Shown here in pieces: positions 1 through 64,000 of a stretch of 64,000 nucleotides of DNA (within the stretch, counting starts at the first letter, position 1; each line of letters starts with the position of its first letter). Below the pieces are notes generated by a model that had not been told where the DNA came from, made no database searches, and worked only from the letters and a program-made list of their open reading frames with translations. The stretch covers positions 1-64,000 of the forward strand of contig NZ_NHRY01000252.1 of the NCBI RefSeq assembly GCF_002937115.1, read 5' to 3'. The translations under genes were made by a program, and so were the position numbers. Source of the DNA: Rhodopila globiformis. GTDB lineage: Bacteria; Pseudomonadota; Alphaproteobacteria; Acetobacterales; Acetobacteraceae.

Positions 1-193
1 GACGCACCGTGAAGCGCTTCGCGTTCGGCTGCGCGACGCGGGACGCCTGGATGTTGTGCCGGCCCCTGATGCGCTCGCCCGATTGCGGGTATTCAAGCAC
101 TGCGTCCTCCCGGTACATGTCGTGCTCGACATCGAAATCATTTGCGTCCGAGGCGGCCCAGTGGCGATTGAGCGCCTCGCGAATCTCGTCCAT
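1..193 (-). CDS. SnoaL-like / NTF2-family protein, N-terminal part only
   Basis: The reverse strand reads an open frame from an ATG at 193 to the edge of the window, 64 codons without a stop. It begins MDEIREALNRHWAASDAND and contains an acidic segment followed by AVLEYPQSGERIRGR. This is the look of the first helix and strand of nuclear-transport-factor-2/SnoaL-like small proteins, a fold used by isomerases, hydratases and many proteins of unknown role. A GGGAG ribosome binding site lies about 9 bases before the ATG. The C-terminal half is outside the window, so the function cannot be refined. Confidence 0.7.
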   Translation of the reverse strand, partial: MDEIREALNRHWAASDANDFDVEHDMYREDAVLEYPQSGERIRGRHNIQASRVAQPNAKRFTVR

Positions 194-379
194 TCCGCTA
201 CTCCCGTTCCTGACCATGAGCCTGGCCGTATTGTTGCCCTGGAAAATATGCGTCGCCGTACCCGAACGAATACCTGCCGTTCGGCGAACTCTCTGGCAAG
301 TGCAGTGGGGCCCACCTCTTGCTGCATTTTCGATTTCGCACTGACTTTGGAAAGCCAGGCGACTCGCCGGAATGCCCTT

Positions 380-634
380 TCAGTCGCCGAAGCGGCCGGC
401 GACGCGATGACGGTAAGCCGCCGACGAACGGGAGAGGTTCGGAAACAGGGCCTGCCGGGCGCTCTCATAGGCTTTCCAGTCAGCCAGCTCAGGCAGCGAC
501 GGCAGGGTCACCAACTCGCCTTGATCAAGTCCCGCCAGGGCCGCATCGACCAACTCGCCCGCCGGCATCACCAACGCCGCGGGAAGGTGCTCGACCGGCA
601 TGCCGGCAATGCCCCAGAAGTCGGTGGCGGTCCG
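380..634 (-). pseudogene. C-terminal relic of a short-chain dehydrogenase (SDR)
   Basis: About 83 codons ending at a stop at 380 match the tail of a recognisable SDR subgroup: TATDFWGIAGMPVEHLPA, then LVDAALAGLDQGELVTLPSL, then ADWKAYESARQALFPNLSRS. The nucleotide-binding N-terminus (TGxxxGxG), the Ser-Tyr-Lys centre and most of the protein are absent. Upstream in the same frame the residues are Cys/Arg-rich and unlike an SDR, although LALCPA may be one more scrap. The piece has no start codon of its own and is read as a decayed fragment. Family recognition is from memory of SDR C-termini; the truncation is visible in the sequence. Confidence 0.6.
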
Positions 635-1130
635 GAGCCTTCGTCCGAACGGCAGGGCGGGACACAGGGCAAGCCGGCGGCAAGTGTTGCAAGTCGCCAC
701 GCAGAGGCAGCCTTCCGGCGAGCCAACCTGTGGATTAGCGCGATGCCCCGGGAGACCGCTTGCGCCGGTCGAGCCGCCGCGACACCGTGGCTGCGCCTGG
801 CTGGATAATGTTGTCAGGGCGGTCCATCCCGGCACCGTACCGACGGCCGCGAGCCATGCGTCCGAAGGCCGTCCTCTCGAATGACCCCAAGCGGCCAGCT
901 ATTCCGGGTACGTTCGTTTGCAGGACGTTGTCTTGCCTGTCCCTCCCGGGGACACGGCATGGCGCAGCGATACGCGGCCGTCGGACGATCCGCGGGCTCT
1001 CGCCGGCAAAGGTTTGGCAAAACGCCGTGTTGCCGGGCGTTCGATCCTGGCGTGCGGCTTCAACAAAACAACGGACGATCCCGGCAGGACGCGCGGGAAA
1101 TCGCGCCGGGCGTACCCGGCGCGAGCTGGC
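635..1130. other. non-coding stretch, no gene seen
   Basis: About 500 bases lie between the SDR relic and the first HiPIP stop codon. Several GC-driven open frames exist on both strands, but none has a recognisable protein pattern or ribosome binding site. I see no strong hairpin with a T-run. Confidence 0.4.
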
Positions 1131-1406
1131 TCAGCCCTTGGCGTCCGCCTTCGGGGCGAAGGCAATGCACCAGCCATTGGGATTGATCTTTCCCGCCACC
1201 AGCTGGCAGGACGACGGCGCAATGAAATTCACGCAGATCGCGCAGTGGTTGCCGTTGTTCGGATGCTGCTGGTACTTGACCTGGTCCTGCGGAAGCTTCT
1301 CCTGCGCTTGAGCCTGGGCGCCGACGGCGATCACGCCCCCGACTACAGCCACGCCGCCACGCAGAACCTGGCGGCGGGTCGCCGCATGGTCATTCTGTTT
1401 CTCCAT
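1131..1406 (-). CDS. high-potential iron-sulfur protein (HiPIP), first copy
   Basis: Encodes a 91-residue precursor of a periplasmic [4Fe-4S] electron carrier that in purple bacteria reduces the photo-oxidised reaction-centre cytochrome. A twin-arginine signal (ATRRQVLRGG, residues 9-18) precedes a hydrophobic Val/Gly segment and an Ala-rich cleavage region near residue 34, as expected for folded, cofactor-loaded export. The four cluster cysteines are at about residues 55, 58, 67 and 80, with spacing C-x2-C-x8-C-x12-C, and the family C-terminal NPNGWCIAFAP is present. The start MEKQNDHAATRR was chosen over a longer frame because it puts the Tat motif at the N-terminus; its ribosome binding site is weak. 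It is a paralogue of the gene at 2271 and has a more divergent N-terminal region. Confidence 0.93.
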   Translation of the reverse strand: MEKQNDHAATRRQVLRGGVAVVGGVIAVGAQAQAQEKLPQDQVKYQQHPNNGNHCAICVNFIAPSSCQLVAGKINPNGWCIAFAPKADAKG

Positions 1407-2270
1407 TGTAACAAACCCCAGTCTGGAAGGTGACCGTCGGCCAACAACAACACCCCACGGTGGAAACGACTGATGCCGTGAGCTATCCTGCTGGACCAAC
1501 GCTTGGAACATTTCCAAGTCAAACGCTAATTGACAGTGTGCATCGAATCAAGAGGGATTTTTGTATAAAATGATTAATGATAACGATGACATTTGGCCCG
1601 CCCAGGCGAACATTTGTTGTGTTGCAGCAAAAACGGCATGAACTCGTCACAAAATAGCGGAACAAACCGTCCCCTTGCCGTCGTTACGCCCGCGCCGCGT
1701 CTCGCCGATCGGCCGCAGCGTCATCCAGGGTCGAGGCGCCGGTGGCCGGCGCAAACCAGGCGACCGCCGTTTCCGGTCAGGGGCCGAGCCTGGATGACCG
1801 CGATAACCGATCCACCGGGGTCAGCGCACCGGCTCCTGCACGCCTTGCGGTGCTGATCGCAGCAAAAGGCGTGGATGATGGGCCTGCGCCCACCATGACG
1901 GTTGGAGCGTCCGGGGCTGAAGGCTCGAACTCCGGAATCCCGTCGGCGAGGCGGATGCCAGGGGCCATGCCGAACCGTCGTTCAGGCTCGGCTCCTCAGG
2001 TCAGCGGAATTCCGGTCAATCGGGAAGTCGCTTCGATATCCGGATCGAGTCCGGCGGCACCGGCCCGGATGGAACCCGCCCGGGACGCCGCTCCGGGTGG
2101 CAACATTCGGGCTTATCGTTGGTAAAATCGTTCCGTCAGCATGGCTGGCGGTGTCACAGGCCGCTCGGCCTGCCGTTGCCGTCACGCACTAAAAATCCGG
2201 GCGACAGCGCTCCGGCGCGTGGCCTCAGCCCGGCCGGACCACGAAGCGATCCGGCCAGGCCGATAGTCCG
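1407..2270. other. non-coding stretch between the two HiPIP genes
   Basis: About 860 bases hold no convincing gene. Positions about 1866-1902 carry one arm of a dispersed repeat (GCGTGGATGATGGGCCTGCG followed by CCCACCATGACG) that recurs as a palindromic pair at 53180-53268. Just after the second HiPIP, about 2238-2262, a GGCCGGA/TCCGGCC stem could act as its terminator, although the following T-run is poor. Confidence 0.4.
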
Positions 2271-2540
2271 TTAGCCCTTCTTGTCTTCCATCGGGGCATA
2301 GGCAATGCACCAGCCGTTCGGGCTGATCTTGCCGGCCACGATCTTGCAGGAGCTCGGCGCCTCGAAGTTCACGCAGGTGCTGCACTTGTTCCCGTCCTTC
2401 GGCGAGTCCTGGTACTGCACCATCTTCGGGTCGATCTTGTCCTGCGCCTGCGCGGCGCTGACCGCAACCGCACCGCCGACAACCGCCAGACCGGCCCGCA
2501 AAACCTGACGGCGGGTCGCGTCGTTGTCATACTTCGTCAT
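2271..2540 (-). CDS. hip: high-potential iron-sulfur protein (HiPIP), second copy
   Basis: Encodes an 89-residue precursor. The Tat signal ATRRQVLRAG (residues 8-17) leads to a cleavage region at about residue 32 (AAQA|QDK), giving a mature protein of 57 residues. Cluster cysteines are at 53, 56, 65 and 78. The mature N-terminus QDKIDPKMVQYQDSPKDG agrees with my memory of the short HiPIP purified from Rhodopila globiformis, which is the main basis for the genus guess. The ribosome binding site AGGAG lies 8 bases before the ATG. It probably carries electrons from the cytochrome bc1 complex to the reaction centre, fitting its position beside the photosynthesis cluster. The gene stands alone, 139 bases from the end of hemA. 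Confidence 0.96.
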   Translation of the reverse strand: MTKYDNDATRRQVLRAGLAVVGGAVAVSAAQAQDKIDPKMVQYQDSPKDGNKCSTCVNFEAPSSCKIVAGKISPNGWCIAYAPMEDKKG

Positions 2541-2679
2541 TGTTCCAACTCCTTCTCTGCAGTGGTTCCGACTCGAAGCGATAGCGCGGCAGGGCTAAGA
2601 CCCCGGCCACGCCATCATACTTCCAAACCAAACCTCAAAACTTTACCGCCTGCGATAACAGGCCGCAACAAGCCGACGA

Positions 2680-3891
2680 TCAAGCCGCCCGGCGTAAACT
2701 CAGTTCCGACCAGATCGTGCCGAGCGCATCGACGAGGTGGTCGATATCAGCATCCGTGTGCAACGGCGAGGGGGTGATCCGCAACCGTTCCGTTCCGCGC
2801 GGCACCGTCGGATAGTTGATCGGCTGCACGTAGATCGAGAATTCCTCCAGCAGCCGGTCGCTGATCCGCTTGCACACCACCGGGTCGCCAACCATCACCG
2901 GCACGATATGGCTCGGGTTGTCGGTGTGCGGCACGCCGATGGCGTCCAGCTTGCGGCGCAGGGTGCGGACGCGGTCCTGGTGCCGATCGCGCTCGACCTG
3001 GCTTTCCTTCAGGTGCCGGATGCTGGCCACCGCGCCCGCGGCGATCGCCGGCGGCACCGACGTCGTGAAGATGAAGCCCGAGGCAAAGCTGCGGATGAAA
3101 TCGCACATCGCGGCCGAGCCGGCGATGTAGCCGCCAACGATGCCGAACCCCTTTGCCAGCGTCGCCTCGATGATCGTGATCCGCTGCGACACGCCGTCCC
3201 GCTCCGACACGCCGCCGCCGCGCGGGCCATACATGCCGACGGCATGCACCTCATCGAGGAAGGTCATGGCGTTGTACTTGTCGGCCACGTCGCAGACGTC
3301 GGACAGGGGGGCGATGTCGCCGTCCATCGAATAGATCGACTCGAGCGCAATCAGCTTCGGCGCCGCGGGATCCAGCTCGCGCAGGATCCGTTCCAGGTCC
3401 GCCACGTCGTTGTGCTTGAAGATGCGCTTGTCCGCCCGGCTGTGGCGCACGCCCTCGATCATCGAGGCGTGGTTCAGCTCGTCGGAAATGATCACGCAGC
3501 CCGGCAGCTTGGCGCCCAGCGTGCCCAGGGTCGCCCAGTTCGACATGTAGCCGGAGTTGAACAGCAGCGCCGATTCACGCTGGTGCAGATCGGCCAGTTC
3601 CCGCTCCAGCATCACGTGGTAGTGGTTGGTGCCGCTGATGTTGCGGGTGCCGCCGGCGCCGGCGCCGCAGCGGTCCAGCGCCTCGTGCATGGCGTCCAGC
3701 ACCTTGGGGTGCTGCCCCATGCCCAGGTAGTCGTTGGAGCACCACACCGTCACCGGAACCTGCCCACGCTCCCTGTGATGCATGGCGCGTGGGAAGTGTC
3801 CGGCCTGGCGCTCCAGGTCGGCGAAGACCCGGTAGTTGCCCGCCCGCCGCAGGCTGTCCAACTCTTTGCGGAAATAGTCCTCGTAGTTCAT
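2680..3891 (-). CDS. hemA: 5-aminolevulinate synthase
   Basis: Condenses glycine and succinyl-CoA to 5-aminolevulinate, the first committed step of tetrapyrrole synthesis in alphaproteobacteria. The protein is 403 residues, the usual length. Family landmarks include [13 protein letters not shown] (about 50-62), [15 protein letters not shown] (76-90), the Asp of [12 protein letters not shown] (211-222) and the PLP lysine in EATLAKGFG (about K247). The start [11 protein letters not shown] was chosen because the ATG overlaps the puhE stop as ATGA and follows a GGGGGA ribosome binding site; the longer frame adds 34 non-family residues. It is the last gene of the long minus-strand photosynthesis unit, so precursor supply is transcriptionally tied to bacteriochlorophyll synthesis. 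A second, housekeeping synthase may exist elsewhere. Confidence 0.97.
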
Positions 3892-4736
3892 GTGCGTCCC
3901 CCGATCGTTGCTTCCGTCGCTAACGGTAATGGTGCTGAGTGGGAATGCGGCGTTTTGACATTCCCGCCGCGGGAAAACAGGCTCCACTGCCACATCGCGT
4001 TCCAGATGCGCGTGGCTGAGATGGGCAGCACGAGGAACCAGTGTTCCAGGATCGCAAGAACCATCATCGTCGCGAGCAAGCTATAGCCAGTGGCGTTGAA
4101 GACATTGCTGCCCGACGAAATCGCCTGCTGTGTCAGGCAGACGGCACAGATCGTCGAGGCGGTAACCGAGAAGGGGAAAAGCAAATTCATCGGCGCATGG
4201 CGGAAGAAGCCCCGGATGTGAGACAGGTGATCCGGCAGGAAATGCGGATTCAGGTTGCTCACCCCCAGGAACACGTTCAGCCTCGCACTCTGGTGCATCC
4301 ACCACAGGATCTCGAACGTCCAGGTGCCGAACTGGTTCGGCGCCCTCCAGGTCAACAGGAACACAAGGATCGCTAGCACCAGGATGGCCAGCTCGTGATA
4401 CAGGCTGGCCATGATGGCGTGGACGAAATGGCCCCACCCGCTGCAGCCGTGGAGGCAATGGTGCTTCCGCGGCCCGGTGACGTAGCCCATGTAGAAGCTC
4501 ATCTCGAGCCAGCCCCAGATGAGCACGCCGCAGGTGAAGGCGACATAGGCGCCGGTGTCGGTGGTATCGTAAGCGCTGGTCATCAGCCCATAGACTGCCG
4601 CGCCCAGCACGGCCGTGGCGCCGGCCATGCTCCAGCGGAAGGTCCGCCGGGGCAGGTTGTCCAGGAACAGGATCAGGCAGGTGCTGACCCACCAGATCAG
4701 GAAGCCATGCAGGGCGGGGAGTCCGAAATGGGCCAT
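3888..4736 (-). CDS. puhE: photosynthetic complex assembly protein PuhE
   Basis: Encodes a 282-residue polytopic inner-membrane protein with several Trp-rich hydrophobic segments (for example [17 protein letters not shown] near the N-terminus). It belongs to the family found between acsF and hemA in proteobacterial photosynthesis clusters (PuhE, DUF3623). In Rhodobacter this protein influences reaction-centre/LH1 assembly and bacteriochlorophyll output; its biochemical activity is not known. Characteristic stretches include [17 protein letters not shown] and [19 protein letters not shown]. Its stop overlaps the hemA ATG, and it starts 8 bases after the acsF stop, so the three genes are probably cotranscribed and coupled. 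Confidence 0.95.
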
Positions 4737-4744
4737 GCGCTATC

Positions 4745-5800
4745 CTACCACGCCGGCGCGACGCGGATCTGCGCCGGCAGCTGATGCTGCTGCGGACGCA
4801 GGAAGAACAGCCGTCCGACCACCGCCGCGGCGGCGGCGGTCAGCGCCAGGTGCTTGGCCTTGTTCACGATGCCGCCCTTCGCCTTGGCCTCGTCCATGAC
4901 GACGCTGATGCGGCGCAGCCGCTGCAGGTTGGCCAGGAAAGTGGGGTTGTCGAGGTCGAGCAGCACCGGGAAGACCTGCTTCGAAATCTCCTGCGTGATG
5001 TGGAACACCTGCATATCGTACGTCGTCGGGTCCAGGCCCAGCGCCTTGTGGAACACCGGGCGGCCATGGTCGCGCACGAACATGGTGGCGAACACCGACA
5101 GCAGGAAGAAGCGGATCCAAAGCTTGTTGAAGCCCGACAGCAGCTGCGGGTTGGCGCGCATGATCAGCGCGAACGCCTCGCCGTGGCGGAACTCGTCGTT
5201 GCACCACTCCTTGAACCATTTGAAGATCGGGTGGAACCGCAGTTCCGGGTGCCGCTCCAGCTGGCGGAAGATCGAGATGTAGCGGGCGTAGCCGATCTTT
5301 TCGGACAGATAGACCGCGTAGAAGATGAATTTCGGCCGGAAATAGGTGTACTGCTTGACCTTGGTCAGGAAGCTCAGGTCCACGCCGACGCCGAAATCTT
5401 TCAGCGTGTCGTTGATGAACCCGGCGTGACGCGATTCGTCGCGCGCCATGTAGCTGAACCAGTCGTGGATATCCTTGTTCTTCACCCGCTTTTTAATTTC
5501 CGAATACAGCACGCAGCCGGAGAATTCCGACGTGACCGAGCTGACCAGGAAATGAATGAACTCCTCCCGTAGGTCCTCCGGCATGGTGGACAGATCCAGG
5601 TCGAAATCGGCCGTGCGGGTGAAATGATGCTTGTTGGTGTCGCGGGCGAATTCCGCCATCAGCTCGTCCCACTCGGCCCGTATCGGCGCCACGTCCAGCC
5701 GGTCCATGGCGGCGAAATCCGTGGTGTAGAAGCGGGGGCTCAGCACGGTTTCCCGCAGAGCCATCCTGGTCGTTTCGCTGACTGGTTTTTGTGCGGTCAT
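4745..5800 (-). CDS. acsF: Mg-protoporphyrin IX monomethyl ester oxidative cyclase
   Basis: This aerobic di-iron cyclase closes the fifth ring (ring E) of bacteriochlorophyll using O2. It is 351 residues. Carboxylate/histidine iron ligands are visible in two helices, [10 protein letters not shown] (about 119-128) and [11 protein letters not shown] (about 200-210), with a further Glu in [15 protein letters not shown]. The final 25 residues ([17 protein letters not shown]) are a variable tail. The start codon overlaps the stop of the upstream gene as ATGA. Presence of AcsF means this organism can make bacteriochlorophyll with oxygen; the anaerobic BchE is not in the window. Confidence 0.97.
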
Positions 5801-6075
5801 AAGGATTCCTTCGGCTCAAACCCGACTTCGTAAAGTTCGACAAGGGACAGCAGCCCAGTCACGTGGGCCCGCAACCGGCCAAGCCATGTGGCGCGGATGA
5901 TGGTGGCGGACCCCCTGACGGTGATCTTGTCGCCAAATTTAATATTCGTAGGCGCGCCATGGACCAGCACGCGATCCCCGGGGCCGATGTCGACTCCTTC
6001 GGGGGTCGTGTAGGCGTGCAGGCTTTCCGGCGTCTGCTCAATCTCGATGGTGCAGGGAACTTCAATGCGTCTCAT
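5797..6075 (-). CDS. bciE: small cyclase-associated protein, probable BciE
   Basis: A 92-residue soluble protein encoded immediately upstream of acsF and downstream of puhC, overlapping both by ATGA junctions. It starts [20 protein letters not shown] and contains [14 protein letters not shown] and [13 protein letters not shown], suggesting a small beta-rich fold. In Rhodobacter sphaeroides the gene at this position (BciE) is required for AcsF activity, and alphaproteobacterial cyclases form a class that needs it. The name rests on size, position and that published precedent rather than on a motif I can verify. The start was taken at the ATG overlapping the puhC stop; the longer frame runs back into puhC. 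Confidence 0.75.
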
Positions 6076-6530
6076 GACCCGGCCTTCGCTGTCAGCAGGT
6101 GGAGGAACACCGCCTCGTTGGTCTTGCCGAACGCCTCCAGTTCCAGGCTGCGATGCGTGGTCGGATCTTCCAGTGTCAATCGGCTGTCGGCCCACTCGGT
6201 GAGCCGGAAGGGAATGTCGCGGTCGGCATCCTGCCGGATGCGCTGCTGCGCAAGGCCGCGCATCGCGCCGCGCAGGAAGCCATTGGTTTCAGGGGCAACC
6301 ACCTTGATCGGCGCGGACATGTCATGCGCATCGAAAACCAGGATGGCGCCGTCCGCGCGATCGCGGAACAGAAGATCTCGGGACATCACGGGCGCGGCCG
6401 TCGGCACGTCGCTGTGCGCAAAACCGCTCAGGCGGCTTACCGCCGCGCCGGTGATCGTCAGGGCGATCACCACGCCAGCGGCAATCAGCGCAGGGCGTGG
6501 AAGCACATCCGAGTGGTGATCGTGACTCAT
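6072..6530 (-). CDS. puhC: photosynthetic complex assembly protein PuhC
   Basis: Encodes 152 residues: a short His-rich cytoplasmic start (MSHDHHSDVLPRP), one transmembrane segment at about 14-34, then a periplasmic domain with the family pattern RDLLFRDRADGAILVFD and TNGFLRGAMRGLAQQR. PuhC assists assembly of the RC-LH1 core complex at the membrane. It lies between puhB (12-base gap) and the bciE-like gene (ATGA overlap), the standard order of the puh segment. No heme or metal motif is seen. Confidence 0.93.
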   Translation of the reverse strand: MSHDHHSDVLPRPALIAAGVVIALTITGAAVSRLSGFAHSDVPTAAPVMSRDLLFRDRADGAILVFDAHDMSAPIKVVAPETNGFLRGAMRGLAQQRIRQDADRDIPFRLTEWADSRLTLEDPTTHRSLELEAFGKTNEAVFLHLLTAKAGS

Positions 6531-6542
6531 GGTGTCCTCTTG

Positions 6543-7202
6543 TTATGCCGTGGCCGTGACCTGGCCGGTCGTGTCCGCGGCTTTCTTGACGACAACCGGA
6601 ACCGCCGTCGCGGGCTGCTTGGCCGACAGGGCCAGGGCGCGGCCCAGGATCTGGGCGACGTTGGCGGCATCGGGGATGCAGCGGAACGCCGGTTGCGCCT
6701 TGGACAGTTTCCAAGGCCGGGCGTGCGGCCAGATGATCAGGTAGCCGATGCGCTGCTTCGGCATCAGCGTGATGGCGACGTCGCCGGCGCCGTTCGACCA
6801 GGCATGCACGGCGGCGGTCTCGATCATCGGGTAGGCAACCTGGATCGTCATCGGCAGGGCAATCCCGAACCGGATAACGACCCGCTTGGTGGTGATCGTG
6901 TACATGGTGGTGCGGGCGACCAGCGCGGCGAAGATGGTCAGCAGGCCGATGGCGCCCGCGCCAAGCGCCGCCAGCCACAGGGCCGACAGCGCCATGTGCC
7001 CGGGGGGCGTCGCGGCGGCTATGCCGCCGGCGACGTTCCAGACAACGAGAAGCAGAAAGTAGAACGCAACCACTCTGATACGCATCGCACGCCGGGCCAG
7101 CGTCTTCCAGTCCGGCGCTCCCTGCCAGAGAATGGTCTCTCCGGCAGGCAGCGGTGCGGGCAGGCCGATGATTGGCTCGTAGTCGTGCTGGACGATGTTC
7201 AC
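6543..7202 (-). CDS. puhB: photosynthetic complex assembly protein PuhB (PH domain)
   Basis: Encodes 219 residues. The N-terminus has the typical LPAGETILWQGAPDWKTLA, followed by two hydrophobic helices (about 45-65 and 75-98) and a bacterial PH-like domain with TMYTITTKRVVIRFGIALP. PuhB is a membrane dimer that helps reaction-centre assembly around PuhA. The start ATG overlaps the puhA stop by four bases, implying translational coupling. Length and domain order are normal for the family. Confidence 0.94.
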   Translation of the reverse strand: MNIVQHDYEPIIGLPAPLPAGETILWQGAPDWKTLARRAMRIRVVAFYFLLLVVWNVAGGIAAATPPGHMALSALWLAALGAGAIGLLTIFAALVARTTMYTITTKRVVIRFGIALPMTIQVAYPMIETAAVHAWSNGAGDVAITLMPKQRIGYLIIWPHARPWKLSKAQPAFRCIPDAANVAQILGRALALSAKQPATAVPVVVKKAADTTGQVTATA

Positions 7203-7975
7203 AGAATGGACTCCTGCCGCGCCTGCGTCGCATACAGATGGCCAGAAGCGAAGTAGGCGGCGATGCGATCTTCTTCACGCAGCGTGACCTGATCCGGATT
7301 GGCCAGCGTCGGCGCCTCCAGAACCTGTTCACCTTTCAGCGAGGCCAGCAGCACCTGACCGGTCGAGTCCTTGACCCGGCTCAGCGGCATCGGGACCAGG
7401 ATGGACTTGTCGTTGGTCAGCTTGGCTTCCAGGTAGCGGACCAGCGACTCTTCGCGGTCAACCCAGGCGTCGGTGATCTTGCCGGCGACGATGCCGTCGA
7501 AGCCGACCAGGTCGTAGCCGATGGGGTTCGGGCCATCCTCATCGAACACATGGTCCGTGGCGACGCGCATCGGCGCCATGCGGGGCACGCCGGTGTCGAA
7601 CGTCGGCTCCGGGGTGTCGAAGCGCAGGGCATAGCCCGACGGGCCGGCGCCCGACAGCATCTTGTTCGGGCCAACCGGCTCATGCGGCGCGCCCGGCCAG
7701 GCGGCGCAAGGCTCGGCCTTGTACTCGATTTCCGCACGCGGCACCGCGCGCGGCACTGTCACCGTGCCCTGGTTGTGGGTCAGGATGAAGGTCTTCGGCG
7801 CCGGCATCGGCGGGAAGCCTTCCAGGAACTTGCCGGGAATTTCCGTCACCAGCGGGTAACCTTCCCGCTTGTCTTCCATCCGCAGGTAGATGATCAGACC
7901 TGCGAAAAAGAGCCAGAACGTGTACAGCACGAGCTGTGCCGCATCGATCTGTTGGGTTATTGCACCGATTTCCAT
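7199..7975 (-). CDS. puhA: reaction centre H subunit
   Basis: Encodes 258 residues starting MEIGAITQQIDAAQLVLY. There is a single N-terminal transmembrane helix (about 12-30, ending LIIYLRMEDKREGYPL), then the cytoplasmic globular domain that caps the L and M subunits and shapes proton delivery to QB. Family stretches include DEDGPNPIGYDLVGFDG, GKITDAWVDREESLVRYLE and the C-terminal LREEDRIAAYFASGHLYAT. The ATG at 7975 was preferred to one 17 codons upstream because it places the helix at the correct distance from the N-terminus. It lies 4 bases after the lhaA stop and overlaps puhB. Confidence 0.97.
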   Translation of the reverse strand: MEIGAITQQIDAAQLVLYTFWLFFAGLIIYLRMEDKREGYPLVTEIPGKFLEGFPPMPAPKTFILTHNQGTVTVPRAVPRAEIEYKAEPCAAWPGAPHEPVGPNKMLSGAGPSGYALRFDTPEPTFDTGVPRMAPMRVATDHVFDEDGPNPIGYDLVGFDGIVAGKITDAWVDREESLVRYLEAKLTNDKSILVPMPLSRVKDSTGQVLLASLKGEQVLEAPTLANPDQVTLREEDRIAAYFASGHLYATQARQESIL

Positions 7976-7979
7976 AGCA

Positions 7980-9437
7980 TCACCTCGGTAGGCTGAGCGG
8001 GTGGGAAGCGATCTCGCCGAGGTCATACTCGGGCGAGGTTTGTCTGCGTCCTTCGACGCTTGGCCGCCTCACGAGCGGTCCAATCGCAACGAGCGTCGCG
8101 AACAGCATCGCGATCTCGATATGGTAGACGAATGAGTAGCCGACTTGCGCGGCCTCCAGCCCCTGGCCGAGGAAGCCGTGCACGGCCAGGTACGACACGC
8201 CGTCGCGGATCAGCCCGCCGGCGGCTACCGCGGTCCCCGCGGCCGAGGCCTGCACCGCGCCCCAGACGCCCAGCGCCAGGCCGATCTGGCCCGGCACGGC
8301 CGAGCCCATCGCGGCGGTCAGGGTGCAGTGGCCGAACAGGCCCGCGGAGAAGCCGATCAGCGCGGTGCCGATGGCGAACAGCAACAGGGAGTCCAGCGGC
8401 GCCGCGAAGATCACCGCGCTGAACGCCAGCAGCCCGGTCAGGGTGCCGAACGCCGCCAGCCGATAGGTGTCGGTGCCGCGACCCAGCAGGTACGCCGCCA
8501 GGCCGAAGCCGCTCAGGCCACCTGCGGCGAGCAAGGCGCTCAGGGTCGTCGTGGTGCTGACCGTCAGGTGCAGGATCTGGCCGCCATAGGGCTCCAGCAG
8601 GATGTCCTGCATGCTGAACGCGATGGTGCCCAGGCCCAGCGCCACCAGACGGCGCTTCGCGTCGCGGGTCTGGGTGAACGCGGCCCAGGCTTCCTGGAAC
8701 GTCGGCTGCGCGCGGTCGCGGGCGGTCAGCGCCGGGTTGCGCGCCTCCTGCTTCCACAGCGCCACCGTGTTCAGCACGATGGTGGCCAGTGCGGTCGCCT
8801 GGATCACCTGGATCAGCCTGAACTCGGAGAACGGCCGCAGCGCCGCGCCGAAGGTCAGCGCGCCGGCCACCATGCCCAGCAGCAGCATCATGCACAGCAG
8901 GGCGACGACCTTCGGGTGCGATTCCGGCGGCGCCAGGTCGGTGGCGAGCGCCAGCCCGACGGTCTGCGTCGTGTGCAGCCCCGCGCCGACCATCAGGAAC
9001 GCCAGCGCCGCGCCGGCCTGGCCATACAGGATCGGCCCGGTGGTGTCGCCCGACAGGACGATCAGCGCGAACGGCAGGATGGCGAAGCCACCGAACTGGA
9101 TCAGCGTGCCCATCCACAGGTACGGCACCCGCCGCCAGCCCAGCACCGAGCGGTGCGTGTCCGAGCGATGGCCGATGAACGCCCGGAACGGCGCGGCCAC
9201 CAGCGGCAGGGAGATCATCACCGCCACCAGCCAGGCGGGCACGCCCAGTTCGACGATCATGACGCGGTTCAGCGTGCCGATGAGCAGTACCACGGCGAGG
9301 CCGACGGAGACCTGGAACAGCGACAGGCGCAGCAGGCGCGGCAGCGGCAACTGCTCGGTCGCGGCGTCGGCGAACGGCATGAACCGCAGGCCGATACGGG
9401 TCCAGTTTCGCGACAGTCCTCCCCGGGATGCGCTCAC
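7980..9437 (-). CDS. lhaA: LH1 assembly protein LhaA (PucC/BCD-family MFS transporter)
   Basis: A 12-helix major-facilitator protein of the PucC/LhaA family, thought to deliver bacteriochlorophyll to or assemble light-harvesting 1. It is about 485 residues from a GTG start at 9437, which overlaps the bchM stop as GTGA. The N-terminus RIGLRFMPFADAATEQLPL and the signature FRAFIGHRSDTHRSVLGWRR are typical. The longer open frame upstream runs antisense-like through bchM and was rejected. The unusual GTG start combined with the overlap suggests coupled, possibly lower, translation. Confidence 0.94.
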   Translation of the reverse strand: MSASRGGLSRNWTRIGLRFMPFADAATEQLPLPRLLRLSLFQVSVGLAVVLLIGTLNRVMIVELGVPAWLVAVMISLPLVAAPFRAFIGHRSDTHRSVLGWRRVPYLWMGTLIQFGGFAILPFALIVLSGDTTGPILYGQAGAALAFLMVGAGLHTTQTVGLALATDLAPPESHPKVVALLCMMLLLGMVAGALTFGAALRPFSEFRLIQVIQATALATIVLNTVALWKQEARNPALTARDRAQPTFQEAWAAFTQTRDAKRRLVALGLGTIAFSMQDILLEPYGGQILHLTVSTTTTLSALLAAGGLSGFGLAAYLLGRGTDTYRLAAFGTLTGLLAFSAVIFAAPLDSLLLFAIGTALIGFSAGLFGHCTLTAAMGSAVPGQIGLALGVWGAVQASAAGTAVAAGGLIRDGVSYLAVHGFLGQGLEAAQVGYSFVYHIEIAMLFATLVAIGPLVRRPSVEGRRQTSPEYDLGEIASHPLSLPR

Positions 9438-10428
9438 GTGCGAACCACCTCCAATGCCTGGGAAATGTAGAAGCCGCGGCTGATCCGGTGGGTGCGGGCG
9501 GTGTGCCAGCTCGCCAGCCCCTTGTTCAGCCGCCGTTTGATCTTCCGCTGCCCCACCGGCACGATCGCCGGCGAGCGGTCGCCGCGCGGGAACAGCTTGC
9601 CGACGGTCCACATCAGCGTCAGCAGCGTGGTGCGCGGGGCAAAGGTGAACACCATCGAGCCGTCGGTGCGGGCGGCGAGGCCGCTCAGCACGCGCATCAC
9701 GTCGCGGCTCTTGTAGTGGATCAGCGAATCCATCGCCACGACATGGTCGAAGCGGCCGAGGGTCGGGTCGAGCAGGTCACCGACATGGAACTCGATGCTG
9801 CCGTCGCCCAGGTCCTTCGGCAGGCGTTCGCGCGCCAGCTCAACCAGGGTGGGGGAGAGGTCGATCGCCACGACATGCGCGCCGCGCCGGGCGGCTTCAA
9901 CGGAAAGCGCCCCGGTGCCGCAGCCGGCATCCAGGATGCGCTTGCCGTGCAGGTCCGTCGGCAGCCAAGACAGCAGGGTGTTGCGCATTTCGTCGCGTCC
10001 GGCGCGGACGGTGGCGCGGATACGGTTCACCGGCGCGTCGGAGGTCAGGCGCTTCCAGGCATCCACCGCGGTGCGGTCGAAGTAGTGCAGCAATTCGCCG
10101 CGGCGGTTCTGATACGTGGCGGTCGGGGCATGGTCCGACGTGGCGGTCGGCGCATGATCCGCGCCGTTGGCCGCACACCCACACGCGCCCGCACAAGCGC
10201 CAGCCCCTTCGTCATGGCCCGGCTTGTCCGGGCCACCTATGCCAGCACGTGCCGCGACAGATGGCCCGGACACGCCGGGCCATGACGGGGAGTGCGTGTT
10301 CCGGCCTTCCACGCCTTGGCCACCGCAACCACCGCAGCAAGACGTGGAGGCCGGGCCTTCGCCCGACATGACGGGGGAAGGGGCCGCCGCCCTCGTGACG
10401 GTATCGGTCTGTGAAACAGCAGCGGACA

Positions 10429-10429
<1 letters not shown>
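9434..10429 (-). CDS. bchM: Mg-protoporphyrin IX O-methyltransferase with a repeat-derived N-terminal extension
   Basis: Transfers a methyl group from SAM to Mg-protoporphyrin IX. The catalytic domain begins at about residue 106 (YQNRRGELLHYFDRTAVDAW) and contains the SAM motif ILDAGCGTGALSVEAARRGA. Normal BchM proteins are about 230 residues with roughly 10 residues before the YFDRTA motif; this one is 331. The extra ~95 N-terminal residues are translated from a 78-base palindromic repeat (10210-10287), a Cys/Gly-rich piece (STSCCGGCGGQG) and a doubled DHAPTAT octapeptide. The ATG at 10429 overlaps the bchL stop by one base (TGATG), the normal coupled arrangement, so the insertion appears to lie inside the gene. 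A downstream re-start is possible, but no good ATG precedes the catalytic domain. Confidence 0.93.
10210..10287. repeat. 78-bp palindromic repeat inserted in frame in bchM
   Basis: Two 29-base arms (10210-10238 and 10259-10287) are inverted copies with about 27 of 29 matches, separated by 20 bases. Each arm is itself a small hairpin (GGCCCGG...CCGGGCC). A related arm occurs at 51642-51670 with paired compensatory changes. The 78 bases equal 26 codons and are open in the bchM frame, encoding a Pro/Gly/Ser-rich stretch. Confidence 0.85.
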
Positions 10430-14955
<4,526 letters not shown>

Positions 14956-14981
<26 letters not shown>

Positions 14982-16554
14982 CGTAGAGAGTATCCACAGT
15001 AATGGTCGTCAGGCCACGCTCCGTGGCGAACCGCTCGGTATTCCGGCGTGCCTTGCCACGGACGAAGAATGGTATCTTCCGCAATTCCTGTTCCGCCGCC
15101 GCGTCCCACACCACGGGACGCTCGGCCACCGCGGTTTCGCCGGCGGCGTCTGCGGCGGGTGCCGCAACGGTGTCAACGGCGGTTTCCATGGGGGCCTCGC
15201 GCGGCGCAGGCGGCGGGGCCACCTTGACGCTGCCCAGGTGTGAGGCGCCGGCGTCGTCATGGAACTCCATGTCGTCGCGGAACATGTGCAGCAGGTGCTC
15301 TTCCAGGCCCATCATCAGCGGATGCACCCAGGTGTCGAAGATGACGTTGGCACCCTCGAAGCCCATCTGCGGCGAGTAACGCGCCGGAAAATCCTGGACG
15401 TGGACCGGAGCCGAAATGACGGCGCAGGGGATGCCCAGGCGCTTAGCTATGTGCCGCTCCATCTGCGTGCCCAGCACCAGCTCGGGCTGCAGTTCGGTGA
15501 TCTTCGCCTCGACTTCCAGGTAGTCGTCGGTGATCGTTGCTTCGACGCCGTACTTGGCGGCGGCCTCGCGCACTTCGCGGCCGAATTCGCGCGAGTAGGT
15601 GCCCAGGCCGACGACGGTGAAGCCGAATTCCTCGGCGGCCATGCGCGCGGCGGCCACGGCGTGGGTGGCGTCGCCGAAAATGAATACGCGCTTGCCGGTC
15701 AGGTAGGTGGAGTCCACAGACCGCGAATACCAGGGAAGGCGAGATTCGTCTTCCTCCAGTACCGGCGTGGGATCGATATTTGTCAGCTTCGCGACCTCAG
15801 TAATGAACTCCCGGGTCGCGCCGTAGCCGATTGGCACGGTCTTGACCAGGGGCTGGCCGAAATTGCGCATCAGCCATTGTGCCGCAACCATGCCGGTTTC
15901 GGGATACAGCACGACGTTGAAGTCGGCCTCGCCCAGGGTCACCAGGTCCGCCGGCGTGGCGCCGAGCGGGGCGACGACATGGACGTCGACGCCAAGGCGG
16001 TCCAGCAGCCGCGTCACCTCGGCGACGTCGTCGCGGTGGCGGAAGCCCAGCGCGGTGGGGCCGAGGATGTTGCAGCGGGGCCGCTCACCCGGGGCACGCT
16101 CGCGCTTTTCCGGCTTCTTCGTGAAGGAGCGGACCAACTGGTAGAAGGTCTCGGCCGACCCCCAGTTTTCCTTCTTCTGATAGGACGGCAGCTCGACCGG
16201 CACCACCGGCACCGGCAGCCCCATCGACCGGGCCAGCCCGCCCGGATCGTCCTGGATCAGTTCGGCCGTGCAGGAGGCGCCGACCAGCAGGGCCTGCGGC
16301 TTGAAGCGCTCATACGCCTCGGTCACCGCGGTCTTGAACAGTTCCGCGGTGTCGCTGCCCAGGTCGCGCGCCTGGAACGTGGTATACGTCACCGGCGGCC
16401 GCTTCGACCGCCGCTCGATCATGGTAAACAGAAGATCGGCGTATGTATCGCCCTGCGGAGCGTGCAGTACGTAGTGCAACCCCTCCATCGCGGTGGCGAC
16501 GCGCATGGCACCGATATGCGGTGGGCCTTCATAGGTCCAAAGGGTGAGCTTCAT
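14956..16554 (-). CDS. bchB: light-independent protochlorophyllide reductase subunit B
   Basis: With BchN it forms the NifDK-like catalytic component of DPOR. It is 532 residues starting [19 protein letters not shown]. Asp36 (in [11 protein letters not shown]) is the unusual aspartate ligand of the NB cluster in characterised DPOR and is present. The C-terminal protochlorophyllide-binding domain ([16 protein letters not shown]) follows an Ala/Pro-rich linker at about 440-490. A longer frame upstream was rejected because the family N-terminus is exact at this ATG, four bases after the bchN stop. Confidence 0.97.
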
Positions 16555-16558
16555 CCGC

Positions 16559-18342
<1,784 letters not shown>

Positions 18343-18706
18343 GCGGGTCTCCCGGCAGCCAGCGGCCGCGCCCCATGGGCAGCAGTCCACAGAGCCAATG
18401 AAACGGTTGATCTGATCAAGCGTAAACATGGATTGACAACGAACCGAAGGAGTTGTGGTGTCCGTCTCTGGGTGGAAGCAAAAAACCATCGCTGCTACGC
18501 GTTACGTCTGTTACTGAAAACCAGTCTGGGGCATCGTTATTGAGACGTTTCTCGGTAAGACGGTCCGCCATCTCGCCCTCCCCCAGCGCAACCCTGCGCA
18601 GACAGAAGGCTAGAGCGCGTAAGACCAGACTGTCAAGCAGGCAGTACGTAAACCAGGCTTGACAGAAACGGGCCACTTCGGTGAACTGGAGATAGGGGGA
18701 TTGAGC
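18343..18706. promoter_or_regulatory. divergent control region of the photosynthesis cluster
   Basis: This 364-base region separates bchF from ppaA. A TTGACA at 18659-18664 (plus) and its inverted partner TGTCAA at 18631-18636 (TTGACA on minus) could be back-to-back -35 boxes for the two arms. Another TTGACA lies at 18433. At 18407-18419 TTGATCTGATCAA resembles an FNR/FixK site but has a 3-base instead of a 4-base spacer. A perfect PpsR/CrtJ operator (TGT-N12-ACA) was not found; the closest is TGT-N12-ACG at 18631. The promoter roles are inference. Confidence 0.55.
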
Positions 18707-19624
18707 ATGGCCGCCTTCATGGAGCAGGTTGCCGATCGCGCCGAGTGGGCCACCAGCGATGTCCATTGCGCTGGGGCCCAGCACGAGGCAGCACTGGTCA
18801 GGCAGCGCGATGACCTGGAAAAGGTGTTGGGCCTGATGCCGCGACAGCAACGCATCGCCATGCTGACCCGGATGGTGGAGGTCGAGATCCTGCCGCGTCT
18901 GGCTGCCAATGCCCGGATCCTGAAGACGGCCGATCGGCCGGCGGAGCCGGGCGTGCCGACAACGGAAGACGACACCCTGCAACTGGTCCGGTTGCTGCTG
19001 AACAACGACACCGCCGACAGCATAGCCTTTGTCGAGATGTTGCTGGAACGCGGCGTTGCCCCGGCAACACTGTACCTTGGAATCATCAGCGAGGCCGCCC
19101 GCCGGCTCGGCGCCCTGTGGGACGAGGACCGCTGCCACTTCGCCGACGTCACGATCAGCATGGGCCGCCTGCAGCAGGTGGTGCGGGCGATCTCGCCGAA
19201 GTTCCAGGCCGCCGCGCTCAGCCGCCCGCAGACCGACTCGATCCTGCTGTGCCCGGCGCCGGGCGAGCAACATTCCTTCGGCCTGGTGATCCTGGCGGAA
19301 TTCTTTCTGCGCGAGGGCTGGCATGTCGTCGGCGGACCGATTTCGTCGAAGAACGACGCCGCCGAGATCGCGCGTACCACCTGGGTGGACGTCATCGGGT
19401 TTTCCATCAGTTCCGCCGTCCGGGTGCCGGCGCTGGCGAACACCATCCGTGACGCCCGCGCCGCTTCAATCAACACGGACATCAAGGTGATGGTCGGCGG
19501 GTCGCTGCTGGCGACGCAGCCCGGCGTGCTGAAGGAGGTCGGCGCCGACGCGTTCGCCACCGACGCGCCCGGCGCCGTGCGCGTGGCGCGTGGGCTGCTG
19601 CCGGCACGGACGGTGGCTCGTTGA
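18707..19624 (+). CDS. ppaA: cobalamin-binding antirepressor PpaA/AerR
   Basis: A 305-residue regulator adjacent to ppsR, as in other purple bacteria, where PpaA/AerR senses light through a B12 cofactor and modulates PpsR/CrtJ. The N-terminal helical part (about 35-160, with WDEDRCHFADVTISMGRLQQ) leads into a B12-binding-like Rossmann domain (about 176-300). That domain contains APGEQHSFGLVILAEFFLREG, including the His (about 189) in the position associated with cofactor binding. ATG 18707 has an AGGGGG ribosome binding site; an upstream TTG lies within the TTGACA promoter-like box and was rejected. It is probably cotranscribed with ppsR (107-base gap). Confidence 0.92.
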   Translation: MAAFMEQVADRAEWATSDVHCAGAQHEAALVRQRDDLEKVLGLMPRQQRIAMLTRMVEVEILPRLAANARILKTADRPAEPGVPTTEDDTLQLVRLLLNNDTADSIAFVEMLLERGVAPATLYLGIISEAARRLGALWDEDRCHFADVTISMGRLQQVVRAISPKFQAAALSRPQTDSILLCPAPGEQHSFGLVILAEFFLREGWHVVGGPISSKNDAAEIARTTWVDVIGFSISSAVRVPALANTIRDARAASINTDIKVMVGGSLLATQPGVLKEVGADAFATDAPGAVRVARGLLPARTVAR

Positions 19625-19731
19625 ACAAAAGAACGAACGGTCGAGGGTCCGGGAAGAAGGAGAACAGCAGGTCCGCAGTGCGGGCGGGCGCGTGGCATCG
19701 ACATTGTTCAGAGTGAAGGATCCGGCCGACC

Positions 19732-21150
19732 GTGCAGGCGTTCAGAGCCCCTAAGACCGCTTTGGGCAACATCGATGCGGAAGCCGCCGCGGCCATGATC
19801 GCCGCGGCCGCCGACATCGCGCTGATCCTCGACGAGGCGGGCGTGATCCATGACGTTTCCATCGCCGACCAGAGCCTGGTGGATGAACTGGCCGGGCAGG
19901 CCAACTGGCTGGGCAAGGCCTGGGCAGACACCGTCACCGTGGAAAGCCGCCCGAAGGTCGAGGCGCTGGTCGCCGGGGCGGCGTCGGGCAAGGAAAACCG
20001 CTGGCGGCATGTCAACTATCCCTCGGCCAGCGGCACCGACGTGCCGGTCCTGTATGCCACCGTACGCGCCGGGGAGCCGGGGCGGATCGTCGCCTTCGGC
20101 CGCGACCTGCGGGCCGTGTCGTCGCTGCAAAGCCGGCTGATCGACGCGCAACAGTCGCTGGAGCGGGACTATGTCCGCATCCGGCATGTCGAGACACGCT
20201 ATCGCCTGCTGTTCCAGATGGCGTCGGACGCGGTGCTGATCGTGGATGGCGCCACGCAGCGGGTGATGGACAGCAATCCCACTGCCAAGCGGCTGCTGGC
20301 CGCGGGCGCCGAGGCGGGGCAGAGCAAGGCGTTCCTCGCCGCGTTCACCCCCGAAACCGCCCATAGCGTCGAACTGCTGCTGGCCGGGGTGCGGGCCTCG
20401 GGCCGGGCGGACGACGTGCGGGCGCAACTGGCGGCGGACAAGGCCGATGTCCTGGTCTCGGCGTCGCTGTTCCGCGACGAGGGCGGCACCGCCTGCCTGG
20501 TGCGCCTCGCCGCCGCGCAGCCCGAGGCCGCTGGCAGCGCCGTGCCGAAGCTCAAGGCCAAGCTGCTGAAGCTGATGGAAGGCGCGCCGGACGGGTTCGT
20601 GGTCGCCGGGGTGGACGGCCGGATCATGACCGCCAACGCCGCCTTCCTGGAACTGGCGCAACTGCCGACCGAGGACCAGGCCAAGGGGGAGCCGCTGAAC
20701 CGCTGGCTGGGAAAGTCGGAGATCGACCTGGATATCCTGACCGCCAACCTGCGGCAGCACGGCTCGGTGCGGCTGTTCGCGACCGCCATGCGCGGCGAGC
20801 TTGGGGACACGGCCGAGGTGGAGATCTCGGCGGTGACCGTGATGAACGGCGGCCAGCCCTGCTACGGCTACGCTATCCGCGATGTCGGCCGCCGCTTCCG
20901 GCCGGGCGTCGATGCGGTGATGCCGCGATCGCTGGAACACCTGACCGGACTTATCGGCCGCGTCGCGCTGAAGGACCTGGTGCGCGAATCGACCGACGTG
21001 ATCGAGCGCCTGTGCATCGAGGCGGCGCTGAAGCTGACCGGCGACAACCGGGCCTCGGCGGCCGAGATGCTGGGGCTGAGCCGGCAAAGTCTGTACGTGA
21101 AATTGCGCCGCTATGGCCTCGGTGACCCCGAGGCCGCCGGCGCCGATTAA
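19732..21150 (+). CDS. ppsR: redox-responsive repressor PpsR/CrtJ
   Basis: Represses photosynthesis genes under oxygen. It is 472 residues with an N-terminal region, a Q-linker (SLQSRLIDAQQSLERDYVR, about 131-149), two PAS domains (about 155-260 and 283-385) and a Fis-type helix-turn-helix at the C-terminus (ASAAEMLGLSRQSLYVKLRR, about 441-460). Cys255 and Cys428 match the positions of the two cysteines discussed for redox control in Rhodobacter PpsR (251 and 424); a third, Cys377, is extra. The start is a GTG with an AAGGA-type ribosome binding site. Confidence 0.95.
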   Translation: MQAFRAPKTALGNIDAEAAAAMIAAAADIALILDEAGVIHDVSIADQSLVDELAGQANWLGKAWADTVTVESRPKVEALVAGAASGKENRWRHVNYPSASGTDVPVLYATVRAGEPGRIVAFGRDLRAVSSLQSRLIDAQQSLERDYVRIRHVETRYRLLFQMASDAVLIVDGATQRVMDSNPTAKRLLAAGAEAGQSKAFLAAFTPETAHSVELLLAGVRASGRADDVRAQLAADKADVLVSASLFRDEGGTACLVRLAAAQPEAAGSAVPKLKAKLLKLMEGAPDGFVVAGVDGRIMTANAAFLELAQLPTEDQAKGEPLNRWLGKSEIDLDILTANLRQHGSVRLFATAMRGELGDTAEVEISAVTVMNGGQPCYGYAIRDVGRRFRPGVDAVMPRSLEHLTGLIGRVALKDLVRESTDVIERLCIEAALKLTGDNRASAAEMLGLSRQSLYVKLRRYGLGDPEAAGAD

Positions 21151-21168
21151 CAAGGCGGGACTATTTAT

Positions 21169-22101
21169 ATGTCGATGACAGCCGATCCTCCTCATCCCGC
21201 CGCTGCCGACGGTGCGCCGCCGGCCTCCGGGACGCCGAAGCGGTCCTCGATGCCGGTGGCGCTCGAGGTGCTGCATCCCATCACCTGGTTCGCGCCGATG
21301 TGGGCGTTTACCTGCGGCGTGGTGTCGTCGGGGCAGCCGATATGGGCGCATATCGGCGTCCTGCTGCTGGGCATCACCATCGCCGGGCCGATGGTGTGCG
21401 GCACCAGCCAGGCGGCGAACGACTGGTTCGACCGGCACGTCGATGCGATCAACGAGCCGCACCGGCCGATCCCGTCGGGGCGGCTGCCGGGGCGGAGCGG
21501 TCTGTATATCGCCATCGGCTGGAGCGTCGCCTCGCTGGTGATGGCGCTGGGCCTGGGCCGGTGGGGCTTCGGCGCGGTGCTGATCGGGCTGGTGCTGGCC
21601 TGGGCGTATTCGATGCCGCCGGCGCGGCTGAAGCAGAACGGCTGGTGGGGCAACCTGGCCTGCGGCGCGGCCTATGAGGGGCTGCCGTGGATCACCGGCG
21701 CGGCGGTGATGCTGGACGGGCCGCCGAACTGGAAGATCCTGGTGGTGGCGGCACTGTACAGCCTGGGCGCGCACGGCATCATGACGCTGAACGACTTCAA
21801 GTCGGTCGAGGGCGACCTGCGGACCGGCATCAACTCGCTGCCGGCGATGCTGGGGGTGAAGCGGGCCGGCATCGTCGCCTCCCTGGTGATGGCGATCCCG
21901 CAGGTGGTGGTGGTGGCGCTGCTGGCGTCGTGGCACTTCACCGGACAGGCGATCGCCGTCTCGCTGCTGCTGGCCGCGCAGATCGGCCTGATGATCTGGC
22001 TGATGGGCAAGCCGAAGGAGCGGGCGCCGGCCTACAACGGCAGCGGCACCACACTTTACGTTATTGGCATGATGATCACGGCGTTCGCGCTGCGGCCCTG
22101 A
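21169..22101 (+). CDS. bchG: bacteriochlorophyll synthase (geranylgeranyl transferase)
   Basis: A UbiA-family prenyltransferase that esterifies bacteriochlorophyllide a with geranylgeranyl or phytyl diphosphate. It is 310 residues with eight or nine membrane helices. The first Asp-rich motif is NDWFDRHVDAINEPHRPIPS (about 84-103) and the second is NDFKSVEGDLRTGINSLP (about 206-223). It begins 18 bases after ppsR and is followed by bchP, the standard order. Confidence 0.96.
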   Translation: MSMTADPPHPAAADGAPPASGTPKRSSMPVALEVLHPITWFAPMWAFTCGVVSSGQPIWAHIGVLLLGITIAGPMVCGTSQAANDWFDRHVDAINEPHRPIPSGRLPGRSGLYIAIGWSVASLVMALGLGRWGFGAVLIGLVLAWAYSMPPARLKQNGWWGNLACGAAYEGLPWITGAAVMLDGPPNWKILVVAALYSLGAHGIMTLNDFKSVEGDLRTGINSLPAMLGVKRAGIVASLVMAIPQVVVVALLASWHFTGQAIAVSLLLAAQIGLMIWLMGKPKERAPAYNGSGTTLYVIGMMITAFALRP

Positions 22102-22116
22102 TTGGAGATCGAGACC

Positions 22117-23304
22117 ATGGAACTGACCTATGATGCCGTTGTTGTCGGCGGCGGGCCGGCCGGTGCGACGGCGGCGACGGAACTGGCCCGGCGGGGCCGC
22201 AAGGTGGCGCTGCTGGACCGCGCCGGACGGATCAAGCCGTGCGGCGGCGCCATTCCGCCGCGGGCGATCCGCGATTTCGGCATTCCCGACAGCCTGATCT
22301 GCGCGCGGATCACCTCGGCGCGGATGATCGCGCCGTCGGAGAAGGGCGTGGACATGCCGATCCAGACCGGCGGCTATGTCGGGATGGTCAACCGCGACCA
22401 GTTCGACGAGTGGCTGCGGGAGCGGGCGGCGAAGTGCGGCGCCGAGCGCGTCACCGGCACGTTCGAAACCCTGACCCGCGATGCGGATGGGGTGGCGGTG
22501 GTGAACTACCACCCGAAGGGCGCGGACAAGTCGGCGGCGCCGCTGCGGCTGCGCGCCAGGCTGGTCATCGGCGCCGACGGGGCGAAGTCGGCCGTGGCGC
22601 GGCAGTGCATCAAGGGCGCGGACAAGATGAAGTACGTCTTCGCCTACCACGAGATCATCCGCACGCCGGAGACGGACTTCGACGGCGCACGCTGCGACGT
22701 CTATTACCAGGGGCGGGTCTCGCCGGACTTCTACGGCTGGGTGTTCCCGCATGGCGCGACCTCGTCCGTCGGCAGCGGCTCGATGCACAAGGGCTTCTCG
22801 CTGCGCCAGTCGGTGGGGCGGCTGCGGGAGATCGCCGGGCTGGACAAGGCGGAGACGATCCGCGGCGAGGGCGCGCCGATTCCGCTGAAGCCGCTGAAGC
22901 GGTGGGACAACGGCAAGGACGTGCTGGTGGCGGGCGACGCCGCGGGCGTGGTGGCGCCGGCCTCGGGCGAGGGCATCTACTACGCGCTGGAATGCGGGCG
23001 GATCGTCGGCGACGCGGGCGAGCGGTTCCTGGCCACCGGCGACGCCACGGTGCTGCAGACCGCGCGGCAGGCGTTCATGAAGGACCATGGCCGGGTGTTC
23101 TGGATCCTGGGGATGATGCAGTGGTTCTGGTATTCGTCCGACAAGCGGCGGGAACGCTTCGTCAGCATGTGCGCGGACCCGGACGTGCAGCGGCTGACGT
23201 GGGAGTCGTACATGAACAAGAAGCTGACCCGGCGGGACCCGATGGCGCATGTGAAGATCTTCTTCAAGGACGTGGCGCACCTGTTGGGGCTGGTTGACGC
23301 GTGA
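22117..23304 (+). CDS. bchP: geranylgeranyl reductase
   Basis: A flavoprotein that reduces the geranylgeranyl tail of bacteriochlorophyll to phytyl. It is 395 residues. The FAD-binding GxGxxG-type motif is VVVGGGPAGATAATELARRG near the N-terminus, the GDAAGVVAPASGEGIYYALE motif is at about 272-291, and KPCGGAIPPRAI is typical of the family. ATG 22117 was chosen over a TTG five codons upstream because MELTYDAVVVGGG is the normal N-terminus. The stop overlaps the tspO GTG. Confidence 0.95.
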   Translation: MELTYDAVVVGGGPAGATAATELARRGRKVALLDRAGRIKPCGGAIPPRAIRDFGIPDSLICARITSARMIAPSEKGVDMPIQTGGYVGMVNRDQFDEWLRERAAKCGAERVTGTFETLTRDADGVAVVNYHPKGADKSAAPLRLRARLVIGADGAKSAVARQCIKGADKMKYVFAYHEIIRTPETDFDGARCDVYYQGRVSPDFYGWVFPHGATSSVGSGSMHKGFSLRQSVGRLREIAGLDKAETIRGEGAPIPLKPLKRWDNGKDVLVAGDAAGVVAPASGEGIYYALECGRIVGDAGERFLATGDATVLQTARQAFMKDHGRVFWILGMMQWFWYSSDKRRERFVSMCADPDVQRLTWESYMNKKLTRRDPMAHVKIFFKDVAHLLGLVDA

Positions 23305-23774
23305 TCCTGGACATCCTCATTGCCGTCGGTTGGGGCCTGCTGGTTGGCGGCGTGGGGACGTACCTGACCGACCTGTCGCCGTGGTACTACCGGGAGCTGA
23401 AGAAGCCCCGGTGGCAGCCGCCGGACTGGCTGTTCGGCCCGGTCTGGACGCTGGTGCTGACGCTGGCGTCGCTGTCGCTGTTCCTGGGACTGCGCATGGC
23501 GCCGGATGCCGCCAGCCGCTCGGCGGTGATCTGGCTGTTCGTGCTGAACGGGCTGGCGCACATTGCCTGGAGTCCGCTGTTCTTCCGGCTGCGGCGGCCG
23601 GACTGGGCGCTGTACGAGGTGGCGCTGCTGTGGTTGTCGATCCTGGCGCCGATGCTGCTGCCGTCTATGTCCGGCACCGCGCGGCTGCTGCTGGTGCCTT
23701 ATCTGAGCTGGGTTTCCTTTGCCGCCTACCTGAACCTGACGATCGTGCGGCTGAACCGGCCATTCGGAGGATGA
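23301..23774 (+). CDS. tspO: tryptophan-rich sensory protein TspO/CrtK
   Basis: A five-helix membrane protein of 157 residues; homologues bind porphyrins and affect the oxygen response of photosynthesis genes. The Trp/Pro-rich family pattern is clear: WYYRELKKPRWQPPDWLFGP (about 28-47) and the LNGLAHIAWSPLFF region (83-96). It uses a GTG start overlapping the bchP stop. In Rhodobacter tspO sits among crt genes; here it lies between bchP and hemC. Confidence 0.94.
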   Translation: MILDILIAVGWGLLVGGVGTYLTDLSPWYYRELKKPRWQPPDWLFGPVWTLVLTLASLSLFLGLRMAPDAASRSAVIWLFVLNGLAHIAWSPLFFRLRRPDWALYEVALLWLSILAPMLLPSMSGTARLLLVPYLSWVSFAAYLNLTIVRLNRPFGG

Positions 23775-23810
23775 TCCCGGGCGGGCGGTGGATTGATTAT
23801 GGGGGTTATC

Positions 23811-24803
23811 ATGATTCAAGCAGCGGAGGTCGCCCAGCCGGGGCGCCTGTCCGGTCATCGTGCATTGCCATTGCGCGTCGGCACAAGGGGCTCGCCGCTG
23901 GCGCTGTGGCAGACGCGTCATTTCATTGAAGTTCTGAGCGGGGTTTGCCCGGAGCTGCGGGACGGCGGGCTGCAGGAGCAGATCATCGCCACCACCGGCG
24001 ACGCCGTGCTGGACCGCCCGCTGGCCGACATCGGCGGCAAGGGGCTGTTCGCCAAGGAAATCCACGAGGCGCTGCTGGACGGGCGGGTGGATTTCGCCGT
24101 GCACAGCCTGAAGGACCTGGAAACCGAGCTGCCGCGCGGCGTCGTGCTGGCGTGCACGCTGAAGCGGGAGGATCCGCGCGATGCGCTGATCCTGGGCGCG
24201 CGGTGCGGGGCGGCGGCGGACGGCGATCCGCTGGCGGTGCTGCCGCTTGGGGCCGTGGTTGGCACGTCCTCGGTGCGGCGGCAGGCACAGTTGCTGCACC
24301 GGCGGCCGGACCTGACGGTGGTGGGGATGCGCGGCAACGTGCAGACGCGGCTTGGGAAGCTGCGGGACGGGCAGTGCGACGCGACGACCCTGGCGCTGGC
24401 GGGGCTGCGGCGGCTGGGGCTGGATTTGCCGACCATCGCGGTGCTGGAGCCGGAGATGATGGTGCCGGCGGCGGGCCAGGGGATCGTCGGCGTCACCGTG
24501 CGGGCGAAGGACGCCGATCTGCTGGCGCTGCTGGCGGCGATCGAGGATGCGGAGGCGCGGGCCGCGGCGACGGCGGAGCGGTCGCTGCTGCAGGAACTGG
24601 ACGGGTCTTGCCGGATGCCGATTGGCGGGCACGCGCGGCTGCTGGCGGATGGCCGGCTGACGCTGACGGGGATGGTGGCGCGGGCGGATGGCTCGTTCCT
24701 GCTGACCCGCAGCCTGACGGGGCGGCCGGCGGATGCCGAGCGGCTGGGGCAGACGCTGGGGACGAGCCTGCGGGCGGATTCGCCGATGGATATTTTCGAC
24801 TGA
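23811..24803 (+). CDS. hemC: hydroxymethylbilane synthase (porphobilinogen deaminase)
   Basis: Polymerises four porphobilinogens into hydroxymethylbilane. It is about 330 residues. Family motifs include RVGTRGSPLALWQT (about 22-35), DIGGKGLFAKEIHEALLDG, VDFAVHSLKDLETELP and the dipyrromethane-binding cysteine in LDGSCRMPIGG (about C267). The start at 23811 follows GGGGG by five bases; an earlier ATG/TTG in frame is possible. It is the last gene of the plus-strand arm, a second tetrapyrrole-precursor gene in this cluster besides hemA. Confidence 0.95.
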   Translation: MIQAAEVAQPGRLSGHRALPLRVGTRGSPLALWQTRHFIEVLSGVCPELRDGGLQEQIIATTGDAVLDRPLADIGGKGLFAKEIHEALLDGRVDFAVHSLKDLETELPRGVVLACTLKREDPRDALILGARCGAAADGDPLAVLPLGAVVGTSSVRRQAQLLHRRPDLTVVGMRGNVQTRLGKLRDGQCDATTLALAGLRRLGLDLPTIAVLEPEMMVPAAGQGIVGVTVRAKDADLLALLAAIEDAEARAAATAERSLLQELDGSCRMPIGGHARLLADGRLTLTGMVARADGSFLLTRSLTGRPADAERLGQTLGTSLRADSPMDIFD

Positions 24804-24809
24804 GGGGGA

Positions 24810-24830
24810 GGCGCTGCCCGGTTCAGCGCC
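24810..24830 (+). terminator. possible hairpin terminator after hemC
   Basis: GGCGCTG and CAGCGCC form a perfect 7-bp stem with a 7-base loop, seven bases after the hemC stop. No clear T-run follows, so Rho-independent activity is uncertain. Confidence 0.4.
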
Positions 24831-24902
24831 TTGGGGGCGTGTCCTGGCCTGGCGGCGGGGTGGTCACGAGCGGGCGGCGGCGGCCTGCGCCGCGCCGGAT
24901 CG

Positions 24903-25580
24903 CTATGAGGTCTGCGCGGCCATGGCCGGCATGGCGGTGTTCCGCTGCAGGCTCTGTCTGAGCGACGCGGTTTCGGGCGTGGGGTTCTCGAACGCGGCGA
25001 TGTAGCTGCGGAGCGTGGTTTCGATATGGGTTTCGGTCGGCTGGCCGCGGGGCGGGGCGTCGGGCCTGGCCGGCGGCTGGGTGGCGGCGCTGCCGTGCTT
25101 CTTGGCTTCGGCGACGATGGCCTTGATCTCGGCTTCCTCGGCCGGGGTGGTCTGCGCCTCCGGCACGGGCGGGGTGGGCGTTGGGGCTGGCGCGGGCCGG
25201 ACCCTTTGGCCGCGGCGGCGGAGCATCATGGTGCGCTCGCTTTTGTCGGCGCTGCCGTTCAGGGCGTTGGCGCGGTCGAAGGCCTGGAGCTGCTCGGGCA
25301 GCGGCATGGGGTCGCGGACGAGGCGGCCGAGCAGGGCAAGCGCCGCGATGGAGAAGGCGATGGTGCGGCCGGCGTTGACGCAGTCGGCGCGGGTTTGCGG
25401 GCTGTAGGCGTCGATGGCGCTGTAGGCCATCTGGCGCGCGAGGTTGGTGTCGACCGGGCCGCCCTGGAACAGGTCGATGAGGTGGTTGGCGACGATGGCC
25501 CTGAGGCCGACGCAGGGGTCGATGATGGGGGCGATGACGGGGCGGCTGGCGGGGTCGATGGCGGCTTCTGGGTTCGACAC
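24903..25580 (-). CDS. hypothetical protein, Ala/Pro-rich
   Basis: A 225-residue protein converging on hemC. The N-terminal half looks ordered and helical (RAIVANHLIDLFQGGPVDTN, then INAFSIAALALLGRL-like hydrophobic helix at about 73-90). The middle is a Pro/Ala/Arg linker (PAPAPTPTPPVPEAQ), and a short helical segment ends the protein. No catalytic motif or signal peptide is seen. The coding frame is intact and its codon use resembles its neighbours. I do not recognise the family. Confidence 0.6.
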   Translation of the reverse strand: MSNPEAAIDPASRPVIAPIIDPCVGLRAIVANHLIDLFQGGPVDTNLARQMAYSAIDAYSPQTRADCVNAGRTIAFSIAALALLGRLVRDPMPLPEQLQAFDRANALNGSADKSERTMMLRRRGQRVRPAPAPTPTPPVPEAQTTPAEEAEIKAIVAEAKKHGSAATQPPARPDAPPRGQPTETHIETTLRSYIAAFENPTPETASLRQSLQRNTAMPAMAAQTS

Positions 25581-25741
25581 GGTGGGGCGACCTTGGTGTT
25601 GTTGGTTTGTTCTTACACGAATAGGTTGTGTTAGGCAAGGGAAATCTTCTTGGGGTGGTAGAGGTCGATCGTCGGTGTGTCAATTTGTTGCCGTGAAGCC
25701 TGTTGAAACTTGGGCAAACTACTGTCATCCAGTCGTTTGTG

Positions 25742-25822
25742 ACGGCTGCCCATTTCGAGTGGGAGGGCGAGAAGACTGGCAGAAAACGGCGCAATCACGC
25801 CGTCACCTTTGGGATGGCCCGT
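25742..25822 (+). pseudogene. relic of a BrnT-type toxin
   Basis: The frame reads HFEWEGEKTGRKRRNHAVTF, which is the N-terminal signature of BrnT ribonuclease toxins (FEWDxxKxxxNxxKHGVSF). Immediately afterwards the similarity ends and a different antitoxin-like sequence continues in another frame. Only about 25 codons remain, without the catalytic C-terminal part, and no BrnA follows. Confidence 0.5.
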
Positions 25823-25945
25823 TCGACGTGGCGGACGATCTGGAGAATGAGGCGGTTGTTGCGGCATATGTTTCTGCGGCTGCTGAAGCCCCTGACCCGG
25901 CGATCTTGCTGGCTGCGTTCGAGGATGTGGCCAGAGCGCGTGGCA
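25817..25945 (+). pseudogene. relic of a HigA-like addiction-module antidote
   Basis: The frame reads PFDVADDLENEAVVAAYVSA, then APDPAILLAAFEDVARARG. This is the N-terminal half of the small antidote family whose second half is a Cro/CI-type helix-turn-helix. The DNA-binding half is missing: the frame runs into a stop at 25996 after a short unrelated tail. It abuts the BrnT relic with almost no gap but in a different frame. Confidence 0.55.
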
Positions 25946-25969
25946 TAAACTGGCCTACTGGAGGTTCCC

Positions 25970-26212
25970 ATGAAGACGATCGGGGTGGGCGAGGCTGAGA
26001 GCCGGTTCGACGAGTTGCTGGATTGGGTCGAGGCTGGCGAGGACGTGGTGATCACGCGCTGCGGCAAGGTGGTGGCGCGCCTGGTGCCTCCCGGCACGGC
26101 GTTTGGCCGCGGGCGTGGCCGGGGGGCCGCACAGCGCATCCGGGCGATGCGACGGGGTGTGACGCTTGGCGGGATTGCGATTGAGGACATGGTCAGCGAG
26201 GGGCGTTTGTGA
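25970..26212 (+). CDS. Phd/YefM-family antitoxin
   Basis: Encodes an 80-residue antitoxin. MKTIGVGEAESRFDELLDWV and EDVVITRCGKVVARLVPP are the standard Phd/VapB DNA-binding N-terminal fold, and the C-terminal half (RAMRRGVTLGGIAIEDMVSE) would wrap the toxin. A GGAGG ribosome binding site lies 7 bases before the ATG. The stop overlaps the next small gene as GTGA. The toxin it should neutralise, a VapC, is reduced to a few codons downstream, so this antitoxin is orphaned. Confidence 0.85.
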   Translation: MKTIGVGEAESRFDELLDWVEAGEDVVITRCGKVVARLVPPGTAFGRGRGRGAAQRIRAMRRGVTLGGIAIEDMVSEGRL

Positions 26213-26385
26213 GCGTGCAGGATTTCATCCGCACCGTGGCGCCGCCGCCGGACTGGCTGGAAAGAGCCTGGGCCGGCGCCAGGTACCGCGGCATTGCGGC
26301 GCTCACGCCCGAGGACACCGAGGCCGAGATCGCCGCGTATCGTCGCAGCGGGGAGGATGATGCTGCCGATCTTGGAGGTTCGTGA
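26209..26385 (+). CDS. small uncharacterised protein in the antitoxin operon
   Basis: A 58-residue frame from a GTG that overlaps the phd stop and ends overlapping the GTG of the vapC remnant. It contains SVQDFIRTVAPPPDWLERAW and ALTPEDTEAEIAAYRRSGED. Perfect GTGA junctions at both ends argue that it is a genuine gene. The acidic, helical C-terminus is antitoxin-like, but I do not recognise the family. Confidence 0.5.
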   Translation: MSVQDFIRTVAPPPDWLERAWAGARYRGIAALTPEDTEAEIAAYRRSGEDDAADLGGS

Positions 26386-26450
26386 GCGGGGCGGTCGTTG
26401 ATGCCAGCGTGGTGGTGTTGGGTATTGCCGCGCTGGTTTGTGCTATAGAG
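26382..26450 (+). pseudogene. N-terminal remnant of a VapC (PIN-domain) toxin
   Basis: A GTG-initiated frame gives VSGAVVDASVVV, the first strand of PIN-domain VapC toxins with its first catalytic Asp. It then loses similarity within about 12 residues and merges into the MntA-like gene. About 120 residues of toxin are missing. The position directly after the antitoxin operon supports the identification. Confidence 0.55.
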
Positions 26451-26752
26451 AGGCCACGAACAGGCGGGCGATCATCGCTCGGTTGCGGGAGAGCGAGGCG
26501 GCGTTGCTGGCGCGCGGCGTGGCGCATGCGGCTCTGTTCGGCTCGCGCCCTCGGGGCGATGAGCGTCCAGACAGTGATACCGACATCATGATCGAGATTG
26601 ACCCCGATGCGCACCTTGGCGTGTGGGGGTATGCGGGGGTAAACGGGTATATCGCGAATCTGTTCGACGGGCCGGTCGATGTCGTCAACCGGGATGGGTT
26701 GAAACCGCATGTGCGGCCCGCTGCGATGGCCGATGCGACCTGTGCGTTCTGA
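26438..26752 (+). CDS. mntA: minimal nucleotidyltransferase antitoxin MntA
   Basis: Encodes about 100 residues with the nucleotidyltransferase signature GSRPRGDERPDSDTD, an exact GSx10DxD, and the later Asp in GPVDVVNRDGLK. MntA proteins neutralise HepT toxins by adenylylating them. There is no ATG: the frame can start at TTG 26438 or read through from the vapC remnant, consistent with a deletion that fused the two genes. The 3' end overlaps the HEPN gene, the normal MntA-HepT arrangement. Confidence 0.8.
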   Translation: MCYREATNRRAIIARLRESEAALLARGVAHAALFGSRPRGDERPDSDTDIMIEIDPDAHLGVWGYAGVNGYIANLFDGPVDVVNRDGLKPHVRPAAMADATCAF

Positions 26753-27092
26753 GCGGGAAGCCATCCGCCGCTGGCTGAACGACATCCGGCACAACATCGC
26801 CATGGCCGAGCGGTTTGCCACGGGGATGACCTATGCAACATTCAAGGGTGACGACCCTCACCTTTATGCGGTGACACGATGCCTGGAGATCATCTCAGAA
26901 GCATCACGGAGTTTGCCGAAGGAGCTGAAGGCCCGCCACCCGTCGATCGAGTGGCGCGGCATGGCGGCGGCGGGAAACATCTATCGTCAGGAATATGAAG
27001 ATGTCGCGGCACGGGAGGTATGGGATACCTTGACGCTGAATCTGCCGCCGTTACTCGTCGAGGGCGAGTTGGCCACCCTAGGTGCCGAGTGA
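26733..27092 (+). CDS. hepT: HEPN-domain toxin HepT (DUF86), probably inactive
   Basis: About 119 residues, all-helical, with the DUF86 pattern YAVTRCLEIISEASRSLPKE and HPSIEWRGMAAAGNIYRQEY. In active family members the last motif ends RHxY (R-x4-6-H with a following Tyr); here the His is Gln (codon CAG at 26988-26990), and the canonical Arg position is Gly. ATG 26733 lies inside the mntA end, so the pair is cotranscribed. Loss of the catalytic His suggests a dead or altered ribonuclease. Confidence 0.8.
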   Translation: MRPVRSEREAIRRWLNDIRHNIAMAERFATGMTYATFKGDDPHLYAVTRCLEIISEASRSLPKELKARHPSIEWRGMAAAGNIYRQEYEDVAAREVWDTLTLNLPPLLVEGELATLGAE

Positions 27093-27136
27093 AATGCGGC
27101 GACACGCGAGCATTGGCTTGGAAGCCACCGAAGTGG

Positions 27137-27715
27137 CTATTGCTCTTGCTCTATTATATGATCGATAAAAGGAATATTTTCGGTTTTTAGCGCTAAGTCC
27201 CCAAGGAAGTCCACAATGCGGTGTTCGTTTGTGAAATGTACGTGGTGATCTGCGTCCAAAGCGATAGAGATCTCTTGCGCACCGGCCATCTCCACGCGAA
27301 AAGGATGGAAAAAAGAGCGATTGTTCATAACAAGCGAGTCTATTGTAATTGCTTTTCCTTTGTATCGAAAAAATATTCTTACCACGTCGAACTTTACTTC
27401 TCCCACTTGCTTAGTTGAGTAATCATTGATCGCTAAATCGGTAATGTTATTGCGACGCTTTAGTGCGCCATATACTGTGGCGTCAGGCTCACCTCCCCGC
27501 AAGCGGATTAAAGCCTTTATTTGGGCTTCTCGTCTACTTATGGCATCATTATCGTCATCAATTAGGCGAAGTTCCTGAGCAATGGCGCTGTATATCCCAG
27601 CATTATGCACCTTTCCAGCCGAGTCGTCGGAAAACAGATAAATCATTGTTGCAATCGGCAAATAGATGCCCCACATCAGAACAAACAGCTTTGCCCACAG
27701 ACGTACGAGTGGCAC
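27137..27715 (-). CDS. AT-rich hypothetical membrane-anchored protein
   Basis: A 192-residue protein from a GTG start with one N-terminal transmembrane segment (about 8-28) and a soluble, charged remainder (RLIDDDNDAISRREAQIK). The region from about 27130 to 27900 is visibly AT-richer than everything around it and uses A/T-ending codons, indicating recent transfer. No catalytic motif is seen. It stands alone on the minus strand between a toxin-antitoxin island and a recombinase relic. Confidence 0.65.
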   Translation of the reverse strand: MPLVRLWAKLFVLMWGIYLPIATMIYLFSDDSAGKVHNAGIYSAIAQELRLIDDDNDAISRREAQIKALIRLRGGEPDATVYGALKRRNNITDLAINDYSTKQVGEVKFDVVRIFFRYKGKAITIDSLVMNNRSFFHPFRVEMAGAQEISIALDADHHVHFTNEHRIVDFLGDLALKTENIPFIDHIIEQEQ

Positions 27716-28071
27716 TCTTGTTCTCCGTAAATCAAGTCATATCTCACTCAGCAATAATCAGCACGAATCCGGATAGAATGCAATACCAGAACATATACAG
27801 CCACAAACCGTTCGTCTGCACGAGCGTCGGCATGGCGTGTTAGAGCAGACGAGCAACCCCGCCTGCGGCTTCACTGGAATGAGTTATGCCGTTGATATGG
27901 CCACAGATTCACCGTAGTACTATCTCATGTTTGCCATGCCGACGAGAAGGCTGTCTCGTTGAGTTTGACCCACATAGGCAAACGCCACGCACGCACGGCC
28001 GTTTAATGCTGATCGTACTCGCCGGTCTAACTGAATTGATAGACTGCCTGACGGTTCCACACCCCGCTCGA
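27716..28071 (+). other. AT-rich non-coding stretch with a serine-recombinase relic
   Basis: No intact gene is present. At 27991-28038 one frame reads THGRLMLIVLAGLTEL, close to the conserved GRLMLTVLGGLAEFER stretch of serine resolvases/invertases; the frame then becomes unrelated. This suggests an eroded site-specific recombinase at the edge of the AT-rich segment. Confidence 0.4.
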
Positions 28072-28566
28072 TCACGCCGCGACCGGCTTCTTGCGCGGCC
28101 GGCCGGCAACCCGCGGGCGGAACCGGGCATCAAGGATCGCCCGGTTTTCCCGCATGGCATGGCAGGCGATCTGGACAGCCACCGGGATCGGACTCTCCCC
28201 CGCAAGGTAAGCCTTCACCGTGCTGGCGGAGAAGCCGAAAATGTCCGCCATTTCGTTGGTGCTAAGTTCCATCTCGCGCTTCCAGGCGCGAAATTCATCC
28301 GCCGTCATGGCGGTCTGCTCGCTTGCCATCACTTCAATCGAGTCGGCGGAATAATCAATTCCGTTCGCCCATTCGATGCCGGTGCCATAGTCGATCACCG
28401 TAACCTGACGGAACGCGGCTTCGTCCTTCAATGCGGCGAAATACGCCTGCCGGTGGACAACACCCGTCATGTCCACGACCGCCACCCCGCCGTCCTGCCA
28501 TGTCACCTTCAGCCGGTATCCCGGCTGCGCCTCGATGGCGGCAATCCTGCGGGCGTTCGTCATCAT
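28072..28566 (-). CDS. DUF2442 protein with a C-terminal helix-turn-helix
   Basis: Encodes 164 residues. The N-terminal ~80 residues match DUF2442 (GYRLKVTWQDGGVAVVDMTG). The C-terminal part (ELSTNEMADIFGFSASTVK, about 110-130) is a helix-turn-helix, and the tail is basic (RPRVAGRPRKKP). The ATG overlaps the stop of the DUF4160 gene as ATGA. DUF4160/DUF2442 pairs occur widely next to each other and are suspected toxin-antitoxin-like modules; the HTH would fit an autoregulating antitoxin role. That function is inference. Confidence 0.75.
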   Translation of the reverse strand: MMTNARRIAAIEAQPGYRLKVTWQDGGVAVVDMTGVVHRQAYFAALKDEAAFRQVTVIDYGTGIEWANGIDYSADSIEVMASEQTAMTADEFRAWKREMELSTNEMADIFGFSASTVKAYLAGESPIPVAVQIACHAMRENRAILDARFRPRVAGRPRKKPVAA

Positions 28567-28826
28567 GGCCTGGATCTCCTCACCGGAACCGTTGGGTTGC
28601 CCTGGTCCCACGCAACCATCAGCCGCTCGAGATTCGCCTCGATCCTGGCCCACTCAAGCACCGCCGCCCGGTCCTTGAGCGACCCGGCAATGACCTGAAG
28701 ATCGGGCAGGGACACGACCATGTCACCCTCCGGAGACGCGGCGTGGAAGTGTGGCATCCGATGCTTCTTCGTGTCGTCTGGATAAACACGAATCTGCACG
28801 TTGCCGATGGTATGGAGTCGCGGCAT
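28563..28826 (-). CDS. DUF4160 protein
   Basis: Encodes 87 residues with the family signature RVYPDDTKKHRMPHFHA and a second half (EWARIEANLERLMVAWDQGN) typical of DUF4160. The family is small, probably intracellular and of unknown activity. Start MPRLHTIGNV was preferred to an ATG seven codons upstream. It overlaps the DUF2442-HTH gene, forming a two-gene module. Confidence 0.8.
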   Translation of the reverse strand: MPRLHTIGNVQIRVYPDDTKKHRMPHFHAASPEGDMVVSLPDLQVIAGSLKDRAAVLEWARIEANLERLMVAWDQGNPTVPVRRSRP

Positions 28827-29066
28827 CTCTGGCTTCCAGATAAGCATCCGGAAAACCTATGTCAATAGAAAACCTGGTTTTCCATCGCATGAGGTAACAC
28901 GAACGGCTCACGCGGACTGAGAACGGATCGGTGCCCTGGCAGAATGCCGCACGCCCGAATCCTCCAAATTCGTTTCCACACTGCCGGTTTCCCCACCCGA
29001 AGCACGTCTCTGCCAGGCGCAACCCGGCCAACCTCCCACACCCTCTCCGCCAACGCCGATCGGCAG

Positions 29067-30029
29067 TCACCGCATGAAGCCGGAAAGTTCATTATCCGCG
29101 CTGAATTTCTCGACATTCCCGGGCGTAACCAACTCGAACCCGGTATCGATACGAGGCGGCACCGTTTCCCCCTTCGCCGCGGCGATGGCGGTTTTCACGC
29201 CCTCATACCCCTCGCGATACAGCCTCTGGCCGACGTCCGCCTGGATCCACCCCGCCTTCAGCAGCGCCAGCGCATTCGGCGCGCCGTCAAAGCCGATGAT
29301 CCGGACCTTGCCTTTTGGATACTTCAACGTCCGCAGCGCCGCCACCGCGCCGATGGTGCCGTCGTCCCACGCGTTGGCGATCGCGCTGACGTCGGGATGG
29401 GCGCGCAGTTCCCGGGTCACGCCGGCCTGCGCCTCCGTCAGGGTCCAGTCGGTCTGCACTTCCAGCACGGTCACGTGCGGCTTCAGTTGCTGCAGCCGAT
29501 CCAGGAAGCCCTGCCGCCGATCGCGCCCGGAGGACTGGCGCAGGCTGCCGTTGACCAGGATCACCTTGTCGGAGTCGCCGATGACCCCGGCCAGCCACTC
29601 GGCCTGCGCGCGGGCGGCGGCGAGGTTGTCGGTCCCGACATAGCTCCTGATCGGCGCGCCATCGATTCCGGTATCGACGGCAACGAACGGAATGCCCTTC
29701 TTGGCCGCGCGCCGGACGATCGGCGCGATGCCCGTGGAGTCCACGGGCGCGATGGCAATCGCCTTCGCGCCCTGGGCGATCACCTGGTCGATGGCATAGA
29801 TCTGGCTGGCGAGCGCGCCTTGCGCCGAGGGGCCCGCGACAAGCAGCCGGACGCCGGCCTCCCGGGCGGCGTCCACGGCGCCTTTGTTGATCAGCGTCCA
29901 GCCCTGGTTCGGCGCCGACTTGGTGACGTAGCCGACGACCAGCGACTCGTCTGCCTGTGCCGCGAAACCCAGATGCACGGAAAGCGGAATAAACAGCAGG
30001 ACGGCGATGAGTGTTCCGATACGCTTCAT
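29067..30029 (-). CDS. periplasmic sugar-binding protein of the RbsB type
   Basis: A 320-residue substrate-binding protein with a Sec signal peptide (residues 1-26) and the periplasmic-binding-protein-1/LacI-like fold: VGYVTKSAPNQGWTLINKGA, AIAIAPVDSTGIAPIV and RIIGFDGAPNALALLKAGW. Such proteins feed ABC sugar importers or chemoreceptors. No permease or ATPase gene is adjacent, so it is an orphan component here. The ligand cannot be told from sequence. Confidence 0.88.
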   Translation of the reverse strand: MKRIGTLIAVLLFIPLSVHLGFAAQADESLVVGYVTKSAPNQGWTLINKGAVDAAREAGVRLLVAGPSAQGALASQIYAIDQVIAQGAKAIAIAPVDSTGIAPIVRRAAKKGIPFVAVDTGIDGAPIRSYVGTDNLAAARAQAEWLAGVIGDSDKVILVNGSLRQSSGRDRRQGFLDRLQQLKPHVTVLEVQTDWTLTEAQAGVTRELRAHPDVSAIANAWDDGTIGAVAALRTLKYPKGKVRIIGFDGAPNALALLKAGWIQADVGQRLYREGYEGVKTAIAAAKGETVPPRIDTGFELVTPGNVEKFSADNELSGFMR

Positions 30030-30362
30030 TTCGTTTCCCCCATGCGTGGCCGTTGCCCGCAGGCACTTGCTCCAGTCCGCCGATCATTCTACCCGCATCC
30101 GCGCGCCCTGTCGGCATTGATGTTCCGGCGCGGGACCTGCTTGCGCCAACAGCCGGTTCCATGCGGCCCAGGGCTGGCGGCCCGCATGGGAAAATGCCAG
30201 TGCGCTGCGTCAGTCTGACAGGCGTTGGTGCGCTTGCGCCGGCCGCCGCGATGGACTTCGCCTCGGTGCCGGTCCATCGAGGTTGACAGCACCATCGCCC
30301 ATGCGCCAAGCCGTGACCGGACCACCACCTTTCCGCGTGGAGCCGTGGGAGCAGGGATTGCC
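30030..30362. other. non-coding region between divergent genes
   Basis: About 330 bases upstream of both the binding-protein gene and the methyltransferase gene. It presumably holds both promoters, but I see no clear -35/-10 pair or operator. Confidence 0.4.
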
Positions 30363-31013
30363 ATGACCGGCTATGTCGGCGCGCATCATGAATTTCACGA
30401 CGCGGTGTTCGTGCAGGGCTGGGCCGATCGTTTCGCTCCCACGCCACCGCGGATTGCTTTGTTTGATATGATCCTTGCCCGGGTTGATCGGCTGGGCGGG
30501 CCGGATCTGCATGTGCTCGAACTGGGCCTGGGGCCAGGATACATGGCCCGGCATGTCCTGCAACGAAATGCCACGGTCAGCTACGAAGGGCTGGACTTCT
30601 CCGACGTGTTCTTCGAGGTCGCGAAACGAACCATCGGTCCGTTCATGCCGCGTGTCGTCCTGACCAAGGCCGATCTGCTGGACCAGAACTGGCCGCGGCG
30701 CCTGTCCCGCCGGCCTGGCGCGATCCTGTCGACCTGGGCCCTGCACGACCTTGGAAGCCAGGAGGCCGTCGCGGCCGTGTACGCCCGTTGCCACGAAATC
30801 CTCCCCATCGGCGGCATCCTCGTCAACGGAGACTTCATCAAGCCGGCCGGCACGACATGGTCATACGAGCCGGGCCGCTTCGAGATCGAACGGCATCTCG
30901 AGCTTCTCCGCCAGGCTGGCTTTGCCCATCCGGCCTCGCTCGCCGAGTTCGAAACGAATTTGCAGAGCCCGACCGCCGCGCAGAATTACGTCTGCCTGTC
31001 CGCAACGAGGTAG
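30363..31013 (+). CDS. SAM-dependent methyltransferase (class I)
   Basis: Encodes 216 residues. Motif I is LHVLELGLGPGYMARHVL (about 49-66), followed by YEGLDFSDVFFEVAKR and the post-motif segment ILSTWALHDLGSQEAVAAVY. The start MTGYVGAHHEFHDAVFVQGW was chosen because it is the beginning of recognisable family sequence; the longer frame upstream is Arg-rich shadow. The substrate is unknown, and there are no operon partners. Confidence 0.82.
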   Translation: MTGYVGAHHEFHDAVFVQGWADRFAPTPPRIALFDMILARVDRLGGPDLHVLELGLGPGYMARHVLQRNATVSYEGLDFSDVFFEVAKRTIGPFMPRVVLTKADLLDQNWPRRLSRRPGAILSTWALHDLGSQEAVAAVYARCHEILPIGGILVNGDFIKPAGTTWSYEPGRFEIERHLELLRQAGFAHPASLAEFETNLQSPTAAQNYVCLSATR

Positions 31014-31045
31014 CAATCGCCGCGGCGCGGCAACCGGTCTCTCGG

Positions 31046-32299
31046 TCAACTCTTTTCGAAATCGATTCGCTCGACCACCGGCAATCCCTGCAGGAACCGG
31101 CGCAGGCAATCCATCGCCAGTTCCACCGCCCCCAGCCGGATCCATTCCCGCCCGCCCAGGATGCGCGAGCGGCGGAACGCCACCCGGTCCGCCGTGGCGA
31201 TGGCGATCCAGATCGTGCCGCCAAGGTCGATCCGGTCCGCACCCTCGTCGAGCGCGATCAGCACCGCCAGGGCATGCGTCGCCCCGGTCTGCTCCCGCGC
31301 CGCCCGGGCCACGGCCTCGGTCGTTTCCTGGTCGAGGTCGGGCGGCAGGCGGACGCCGAACAACTGGTCCAGGTGGCGCGCCACGGTGCCGTGCCGGAAC
31401 ACCGTCTCGGCGCCGGGCAGGTGCGCGATGCGGGCGGCGATCTGGCCGGCGGTGAAGGTCTCCACCAGGCTCAGCGTCGCTCGTTCCGCAGCCAGCGCGG
31501 CCAGGACGACGCCTTCCAGCGTCTGGTCGTCTTCCGCAATGATGAAGTTGCCCAGCCGCCGCCGCACCTCGGCCGTCACCGGCGCCAGCTTGCGGTTCAC
31601 CTCGTCCATGTCGGCGCCGCGCAGCGTCAGCTTGGTTTCAATCTGCGGATAGTGCGCGCGGAAGCCAAGCTTGATGCCGCCCTCGGGATCCAGCGCCTCC
31701 ACCCCGGCCAGCAACTGGTCCACATGCGATTCGCCCAGCCCGTAGGAGTGGAACCGTTTCAGGTGGATCGACGCCGGCGCGCCGGAGCGGGCCAGGATGC
31801 GCGGAATCACCTGCTCCTCCAGCATCCGCCGCAGTTCGCGCGGCACGCCGGGGGTGAAGAAGAAGCGCGCCGCGCCGATGTCCAGCGCAAAGCCGCAGGC
31901 CGTGCCGATGGGATTGTCGATCAACTCCGCCGTCGCCGGCAGCATCGCCTGCTTGACGTTGTTCGGCGGCATGGTGCGCATGCGGCGGGTGAAGAAATCC
32001 TCCATGCGCCGCAGCCAGGGCTCGTGCAGCACCAGGTCCACGCCGGCGGCCCGGGCGGCGATTTCCTGCGACAGGTCGTCGACCGTCGGGCCGAGGCCGC
32101 CGTTGACGATGACCGCGTCGGCGCGTCCGGCGGCAAGCCGGAAGGCGGACAGCAGGGCCTCGCGGTCGTCGCCGACGGTCGTGCCCCAGTAGACCGAAAG
32201 CCCGGCATCCTCGAGCTTCTGCGCCATGGTGGAGAAATTCGTGTTGGTGATCTTGCCCGTCAGGACCTCGTCGCCGGTGCAGATGATCTCGATGCGCAT
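31046..32299 (-). CDS. CinA-like protein (molybdopterin-binding plus CinA C-terminal domains)
   Basis: Encodes 417 residues. The N-terminal MoCF/MoaB-like domain has MRIEIICTGDEVLTGKITNT and NGGLGPTVDDLSQEIAARAA. The C-terminal domain (about 260-410, LVETFTAGQIAARIAHLPG) resembles the CinA nicotinamide-nucleotide deamidase domain, but the usual ESCTGG is ETFTAG, so deamidase activity is doubtful. In other bacteria CinA acts in NAD salvage. The start at 32299 is the family N-terminus; the frame extends 61 residues upstream without similarity. Confidence 0.88.
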   Translation of the reverse strand: MRIEIICTGDEVLTGKITNTNFSTMAQKLEDAGLSVYWGTTVGDDREALLSAFRLAAGRADAVIVNGGLGPTVDDLSQEIAARAAGVDLVLHEPWLRRMEDFFTRRMRTMPPNNVKQAMLPATAELIDNPIGTACGFALDIGAARFFFTPGVPRELRRMLEEQVIPRILARSGAPASIHLKRFHSYGLGESHVDQLLAGVEALDPEGGIKLGFRAHYPQIETKLTLRGADMDEVNRKLAPVTAEVRRRLGNFIIAEDDQTLEGVVLAALAAERATLSLVETFTAGQIAARIAHLPGAETVFRHGTVARHLDQLFGVRLPPDLDQETTEAVARAAREQTGATHALAVLIALDEGADRIDLGGTIWIAIATADRVAFRRSRILGGREWIRLGAVELAMDCLRRFLQGLPVVERIDFEKS

Positions 32300-32555
32300 G
32301 CGTCCTCCCCGTGCCTGTCCCCTTCGGGCGCCGCAGCTTGGTCGGGTCGGGCGGACAGGGCAAGGGCGATCCGCCCGCGCCGGCGCGCCGGCGCGCCGGC
32401 GGCGGTTGCGACTCGATTCCGAAACTGCATAGCGCCGGGCAGCGTGTCCTGGCATCCCCACGCGAGAAAAGCCCGTCAGCAATCGGCCCTTGCGGTTCCG
32501 TGGGCCAGTTCCTTAAAGGGAGTCATGAAATGGCCGGCCGTCGGGTATCCGTTCC

Positions 32556-33025
32556 ATGAGCAGCCCGGTCGGGTTCGCGCGCCGCTTCGCCCTGGCGGCG
32601 GCCCTGGCCCTGCTGGCCGGATGCAGCGGGTCGGTCAAGGTCGGGCCGGACGCCGTCGCCGGGCTGGCGCCCGATGGCACCGTGGACATGCAGCAGGTCC
32701 AGGTCGCCTATATCGGCAGCGGCGGCGGCGGCAGCGGCACGCTGTTCTATCGCGGCCGGGCCTACCCGTTCACCGTCGGCGGCCTGGGTATCGGCGGCAT
32801 CGGGCCTCCTCGATGGAAGCCAAGGGCGAGGTCTACAAGCTGGCCGACATCGCCCAGTTCCCCGGCGCCTACGGCCAGGCTCGTTACGGCTTCGCCTTCG
32901 GCACCAAAAGCGCCGGCGACCTGTGGCTGCAGAACGAAGCCGGCGTGATCATGCATCTTCATGCCAAACGCGAGGGGCTGGTGCTCAGCCTGGGCGGCGA
33001 TGCGGTCGTTATTTCGATGCAATAG
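32556..33025 (+). pseudogene. frameshifted lipoprotein of unknown family
   Basis: The first frame starts MSSPVGFARRFALAAALALL with a lipobox LAGC and continues through a Gly-rich segment to GGLGIGGIG. The sequence then continues sensibly only in another frame (SSMEAKGEVYKLADIAQFPG, then GLVLSLGGDAVVISMQ). One missing G in the run at 32802-32804 would restore a single protein of about 156 residues. Either the gene is recently broken or there is a sequencing error. I do not know its function. The outer-membrane protein gene overlaps its 3' end. Confidence 0.7.
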
Positions 33026-33899
33026 CTGCGCAGGCCCGGCCACGGGCGCAACCGCCCTGTCCCGGCCACCCGCCAGGGCCGCGTGCGTCGCCGTCTTCCT
33101 GCTGCTGGGACTGCTGCCCGCGCGGGCCGAGGTATCGCCGCAGGACGGCTACACCAAGGACGGGGCGCCGCAGATCCATATCGAGCTGGCGCCCTATCTC
33201 TGGCTGCCGGCCAGCAACGCCCAGGTGACGCTGGGCAACGGCGCCACCGCGGCGGCCAGCGCCGGGGTCCCGAGCCTGTCCCAGCTCGCCAACGTGCTGA
33301 CGGGCGCCTTCATGGGCGTGGGCGTGCTGCGCTACGGGCCATGGTCCGGTGAACTGAACATCGACTATGTCGGCGCCTCGCAGAACAAGGGCCTGCCGCC
33401 GGACGTGCTCGGCCGGCCGCGCTCCCTGACCATCGACGTCTCGACCGTGCGCGTGGCGCCCGGCATCGGCTACCAGGTGTTCAACGGCTTCGTCGGCGGC
33501 ATTCCCGCAACCCTGGACGGGCGCGTCGGCTTTGCCTGGTTCTCCGCCAGCAGCACGCTCGATCTCGACCGGATCGGCCTGCTGGGCCGCGAACGGGTGA
33601 TCGGCATCAGCCAGAGCGGCGACTTCACCCAGCCCTGGCTGGGACTGCGGGGAGCGATCTATCCCAGCCCGCGCTGGCGCTTCATGCTCGAGGCGCAGGG
33701 GCAGGGGTTCGGCGTCAGCGGCGGCTCCTGGGGCTGGCAGGTTTCCGCCATCGGCACCTGGGCGGCTACGTCCTGGCTGAACCTCAACGCCGGCTTCATG
33801 GCCTTGCACGAGTCCGGCAACCTGGACGCCAGCCGCGCTGTCAAGGCCTTCAACGCCACGCTGTATGGGCCGGTGCTCAGCGTTTCTTTTACGTTCTGA
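33000..33899 (+). CDS. outer-membrane beta-barrel protein
   Basis: About 299 residues with an N-terminal hydrophobic signal (AACVAVFLLLGLLPARA, cleavage near residue 43) and alternating hydrophobic/polar strands. It ends in the C-terminal aromatic YGPVLSVSFTF typical of outer-membrane proteins. HIELAPYLWLPASNAQV near the start of the mature part is found in porin-like proteins of unknown specificity. The start is uncertain: ATG 33000 lies in the tail of the upstream lipoprotein gene, and GTG/ATG alternatives exist. Confidence 0.75.
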   Translation: MRSLFRCNSCAGPATGATALSRPPARAACVAVFLLLGLLPARAEVSPQDGYTKDGAPQIHIELAPYLWLPASNAQVTLGNGATAAASAGVPSLSQLANVLTGAFMGVGVLRYGPWSGELNIDYVGASQNKGLPPDVLGRPRSLTIDVSTVRVAPGIGYQVFNGFVGGIPATLDGRVGFAWFSASSTLDLDRIGLLGRERVIGISQSGDFTQPWLGLRGAIYPSPRWRFMLEAQGQGFGVSGGSWGWQVSAIGTWAATSWLNLNAGFMALHESGNLDASRAVKAFNATLYGPVLSVSFTF

Positions 33900-34007
33900 A
33901 CTGGACGGGCGGCGTCCCGCCCAGTATACTGCAGGAGCAGTCGTGGCGCTGCAACGACTTCACCGTTGCCGGCACGCTGTGCCGGGTCACGAACGGGAGG
34001 ATGGATC

Positions 34008-34397
34008 ATGACGGCGAATGGATGGCGCGTCGGCCGGCGGCAGCTGGGTGGCGGCACGCTGGCGGCGATTCTGATGATCGGCCTGGGCGCCGGGGACGCT
34101 TTTTCGTTGCAAATCCGTGATACCAGCCCCAGGGCGAACGCGGTCATCCACGGGCGCCACGCCGCTTTCGTGCTGCGCTTCGACGGGCCGGTCGATCATA
34201 TCCGGTCGCGCATGGAAATCGTCCAATCGGGCAAGGTGATCCACGTGCTGGTGCCGCGTGAGGACAGCGCGCCGAATGTTCTGTTCGCGTCCGGCGAGAC
34301 GCCACCACCCGGGCAGTATACCCTGCATTGGCAGGTCCGCGCCGAGCAGGGCAGCGTGGTCAGTGAAGGCGACCTTCCGTTCTCGGTGCAACAATAG
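34008..34397 (+). CDS. CopC-domain copper-resistance-like periplasmic protein
   Basis: Encodes 129 residues with an N-terminal Tat-like or Sec signal (VGRRQLGGGTLAAILMIGLG). It has the CopC fold signature LRFDGPVDHIRSRMEIVQSG and PPPGQYTLHWQVRAEQGSVVSEGDLPF. CopC domains bind copper or assist its import. The N-terminal His ligand and Met-rich loop of classical CopC are not evident, so copper binding is uncertain. No CopD neighbour is present. Confidence 0.78.
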   Translation: MTANGWRVGRRQLGGGTLAAILMIGLGAGDAFSLQIRDTSPRANAVIHGRHAAFVLRFDGPVDHIRSRMEIVQSGKVIHVLVPREDSAPNVLFASGETPPPGQYTLHWQVRAEQGSVVSEGDLPFSVQQ

Positions 34398-34477
34398 CGG
34401 GCGCCGCGGGCCATCACGGTAAGGCAACGGCCACTGCCGCCAGGGCCGCGCTGCCCGCCCGCGCCTTTTCGTTGTGG

Positions 34478-35314
34478 CTACGGCGCCGCGACGGCGCGGT
34501 AATAAAGCCCGTTCGCGCCATAGGCCGGCGACAGCCAGTAGCCGCCACTGCCGGAGCAATAGTAGTACGGCGTGCCGCCGCGCGGGGAATAGGCACAGCC
34601 GCCGGGCAGGGCGGCGAAGCTGGCACCGGCGGCCACCCCGGCGGCATAGCCGCTCGCCGAGCCGGCCGCGACGCCGGCATTATAGGCGTTCGCGGTGTTC
34701 GCCGCCGCAACGGTCGCGCCCACGGCGGTTCCCACCGCCGCGCCGGCCAGCGCGGCGCCGGCATAGCCCCAGCCGCTGCCGCCGCAGTTGTAGCAACCCG
34801 AGGCGCCGTAATAATTCACCGTCGCCGGCTGATGGTAATACCCGCCGTACGACGCCGTGGTGCCGTAATAGCCGGTGTGCGCCACCGCGCCACCGCTCGT
34901 CGCCGTGGCATGATAGTAACCCCCGTAATCACTGGCATGATAGGCACCCGTGGCGTTCGCCTCGGTGCCGTGCGCATAGCCGCCGGCATCGCTGGCGTGA
35001 TAGGCGCCTGTGGCATTTGCCGCCGAGCCATGCTCATAGCCGCCGAGATCGCTGGAATGCGCCACGCCCCGGGACGAGACCGTGGTGGAGTGCTGGTACC
35101 CACCGTAGCTGCCGCTGTGCGTGTAGCCGCCCCCGGAATCGGCATGCCAGCCGCCGCCGGCGCCATGCCAGCCGCCGCCGCTGCCCCAGCCGTGGAAGCC
35201 GCCGCCGCCTTCCAAGCCATGGTAACCGCCGCCGCCGTGGAACCATGCCAGGCCCGACTGTGGCGACAGGGCCAGGATCATTGCCGCCCCGGCTGCCAGA
35301 AGCTTCTCTCGCAT
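34478..35314 (-). CDS. secreted Gly/Tyr/His-rich repeat protein
   Basis: Encodes 278 residues. A signal peptide (1-23, cleaved after GLA) is followed by a low-complexity domain: HGGGGYHGLEGGGGFHGWG, then a decad-like repeat built on GAYHASDxGGYxHGTxANAT (about 90-140). A short Cys pair (GCYNCGGSG) follows, then an Ala/Gly-rich hydrophobic stretch (about 185-235), and the protein ends in a C-terminal Cys/Tyr segment. Codon use is ordinary. It is the last gene of an apparent arylsulfatase-OmpA-DUF2092 operon, so it may be an envelope or surface component. Function is unknown. Confidence 0.75.
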   Translation of the reverse strand: MREKLLAAGAAMILALSPQSGLAWFHGGGGYHGLEGGGGFHGWGSGGGWHGAGGGWHADSGGGYTHSGSYGGYQHSTTVSSRGVAHSSDLGGYEHGSAANATGAYHASDAGGYAHGTEANATGAYHASDYGGYYHATATSGGAVAHTGYYGTTASYGGYYHQPATVNYYGASGCYNCGGSGWGYAGAALAGAAVGTAVGATVAAANTANAYNAGVAAGSASGYAAGVAAGASFAALPGGCAYSPRGGTPYYYCSGSGGYWLSPAYGANGLYYRAVAAP

Positions 35315-35363
35315 AACCGCAGTCCCTTCCGTTGTGATTGCCGTCAGGTAACGAAACGCCGGC

Positions 35364-36197
35364 CTACGGCTGTTTTGCCGGCGGCGGTCTGCCCGCTGCC
35401 GGACGCGGCGACTCGGCCGGCGGCGGCGCGAAGGCCATGCGCTTCGCCGCTTGCGCCCTGGACGAACTGAACGCTGTCATGTCGACCGGCATGTTCAGCT
35501 TCCAGTCGGAATAATCCGTCTGGTACAGCGCGTGCGCCGGCTCGTTCGGATAGGTCACGCGCACCATCCGTGGCAGATGGTCGGCCGCGCCGATCCACAA
35601 TTCCGCCTGCACGTTGTCGCCTTCGATCGCCACGATGTCGGTTGTCGTACGGCCCACCACCACCGATTGGCCGACATAGAACGCCGACTTCAGGTTCTTG
35701 TCGAACACCTCGCACGGCCGGGAGACGATGACGTCCGCGAACGGGAAATAGATCGCGCCGATGTCCCACGCCGCATCCAGCATCTGGTCGATCGTCGGCG
35801 GTGCCTTGGCGATCGCGACCAGGTTCGCCGACGGCACGAAGGCCATCATGGTGTTGCCATCGTAATAGAATTCGTCCGGCACGCCGTCGCCGGGCCTGAT
35901 GACCCGCAGCTTGTCGGGCCGCTGCAGCGTCACGTGGCTGAGCACGGTGTAGAACAGCGGCTGCCCGTTGCGCGCATTCCGTTGATAGGTGTCGACCGCC
36001 GTGAACGACATGGTGCGGGCGCTGCCCAGGGTGTCGCACGCGGCGTGCAGGATGGCGAGCACCTTCGGTTCGATCTTCGGCGGCCCGGCCGGCTTTGTCG
36101 CGCCGTCCTGCGCCGCGGCCGGAGCCAGGCGCGCCGCGCCAACCACCAGCAACGCCGACAGGGCGAGCCGACCAAAACAACTCATGACAATTCGCAT
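35364..36197 (-). CDS. DUF2092 periplasmic protein
   Basis: Encodes 277 residues with a Sec signal (cleavage near AAAQ, about 30), then a LolA-like/DUF2092 domain: SARTMSFTAVDTYQRNARNG, LQRPDKLRVIRPGDG, EFYYDGNTMMAFVPSANLVA. The tail is Pro/Ala-rich. The fold suggests lipid or lipoprotein binding in the periplasm. The start MRIVMSCFGRLALSALL was chosen as the beginning of the signal. It lies between the OmpA-like and the Gly/Tyr/His-rich genes with short gaps. Confidence 0.82.
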   Translation of the reverse strand: MRIVMSCFGRLALSALLVVGAARLAPAAAQDGATKPAGPPKIEPKVLAILHAACDTLGSARTMSFTAVDTYQRNARNGQPLFYTVLSHVTLQRPDKLRVIRPGDGVPDEFYYDGNTMMAFVPSANLVAIAKAPPTIDQMLDAAWDIGAIYFPFADVIVSRPCEVFDKNLKSAFYVGQSVVVGRTTTDIVAIEGDNVQAELWIGAADHLPRMVRVTYPNEPAHALYQTDYSDWKLNMPVDMTAFSSSRAQAAKRMAFAPPPAESPRPAAGRPPPAKQP

Positions 36198-36356
36198 CGG
36201 CTTGTCTTCCCCATTGCGCGCGGTCCTGCTGTGCAGCGACGTTACGCATCCGGCCGGAAACAGCAACGCGGCAGGGCGCCATGCATGACGCCCCGCGGCC
36301 AACCACGGCAGACCGGTCCCACCCCGGGCCGCGCGGCCCGGGAGGAAATAGTTCGG

Positions 36357-36911
36357 CTAGGACGCCAGCGTGATCTCCACCCGGCGGTTCTTGGCTCGTC
36401 CCGCTGCCGTATCGTTCGACGCGACCGGCGAGGCCTCACCCCAGCCCTTGGCCGAAACCATGTCCGGCTTCACGCCCTGGGAGATCAGGAACTGCATCAC
36501 ATCCTCGGCACGCTTCTGCGACAGTTCCTCGTTGGAGGTGATCCCTTCCTGCTTCAGCCGCGGGCCGATCGGCGCGTTGTCGGTGTAGCCGTTGACGACA
36601 AGCTTGTTTTCCTGCGTCGATGCCAGCCTCTGCGCCAGCTTGGCAATGATCCGCTTGCCGGCCGCCGACATGTGATAGCCGCCCGACGGGAACAGCAGGT
36701 CACTGTTGACGGTGTACTTGATCGCCCCCTGCAGCCGGGAAATCTGCTGCTGCTGCGTGGCAATCTGCTGCTGCTGCTGCGTCACCTGCGACTGCAGCTG
36801 CTGGTTCTGCGCCTGCAGGGCGTCGTAGTCGGATCTCGACACGCACCCTGCCAGCACGAACGCGGCTGCCAGCGATCCCGCGGCGAGGCTTCGTTGTATC
36901 GGCTTGTTCAT
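36357..36911 (-). CDS. OmpA-family lipoprotein
   Basis: Encodes 184 residues with lipobox VLAGCVSRSDY, a Gln-rich coiled coil (QNQQLQSQVTQQQQQIA, about 33-65) and a C-terminal OmpA peptidoglycan-binding domain with VVNGYTDNAPIGPRLKQ, SQKRAEDVMQFLISQGV and KNRRVEI. It probably tethers the outer membrane to peptidoglycan. It is the second gene of the minus-strand arylsulfatase operon. Confidence 0.9.
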   Translation of the reverse strand: MNKPIQRSLAAGSLAAAFVLAGCVSRSDYDALQAQNQQLQSQVTQQQQQIATQQQQISRLQGAIKYTVNSDLLFPSGGYHMSAAGKRIIAKLAQRLASTQENKLVVNGYTDNAPIGPRLKQEGITSNEELSQKRAEDVMQFLISQGVKPDMVSAKGWGEASPVASNDTAAGRAKNRRVEITLAS

Positions 36912-37011
36912 CACGACCGTTCTCCTTCCTGAGGTTTCCAGGTGGTGCGGCCTTCGCACCGGCCTGGCGGGTCCCACAGCGGCAGTCCACGCATCCCGCG
37001 GGCGCCGCGAT

Positions 37012-39537
37012 CTAGTTTGCGTCCTGTCCCGCGCGATAGGCGGCCTCGAGCTTCCGCACGTCCGCCGGCGTCAGCTTCGGCCGCTCGAGTTGGATCGTCA
37101 GCTTGTCGATCTTGCCGGTGAACCGGAACGGAACCTGATAATCCCGGTCGTCCACCGGCGTGCCGGTATCCAACCCGATGTCGAAGGTTTCGTCGATCGG
37201 CAGCATGATGGGGATGGTTTGCTCCAGCGTCTGAGTCGAAACGGTCGTGCCATCCACCTTGAATGTCCCGGTGCCGGAACGGCCAAGCCCGCTGGCGTTG
37301 TTGTAGGCCAGCGTGGCGAAGCCAAGCCCGTCGTAATGGAAGTCGTATTCAAGCGTGTGCTTGCCGGGAGCCAGCGCCTCGGCGCCTTCCCAGCGCACCC
37401 GCTGCAGGTTCAGCAGGTTCCAGGTGAAAACAGGCTTGCCGTGCAGCAGATACAGCGCGTAGCCGCCGAAGCGCCCGCCATCGGTCACGACCATGCCCTC
37501 GGCGCCACCCTCCGGCACGTCGATGCTGGCGGTGATGGTATAGGACGTCGCCAGCAGGTTGGGCGCGGCGCCCGTGGGAATGCCGGCAACCGGGACCCCC
37601 GCGTAGGTGAATTCGGTACGGCCCGCCGACAGCGACGGCCGCGGCGTCACCATGCGCGTAACGGCCGAGGCATCCAGCGGCAGCACCTGGTATTTCGCGA
37701 ACTCACCGAACATCAGGTCGGTCATTTCCCGCATCCGGCGCGGGTTCTGCGCCGCGACGTCGGTGTACTGGGTCCAGTCGTGCCGGAGGTCGTACAGTTC
37801 GAATTTAAAACCACTCGCCGGATCGAGCACCACGTTGCCCAGGCCCGCATCCCACGGCGCGCGGGTGGGAACGGCGCTGAGCATCCAGCCATTGTCATAC
37901 AGGCCCTGCACGCCCATCATTTCGAAATACTGTGTCCGGTGCGGCGACGGCGCGCTGGCGTTGCCGAAGCTGTACACCATGCTGACGCCCTCGATCGGCT
38001 TTTGCGTGATGCCGTCAACGGTGTTCGGCGCGGCGATGCCCGTTGCCTCCAGGATTGTCGGCACGATGTCGATCACGTGGTGGAACTGCGGGCGGATGCC
38101 GCCCTTGTCGGTAATCCGCGCGGGCCAGGAGATCGCCACGCCCTGCCGCACGCCGCCGAAGAACGATGGCACCTGCTTGGTCCATTTGAACGGCGTATCG
38201 AACGCCCAGGCCCAGCCGACGGCCATGTGCGGATAGGTCTGGTCGCTGCCCCAGACGTCGTACCACGCCATTTGCTGCTCGGCCGTCAGGGCAACGCCGT
38301 TGAAGGTCAGAAGTTCGTCCGGCGTGCCGTTTGGCGTACCTTCGGCCGAGGCGCCGTTGTCGCCGCTGATGTAGATGATCAGCGTGTTGTCGAGCTTGCC
38401 CATGTCCTGCACCGCCTGGATCACCCGGCCGATCTCGTGGTCGGTGTAGGCCAGGTAGGCCGCATAGACGTTGGCCTGGCGGATAAACAGCTTCTTTTCG
38501 ACGCCGGTCAGTTCATCCCAGTTCTTCAGCAGGTCGTGCGGCCAGGGCGTCAGTTTGGCATCGGCCGGAATGACCCCGAGCCGCTTCTGGTTGGCGAAGA
38601 TCTGCGTGCGCAGTTCGTTCCAGCCCTTGTCGAACAGATGCAGATCGCTGATCCTGCTGATCCATTCCGGAGTCGGATGGTGCGGCGCGTGGGTGCCGCC
38701 GGGCACGTAGTAGAGGAAGAACGGAATCCTGGGGTCGATGTCATTCAACTGGTGCAGCCAGTGCACCGCGTCATCCGCCATTGCGGTGGTCAGGTTCCAC
38801 TGCGGATGCCCGACATAGGGGTAGATCGGCGTGGTGTTGCGGAACAGGTTCGGCTGCCACTGGCTGGTGTCGCCGCCGACGAAGCCAAAGAAATAGTCGA
38901 ATCCCATGCCTCTCGGCCATTGGTCGAACGGGCCGGCCTGGCTCGCCTGATAGGTCGGGGTGTTGTGGTCCTTGCCGAACCACGACGTGCGGTAGCCGTT
39001 GTCCCGCAGGATGCGGCCGATTGTGGCGCTGTCCTTCGGGATGATCGAGTTGTAGCCCGGGAAACCAGTTGATTGCTCCGAAACGACACCAAAACCGACC
39101 GAGTGGTGGTTGCGGCCGGTGATCAGCGCCGCGCGCGTCGGTGAGCACAGGGCGGTGGAGTGGAAATTGGTGTAGCGCAGCCCATCCCTGGCAATGCGGT
39201 CGAGCGCCGGCGTGGGAATGACGCCGCCGAAGGTCGACGGCGCCGCGAAGCCGACGTCATCCGTCATGATCAGCAGGATATTGGGCGCGCCCTTCGGCGG
39301 CACCACGCGCATCGGCCAGGCCGGCCTGGACTGGTCGGCGTTCAGCCCGATCTGGCCGGTGAACGGTTGCGGCGGCGGCGGCAGCACATGCCCGTCGATC
39401 GTGGTGGTTGCATCCGGCGAGCCCGGGACGCCGGTGACCTGCTGGGCCTGGACGGCCGGCATCCCCAGAGCCAACGCCAGGCAGGCCAGCACGACGCCGC
39501 GAACCAATGTGCCACGCAGGAAGCCGCAAAGACGCAT
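37012..39537 (-). CDS. exported arylsulfatase
   Basis: Encodes 841 residues with a Sec signal (cleaved after VQA, about 31). The sulfatase core begins PNILLIMTDDVGFAAPSTFG, and the formylglycine motif is CSPTRAALITGR (C131), so maturation by a formylglycine-generating enzyme is expected. Further landmarks are WFGKDHNTP and FYVPGGTHAPHHPTPEW-like metal-site residues. A C-terminal ~200-residue beta-rich extension is typical of large bacterial arylsulfatases. It heads the operon with the OmpA-like, DUF2092 and Gly/Tyr/His-rich genes. It hydrolyses sulfate esters, probably for sulfur supply. Confidence 0.93.
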   Translation of the reverse strand: MRLCGFLRGTLVRGVVLACLALALGMPAVQAQQVTGVPGSPDATTTIDGHVLPPPPQPFTGQIGLNADQSRPAWPMRVVPPKGAPNILLIMTDDVGFAAPSTFGGVIPTPALDRIARDGLRYTNFHSTALCSPTRAALITGRNHHSVGFGVVSEQSTGFPGYNSIIPKDSATIGRILRDNGYRTSWFGKDHNTPTYQASQAGPFDQWPRGMGFDYFFGFVGGDTSQWQPNLFRNTTPIYPYVGHPQWNLTTAMADDAVHWLHQLNDIDPRIPFFLYYVPGGTHAPHHPTPEWISRISDLHLFDKGWNELRTQIFANQKRLGVIPADAKLTPWPHDLLKNWDELTGVEKKLFIRQANVYAAYLAYTDHEIGRVIQAVQDMGKLDNTLIIYISGDNGASAEGTPNGTPDELLTFNGVALTAEQQMAWYDVWGSDQTYPHMAVGWAWAFDTPFKWTKQVPSFFGGVRQGVAISWPARITDKGGIRPQFHHVIDIVPTILEATGIAAPNTVDGITQKPIEGVSMVYSFGNASAPSPHRTQYFEMMGVQGLYDNGWMLSAVPTRAPWDAGLGNVVLDPASGFKFELYDLRHDWTQYTDVAAQNPRRMREMTDLMFGEFAKYQVLPLDASAVTRMVTPRPSLSAGRTEFTYAGVPVAGIPTGAAPNLLATSYTITASIDVPEGGAEGMVVTDGGRFGGYALYLLHGKPVFTWNLLNLQRVRWEGAEALAPGKHTLEYDFHYDGLGFATLAYNNASGLGRSGTGTFKVDGTTVSTQTLEQTIPIMLPIDETFDIGLDTGTPVDDRDYQVPFRFTGKIDKLTIQLERPKLTPADVRKLEAAYRAGQDAN

Positions 39538-39777
39538 CCTCGACCCCGTCGCCGTTCATGATGCAGTGGGAACGACAGCTATCACCCGGGCCGCCGCGGT
39601 GACTATGCCAATTCGGCAAACACCGCGGTTTGCGCGCCGGATTGGCAGGCAGGTCCGATCACAAGCACTTGTGTCCGTTCGCCGTTTCTGCATAGCACAG
39701 GTGAATCTATTCACTTTGCCGTAACGGTCCCGCCGTGGCGTGGGATGCGCCCGGCGAACCGGCCCAGGGCATCATGG

Positions 39778-40308
39778 TCATTCCTGGCCGCGGCGCGGGC
39801 CTTTGCGGAACAGCATCCGGTTCAGGACACCTTCGCCCAGCACCTCGCCGACTTCCCGGTAGGCGAAATACGGCAGCAGGATCAGCAGCAGCACCAGGCA
39901 CGTCGCGACGATCTGCAGCCAGGTGCCGCCGGCAAACTGCGCCAGCGAGACGCGGAACGACTGTCCGTGCAGCATGCCGGCGATCGCCTCCTCGGCGAGA
40001 TCCAGCACGAAGAGCAGCGCAAGAAAGGCCAGCGACTTGTGAAGGATCGGGTAGATCAGCGGCTTGTTGCCGTATCGCTCTCCGATGTGGAGCGCGTGGC
40101 CGATCAGCATGAACTTGCCCAGTATCAGCGCCTTGACCGCGGCAAGACCGTAGGATGTGTAATCGATCCCCTCGGCACGCAGCACGGCGCCCTTGTAAAG
40201 CAGAAGCGTTCCGAAGCAGACGTACAGGTACAGGGACACCGCCACGTACCGCTTGAGCTCGTCCGTCGCCCTTTGACGCAGACGCCGTTTCGTTTGAACT
40301 TCGTTCAT
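39778..40308 (-). CDS. four-helix membrane protein of unknown function
   Basis: Encodes 176 residues: a basic N-terminus (TKRRLRQRATDELKRY), then four hydrophobic helices (about 22-40, 57-75, 88-108 and 127-148) and a basic C-terminus (FRKGPRRGQE). The pattern LHKSLAFLALLFVLDLAEEA is conserved-looking, but I do not assign a family. It lies between divergent and convergent neighbours, alone. Confidence 0.72.
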   Translation of the reverse strand: MNEVQTKRRLRQRATDELKRYVAVSLYLYVCFGTLLLYKGAVLRAEGIDYTSYGLAAVKALILGKFMLIGHALHIGERYGNKPLIYPILHKSLAFLALLFVLDLAEEAIAGMLHGQSFRVSLAQFAGGTWLQIVATCLVLLLILLPYFAYREVGEVLGEGVLNRMLFRKGPRRGQE

Positions 40309-40559
40309 GGCACGTTTCTGTTCAGGACTTCCAGGGGGGCGCCCGGCAGCACAAGGCCGGCCAGTTGTGCAGAATAGCGAACAAATATCGCCGGGCTGTC
40401 AAGAGCCGTGTCAACAACATCCTGCGGCCGCAAACCACGCATCATCCGGCCGGGACCGGCCCGAAGCGGCCAGATCCGATGGCGTTGGCCTGAACGGCGT
40501 GGCATAGCGATGGCCGTGAAGCGGCGCCGTCCGGCGTCGCCTGCCCGAGTGCCCGTGCC

Positions 40560-41585
40560 ATGCGACCGACCATCCACTGCCACCTCGTCAACGATCCGTT
40601 CGGCGACCCCGGGATGTACGCCGACATCATGTTCGAAGGGCGCGCCCTGCTGTTCGACATCGGCGACATCACGGCGCTGCCGCCGCGAAAGCTGCTGCGG
40701 GTCAGCCACGTCTTCGTCAGCCACGCGCACATGGACCACTTCGCCGGCTTCGACCACCTGCTGCATTTGTTCCTGGGCCGTGACAAGACGCTGGCGTTGT
40801 TCGGCCCCGCCGGCTTCATCGACCGGGTGGGGCACAAGCTGCATGCCTACACCTGGAACGTCATTCGCAACTACCAGGGCGATCTGGCGCTGGCGGTGAC
40901 CGAGGTCGCCGAGGACGGCACCCTGCGCCGCGCCCGTTTCCGATCGTCACAGGCGTTCCTGCGCGAGTCCATGCCGGACGCCCGCATGGATGGCGACCTG
41001 TTGGCTTCCTGTGGTGGGCTGCGGGTTCGTTGCGCGGTGCTGGACCATGCGACCCCCTGCCTCGGCTTTGCGATGGAGGAGCCCGCGCATGTCAACATCT
41101 GGAAGAACAGGCTGGATGCGATGGGGCTGGCCGTCGGGCCCTGGCTGCGCGATCTCAAGCGCGCCGTGCTGGACGATCTGCCCGCGGCGACGCCCATCGG
41201 CGCCCTGCGCCGCAGCGGCGACGACACCGTTGCGGCGACGTTACCGCTCGGCGCGCTGCGCGGCCTGGCCGAGGTGACCGCCGGCCAGAAGATCGCCTAT
41301 GTCGTCGATGTCCGTTACGTGCCCGGCAATATCGGCCGGATCAGACAGTTGGCGCTTGGCGCTGACGAACTGTTCATTGAATGCGCCTTTCTTCAGGAGG
41401 ATGCGGAGCAGGCCGCGCGGAAGAACCACCTGACCGCGTGGCAGGCCGGAAGGTTGGCGCGCCTGTCGCAGGTGAAGCGGCTTGTGCCGTTCCATTTCTC
41501 CACCCGCTATATGGATCGCGGCAACGTCCCGGGCGACGAGGCCCGGACGGCCTTTCAGGAAACGGGAGGCTTTCGCAATCAGTAA
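40560..41585 (+). CDS. metallo-beta-lactamase-fold protein, RNase Z-like
   Basis: Encodes 341 residues with the zinc motif HAHMDH (residues 55-60) in VSHVFVSHAHMDHFAGF, downstream His/Asp ligands in DHATPCLGF and YVVDVRY, and a C-terminal PFHFSTRYMD histidine. This resembles tRNase Z-like proteins, but it lacks the long flexible arm of true RNase Z. It is probably a phosphodiesterase of unknown substrate. A strong terminator follows immediately. Confidence 0.85.
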   Translation: MRPTIHCHLVNDPFGDPGMYADIMFEGRALLFDIGDITALPPRKLLRVSHVFVSHAHMDHFAGFDHLLHLFLGRDKTLALFGPAGFIDRVGHKLHAYTWNVIRNYQGDLALAVTEVAEDGTLRRARFRSSQAFLRESMPDARMDGDLLASCGGLRVRCAVLDHATPCLGFAMEEPAHVNIWKNRLDAMGLAVGPWLRDLKRAVLDDLPAATPIGALRRSGDDTVAATLPLGALRGLAEVTAGQKIAYVVDVRYVPGNIGRIRQLALGADELFIECAFLQEDAEQAARKNHLTAWQAGRLARLSQVKRLVPFHFSTRYMDRGNVPGDEARTAFQETGGFRNQ

Positions 41586-41587
41586 AA

Positions 41588-41613
41588 ATCCTCCGGCAGA
41601 GCCGGAGGCTTTT
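41588..41613 (+). terminator. Rho-independent terminator after the MBL gene
   Basis: An 8-bp perfect stem (41590-41597 with 41601-41608, CCTCCGGC/GCCGGAGG) with an AGA loop is followed by CTTTT, four bases after the stop codon. Confidence 0.85.
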
Positions 41614-41780
41614 CGGTTGCGGGCCCCTCAAAGGGGCCTTTTCGCAACCGGCCAAGGCGCAAGAGAGTGCCGCTGCGCAGACGCGAGCGACATGCGCCCC
41701 AACGGCGAAGAACATACTCCCGGAAATGTCGAACTCTGACAGCCACCCCGGCAGAGCCGGGGGTTCTCCCCGGGGCAATA
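41614..41780 (+). other. highly structured non-coding element
   Basis: A nested hairpin: an outer 8-bp stem CGGTTGCG (41614-41621) / CGCAACCG (41643-41650) encloses GGCCCC-TCAAA-GGGGCC followed by TTTT. After about 90 bases comes another hairpin at about 41744-41763 (CCCCGGC-AGA-GCCGGGG). Its apex sequence GGCAGAGCC is the same as in the terminator hairpin at 41590. The three hairpins within 190 bases suggest a structured RNA or the end of a small mobile element. Confidence 0.5.
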
Positions 41781-41836
41781 GGGATACGGCGATTGCGCGG
41801 TTGATCGATATCAACGTGTCCGCCTGGGAACCTGCC

Positions 41837-42745
41837 ATGATCGGGGGCCGCTGCTGGGGAGCCGATATTATCGTCGAATCCGCGCGCCGTTGCGTTTCCG
41901 GCCTGATGCTGGTGACCGGTCTGCTTTGCCTCGTTGGTCCGGTGCCGGCTTGTGCCGACGCGCCCCGGCCGCCCGCCGCCTCGCCGCCGTATGAGGCCAG
42001 CATCCAGACCGCGCCGCCGCCGGTATCAACGGCAACGATAGACGCCGCGTTCATGCAGCTTCGCCGGGCGCTGATCCGGCAGGTGCCGCGGGCCATCGTG
42101 TCTTTGCCGCCCCGCCGCATGAAAGATCTGCTGGCCCGCACGCGTGCCGCGCTCAAGGCCGATCGGCTGGCGGTTGTGGGGCCGACGCTGCTGGTGGTGG
42201 TCGACCGCAACCCGGCGGCGCAGCTGCTCGTCATCATCCTTGCCCGTCCGGATCGAAACTGGCAGATGGTCGGCGGCGGCCGCGTCTCCACCGGGCAGGC
42301 CGGGCGGCATGGCTATTTCATTACGCCGACCGGGGTTTTTCAGCACACGGATGCCATCCTGGATTATCGGGCCGAGGGCACGTTCAACGAAAACCATATC
42401 CGCGGCCTTGGCCGGAAAGGCATGCGGGTCTGGGATTTCGGCTGGGTCACCGCCGTCAAAGGCTGGCGCAGCGACGGCGAAACCGGCGAGATCCGCCTGT
42501 TGCTGCATGCGACCGATCCGGACCTGCTGGAGCGGCGGCTTGGCCATCCCGCCTCGGAAGGATGTGTGCGGATCTCGGCGGCGATGAACACGTTTCTCGA
42601 TAAATACGGCGTCCTGGATGCCGATTACGAGGCCGCCGCCGCGGACGACCCCAGCTACGAAGCCGTTCTACGGCCGGACCGTACGCCGACCGCGTTTGCC
42701 GGGCGTATGCTGGTGATCATCGATTCGTCCATGCCGATGTCGTAG
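41837..42745 (+). CDS. L,D-transpeptidase (YkuD domain)
   Basis: About 302 residues with a signal-like hydrophobic segment (SGLMLVTGLLCLVGPVPACA, about 21-40). The YkuD catalytic pattern is H224 in LLLHATD and GHPASEGCVRI with catalytic Cys243; HG is replaced by EG just before the Cys. The enzyme would make 3-3 peptidoglycan cross-links or attach lipoproteins in the periplasm. ATG 41837 gives a signal peptide, but the frame is open further upstream into the structured element, so the start is not certain. Confidence 0.82.
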   Translation: MIGGRCWGADIIVESARRCVSGLMLVTGLLCLVGPVPACADAPRPPAASPPYEASIQTAPPPVSTATIDAAFMQLRRALIRQVPRAIVSLPPRRMKDLLARTRAALKADRLAVVGPTLLVVVDRNPAAQLLVIILARPDRNWQMVGGGRVSTGQAGRHGYFITPTGVFQHTDAILDYRAEGTFNENHIRGLGRKGMRVWDFGWVTAVKGWRSDGETGEIRLLLHATDPDLLERRLGHPASEGCVRISAAMNTFLDKYGVLDADYEAAAADDPSYEAVLRPDRTPTAFAGRMLVIIDSSMPMS

Positions 42746-42762
42746 CGTCCGCAACAGTTGGG

Positions 42763-44466
42763 TCAGCGCAGATAGGCTTCGCTGGCGTAGCGCCGCATCA
42801 TGCGCTGGCTGTTGAAGTAGTAACCGATGTTGCCGATGCTCTGCCGCATCATGTCGCGCCACCGGTTCGTATCGCTGTAGTAAAGTGGCAGGACGACCTG
42901 CTCCAGCCTGGCGTAGAGCAGGTTGGCGTGGTTGTCCGCCGCGGCCGCATCATCCTCGGTTCCGATGGCCCAGCCGTTGACGCCTTCCACGCAGGCCTCG
43001 GCCCACCAGCCGTCGAGCACGCTGAGGTTCAGCACGCCGTTGAGCGCGGCCTTCATGCCGCTGGTGCCTGACGCCTCCATCGGCGGCAGCGGGGTGTTCA
43101 GCCAGACGTCGACGCCGCTGACCATGACCTGTGCCAGCCGCATGTCGTAATTCGGCAGGAAAACACAGGTGATCCGGCCGCGAAGCTGCTGCGTCAACTG
43201 CACCAGGCGGCGGATGGCGGCCTTGCCTTCCTCATCCCTGGGGTGGGCCTTGCCCGCCAGCACGATCTGCAGCGGATGCCGCGCGGCGATCGCCGCCACC
43301 CGCTCGACATCCGAGAACAGCAGCAGGGGGCGCTTGTAGCCTGTCATTCTCCGCGCAAAACCAAGCGTTGCAATGTCGCGCTCCAGCCGGATGCCTGTCA
43401 GCGCGTGCACGTGCCCGACAAGCTCGGTCTTGGCGGTCAGGTGGCAATCCCACAGCCTGTCGTTGGGAAGCTGCATGGCGCGCACGAGGATTTCCGGCTC
43501 ATGGTGCCAGTTCGGCCATGTCTCGCTGTACAGCTTGGCAAAGGCTGCGTGTGTCCAGAGTCCGACATGCACGCCGTTGGTGATGGCGTGAACCCGGTAT
43601 CCGGGGAACATGTGGCGCGTCGTTTCGGCGTGGCGGCGCGCCACGCCATTCGTATAGCCAGACAGGTTCAGGGCGAGTTGGGTCATGCTGAGCTGCGTGC
43701 TTCCGGCGATCTGCCTGAGTTCGTCGATATCCACCAGGTCGTCGGCCATTGACGCGAACAGTTCGTACGAAAATCGATCCTGGCCGGCCTCGACCGGCGT
43801 ATGGGTCGTGAACACGCAGCGTTCCCTGACCTCGGCCAGGTCGTACAGCGGCTCCCCCGGCCGCACGTCTTCCTCGGGGAAGCGGTATCTGTTCAGCAGG
43901 TCCAGCGTGAGGAAAGCCGCGTGTCCCTCGTTCAGGTGATAGGTATGAAGGCGGAAGCCCAGGGCCTGCAGCAGCCGCATGCCGCCAAGGCCGAGGATCA
44001 GTTCCTGCTTCAGGCGGTACTTTTCGCCGTCGCTATAAAGATAGTGCGTCAGTTCGCGATCCTCGGGCAGGTTCTGTTCCAGGTCGGAATCGAGAAGAAG
44101 GATCGGTATCGTATCGCCGTGCGGGCTGGTGTGGACATAAAGCCAGGGGCGGACCCAGACCGCGCGCTGCTCGATCCGCAGCGCCACCATGGCGTCGAGC
44201 GGCTTGCAGAATTGCGCCGGGTCCCACCAGTCCGGGTGCTCGACCTGCTGGCCGTCGGCGGCGATTTCCTGCCGAAAGTATCCTGCCCGGCTGATCAGGG
44301 TCACGAACACGACCGGAATCTGCAGATCCGCACAGGATCGCGCCGTATCGCCGGCGAGGACGCCGAGCCCGCCGGAATAGGTGCGCATCTCGGGGTGGAT
44401 GGCGATTTCCATCGAGAAGTAGGCGATATGCGTCCGGTCGATGAACCTTTTCAGAAGCTGAGTCAT
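42763..44466 (-). CDS. glgP: alpha-glucan phosphorylase, short form
   Basis: Encodes 567 residues, the short GlgP/MalP-like type. The N-terminus has [20 protein letters not shown] and [15 protein letters not shown]; the middle has HLNEGHAAF and [16 protein letters not shown]; the PLP-binding segment is [15 protein letters not shown]. It releases glucose-1-phosphate from glucans. The start [13 protein letters not shown] was preferred (GGAAG ribosome binding site) over an ATG 18 codons upstream. No other glycogen gene is nearby. Confidence 0.92.
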
Positions 44467-44832
44467 TGCGCTTCCGTTCCTGGTGTGCGGTTTTTCATGG
44501 AGGTGCGGCAGGGCCATCATGCTTTACTTCGATGTTGCCGGGAAGCGGGGGGTCTTTCAAGCGAGAGCCTGGTTGGTTGAGCGGGCTTTCGGACGCCGGC
44601 GCTGCATGGCGTTCGTGGATTTGTGCGTGGTGGCGATGCTGTTCCGGCGTGGTGCCTCCGCCGGGAGAGGCACCACCCCGACCCACAGCCACTCCCAAAC
44701 TCCAAGCCAGACAGGCTCCGACATCCCGTCTGGCCGCCGCGGCGCGGTCTCGATAGAGTTCCGGCGCCGGTTGCCGGCCGTGCCGCATGAACGTCTCTTG
44801 CCTGTCCTCGCCGCCGAAATGAGTTTTGACCG
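44467..44832. other. non-coding stretch, no gene seen
   Basis: About 366 bases between glgP and the Nudix gene, which diverge. There are frames on both strands, but none with a family pattern. It presumably contains both promoters. Confidence 0.4.
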
Positions 44833-45366
44833 ATGCCGATTACCGGAGCCAGGCCGCCGACGTTCGTCGATACCGTCTGGCAGCTTGTCTATCGCTGCAT
44901 TTTCCCGCTTGCCCGAACCTGGTGGCGGCTGAGCGGGGCGCGGCATGAAGGCGCGCTCGTTGCGGTTCATGTCGGTGACGCGGTGTTGCTGGTGCGCGCG
45001 TCATACCGGTCCGCATGGTCGTTCCCGGGCGGCGGCATCCGGCGCGGGGAAACGCCGGCGGCGGCGGCCCGGCGCGAGCTGATCGAGGAACTAGGGCTGA
45101 CAGGCGGCCACTTGACACCCGTCGGCACGGCGTGCGGCCGATGGGACGGGCTGCGCGACCGGGTGCATTTCTTCGACCTGCGGCTGGACCAGCTGCCGCC
45201 GCTGCAGCCTGACAACCGCGAAATCGTTGCGGTCCGGCTGGTGCCGGCCGCGGATCTGCGCGGCCTGCCGCTGACAGCGCCGGTGATCGCCTATCTGGAC
45301 GGGTCTGTTTCGCCCGATCATCGATGCGGGTGCCACGACCGGGCCTCGGGCGGCGCCGGTGCGTGA
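44833..45366 (+). CDS. Nudix hydrolase
   Basis: Encodes 177 residues. The Nudix box is complete at about residues 67-89: a GGIRRGE start, then REL, EE and G at the canonical G-x5-E-x7-REU-x-EE-x-GU spacing. The protein hydrolyses a nucleoside diphosphate linked to some moiety. The N-terminal ~35 residues (VDTVWQLVYRCIFPLARTWW) are hydrophobic and may attach to the membrane. There is no operon partner; the SDR gene follows 118 bases later. Confidence 0.88.
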   Translation: MPITGARPPTFVDTVWQLVYRCIFPLARTWWRLSGARHEGALVAVHVGDAVLLVRASYRSAWSFPGGGIRRGETPAAAARRELIEELGLTGGHLTPVGTACGRWDGLRDRVHFFDLRLDQLPPLQPDNREIVAVRLVPAADLRGLPLTAPVIAYLDGSVSPDHRCGCHDRASGGAGA

Positions 45367-45484
45367 CGTGACCGGAGCGGCTGGCGATACCGTTACTTGG
45401 CCGTCGTGGAGCCGCCGCGCGGTTGACTCGTCCCCGGTGATGCGGGTCACTGCATCCATCCGTCCAGGCACAGAAGGAACGCCA

Positions 45485-46288
45485 ATGAATCGTCTCGATG
45501 GCAAGGTTGCCCTGATCTCCGGCGCGGCGCGCGGCATCGGCGCCGAAACCGCCCAGCTGATGGCGAAGGCCGGCGCCAAAGTCGTCGTCGGCGACGTGCT
45601 GGATGAACCGGGGCAACGGACCGTCGCGGCCATCGAGGCCGCCGGCGGCCGGGCGGACTATACCCACCTGGACGTGACGAAAGAGGCCGACTGGACCGCC
45701 GCCGTCGGCCTGGCCACAGGCCGGTTCGGCCAGCTCGATATCCTGGTGAACAATGCCGGTGTTTTCATCGGCAAGGGAATCGAGGAAGTCAGCCTGGCCG
45801 AGTGGGAGAAACTGGTGGCGGTGAACATGACCGGGGTTTTCCTCGGCACCCGGCTGGCGGTGCAGGCCCTGCGCGAAGCGGCCCGGTCCAGCGAGCACGG
45901 CAGCGCCATCGTCAACCTCGCCTCGGTGGCCGGCATCGTCGGCTCACAGCTCGATCCGCTGTACTCGATGACCAAGGGCGGCGTGACGCTGTTCACCAAG
46001 TCGGCGGCACTGGAATTTGCGCGCAAGGGCTACCGGGTCCGGGTGAACTCGATCCATCCCGGCGTGATCCAGACAGAGATGGGCGAGCAGACGTTCGTTG
46101 CCCGTGCGCAGCGGTCCGGCGGCAACGACACCTCGGCGGTGCGGCAGACCGTGACGGAGACGGTGCCGTGGGGGCGGCTGGGCGTGCCGATGGACATCGC
46201 CAAGGGCATCGTGTTCCTGGTCTCGGACGACGCCGGCTACATGAATGGCGCCGGGCTGATCGTTGATGGCGGCATGACCGCCACGTAA
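45485..46288 (+). CDS. short-chain dehydrogenase/reductase (SDR)
   Basis: Encodes 267 residues of classical SDR: cofactor motif LISGAARGIGAETAQ, Asp after strand 2 (VVVGDVLD) favouring NAD(H), NNAGVF, the catalytic Ser in VNLASVAG, and Tyr/Lys in LYSMTKGG. The C-terminal GAGLIVDGGMTAT is standard. The ribosome binding site AAGGAA lies 7 bases before the ATG. Members of this subgroup include 3-alpha- and cyclopentanol-type dehydrogenases; the substrate is not determinable. Confidence 0.92.
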   Translation: MNRLDGKVALISGAARGIGAETAQLMAKAGAKVVVGDVLDEPGQRTVAAIEAAGGRADYTHLDVTKEADWTAAVGLATGRFGQLDILVNNAGVFIGKGIEEVSLAEWEKLVAVNMTGVFLGTRLAVQALREAARSSEHGSAIVNLASVAGIVGSQLDPLYSMTKGGVTLFTKSAALEFARKGYRVRVNSIHPGVIQTEMGEQTFVARAQRSGGNDTSAVRQTVTETVPWGRLGVPMDIAKGIVFLVSDDAGYMNGAGLIVDGGMTAT

Positions 46289-46491
46289 CCGCCGCCGCTT
46301 GCGTGAACCGGCCGGTGACGGCGCGAGGCGACGCGGCCGCGCGTGCGCCAACCACCGCGGCGGGCATGACGTCCTGCCCGGGCTGGAGATGCAGCCCGGC
46401 CGACGCGCCGGGGGCGCCTGCACAAGCTGTAATCGGGCCTGCTGCCACCCTGTCATCCCCGGGTGGAAAAAATCGAGCAAAATCAATGAAC

Positions 46492-46584
46492 TGGCGGAGG
46501 GGATGAGATTCGAACTCACGGTACGGGTTGACCCCGTACAACGGTTTAGCAAACCGCCGCCTTCAGCCACTCGGCCACCCCTCC
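46492..46584 (-). tRNA. tRNA-Ser (anticodon GCT)
   Basis: The minus strand folds into a cloverleaf with a long variable arm. The acceptor stem is GGAGGGG/CCCCTCC with discriminator G and an encoded CCA. The anticodon arm CGGTTTGCTAAACCG gives anticodon GCT in the loop TTGCTAA. A 5-bp-plus variable stem (GTACGGG/CCCGTAC) and GTTCGAATC in the T arm complete it. The long variable arm is diagnostic of serine tRNA. It reads AGC/AGU codons. Confidence 0.95.
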
Positions 46585-47129
46585 GCCGGAGGAACATCCC
46601 CGGACCAATGGTCCGGACACGGCGTTTGCACCCCCCTTCTAAGCAACCCCCGCGCCGCGGTCAAACCCGAAAGTTAACTCAACCCGAACTATGGATAAGC
46701 CTCGCGCTTTTTGCCTACCGCCCGGTCTGCAGGCCGAGGCGCTGGTCGCCGGCACGGCGTTCGATGCCGGCGAGCCGCTCACCGCCGCCGGCACTTGATC
46801 GTTTATTTCGCCTCAGCCCCGTGGCCATGTCACACGCGACCCGATGGTGCATACCAGCCCGGCCAGGCGCAGCAGCGATTTTGTGGCGCATCCCGAGCAG
46901 ATCGATGCGCTTCATGGACCGATGCCCGGGCGCGCCGGCAAGCCGGTCGTGTTGGCCGGGAACAACGGGCCGCTCCACGTCCGCACGCTGCCACAGGCCG
47001 CCCTTGCCGATGCCGATGGTGCCATCGACAAGGCGGCCGGACACCTGAACCAAGAACGGGCGGGCATTCCGTTGGCCAAGTCGCGAATCTCTGCTTAGCA
47101 TCCGGCGCATCCGTTCCAGGGAGGCGACA
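46585..47129. other. stretch without a confirmed gene
   Basis: About 545 bases. A plus-strand frame from ATG 46691 is interrupted by a TGA at 46796-46798 and continues to 47098 (ending LAKSRISA). I recognise no family, and it may be chance or a decayed gene. The first part is the tRNA 5' flank and promoter. Confidence 0.35.
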
Positions 47130-48302
47130 ATGCAGCTGCAACAGCGCGCGGCGGACGACTGCGAACGCTACCTGACCGCAATCCGCCGACTGGCTCCCGC
47201 CATCGAGGCCGCGCGCGACCGGGTCGAGCACGAACGCCTCATTCCCGGCAAGCTGCTGGACTCGTTGCATGCCGAGGGCCTGCTGTCGCTGTGGCTGGCC
47301 CGCGCCTTCGACGGACCGGAGTTGTCGATGGTGGATTTCATCCGCGTTATCGAGGCGGTCTCGGCGCTGGACAGTTCCATCGGCTGGTGCACCTGCATCG
47401 CCGCCGGCTACGCGCGCCTCTCCGGCTTCCTGGCCGAGGACGCCGCGCGCCGGATCTTTTCTGGGCCTCGTCCCGTGCTGGCCGGCACCATCGTGCCGAC
47501 CGGCACCGCCCGCCGCGCCGATGGCGGCTGGCGCGTCACCGGGCGCTGGGCCTTCGGCAGCGGCATCCGCCACAGCACCTGGGTGCTGGGCCTGTGCACG
47601 GAAGACGCCGGCGAGCCGCAGGCGTCCGGGCCGAAACCGTTGCGCCTAGCGCTGTTCCCGGCGGAGCAGGCGACGGTGATCGACACCTGGGACGCCATGG
47701 GCCTGCGCGGCACGGGCAGCCACGACTACACGGTCGAGGACTTGTTCGTTCCGGATGAATACACGAGTCCCGGGCTGGGGGAGCACCCAACGCAGCCCGG
47801 CGCGCTGTATGCCATGCCGCTGCCCTCAGTCTTCGTCATGGCGATCTCCAGTGTCATGCTGGGCATCGCGCGCGGCGCGCTCGACACCTTCGTTGCGATG
47901 GCAGGGCGCAAGCGGGTCACCACCACGGGCGGCCTGCTGCGTGACCGGGCCGTCGTGCACGATGCCCTCGGCCGGGCGGAGGCGCAGTTGCGCGCGGCCC
48001 GCGCGTTCCTGCTGGAAGTGGCGGACATGATCTGGACGGTCGCGGTGGCGGGCGAAACCCCGTCGCTGCACCAGCGCGCCCTGGTGCGGCTGGCCTGCTG
48101 CCAGGTGGCGGTCGCGTCGAAAGCGGCGGCGCAGACGGCGTTCGACCTGACCGGCGGCGGTGGCGTCTACGCCGCAGCCGGGCTGGAGCGGCGCGTGCGC
48201 GACATCAACACCGCCGGCCAGCATGTCGCGCTGCACACAGTGTTTTTCGAGCAGGCCGGACGCGTCCTGCTGGGGCTTGATCCGGGGTCGTACCGTTTCT
48301 GA
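47130..48302 (+). CDS. acyl-CoA dehydrogenase-like flavoprotein monooxygenase
   Basis: Encodes 390 residues with the acyl-CoA-dehydrogenase fold: LIPGKLLDSLHAEGLLSLWL, SALDSSIGWCTCIAAGYARL, TGRWAFGSGIRHSTWVLG and LRGTGSHDYTVEDLFVPDEY. It lacks the catalytic Glu region of true dehydrogenases and resembles HsaA/DszC-type flavin-dependent hydroxylases, which need a partner flavin reductase (not adjacent). The substrate is unknown. Confidence 0.85.
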   Translation: MQLQQRAADDCERYLTAIRRLAPAIEAARDRVEHERLIPGKLLDSLHAEGLLSLWLARAFDGPELSMVDFIRVIEAVSALDSSIGWCTCIAAGYARLSGFLAEDAARRIFSGPRPVLAGTIVPTGTARRADGGWRVTGRWAFGSGIRHSTWVLGLCTEDAGEPQASGPKPLRLALFPAEQATVIDTWDAMGLRGTGSHDYTVEDLFVPDEYTSPGLGEHPTQPGALYAMPLPSVFVMAISSVMLGIARGALDTFVAMAGRKRVTTTGGLLRDRAVVHDALGRAEAQLRAARAFLLEVADMIWTVAVAGETPSLHQRALVRLACCQVAVASKAAAQTAFDLTGGGGVYAAAGLERRVRDINTAGQHVALHTVFFEQAGRVLLGLDPGSYRF

Positions 48303-48527
48303 GCCGGTTTGCGCGCCTGCTGCTGTCAGCGGCACGGCAGCCCGGACGGCGCGCGATCGTCTCCCGCTTGTCATGGTTGGGCGTGCCCGGGCCATCCACC
48401 CGCCGGCGGAGCCAAACGGGGGCGATGCCACGCGCCTTGGTCCGTGCCAGCCGGGGGATACGCCCGGGTAACGCTACCCGGACACGGGCTTGCATGCCGG
48501 GTGATGCACCCGATCTGTCAGCGGATC

Positions 48528-48926
48528 ATGAGATTGCTTCCCTGCCTCCTGGCCGCCCTCGCGTTCGCACCCGCCGCCCGGGCGGCAGGGCCAGTGGCCG
48601 ACCCGTGGGCCAACGCCCGGGTGGTGACCGAGGTGATGGTGGACAACAGCTTCGAGCCCGACCACCTGACTTTCCACAGTGGCCAGCCCTATGCGCTGCA
48701 CCTGGAGAACCACGGCAAGGAGATGCATGAGTTCACCGCGCCGGGCTTCCTGCGCGCGGCGACGATCCGCAATCTCGGGCGCCTGGCCAACGGCGGCACC
48801 GACATCGTCGTGCAGCCCGGCCAGTCGGCCACCGTCTTCCTGATTCCCGGCCGAAAGGGCCAGTACGACCTGTACTGCGCCGATCATGACTGGGACGGGA
48901 TGGTCGGCAGCATCACGGTGGACTGA
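48528..48926 (+). CDS. cupredoxin-domain periplasmic protein
   Basis: About 132 residues with a signal peptide ([18 protein letters not shown]) and a cupredoxin fold with type-1 copper ligands: His in KEMHEF, then Cys, His and Met in [12 protein letters not shown]. It is probably a small blue-copper electron carrier or copper chaperone. An ATG at 48504 adds eight residues and is an alternative start. It stands alone between the flavoprotein gene and thrS. Confidence 0.85.
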
Positions 48927-49030
48927 TACCAGCCCTCCGGCACGCCAGCCGTCCGCACCAAAGGGTTGCGGTGCCGCCGCGCCTCGTCCTAGACACCCCC
49001 ACTTGTTTTCCAGCAACAGGACCGCTGCCC

Positions 49031-50968
49031 ATGCCCGCCATCACCCTGCCCGACGGTTCCGTGCGCCAGTTCGACGCCGCGGTCACCGGCACGGACGTGG
49101 CAGCCGCCATCGGCCCCGGCCTCGCCCGCGCCGCGCTGGCGATGAAGCTCGACGGCAAGCTGGTCGACCTCGCCACCCCGATCGACCACGACGCCGCGCT
49201 TGTCTTCGTCACCCGCCGCGACCCCGAGGCGCTGGAACTGATCCGCCACGACGCCGCCCACGTGCTGGCCGAGGCGGTGCAGTCCCTGTTCCCCGGCACC
49301 CAGGTCACCATCGGCCCGGCGATCGACAACGGCTTCTACTACGACTTCGCCCGCAACGAGCCGTTCACCCCGGAGGATTTCGCCGCCATCGAGGCGAAGA
49401 TGCACGAGATCGTCGCCCGCAACAGCCGGTTCGAGCGGCAGGAGATCGACCGCGACGAAGCCATCGCCTTCTTCTCCGACAAGGGTGAGAAGTACAAGGC
49501 GCAGCTGATCCAGGACCTGCCGGCGACCGAGACGATCAGCGTGTACCGCCAGGGCGAGTGGCTCGACCTGTGCCGCGGCCCACACATGCGCAGCACCGCC
49601 GACGTCGGCAACGCGTTCAAGCTGATGAAGGTGGCCGGCGCCTACTGGCGGGGCGACTCGCGCAACGCCATGCTCAGCCGCATCTACGGCACCGCCTGGC
49701 GCGACCAGAAGGAGCTGGACGCCTATCTGCACCAGTTAGAAGAAGCCGAGCGCCGCGACCACCGCAAGATCGCCAGGGAGATGGACCTGTTCCATATCCA
49801 GGAGGAGGCTGTCGGCTCGATCTTCTGGCACCCCAAGGGCTGGCGGCTGTACCGCACGGTCGAGGCCTACATGCGCCGCCGCCTGGACGCCAACGGCTAC
49901 CAGGAAGTACGTACCCCGCAGCTGGTGGACCGCTCCCTGTGGGAGAAGTCCGGCCACTGGGAGAATTACCGGCAGAACATGTTCATCGCCGAGGTGGCGG
50001 ACGAGGACAAGTTCCTGGCGCTGAAGCCGATGAACTGCCCGTGCCATATCCAAATCTTCCGCCAGGGCATGCGGTCGTACCGGGAGCTGCCGCTGCGCAT
50101 GGCGGAGTTCGGCTCGTGCCACCGCTACGAACCCTCCGGCGCGCTGCACGGCATCATGCGGGTGCGGGCGTTCACCCAGGACGACGCGCATATCTTCTGC
50201 ACCGAGGACCAGATCGCCGCGGAGACCGCGAAGTTCATCACCCTGCTGTCGCAGATCTACCGCGACTTCGGCTTCCCCAACTTCCGCGTCAAGTTCGCCG
50301 ATCGGCCGGAGGCGCGGATCGGCAGCGACGAGGCGTGGGACCATGCCGAGGGTGCGCTGCGCGAGGCCTGCGCCATGGCCGGCGTTGAGTACGAGCTGAA
50401 CCCCGGCGAGGGCGCCTTCTACGGCCCGAAGCTGGAATTCGTGCTGCGCGACGCCATCGGCCGCGACTGGCAGTGCGGCACCTTGCAGGTCGATCCCAAC
50501 CTGCCGGAGCGGCTCGACGCGGAATATGTGGGTGAGGACGGCGCCCGCCACCGGCCGATCATGCTGCACCGCGCCATCCTGGGCAGCTTCGAACGATTCC
50601 TGGGCATCCTGATCGAGCAGTATGCCGGCCGCTTCCCGCTCTGGCTCGCGCCGGTGCAGGCGGTGGTGGCGACCATCGTGTCCGACGCCGATGACTATGC
50701 GCGGGAAGTCGCCGACGCCTTCAGCGCCGCCGGTCTCGCGGTTGAGACGGACCTGAGCAACCAGAAGATCAACGCCAAGGTGCGTGAGCACAGCCTGGCA
50801 CACGTTCCGGTGCTCGCCGTCGTCGGCCGCAAGGAGGCCGAGACCCGTACGGTCGCGCTGCGGCGGCTCGGCGCCCAGGCGCAGGAGGTCGTTCCGCTGC
50901 ATGAGGCCGTTGCCAGACTTGCATCCGAGGCAGCACCGCCCGACTTATTACCAAGCAAACTGGCTTGA
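49031..50968 (+). CDS. thrS: threonyl-tRNA synthetase
   Basis: Encodes 645 residues with the TGS domain ([17 protein letters not shown]), the editing domain with [12 protein letters not shown] and [14 protein letters not shown], and the class-II catalytic core: [20 protein letters not shown], zinc ligands Cys and His, and motif 3 [21 protein letters not shown]. The C-terminal anticodon-binding domain ends the protein. Its 5' region shows no T-box. It is followed after 98 bases by infC, the usual bacterial order. Confidence 0.97.
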
Positions 50969-51054
50969 TTTTAAGCCGCTCTTCGGCTCAAACTGGACAA
51001 CGATCGGCGGTATCCGCTGTGCGGCGCTGCCGTCGATCCCCTTAGAACAACCAC

Positions 51055-51069
51055 AGGAGAACACCGATA
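51055..51069 (+). promoter_or_regulatory. ribosome binding site and AUA initiation region of infC
   Basis: AGGAG (51055-51059) lies 7 bases before ATA at 51067. From there the frame reads I/M-A-R-G-P into the annotated protein. A second GAGG precedes ATG 51082 by five bases. Non-canonical start codons are the basis of IF3 autoregulation in enterobacteria. Confidence 0.6.
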
Positions 51070-51603
51070 GCACGAGGACCAATGGCCGCTCCGCCCACCC
51101 GCGACGGCCCCCGCGTAAATGAGGAGATCCGTATCCCCCAGGTACGACTGATCGATCAGGACGGTGAGATGCAAGGCGTCATGACGGCGCGCGAAGCCAT
51201 GCAGCGCGCCTTTGCGGTTGGCCTTGATCTGGTGGAGATCAGCCCCAACGCCGATCCGCCGGTCTGTAAGATTCTGGATTTTGGCAAGTTCAAATACGAA
51301 CAGCAGAAGAAGAAGAACGAAGCCAAAAAGAAGCAGAAGGTCATCGAGATCAAAGAGATCAAGGTGCGCCCGAACATCGATGAAAACGATTATCAGGTGA
51401 AAATGCGCGCCATGAAGTCGTTCATCGAGGAGGGCGACAAGGTCAAGGTGACGCTGCGCTTCCGCGGCCGTGAAATGGCCCACCAGGACATCGGCGTGCG
51501 GGTGCTCGAGCGCATCCGGGCGGAGATGGACGCGACCACCAAGGTCGAGCAGATGCCGCGGATGGAAAACCGGCAGATGGTGATGGTGCTGTCGCCGCGC
51601 TGA
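51067..51603 (+). CDS. infC: translation initiation factor IF-3
   Basis: Keeps the 30S subunit free and checks start-codon pairing. From the ATA the product is about 178 residues; from ATG 51082 it is 173. The N-terminal domain has [19 protein letters not shown], the linker is Lys-rich ([14 protein letters not shown]), and the C-terminal domain has [16 protein letters not shown] and [12 protein letters not shown]. The AUA start is favoured because the extra residues (ARGP) are part of the N-terminus I remember for alphaproteobacterial IF3, and an ideal ribosome binding site precedes it. IF3 itself represses initiation at such rare codons, giving feedback control. The family call is certain; the start is inference. 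Confidence 0.95.
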
Positions 51604-51641
51604 TCCCGGCGGCCTGAAGGGGCGGTGGCGCCCCCTCTCTC

Positions 51642-51670
51642 CGTCATGGCCGGGCTTGTCCCGGCCATCT
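51642..51670 (+). repeat. single arm of the bchM-type palindromic repeat
   Basis: These 29 bases differ from the bchM arm (10210-10238) at three places. Two of the differences are a paired C-to-G and G-to-C swap that preserves the internal GGCC(G/C)GG hairpin. A weaker inverted partner follows at about 51690-51720. Confidence 0.7.
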
Positions 51671-51804
51671 GCGCTACGATGGCGGGAGCAGCTAGCCGGG
51701 ACCATCCCTGCCCCTGACGAAGAAGCAACGAGGCCGGGACACGCTGGTTTTCCCCGTTGGCCGCGCCATGTTAAGGCGGAGGCCAACAACGAGGAAACCG
51801 CCCC

Positions 51805-52890
51805 GTGCACACGATCTCCGCGCATGCGCTGCAAGCCGTCACCCGCCTGGTCGCTCGCCGCATGGGCAGCACAGATGCCGAGGCAGCCGAGGTGGCGGAC
51901 CATCTGGTGCGGGCCAACCTGGCGGGACACGACAGCCACGGCGTCGGCATGCTGCCGCGCTACGTTCAACTGCTGCGTGACGGGTTGCTGGTGCCGAACC
52001 AGACGCCGCTGACGGTGCTGGACTCCGGCGCACTGCTGGTGATCGACGCCCGGCGCGGCTACGGCCCGCGCATGGCCGCCGACGCCGTGCGCCGCGCCAT
52101 CGGCCGGGCACAGGAACTGGGCGCCTGCGTGCTGGCGCTGCGCAATTCCTCGCATATCGGGCGCATCGGCACCTATGCGGAGCTGGCCTCGGCCGCCGGC
52201 TGCGCCTTCACTGCCTTCGTCAACGTCGCGGACCATCACAACATCCAGACGACGTGGCAGGCGGCGGAGCCTCGGCTGGGCACCAATCCGTTCTGCGCCG
52301 CCGTGCCCGGGGCGGACGGTCCGGCGGTGCTGCTGGACATGGCGACGACGACGATCGCCGCCGGCAAAGCGCGGGTGGCCTACAACAAGGGCGTGCCGGT
52401 GCCGGATGGCTGCCTGATCGACGCCGCCGGCAACCCGACCAACGATCCGGCCGGCTTCATCCGCGACCATACCGGCGCACTGAAGGCATTCGGCATGCAC
52501 AAAGGGTCGGGCCTGGCGGTGATGTGCGAGGTGATGGCCGCAGTGGCCGGCGGGCAGGGGGCATTCCATACGGCCAGGGGCGGCATCCTGAACTCCATGC
52601 TGGCGACGGTGATCGACCTGTCGAAGCTGGGCGACCCGGCAGCGATCGCGCGCGGCGTCGAGTCGGTGAAGGCGCACGTGAAGTCGGCCTGCCCGGCGCC
52701 TGGATACGACGAGGTGCTGGTGCCCGGGGAACCGGAGCGGCGGGCCGCGGCGAAGCGGATGCAGCAGGGGATCGAGGTGGACGACATCACCTGGCGGGAG
52801 ATCCGCGCCGCGGCGGAGAGCCTGGGGATCACCGCGGCGGAATTCGATCAGGCGGCGGGGGCGGATTATAGCAAGCTGCAGGTCGGTTGA
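51805..52890 (+). CDS. Ldh2/MDH-family NAD(P)-dependent dehydrogenase
   Basis: Encodes 361 residues of the malate/L-lactate/ureidoglycolate/sulfolactate dehydrogenase superfamily (non-Rossmann). Landmarks are ANLAGHDSHGVGMLPRYVQL, LRNSSHIGRIGTYAE (catalytic His), GTNPFCAAVPG and HKGSGLAVMCEVMA. The start is GTG with a GAGGAAA ribosome binding site. The substrate cannot be told; no pathway partner is adjacent. Confidence 0.9.
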   Translation: MHTISAHALQAVTRLVARRMGSTDAEAAEVADHLVRANLAGHDSHGVGMLPRYVQLLRDGLLVPNQTPLTVLDSGALLVIDARRGYGPRMAADAVRRAIGRAQELGACVLALRNSSHIGRIGTYAELASAAGCAFTAFVNVADHHNIQTTWQAAEPRLGTNPFCAAVPGADGPAVLLDMATTTIAAGKARVAYNKGVPVPDGCLIDAAGNPTNDPAGFIRDHTGALKAFGMHKGSGLAVMCEVMAAVAGGQGAFHTARGGILNSMLATVIDLSKLGDPAAIARGVESVKAHVKSACPAPGYDEVLVPGEPERRAAAKRMQQGIEVDDITWREIRAAAESLGITAAEFDQAAGADYSKLQVG

Positions 52891-53039
52891 GACGAACGTG
52901 CCGGATCGGCAGCGACAGCCGGTGGAGGCACGGGTGCCGCAGCCCGGCGGCAAAGTTGCGCCCAGGCAATAACTGGCTGCGGCGTCGGCGGCCGATCGGC
53001 GATGTCGTATTGGCGGAAAATCCGCTTGGTCCACCACAG

Positions 53040-53144
53040 AGAAAGCGCGGAGGGCGACGAAGGGCCACGGAGACCGGACCGGGCTGGCGACAAGCCAACC
53101 TGGTCGCACCAATTCCGTGGCCCTCCGGGCCCTCCGCACTTTCT
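53040..53144. repeat. long imperfect palindrome
   Basis: Arms at 53040-53070 and 53115-53144 are inverted copies (AGAAAG-GCGGAGGG...GGGCCACGG type) with roughly 25 of 30 matches, around a 44-base spacer. A related half lies at about 53938-53975 and is read again inverted at about 54128-54160. Confidence 0.6.
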
Positions 53145-53179
53145 ATCATGAAAATACGGTTCCGGACGCCTGGCCCCGC

Positions 53180-53268
53180 CGTCATGGCGGCCGCAGGGCC
53201 GCCATCCACGCCTTGCGATGCCGGTACCAGCAGAAGGCGTGGATGGTGGGCCTGCGCCCACCATGACG
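53180..53268. repeat. 89-bp palindromic repeat
   Basis: The 35-base arms at 53180-53214 and 53234-53268 (CGTCATGG...CCACGCCTT and its inverse) match at about 31 of 35 positions. A single copy of the second arm occurs at about 1866-1902. Both share the terminal CGTCATGG with the bchM repeat family. Confidence 0.75.
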
Positions 53269-53327
53269 AGGTGGCACCGACCTCGCCTATTTTCCGCCAT
53301 CGCGGTGCCGGCGCGCCGGCTGGCTAA

Positions 53328-53443
53328 TACGGCACCCGGGAAATTCTGGCCGTTTTCCCGCGACAGTTGGCGCGGCCTGCGTTGGCCTGACGCGTTCGCC
53401 TGAAGAGCGGCGAAACCGGCAATGTTTCCCGGGAACCGTGTCA
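53328..53443 (+). repeat. 118-bp interspersed element, copy 1
   Basis: Begins TACGGCACCCGGGAAA and ends GGGAACCGTGTCA. It is about 80-85 percent identical by eye to copy 2 at 53655-53772. The two ends are imperfect inverted repeats of each other, as in MITEs. Confidence 0.65.
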
Positions 53444-53654
53444 TGCCCTTGATCGCGGCAGGCGGCGGATTGCTGGCCATGAACTTGGCGCCTTGGCGTC
53501 TTGGCGTTTCATTGGTGCGACCAACCCCACCGGCCGCCGGTGTTGCGCACCCATCACTGCCGGGAGCGGCTGCGCGGTTCCTGTCAGCGCCAAGACGCCA
53601 AGACGCCAAGATACCGGGGCACGCGCCGCCGTCCGGCTGGGTGGCGGCCTGTCA

Positions 53655-53772
53655 TACGGCGTCCGGGAAACTCTGGCCGTCTTCCCGCGACTGTTGGCGC
53701 GGCCTGCGCTGACCTGACGCGTTGGCCTGAAGAGTCATGAAACCGACACTGTTTCCCTGGAACCGTATAATT
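53655..53772 (+). repeat. 118-bp interspersed element, copy 2
   Basis: Same orientation as copy 1, about 210 bases after it ends. Terminal sequences TACGGCGTCCGGGAAAC and GTTTCCCTGGAACCGTAT are inverted repeats with about 12 of 16 matches. No coding capacity. Confidence 0.65.
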
Positions 53773-54276
53773 CCGTGTTGAGAGCTGATCGGCCATCCAC
53801 ACACCGGCGCCGCCTCGACCCACCGAAAGCGACGGCCGATCCCGATGCCGCTCAACCAGACGGGCCACGGGAGCGGGCGGTGGCAGTGCCTCCCGCGGAA
53901 CCGTCCGTGCTTGCTCATTCTTCCTTGATTTTCAACACGGAGAAGACGGAGGGCGCACGAAGCGCCACGGAGACCGGACCATGCTGGCTATGCGGGACCG
54001 GACACGCCGCATCCCTGAACTGGCGATCAAAGCGCATCGCAGCAGCGGCTGGCCTGTTCGAGGCGATTTATGCTTTGTACCTTTCGCACGGCCTGCGCCG
54101 TGTCATTGGCTGACTCGTTCACACCCTTCGTGGTCCTCGGTGGTCCTTCGCTTTCCTCCGCTTTGGAATCGGTCGCCAACCCAGGCTCTGCCGCTGCCTT
54201 GACGCGCCTGGGACTACAGTGCCGCTCGTTGCAAGGGCTGAGCGAATGGGGGCGGAATCTTCGGCGGCCGGTATTA

Positions 54277-54385
54277 CTAAGGAGGGGGCCAATTCCACGC
54301 CACAGGGCGGTCCAGCATGCTCTTTTTCGTCAGAAGATCAGTGACTTGGCTTGACTGGATGGCGCCCCTTTGACCGCCTCCTTAG
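54277..54385. mobile_element. 109-bp MITE with IS630/mariner-type ends
   Basis: Terminal inverted repeats CTAAGGAGG(G/C)GG(C/T)CAA at 54277-54292 and their complement ending at 54385 match at 14 of 16 positions, the outer nine perfectly. The element is flanked on both sides by TA (54275-54276 and 54386-54387), the target duplication of the IS630/Tc1/mariner group. There is no room for a transposase, so it would be mobilised in trans. Confidence 0.75.
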
Positions 54386-54962
54386 TAGCCGCTTGGCTCG
54401 GGCCCTGTCTGAACTTGGCGGCGAGGCTGTCGCTGTGCGGCCGATCCGCCCGCTGGTGGAGGCTACCCTGGCGCGGCTGCCGGCACTGTTCCACCAACGA
54501 TACCCGCCGGCCCGGGGGCCTCGATCCCACCTGAGCAATTGCTGCAAGTCTTGCCGCTGCAGGCGTTCTTCGCGATCCGTTCAGAGCGGCAACCGATGGC
54601 TTGCCGAGGACCATCGCCGAATGCCGGCGGAACCTTGGGCCAGCTTCGCCCATGGCTCCGTCCAAAGCCAGCCAGGCCTACGATGCCGCTCAGAGCCTGA
54701 AAATCAATCGACTTCCGGCCGGAGCCGAAGGTGCTGCGACATACCGCAGGGCGGTTGGGACTCCCCTTGCCGGCGGACAGCGGCGGCATCGCCCTCTTCG
54801 GGCTGCGGCCGGAGCACCCGTCGCCCAGCGGCACCGCCGTGCCGAGCGGCAGAACGGCAGCGGCGTCGAACCACGGCGAGGAAACCACATTTGATCGATA
54901 GTGCAATATTGGCGAAATCGACATAACCTGCCCAGGATCGTTCCACTCAGGAGACATCAGCA

Positions 54963-55401
54963 ATGCCATACGTGGCGGTCAACTATCTGACCAACCGGAA
55001 GGCTCCGATGGGGCAGTGGGCCTGTACACGAACGTCCGCATTGGGTCCCTATGCCGCCGAACCGCCCGCCGACAAAAGGGGAAACCCGAACTTCTGTGGC
55101 CAATGCGTGTCATTCGTCACGACGGTCTGCCCGACAATCCCGGTGAGCACGAGCCTCTGGAAGAAAGGGGAGCAGATCAAGGGCAGCAAGACCATCCTGC
55201 CCGGAACGGCCATAGCCACGTTCGGCAGTGATGAAAAATATTCCGGTCATGCAGCGGTCTACGAGAGTCAGACCTCACTTTGGCCTGAACGTCGTCGACC
55301 AGTGGGTCACGCCACCCGCGAAAGCCATCCACAAGCGGTTGCTGCGATTCGGTGCGCACGGGAACTCAAACAATGGCGACAATTTCTTTATTATCAAGTA
55401 G
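54963..55401 (+). pseudogene. frameshifted BPSL0067-type amidase-like effector
   Basis: The first frame, from an ATG with AGGAG ribosome binding site, has GNPNFCGQCVSFVTTVCPTI (a Cys-containing active-site helix), ILPGTAIATFGSD and SGHAAVYESQ (partner His). Near 55280-55287 similarity jumps to another frame, which reads HFGLNVVDQWVTPPAKAIHK and NNGDNFFIIK to a stop at 55401. This is the C-terminal part of the same family (QDQWV-type segment). One inserted base or two lost bases explain it. BPSL0067-family proteins resemble papain-like peptidoglycan amidases and are suspected interbacterial effectors; that role is family-based inference. Confidence 0.65.
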
Positions 55402-55753
55402 CGTCGCATTCGCCGCCGCGACCATGCTGGCAGGATCGGCGCTGGCCGGGGAGGCCGGCTGCCCCGAGGTTCATGCGGGCGCCCACCTGGTGACCGTTAC
55501 CCTGTATGACGGGCCGCCGGATGAGCATGCCGACCTGATGCCCGACACCGTGCATGAGAGCAAGGGCGAAACCCGGTCGGACTGAGACGTCGCCTATATC
55601 TTCCAGGCCGGCCGGCGTCTGTATGTGGCGTGCCAATACGGCCCGGACATTCCCGCTGTCGTGCTTGAACCGGAGCCATCCACCTCCCGGTGCGAATTCG
55701 TCTCCGGGGCGAGGGGCAGGAAATCCCTGACGTGCAGGTCGAGTCCGGGCTGA
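55373..55753 (+). pseudogene. STY0301-type immunity-like protein with an internal stop
   Basis: Begins inside the end of the amidase gene: MATISLLSSSVAFAAATMLA is a signal peptide, followed by VTVTLYDGPPDEHADLMPD and ETRSD. It is then stopped by TGA at 55583-55585. The same frame continues for 55 more codons (DVAYIFQAGRRLYVACQYGP, then SRCEFVSGARGRKSLTC), which matches the rest of the STY0301 family, where a Trp normally stands at the stop position. A single TGG-to-TGA change would account for it. The family is found as partner of BPSL0067 proteins. Confidence 0.6.
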
Positions 55754-55796
55754 CGTCCCGGCTGGCCGCACGCCCCGGGACGCCGCCGGTGACCGG

Positions 55797-56780
55797 TCAG
55801 CTCGTCGCCGAGCCCTGGCTGACGGCTTGCCCCTCGGCCCGCCCCTCGGCCTGCATCGTCTCGCGTCCCTCGGGCAGCGGGATGAACTCCGTCTCGTCGC
55901 CGGGCACCTTGCCGAACTGCTCGGACCGCCAGTCGGCCTTGGCCTGCTCGATGCGCTCCCGGCTGGAGGCAACGAAGTTCCAGAACAAATAGCGAGGCCC
56001 GTCCATCGCCGCGCCGCCCAACAGCAGCAGCCGCGCCCCCTGCGGCCCGGCGCGCAACGCCAGGCGATCCCCGGCCCGGAACACCAGCATGCGGCCGGGA
56101 GCGAAGCGGTCGCCCGCCACGTCGACCTCGCCGTCCACGACGTAGGCCGCGCGTTCCTCGTGCTCGTCGGGCAACGGCATAGCCGCGCCGGGGGACAGCA
56201 CGGCATCGGCGTAGAACAGCGGTGACGAGACCGCGACGGGCGCCGCCAGGCCCCAGCCCGTGCCGGCGATCAGCCGCAGGCGCGCGCCCCCGTCCTCGGC
56301 CAGCGGCAGGGTCGCGGCGGGATGGTGGACGAAGGCGGGCGGCGCCTCCTCGGCCGCCTGCGGCAGCGCGACCCAGGACTGGATGCCGAACAGCCGGTTG
56401 CCGTGGGCGCGCAGCGCCGGGTCGGTGCGCTCGGAATGGGCGATGCCCCGTCCGGCGGTCATCCAGTTCACGTCGCCGGGGCGGATCGGCTGCTGCGAGC
56501 CCAGGCTGTCGCGATGCAGGATCTCGCCCTCGAACAGGTAGGTGACGGTGGACAGGCCGATATGCGGGTGCGGGCGGACGTCCAGGCCGCGCCCGGCCAG
56601 GAACTCGCCCGGGCCCATCTGGTCGAAGAAGATGAAGGGGCCGACCATCTGCCGCTCCCGCGCGGGCAGGGCGCGGCGCACTTCGAATCCGCCGACGTCG
56701 TGGGCGCGCGGCAGCAGAACCAGTTCCACGCTGTCCGGCGACGCCGGGCGGGCGGGATCGCCAGTGGGCGGCAAGCTCAT
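55797..56780 (-). CDS. pirin-family protein (bicupin)
   Basis: Encodes 327 residues. The N-terminal cupin carries the pirin signature GLDVRPHPHIGLSTVTYLFE with metal-binding His residues, then RDSLGSQQPIRPGDVNWMTAG and IAHSERTD. The C-terminal cupin has DGEVDVAGDRFAPGRMLVF. Pirins are metal-binding proteins; some have quercetinase activity. The long acidic C-terminal tail (EGRAEGQAVSQGS) is unusual. A second pirin gene lies just upstream in the same direction. Confidence 0.88.
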   Translation of the reverse strand: MSLPPTGDPARPASPDSVELVLLPRAHDVGGFEVRRALPARERQMVGPFIFFDQMGPGEFLAGRGLDVRPHPHIGLSTVTYLFEGEILHRDSLGSQQPIRPGDVNWMTAGRGIAHSERTDPALRAHGNRLFGIQSWVALPQAAEEAPPAFVHHPAATLPLAEDGGARLRLIAGTGWGLAAPVAVSSPLFYADAVLSPGAAMPLPDEHEERAAYVVDGEVDVAGDRFAPGRMLVFRAGDRLALRAGPQGARLLLLGGAAMDGPRYLFWNFVASSRERIEQAKADWRSEQFGKVPGDETEFIPLPEGRETMQAEGRAEGQAVSQGSATS

Positions 56781-56914
56781 TGTCCTTCTCCCCTGTCCAG
56801 GTCGTTAAGCCGGCGGGCCGTGTGCCGCCGGCGGGGCGGACACACGACGCCGGGCGCCGAGTCACCGCCCATTCGAGCCGGACGGCAAGCCGGGCGCTGC
56901 CGGCGGGCGGATCA

Positions 56915-57613
56915 TCAAACCGTGTCAACCAGGAGGATCTCCGCGTCCTCCACCGCCGTGATGCGCAGCACGTCCTCCTCCTGCACCGCTGCGCCGTCCC
57001 GGGCGGCGACCCGCACGCCGTTGACCTCGACGACGCCCGCGGCCGGCACGAGGTACGCCTTGCGGGCGGCTCCGAGCCGGTATTCCGCCGTCTGTCCCGC
57101 CGTCAGCGTCGCGCCCACCACCCGGGCATCGGCGCCGATGGGCAGGGCATCGTCGTCGGACGCGATGCCGCTGACGAGAGTGACGAAGCAGCCGGCGCGA
57201 TCCGTCTTCGGGAACGGCCTGGTCCCCCAGGACGGCGTGCCGCCCCGCTCCCGCGGCATGATCCAGATCTGGAAGATCCGGGTGACATCCGGCTCGAGAT
57301 TGTACTCGGCATGCTGGATTCCGGTTCCGGCGCTCATCACCTGCACGTCCCCGGCCTCGGTGCGTCCCTGGTTGCCCAGGCTGTCCTGGTGGGTGATCGC
57401 GCCCTGCCGGACATAGGTGATGATTTCCATGTTGGCGTGCGGGTGCGGCGGGAAGCCGCTCCGCGGGGCGATCTCGTCGTCGTTCCAGACATGCAACGTG
57501 CCCCAGTGCATGCGCCGCGGATCATGGTAGTCGGCGAAGGAGAAATGGTGGCGGGTGTCCAGCCAGCCGTGGTTGGCGCCGCCGAGCCGGTCGTAGGGCC
57601 GCAGTTCGATCAT
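56915..57613 (-). CDS. pirin-family protein of the YhaK/YhhW type
   Basis: Encodes 232 residues, the short pirin type: HGWLDTRHHFSFADYHDP, FPPHPHANMEIITYVRQG (metal His residues), HQDSLGNQG and MSAGTGIQHAEYN. The start MIELRPYDRLGGANHG is the family N-terminus; the frame extends 58 residues upstream without similarity. It is separated from the other pirin by 134 bases. It may act on flavonoids or in redox regulation; activity is not predictable. Confidence 0.9.
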   Translation of the reverse strand: MIELRPYDRLGGANHGWLDTRHHFSFADYHDPRRMHWGTLHVWNDDEIAPRSGFPPHPHANMEIITYVRQGAITHQDSLGNQGRTEAGDVQVMSAGTGIQHAEYNLEPDVTRIFQIWIMPRERGGTPSWGTRPFPKTDRAGCFVTLVSGIASDDDALPIGADARVVGATLTAGQTAEYRLGAARKAYLVPAAGVVEVNGVRVAARDGAAVQEEDVLRITAVEDAEILLVDTV

Positions 57614-58230
57614 GGGTCTTGTTCTCCATACCCGCAGGAGGGGTCTTCGTCCATCTGCCGGGCTTGTGGTTGGTCGGGACCCTACATTGGGTGGCAACGG
57701 GAAGAAGGAAGAGAAACAATGGAAATCCATTGTTTCCGAAACCGCCTGCTTCGTGCGCGGCGGCCGATCCCGGTGTGTCGAAGGCAACGCGATCGAAGAC
57801 GGCCGCCCGGTGCGAGGCGCGGATCAGGGCGTCCCTGCTGAACGGGTTTGGATGCCCGATGGTCACCATGAAGCACGAGAAAAACGTCGTCGAACCGCCT
57901 TGTCGTATGCTGCCGCAGCTGGTATCACTGGAACGTGACTCGAGTCTGTCTCTGAAAATGATAAATATCCGCTCACCACAAGCGGATTTTTCTTCCGGAC
58001 CGGAAGTGAAAACCCGCCTTGCTACTGCAAGCGCAACATCCGGCAGAATGGCGCCAGAGCGTCTTCAGTCGGATATCGTATCAATAGTCAAACAAGAAAA
58101 TTCCAAGGTCCGGCGGCGTCGAGGCCATGCGTCTGACCCGCCCTTGCCCGGAACCCACGCAGGACGCGGCGAAACGCCAGCTGCTGACGCTGTTTGCTCC
58201 CGTAACGTCCACGGTCCTGAGGAAACAGTC
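57614..58230 (+). other. leader region of the metallopeptidase with a terminator-like hairpin
   Basis: There is no gene in 617 bases. At 57967-57991 ATCCGCT/AGCGGAT forms a 7-bp stem with a 7-base loop and a TTTTTC run on the plus strand, followed directly by the palindrome CTTCCGGACCGGAAG (57992-58006). No plus-strand gene precedes it, so it may be an attenuator or the end of a small RNA. Confidence 0.5.
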
Positions 58231-59631
58231 ATGGCAACCAAGCCCACCCCTTCCACAGCCCAGGTCAACGCATGGGAAGATGATCCCGGGCCGGCGGTCG
58301 AAATCGCCCGCCCGGCGCCCGACCTGTCCCGGCAGCCGCTCGCCTACGCGTTTCCCCATCCGCAACCCGCGGCGGACAAATATCAGCCGGGAACAGCGGA
58401 ATTCCGTTACTGGACGGCAGCGGAAGCGCTGCGCCGCGGGGCCGACTTCTGGGCTCCGCTGCTGCCCGTCAAGTCATGGCAACCCGGCAGGACGCTGTCC
58501 GTGAAACTCGACGAGGGCGAGGATCTCAACGCCTTCTACGACCGTCAGGCGCTCAACTTCTTCCACGGCCCCGGCGCGGACGGCACGCTTGTCTTTTCCG
58601 GAGAAAGCCCCGACGTCGCATGCCACGAAATGGGCCACGCTATCCTCGATGCCGTGAAGCCGGACCTGTGGGACGCCGCCAGCCAGGAGGCCGCCGCTTT
58701 CCACGAGGGGTTCGGTGACATCAGTGCAATCCTTTCGGCACTGCAGCTTCAATCCCTGCGCATCGCCATCCTGAACGACACCGGCGGTCATCTCTACCGC
58801 AGCTCCCGCCTGTCCCGCCTTGCCGAACAGCTCGGCGCCGCCATCCGCGCCCAGTCGCCCGACGCGGTCGAACCCGACTGCCTGCGCAACGCGGTCAATT
58901 CGTTCACCTATTCCGATCCGGCGGAGCTTCCGTCCTCGGCACCCGCTTCGCACCTGTCCTCCGAGCCGCACTCCTTCTCCCGTGTAATGTCCGGCGCCGT
59001 CTTCGAGTGCCTGGCCGGCATGTTGACGGCCTCGGCCGCTGACGCCAAAAAGCCGACCGAGCAGGAACTGGCCCGCGTCAGCACCGAAACGGGCAAGATC
59101 GTGATCGATGCCGTGGTTGCTGCGCACGTGGCGCCCAACTTCTTCGCGCAGGTGGCAGCCCAGATGGTCCAGGTCAGCGGAGCGGTCAACGCCGCCTATC
59201 CCCCGGTTCTCCGAGGTGTTTTCGTGCGCCGCTCGATCCTGTCGCTTGAAAGTGTCACCAGCATGGCCGCGACCGCGCTGATGCCGGTTGCCGCCGTCGC
59301 GGCGCCCGCCGCCCAGCTCGCCCTGCCGGGCACCCGCTACGGCCTTGCGCAGCCGCTGCTCGTGCAGGCGCCGGCCCAGCCGCGTCATTTCGCCATCACG
59401 TCCGGCGCCCCCAACGGCAGTTCGGTGCAGCCGCCCAACGCGCTGGAGGCGGCCACCGCCTTCGTCGACGATCTGTTCCGCAATGGCCGCGTCGATGACC
59501 AGGGGCTGCCGGCCAGCAACGCCCGGCTCGTCCACACCAGACGCCGCCTGCGTACCCACCGCCTGAAGGCCGAAGCGGCCGGCGTCCGCCTGGAACGGCA
59601 GCTGTTCGACTGCGGCTTCTGCTGCCGCTGA
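58231..59631 (+). CDS. zinc metallopeptidase of gluzincin type, uncharacterised
   Basis: Encodes 466 residues. The zinc site HEMGH (about 132-136) in SPDVACHEMGHAILDAVKP and the downstream AAFHEGFGDISAIL (Glu about 159) give an HExxH...E arrangement like thermolysin/fungalysin enzymes. LNAFYDRQALNFFHG (about 99-113) resembles the stretch before the site in those families. There is no signal peptide. The C-terminal third has a hydrophobic Ala-rich segment, a basic region (HTRRRLRTHRLKAEA) and a Cys-rich end (DCGFCCR). ATG 58231 has a GAGGAAA ribosome binding site. The gene is followed after three bases by a 71-codon gene, probably a functional partner. Confidence 0.8.
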   Translation: MATKPTPSTAQVNAWEDDPGPAVEIARPAPDLSRQPLAYAFPHPQPAADKYQPGTAEFRYWTAAEALRRGADFWAPLLPVKSWQPGRTLSVKLDEGEDLNAFYDRQALNFFHGPGADGTLVFSGESPDVACHEMGHAILDAVKPDLWDAASQEAAAFHEGFGDISAILSALQLQSLRIAILNDTGGHLYRSSRLSRLAEQLGAAIRAQSPDAVEPDCLRNAVNSFTYSDPAELPSSAPASHLSSEPHSFSRVMSGAVFECLAGMLTASAADAKKPTEQELARVSTETGKIVIDAVVAAHVAPNFFAQVAAQMVQVSGAVNAAYPPVLRGVFVRRSILSLESVTSMAATALMPVAAVAAPAAQLALPGTRYGLAQPLLVQAPAQPRHFAITSGAPNGSSVQPPNALEAATAFVDDLFRNGRVDDQGLPASNARLVHTRRRLRTHRLKAEAAGVRLERQLFDCGFCCR

Positions 59632-59634
59632 GCC

Positions 59635-59850
59635 ATGTCCGACCAGGGCAACAACCAGCGGCAACAGACTACGGGTAGCCAGATCGTTCCTGACACGCCC
59701 GACAAGGAGGCATTCATTCGGGGACTCCTGGCCCGCGGCGAGGCCGCGCGGCCAAACCCCGACGGCTCGCTTCCGAAGGGGGCGACACATGAAATCGTCG
59801 GCGATGCCCCGAACGGCTTGCCGATTGTCCGCCGCCGCCGCTTCTACTGA
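59635..59850 (+). CDS. small protein paired with the metallopeptidase
   Basis: A 71-residue, hydrophilic protein starting three bases after the peptidase stop. It reads SDQGNNQRQQTTGSQ (disordered), KEAFIRGLLARGEAARPNPD (helical), then LPKGATHEIVGDAPNGLPIV and the basic end RRRRFY. The tight spacing indicates translational coupling. It could be a substrate, inhibitor or targeting factor of the peptidase. I have no characterised family name for it. Confidence 0.7.
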   Translation: MSDQGNNQRQQTTGSQIVPDTPDKEAFIRGLLARGEAARPNPDGSLPKGATHEIVGDAPNGLPIVRRRRFY

Positions 59851-60125
59851 CGCATCCGTCTCGTCCGGGCCCGGCGAGGCCATGCTGCGGCCGGTCGTGC
59901 CCGGGATCTGGCGTGGCTGACGGCACCGGCGTCGTTCGGGATCATCCGGCAAATTCGCGCGGCACGGGTGGCCGGAGCATTCATGAGACCTCTCCCGGCA
60001 TGTCCGCCTCGGCCATGCGTCCCGTCGCCTTCGCATGGATGTGCTGTGGACAGGAAACGGGTATCATGACCCATGTTGCCTCAATGACGCACGATATGGC
60101 GGACCCGATATGAAAGCCTGGAGAC

Positions 60126-61463
60126 GTGGCGCAGCGTTCTGACCCGGGCCGCGCCCATGCCACACCGAGCCTGTTCGAAGGGCAGGCCCCACGGCCGCTG
60201 GCCGATCGGCTGCGCCCGGACAGCCTTGCCGACGTGGTCGGGCAGGATCACCTGCTCGGTCCGGATGGGCCATTGAGCCACATGGTCGCCGCGCGGGCGC
60301 TGTCGTCGATGATCCTGTGGGGGCCTCCCGGCACCGGCAAGACGACCATCGCCCGGCTGCTGGCGCAGGCCACGGACCTGCACTTCGAGACGATTTCGGC
60401 GATCCAGAGCGGCGTCGCCGATTTGCGGCGGGTGTTCGACGCGGCCCGCCAGCTTCGCGCGGCCGGCACCGGGACATTGCTGTTCTGCGATGAAATCCAC
60501 CGCTTCAACCGCGCGCAGCAGGACGCCTTCCTGCCGGTCGTGGAGGATGGCACCATCACCCTGGTCGGCGCCACCACCGAGAACCCGTCGTTCGAGCTGA
60601 ACGGCGCCTTGCTGTCCCGCTGCCGCGTGTTCGTCCTGCACCGGCTCGACGACGCCGCGCTGGCGCGCCTTGTCGAGCGCGCCGAGGCCGATGCGGGCCG
60701 GGCGCTGCCATTGCTGCCCGAGGCCCGCTCGGGGCTGCTGGCGCTGGCCGGCGGTGATGGGCGCTACCTGCTGAACATGGTGGAGCAGATCTACGCCCTG
60801 GGCGGGACCGAACCGCTTGACATGGCTGCGATGGGCCGCGTGCTGCAACGGCGCATGCCGGTCCATGACAAGGCCGGGGATGGCCACTACGACCTGCTGA
60901 GCTGCTTTCACAAGTCGCTGCGCGGGTCCGACGTGCAGGCGGCCCTGTACTATGCGGCCCGCATGATGGTTGCCGGAGAGGCGCCGGAGACGGTGTTCAG
61001 GCGCCTCGTCTGCGCCGCGTCCGAGGATGTCGGCATGGCGGACCCGCAGGCGATGATACAGGTCATCATGGCATGGGACGCCTACGAGCGGGTGGGCTGG
61101 CCCGAGGCAAAGCTGTTCATGGCACAGGCCATCAGCTACGTCGCGACGGCGCCGAAGTCGAACGCTGCATACCTTGGCTTCGCCGGCGCGCTTGCGGCCG
61201 CAGAGGAAACCTCCCACCTTACGCCGCCGCTGCATATCCTCAACGCCCCGACCAGGCTGATGAAGCAGCTGGGCTACCATCACGGCTATCGGTACGATCA
61301 CGACGAACCCGATGCCTTTTCGGGCCAGGAGTTCTTCCCTGACGGCCTGACCGGGCCGAACCGGCCCGAGTTCTACCAACCAAGCGAGCGCGGGTTCGAG
61401 CGCGAGGTGCGCAAGCGCCTCGATTACTGGAACGGGCTTCGGGCAAAGCGGCGAGGGGAGTAG
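60126..61463 (+). CDS. rarA: replication-associated recombination protein RarA/MgsA
   Basis: An AAA+ ATPase of 445 residues acting at stalled replication forks. Landmarks are PLADRLRPDSLADVVGQDHL, Walker A WGPPGTGKTT, Walker B LLFCDEIHRFN, sensor GATTENPSFELNGALLSRC, and the C-terminal tetramerisation region with MMVAGEAPETVFRRLVC and YRYDHDEPDAF. It starts with GTG and a GGAGA ribosome binding site. It converges with the MBL gene across a shared hairpin. Confidence 0.95.
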   Translation: MAQRSDPGRAHATPSLFEGQAPRPLADRLRPDSLADVVGQDHLLGPDGPLSHMVAARALSSMILWGPPGTGKTTIARLLAQATDLHFETISAIQSGVADLRRVFDAARQLRAAGTGTLLFCDEIHRFNRAQQDAFLPVVEDGTITLVGATTENPSFELNGALLSRCRVFVLHRLDDAALARLVERAEADAGRALPLLPEARSGLLALAGGDGRYLLNMVEQIYALGGTEPLDMAAMGRVLQRRMPVHDKAGDGHYDLLSCFHKSLRGSDVQAALYYAARMMVAGEAPETVFRRLVCAASEDVGMADPQAMIQVIMAWDAYERVGWPEAKLFMAQAISYVATAPKSNAAYLGFAGALAAAEETSHLTPPLHILNAPTRLMKQLGYHHGYRYDHDEPDAFSGQEFFPDGLTGPNRPEFYQPSERGFEREVRKRLDYWNGLRAKRRGE

Positions 61464-61520
61464 GACGTTTCTGTTCCGACCGGAAACGCCTTGGCCCCTG
61501 CATCGCGAGCGATTTCATCG

Positions 61521-61547
61521 GGCCGGAATCGCTTCGCAATTCCGGCC
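61521..61547. terminator. hairpin between convergent genes
   Basis: GGCCGGAAT (61521-61529) and ATTCCGGCC (61539-61547) form a perfect 9-bp stem around a 9-base loop, midway between the ends of rarA and the MBL gene. It lacks a T-run and is probably a bidirectional barrier. Confidence 0.55.
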
Positions 61548-61560
61548 AGGCCGCTTCGCT

Positions 61561-62424
61561 TCAGAAATCTTCCTCCTCCCCGTGCGGTTGCGGGGCATCG
61601 GGCCAGCCGCCGGCCTCGCCGCCCACGGCGCGCAGATAGCGCGCCACCGAATCCGCCATCACCTGCCCGGCCCGCACCGGGACCACACGTTCCCACCATC
61701 CGCCATAGATCGTTTCGAAACGATACGGCGTCAGTGCGTCGGCAAGGCGCCGCACCGTCGCCGCATCCAGCGGGATCATGTTGGGATAGCTGTACATGAA
61801 CGTCAGCCCCTTGTCGGGCCGCACCTGCAGCGTGTCCCCGGTCAGCAGCGCGCCACCGCCACCGGCGCCGCCGCTTTCCCAGTGCAGCACGCTGCTGCCG
61901 GGAAAATGCCCGCCGCAGCGGATCACCGTCATGCCGCCGCCGAGATCCAGCGTGTCGCCTTCCCAGAAGGTGATCACCGGATCCAGCCGCGGCACGAACC
62001 GCCGATCCATGCCATGGACATAGACCGGCGCGCTGCGGAACGCATGGCTCCATTCCACCGCGGACGCAATGAAATGCGGATGCGAGGTGACGATGGCCGC
62101 GATCCCGCCCAGCGCGGTCACCAGCGTCACCGTGGCGTCGTCGAGGAAGCTGATGCAGTCCCACAGGATGTTGCCCTCGGGCCTGCGCAGCAGCAGCGCG
62201 CGCTGGCCGATGGCGAAGGCGGGGAAGGTGCCGATGCCCATCAGCCCCCGTTCCAGCCGGCGGAAGGCGTTGAAGTGGGTGGTGCGCATCGCCTCCAGCG
62301 TGGTCCACGCCTGGCCTGACGGGTTGACGTATTGACGGTGGTCCCGGCAGATCAGGCAGCCCTGTGGCGGAGCGTCGCTGTTCGGGTACTGGGCGCCGCA
62401 GGTGGTGCAGATGAAGGCTGGCAT
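61561..62424 (-). CDS. MBL-fold hydrolase with an N-terminal zinc ribbon
   Basis: Encodes 287 residues. CTTCGAQYPNS and GCLICRD at the N-terminus form a four-cysteine zinc ribbon. The following domain is MBL-like (WDCISFLDDATV, VTSHPHFIASAVEWSHAF, GGHFPGSSVLHWE, LLTGDTLQV). The usual HxHxDH is SHPHFIAS, so the first metal site is altered. In the homologues I recall this form is common among uncharacterised proteins. Substrate unknown. Confidence 0.82.
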   Translation of the reverse strand: MPAFICTTCGAQYPNSDAPPQGCLICRDHRQYVNPSGQAWTTLEAMRTTHFNAFRRLERGLMGIGTFPAFAIGQRALLLRRPEGNILWDCISFLDDATVTLVTALGGIAAIVTSHPHFIASAVEWSHAFRSAPVYVHGMDRRFVPRLDPVITFWEGDTLDLGGGMTVIRCGGHFPGSSVLHWESGGAGGGGALLTGDTLQVRPDKGLTFMYSYPNMIPLDAATVRRLADALTPYRFETIYGGWWERVVPVRAGQVMADSVARYLRAVGGEAGGWPDAPQPHGEEEDF

Positions 62425-62474
62425 GCAGTCCTCGTCGTTTCCTCGCGGCGGCCAACGCGCCCGGCGGGCGCCGG

Positions 62475-63485
62475 CTACGCCGCGAACAGCGAATTGATCA
62501 GCGCCGGATCGACGGCCTCGATCTTCGCCGGCTGCCAGTGCGGCTTGCGGTCCTTGTCCACCACCATGGCGCGCACGCCCTCGGCGAAATCGGGATGCGC
62601 CATGGTGGTGTAGGTCAACGCGAATTCGGCATCCAGCGCCTGCTTCAGCGTCAGGTCGCGGCCGCGCCGCAGCGCCTGCAGCGTCCAGTGCAGCGCGGAC
62701 GGCGAAACGTGGCGCAGTGCCTTCAGCGCGGCGTGCGCCCAGTCGTCGCCGTTGGCCTGCAGGCGCGCGACGATCTCCGTCACCGTATCCGCGCCGAAGC
62801 AGTGATCGATCGCCGCGCGGTGCGGCGCCAGCGAGAACGGCGGCAGCGTCTCGTCGAACGCCGCCAGCGCCGCCACGCCATCCTGCGCCAGTGCCGCCGA
62901 CAGGTCGTGCAGCCGGGCGCGCGGCGTGTGGTGCGTGGCGAAGCCGGCATGGATGGCGTCGGTGCCGGTGACGCGCAGCCCGGTCAGGCCGAGATAGGTG
63001 CCAAGCTCGCCCGGCAGGCGCGGCAGCAGGAAGGTGGCGCCGATATCGGGGAAGAAGCCGATCGCGGTCTCCGGCATCGCGAAGGCGGCGTGCTCGGTGG
63101 CGACGCGGTACGGCGCGTGCACCGACAGGCCGATGCCGCCGCCCATGCAGATGCCGTCGATCAGCGCGACATACGGCTTGGGATAGGTGGCGATCAGCAG
63201 GTTCAGCGCGTATTCCTCGGTGAAGAACGCGTCCGCCGTGGCGCGGTCGCCGGCAAGCTGGGCGTCGCGCAGGGCGCGGATGTCGCCGCCGGCGCAGAAC
63301 GCGCGCTCGCCGGTGCCCTCGATCACCACGGCATGGACATGCGGGTCATCCGCCCATGCGTGCAGGATGCGGGTGCAGCCACGGATCATCTCCAGGTCCA
63401 GCGCGTTCAGCGCCTTCGGCCGGTTGAGCCGGATGCGTCCGATGCGTCCGTCGCGTTTGGTAACAAGCGTATGCTCCGATGTCAT
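62475..63485 (-). CDS. 3-hydroxyisobutyryl-CoA hydrolase (enoyl-CoA hydratase/isomerase family)
   Basis: Encodes 336 residues. Crotonase-fold signatures are IRLNRPKALNALDLEMIRG, FCAGGDIRALRDA (oxyanion hole), YVALIDGICMGGGIGLSVHA and FAMPETAIGFFPDIGATFLL. The C-terminal half (LKQALDAEFALTYTTMAHPD, FAEGVRAMVVDKDRKPHW) is specific to hydroxyisobutyryl-CoA hydrolases of valine catabolism. The start MTSEHTLVTKRDGRIGRI was chosen over a longer frame without similarity. Confidence 0.9.
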   Translation of the reverse strand: MTSEHTLVTKRDGRIGRIRLNRPKALNALDLEMIRGCTRILHAWADDPHVHAVVIEGTGERAFCAGGDIRALRDAQLAGDRATADAFFTEEYALNLLIATYPKPYVALIDGICMGGGIGLSVHAPYRVATEHAAFAMPETAIGFFPDIGATFLLPRLPGELGTYLGLTGLRVTGTDAIHAGFATHHTPRARLHDLSAALAQDGVAALAAFDETLPPFSLAPHRAAIDHCFGADTVTEIVARLQANGDDWAHAALKALRHVSPSALHWTLQALRRGRDLTLKQALDAEFALTYTTMAHPDFAEGVRAMVVDKDRKPHWQPAKIEAVDPALINSLFAA

Positions 63486-63591
63486 GCGGCAACCTCCTGG
63501 ACGAGGGTCCGTGCTAACCGAGGCTTCCGCGGTTGCCAAGACGCCGGGCCACGCCGCATCATCCCCGCAAGAACCACGGGGAGACCATCCC

Positions 63592-64000
63592 ATGCGCGTC
63601 GCCATCATCGGCCAGCAGGATTTCGGCAAAGCCACACTGGAGGCTTTTTCCGCGCGCGGCGACACGGTGACGGCGGTGTTCTGCGCGCCCGAGAAAGGCC
63701 GCCCCGACCCGTTGCGCCTCGCCGCCGAAGCCGCCGGCGTGCCGACGCATCAGTTCGCCCGGCTCAGCGACCCCGAAGCGCTGGAGGCGATGCGATCGGC
63801 CAAGGCCGACATCGGCATCATGGCCTACGTCACCCAGCTCGCGCCGCAGGCTTTCTGCGCCATCCCGAAATTCGGCACCATCCAGTTCCATCCCAGCCTG
63901 CTGCCGCTGCACCGCGGCGCCTCGTCGATGAGCTGGGCGATCATCCTCGGCCGGAATGAAACCGGTTTCAGCATCTTCCGCCCCACCGACGGGCTGGACG
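63592..64000 (+). CDS. formyltransferase-family protein, 3' end outside the window
   Basis: Encodes 136 residues up to the edge. MRVAIIGQQDFGKATLEAF is the N-terminal Rossmann strand, and IQFHPSLLPLHRGASSMSWA carries the formyltransferase signature (HPSLLPxxRG with the catalytic His nearby). The protein resembles methionyl-tRNA formyltransferase and the hydrolase domain of 10-formyltetrahydrofolate dehydrogenase. Since a true fmt usually lies beside def, the assignment between these is open. GGGGAG ribosome binding site. Confidence 0.85.
   Translation, partial: MRVAIIGQQDFGKATLEAFSARGDTVTAVFCAPEKGRPDPLRLAAEAAGVPTHQFARLSDPEALEAMRSAKADIGIMAYVTQLAPQAFCAIPKFGTIQFHPSLLPLHRGASSMSWAIILGRNETGFSIFRPTDGLD

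What the first reader, a model, noticed from the sequence alone, without database searches (positions are those of the whole stretch)
57967..59850. Uncharacterised metallopeptidase plus small partner behind an attenuator-like leader
A cytoplasmic HExxH...E peptidase with a Cys-rich C-terminus is followed after three bases by a 71-residue partly disordered protein ending RRRRFY. A terminator hairpin and a 15-base palindrome lie in the 5' leader although no plus-strand gene precedes them. The set looks like a self-contained, regulated protease module: the small protein may be its substrate, carrier or inhibitor. This is my best candidate for an undescribed system in the window.
Basis: inference. 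Interest (0 to 1): 0.6.

Follow-up and report, generated by a model that had tools for sequence, protein, structure and literature searches.

The report
Intracellular protease with free tail copy
A bacterial protein-cutting enzyme of the thermolysin/fungalysin fold, apparently working inside the cell, is encoded next to a tiny protein that turns out to be a separate copy of the enzyme's own tail end, which suggests that the tiny protein binds and controls the enzyme.

Summary
The pair is real. P1 (58231-59631) is a signal-less, propeptide-less metallopeptidase. Its model (pLDDT 90) matches M36 fungalysins (Z 27) and M4 thermolysins (Z 22), and the zinc-site and catalytic residues are conserved. 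P2 (59635-59850) matches no known family. I show that it is a free-standing paralogue of P1's own C-terminal ~50 residues (profile alignment score 40.3; best of 200 column shuffles 18.5; same helix plus beta-hairpin order in the models).

Intact P2 genes lie beside the peptidase in nine distinct loci, from Alphaproteobacteria, Acidobacteriota and Actinomycetota, two of them on the opposite strand. A frameshifted remnant lies there in Sinorhizobium medicae. Several relatives lack it. In 16 genomes or plasmids the module occurs only in the peptidase tail and in this gene. dN/dS is about 0.17.

Most likely P2 acts in trans on the peptidase, binding where the tail sits, as an inhibitor or folding partner. 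Protealysin-emfourin and SpeB-Spi are analogues. Binding and inhibition are inferred, not shown.

The "attenuator" leader is not supported: the hairpin exists, but such sites are expected by chance and the leader is not conserved. The Cys-rich end is only partly conserved.

The parts
57967..57987 (.). Hairpin followed by a T run on both strands, in the divergent spacer between a pirin gene (-) and the peptidase gene (+); role unproven
   Evidence: Scan 2 found against 1.8 expected; fold z -2.8; leader not conserved in the genus
58219..58223 (+). GAGGA ribosome-binding-like site of the peptidase gene
   Evidence: Read directly from the sequence
58231..59631 (+). P1, propeptide-less M4/M36-fold metallopeptidase, 466 aa, no signal peptide
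   Evidence: Model pLDDT 89.9, pTM 0.92; M36 Z 27.1, M4 Z 22; Pfam M4 at E 0.0011, below the curated cut-off
58624..58638 (+). HEMGH zinc-binding and catalytic motif (residues 132-136)
   Evidence: H132, E133 and H136 invariant in 54 relatives including viral ones
58699..58719 (+). FHEGFGD third zinc-ligand motif (residues 157-163)
   Evidence: H158, E159 and D163 invariant
58969..58971 (+). H247 of PHSFSRV, probable counterpart of thermolysin His231
   Evidence: At least 90% conserved; assignment to His231 by motif order, inferred
59440..59616 (+). C-terminal module of P1 (residues 404-462): helix 404-417, strands 443-447 and 452-456, then F-x-C-G
   Evidence: Models; lies beyond the part matched by M4/M36 structures
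59629..59634 (+). Stop codon TGA and one codon; P2 starts in the same frame. Same frame also in L002, not in L003, L047 or L049, so not a conserved read-through
59635..59850 (+). P2, 71-aa free-standing copy of the P1 C-terminal module behind a disordered ~27-residue N-terminus
   Evidence: hhalign to full-length peptidase profile E 9.7e-6, score 40.3 against null maximum 18.5; helix 492-501 and strands 520-525, 531-535 in the joint model; dN/dS 0.17

Best explanation
P1 is a zinc endopeptidase of the M4/M36 fold that acts inside the cell and starts directly with the mature fold, without the N-terminal propeptide that its secreted relatives use for folding and inhibition. Instead it carries a C-terminal module of about 50 residues (helix, then a beta-hairpin ending R-x-x-F). 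P2 is a free-standing paralogue of that module, made in about the same place and time, often by coupled translation. Shown: the homology, the linkage, the selection and the shared secondary structure. Inferred: P2 binds P1 at or near the place that the tail occupies in cis and thereby holds the protease in check or helps it fold, as propeptide-like inhibitors do. I put about 0.95 on the paralogy, about 0.6 on direct P1-P2 binding and about 0.4 on inhibition as the main outcome.
For: P2 family aligns to the full-length peptidase profile exactly at its last ~50 residues, E 9.7e-6, score 40.3; 200 column-shuffled controls reach at most 18.5, reversed 14.0; cut-out tail profile against small profile E 9.9e-8, probability 94. 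Same element order in the model. In 16 genomes or plasmid records the module is found only in the peptidase tail and in the adjacent small gene. P2 is beside the peptidase in window, L002, L003, L004, L047, L048, L049 and, convergently, L055 and L061. No copy of P2 without a peptidase among 397 genomes of the family, 385 of the class, or the plasmids. P2-bearing loci sit on the deepest bacterial branches, so P2 may be ancestral with later losses. Own tail against own P2 is only 20-26% identical while P2s are 43% alike, so the duplication is old and P2 is kept as its own family. Precedents: protealysin operon encodes its inhibitor emfourin, which binds the active-site region 1:1 (PMC9505478); SpeB-Spi co-transcribed pair (PMC3462683).
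Against: Several relatives with an intact active site live without P2 (L008, L052-L054, L058), and in S. medicae P2 is a frameshifted remnant while the peptidase is open, so P2 is not an essential antidote. A pseudo-peptidase clade that lost the zinc site keeps the tail module (L009-L014), so the module is not only an active-site plug. No structure of the complex: the tools give no inter-domain error or coordinates.
Confidence: 0.5

Rival explanations
1. Assembly partner: the C-terminal module mediates self-association of the peptidase, and P2 caps or bridges subunits, so it sets the oligomeric state rather than blocking the active site.
For: Module is kept in a pseudo-peptidase clade without zinc ligands, and truncated in one relative that keeps the catalytic motifs (L057): it is separable from catalysis. 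P2 is optional across the tree.
Against: No direct evidence of oligomers; typical operonic small partners of proteases are inhibitors.
Confidence: 0.2
2. P2 is a substrate or carrier: its disordered N-terminus is cut by P1 and the module serves only as docking tag, releasing a peptide.
For: N-terminal ~27 residues disordered while the module is conserved.
Against: The N-terminal part is not conserved in sequence or length between loci, as a released signal peptide would need; no export genes are shared between loci.
Confidence: 0.15
3. P2 is a decaying duplicate without function.
For: Lost or frameshifted in several lineages.
Against: dN/dS 0.17-0.36; conserved ATH...G.P..R.RF pattern across three phyla; confident fold.
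Confidence: 0.05
4. Leader hairpin acts as an attenuator that controls the operon.
For: Hairpin with U run in a divergent spacer, z -2.8.
Against: Count of such sites equals the shuffled expectation; leader not conserved even in the genus member with the same operon; no Rfam hit.
Confidence: 0.07

Closest known systems
Protealysin-emfourin operon (M4 protealysin-like protease plus inhibitor, Serratia proteamaculans)
   Same: Intracellular thermolysin-fold protease with a small downstream gene of the same operon (PMC9505478)
   Different: Protealysin has an N-terminal propeptide and no such C-terminal module; emfourin is not described as a copy of the enzyme's tail, and P2 matched no Pfam family
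SpeB-Spi (C10 cysteine protease and its co-transcribed inhibitor)
   Same: Small cognate gene coupled to the protease gene (PMC3462683); from my own knowledge, Spi resembles the SpeB propeptide, i.e. inhibitor derived from the enzyme's own regulatory part
   Different: Unrelated protease class; the copied part there is N-terminal pro-segment of a secreted enzyme, here a C-terminal module of a cytosolic one
Fungalysin M36 and thermolysin M4 peptidases
   Same: Same catalytic fold (Z 27 and 22) and zinc motif
   Different: No N-terminal propeptide, no signal peptide, extra C-terminal module beyond residue ~396, below Pfam cut-off
Viral M4-like peptidases in IMG/VR contigs (L082-L158)
   Same: Same core (25-31% identity) and a C-terminal segment in the same place with G-[KN]-L-x-R
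   Different: Often a long Cys-rich extension; no free-standing copy seen; homology of the end segment itself not significant by profile comparison

Membership tests
M4/M36 gluzincin metallopeptidases | HExxH with downstream Glu zinc ligand in (N/H)Exx(S/G)D | tested here: met
   H132, E133, H136, E159, D163 invariant in 54 sequences
M4/M36 gluzincin metallopeptidases | Thermolysin/fungalysin fold | tested here: met
   VIA-align Z 27.1 to 7qp3 (290 residues, 2.8 A), Z 22.4 to thermolysin; Foldseek E 3e-5
M4/M36 gluzincin metallopeptidases | Sequence reaches the curated Pfam cut-off (PF01447 or PF02128) | tested here: not met
   19.9 bits against a cut-off of 22.4 for PF01447; Agrobacterium relative is annotated M36 and three members match M36 down to E 1.4e-6
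M4/M36 gluzincin metallopeptidases | N-terminal propeptide preceding the mature enzyme | tested here: not met
   Mature-fold alignment starts at residue 5-10 of 466; only short low-complexity N-termini in relatives
Emfourin-type inhibitors | Sequence similarity to emfourin | tested here: inconclusive
   P2 matched no Pfam or NCBIfam family at E <= 1; whether these copies hold an emfourin model was not checked
Emfourin-type inhibitors | Inhibits an M4 enzyme by binding the active-site region | not testable with these tools
   Needs protein
Propeptide-like (self-derived) protease inhibitors such as Spi | Inhibitor homologous to a regulatory segment of its own protease | tested here: met
   Homologous to the enzyme's own C-terminal module; that this module is regulatory is inferred
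Propeptide-like (self-derived) protease inhibitors such as Spi | Encoded beside and with the protease gene | tested here: met
   Nine loci
Propeptide-like (self-derived) protease inhibitors such as Spi | Inhibition in trans | not testable with these tools
   Needs protein

The most novel reading that the evidence does not exclude
A family of cytosolic, propeptide-less thermolysin-fold proteases is controlled from the C-terminus: a tail module in cis and an anciently duplicated free copy in trans compete for one site, so that the free copy sets the active fraction of the enzyme. The same core with a similar tail is widespread in viruses, where the control would be in cis only.
Probability: 0.25. 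Interest if true: 0.65.

Novelty: new variant of a known kind. Interest (0 to 1): 0.48.

Why it matters
Nearly all thermolysin- and fungalysin-like enzymes are known as secreted proteases held by N-terminal propeptides. Here is an intracellular branch without propeptide, carried by plasmids and chromosomes of soil and symbiotic bacteria and, as a core, by many viruses, whose small partner is demonstrably a copy of the enzyme's own tail. That makes a definite, cheap prediction (P2 binds P1 at the tail's site) and gives a handle on what these unannotated proteases do. The pair was invisible to Pfam, NCBIfam, PHROGs and PADLOC.

Tried and rejected
Attenuator: hairpin real but unremarkable and not conserved. 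Ribosome-site-sequestering hairpin 58190-58228: z -1.45 in the short fold and 0.49 in the longer one, not supported. Programmed read-through to a P1-P2 fusion: in frame only in window and L002. Cysteine switch by C461: Cys missing in L053, L055 and L058 although their zinc sites are intact. Module as a general tag on other proteins: none in 16 genomes or plasmids beyond chance-level hits. RiPP link: a proteusin-like cluster lies downstream in Mesorhizobium L048 only, other loci have other neighbours. Defence system: PADLOC gives only two stray hits. L056 convergent small ORF as P2: no profile support. L079 hit (E 0.002) is not a recognisable P2. First profile comparison with 4 and 5 sequences was too weak and was redone with more. 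Rows with P2 alone were misaligned in A7, so the joint model used A8. Structure of the P1-P2 complex could not be judged: no coordinates or inter-domain errors returned. Viral end segment against bacterial tail: not significant. PDB sequence search with the peptidase profile: nothing.

Full report
What was checked. The window belongs to a 7.2-Mb draft genome whose closest relatives in the collections are Acetobacteraceae. The two reported ORFs exist as described: P1 at 58231-59631 and P2 at 59635-59850 on the plus strand. P1 has a GAGGA ribosome site seven bases before its ATG, and homology begins at residue 12, so the start is plausible. They lie between a divergent pair of pirin genes and a rarA/mgsA gene, with no shared function apparent.

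The leader. The hairpin at 57967-57987 folds better than most shuffles (z -2.8), but the scan finds two terminator-like sites where 1.8 are expected, and the two are the same hairpin read on both strands. The 596-base leader has no convincing counterpart in 28 other genomes of the genus, including G156, which carries the same gene pair. There is no Rfam match. I treat the attenuator as unsupported.

What P1 is. Pfam gives only a sub-threshold M4 match. A profile of 18 relatives and then of 54 including viral ones shows H132, E133, H136, E159 and D163 invariant and H247 nearly so, the set expected of an active thermolysin-type enzyme. AlphaFold2 gives a confident model (pLDDT 89.9, pTM 0.92). 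VIA-align places residues 10-395 on M36 fungalysins (Z 27) and residues 5-337 on thermolysin (Z 22) and 31-337 on protealysin (Z 20). So P1 begins with the mature fold and has no propeptide and no export signal. Residues 404-457, a helix and a beta-hairpin predicted with high confidence, lie beyond the part covered by those structures.

What P2 is. P2 has no Pfam, NCBIfam or PHROG family. Its relatives (L002, L003, L004, L047, L048, L049, L055) share F..GL..RGEA...GsLPpGATH.IvG...G.P.vkR.RFs. The tails of the peptidases read AA..FVddLf.RG.v.......TH.lv...gg.rL.R.lFdCG. The profile of eight small proteins, compared with the profile of the entire peptidase, aligns 49 columns at exactly this tail with E 9.7e-6 and score 40.3; the best of 200 column-shuffled versions scores 18.5 and the reversed profile 14.0. 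With the tail cut out the E-value is 9.9e-8, probability 94. In a joint model made by reading the single intervening TGA as tryptophan, P2 folds with pLDDT mostly 85-93 into helix 492-501 and strands 520-525 and 531-535, the same order as helix 404-417 and strands 443-448 and 451-456 of the tail. That agreement is independent of the sequence alignment, although it is weaker than a superposition would be because coordinates are not returned. Own tail and own P2 are 20-26% identical, P2s among themselves 43%, tails 35%: an old duplication, not a recent local one.

Linkage. P2 lies directly downstream in seven distinct loci with gaps from -62 to +124 bases, and convergently downstream in Embleya (L055) and Agrobacterium (L061; tblastn E 4e-6 in the local set). 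In S. medicae (L050, L059) the place after the peptidase holds pieces of P2 in two frames, a broken gene. It is absent after L008, the Rhizobium clade (L052, L053, L054, L057, L058) and, by profile, L051 and L056. On the peptidase tree the nine P2-bearing rows need five changes; they include the deepest bacterial branches, which fits an ancestral P2 with several losses, though the deep rows are long-branched. P2 without a peptidase was not seen: 397 genomes of the family, 385 of the class, the plasmid collection. A module search of 16 genomes or plasmid records returned only tails and adjacent P2s. Neighbourhoods otherwise differ, so the unit is these two genes. Selection on P2 is purifying (dN/dS 0.17-0.36), as strong as on P1.

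How it probably works. The enzyme lacks the N-terminal propeptide that relatives use to fold and to stay inactive. The extra C-terminal module is the natural candidate for that duty, and a free paralogue of it, made beside the enzyme and found nowhere else, most plausibly acts on the same site in trans. Known parallels are the protealysin operon, whose emfourin binds the active-site region 1:1 (PMC9505478), and SpeB-Spi (PMC3462683); that Spi resembles the SpeB propeptide is from my own knowledge. The step from homology to binding, and from binding to inhibition, is inference. Against a pure active-site plug: a clade of pseudo-peptidases (L009-L014) has lost HExxH and the third ligand but keeps the tail, and intact enzymes exist without P2. 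An assembly or folding role is therefore the main rival.

Verdict. New variant of a known kind (protease with cognate small partner), with a partner of unusual, now identified origin.

Noticed in passing
L009, L010, L011, L012, L013, L014: A clade of pseudo-peptidases in one related genus: HExxH became R-A-x-G-H/L, the third ligand Glu became Q or A, the HSFSR stretch is lost, yet the C-terminal module is kept.
   Followed up: partly
L082-L158: 77 viral contigs (IMG/VR, up to 530 kb) encode the same M4-like core, many with a long Cys-rich end (..EY.K.WKP.NN.GC..); no PHROG family matches the five tested. Virus type not determined.
   Followed up: partly
L015:1-2832, L016:1-2931, L017:1-2898: More distant relatives are fused behind a subtilase-like domain (GTSAATPQ motif, by eye) and followed by a gene that looks like a metallo-beta-lactamase-fold protein: another conserved unit of this fold.
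   Followed up: no
L019, L020, L026, L027: Another relative set (~470 aa) is followed by a gene whose product starts with a conserved L..A..PG..RLFGR-like motif.
   Followed up: no
L048:5746-17365: In Mesorhizobium sp. L-2-11 the pair sits between an S46 peptidase gene and a Nif11-leader/radical SAM RiPP cluster.
   Followed up: partly
L060:6076-9253: In Polymorphobacter megasporae an IS1380 element splits the peptidase gene; P2 downstream remains open.
   Followed up: partly
L057:5989-7011: Rhizobium sp. BG6 peptidase ends near residue 340 and lacks the whole C-terminal module.
   Followed up: no
window 58190-58228: Inverted repeat CTGTTTGCTC/GAGGAAACAG covers the ribosome site of P1; fold not better than shuffles in context.
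   Followed up: yes
window 55797-57787 (-): Two adjacent pirin-family genes of different subtypes (Pirin_C and Pirin_C_2).
   Followed up: no
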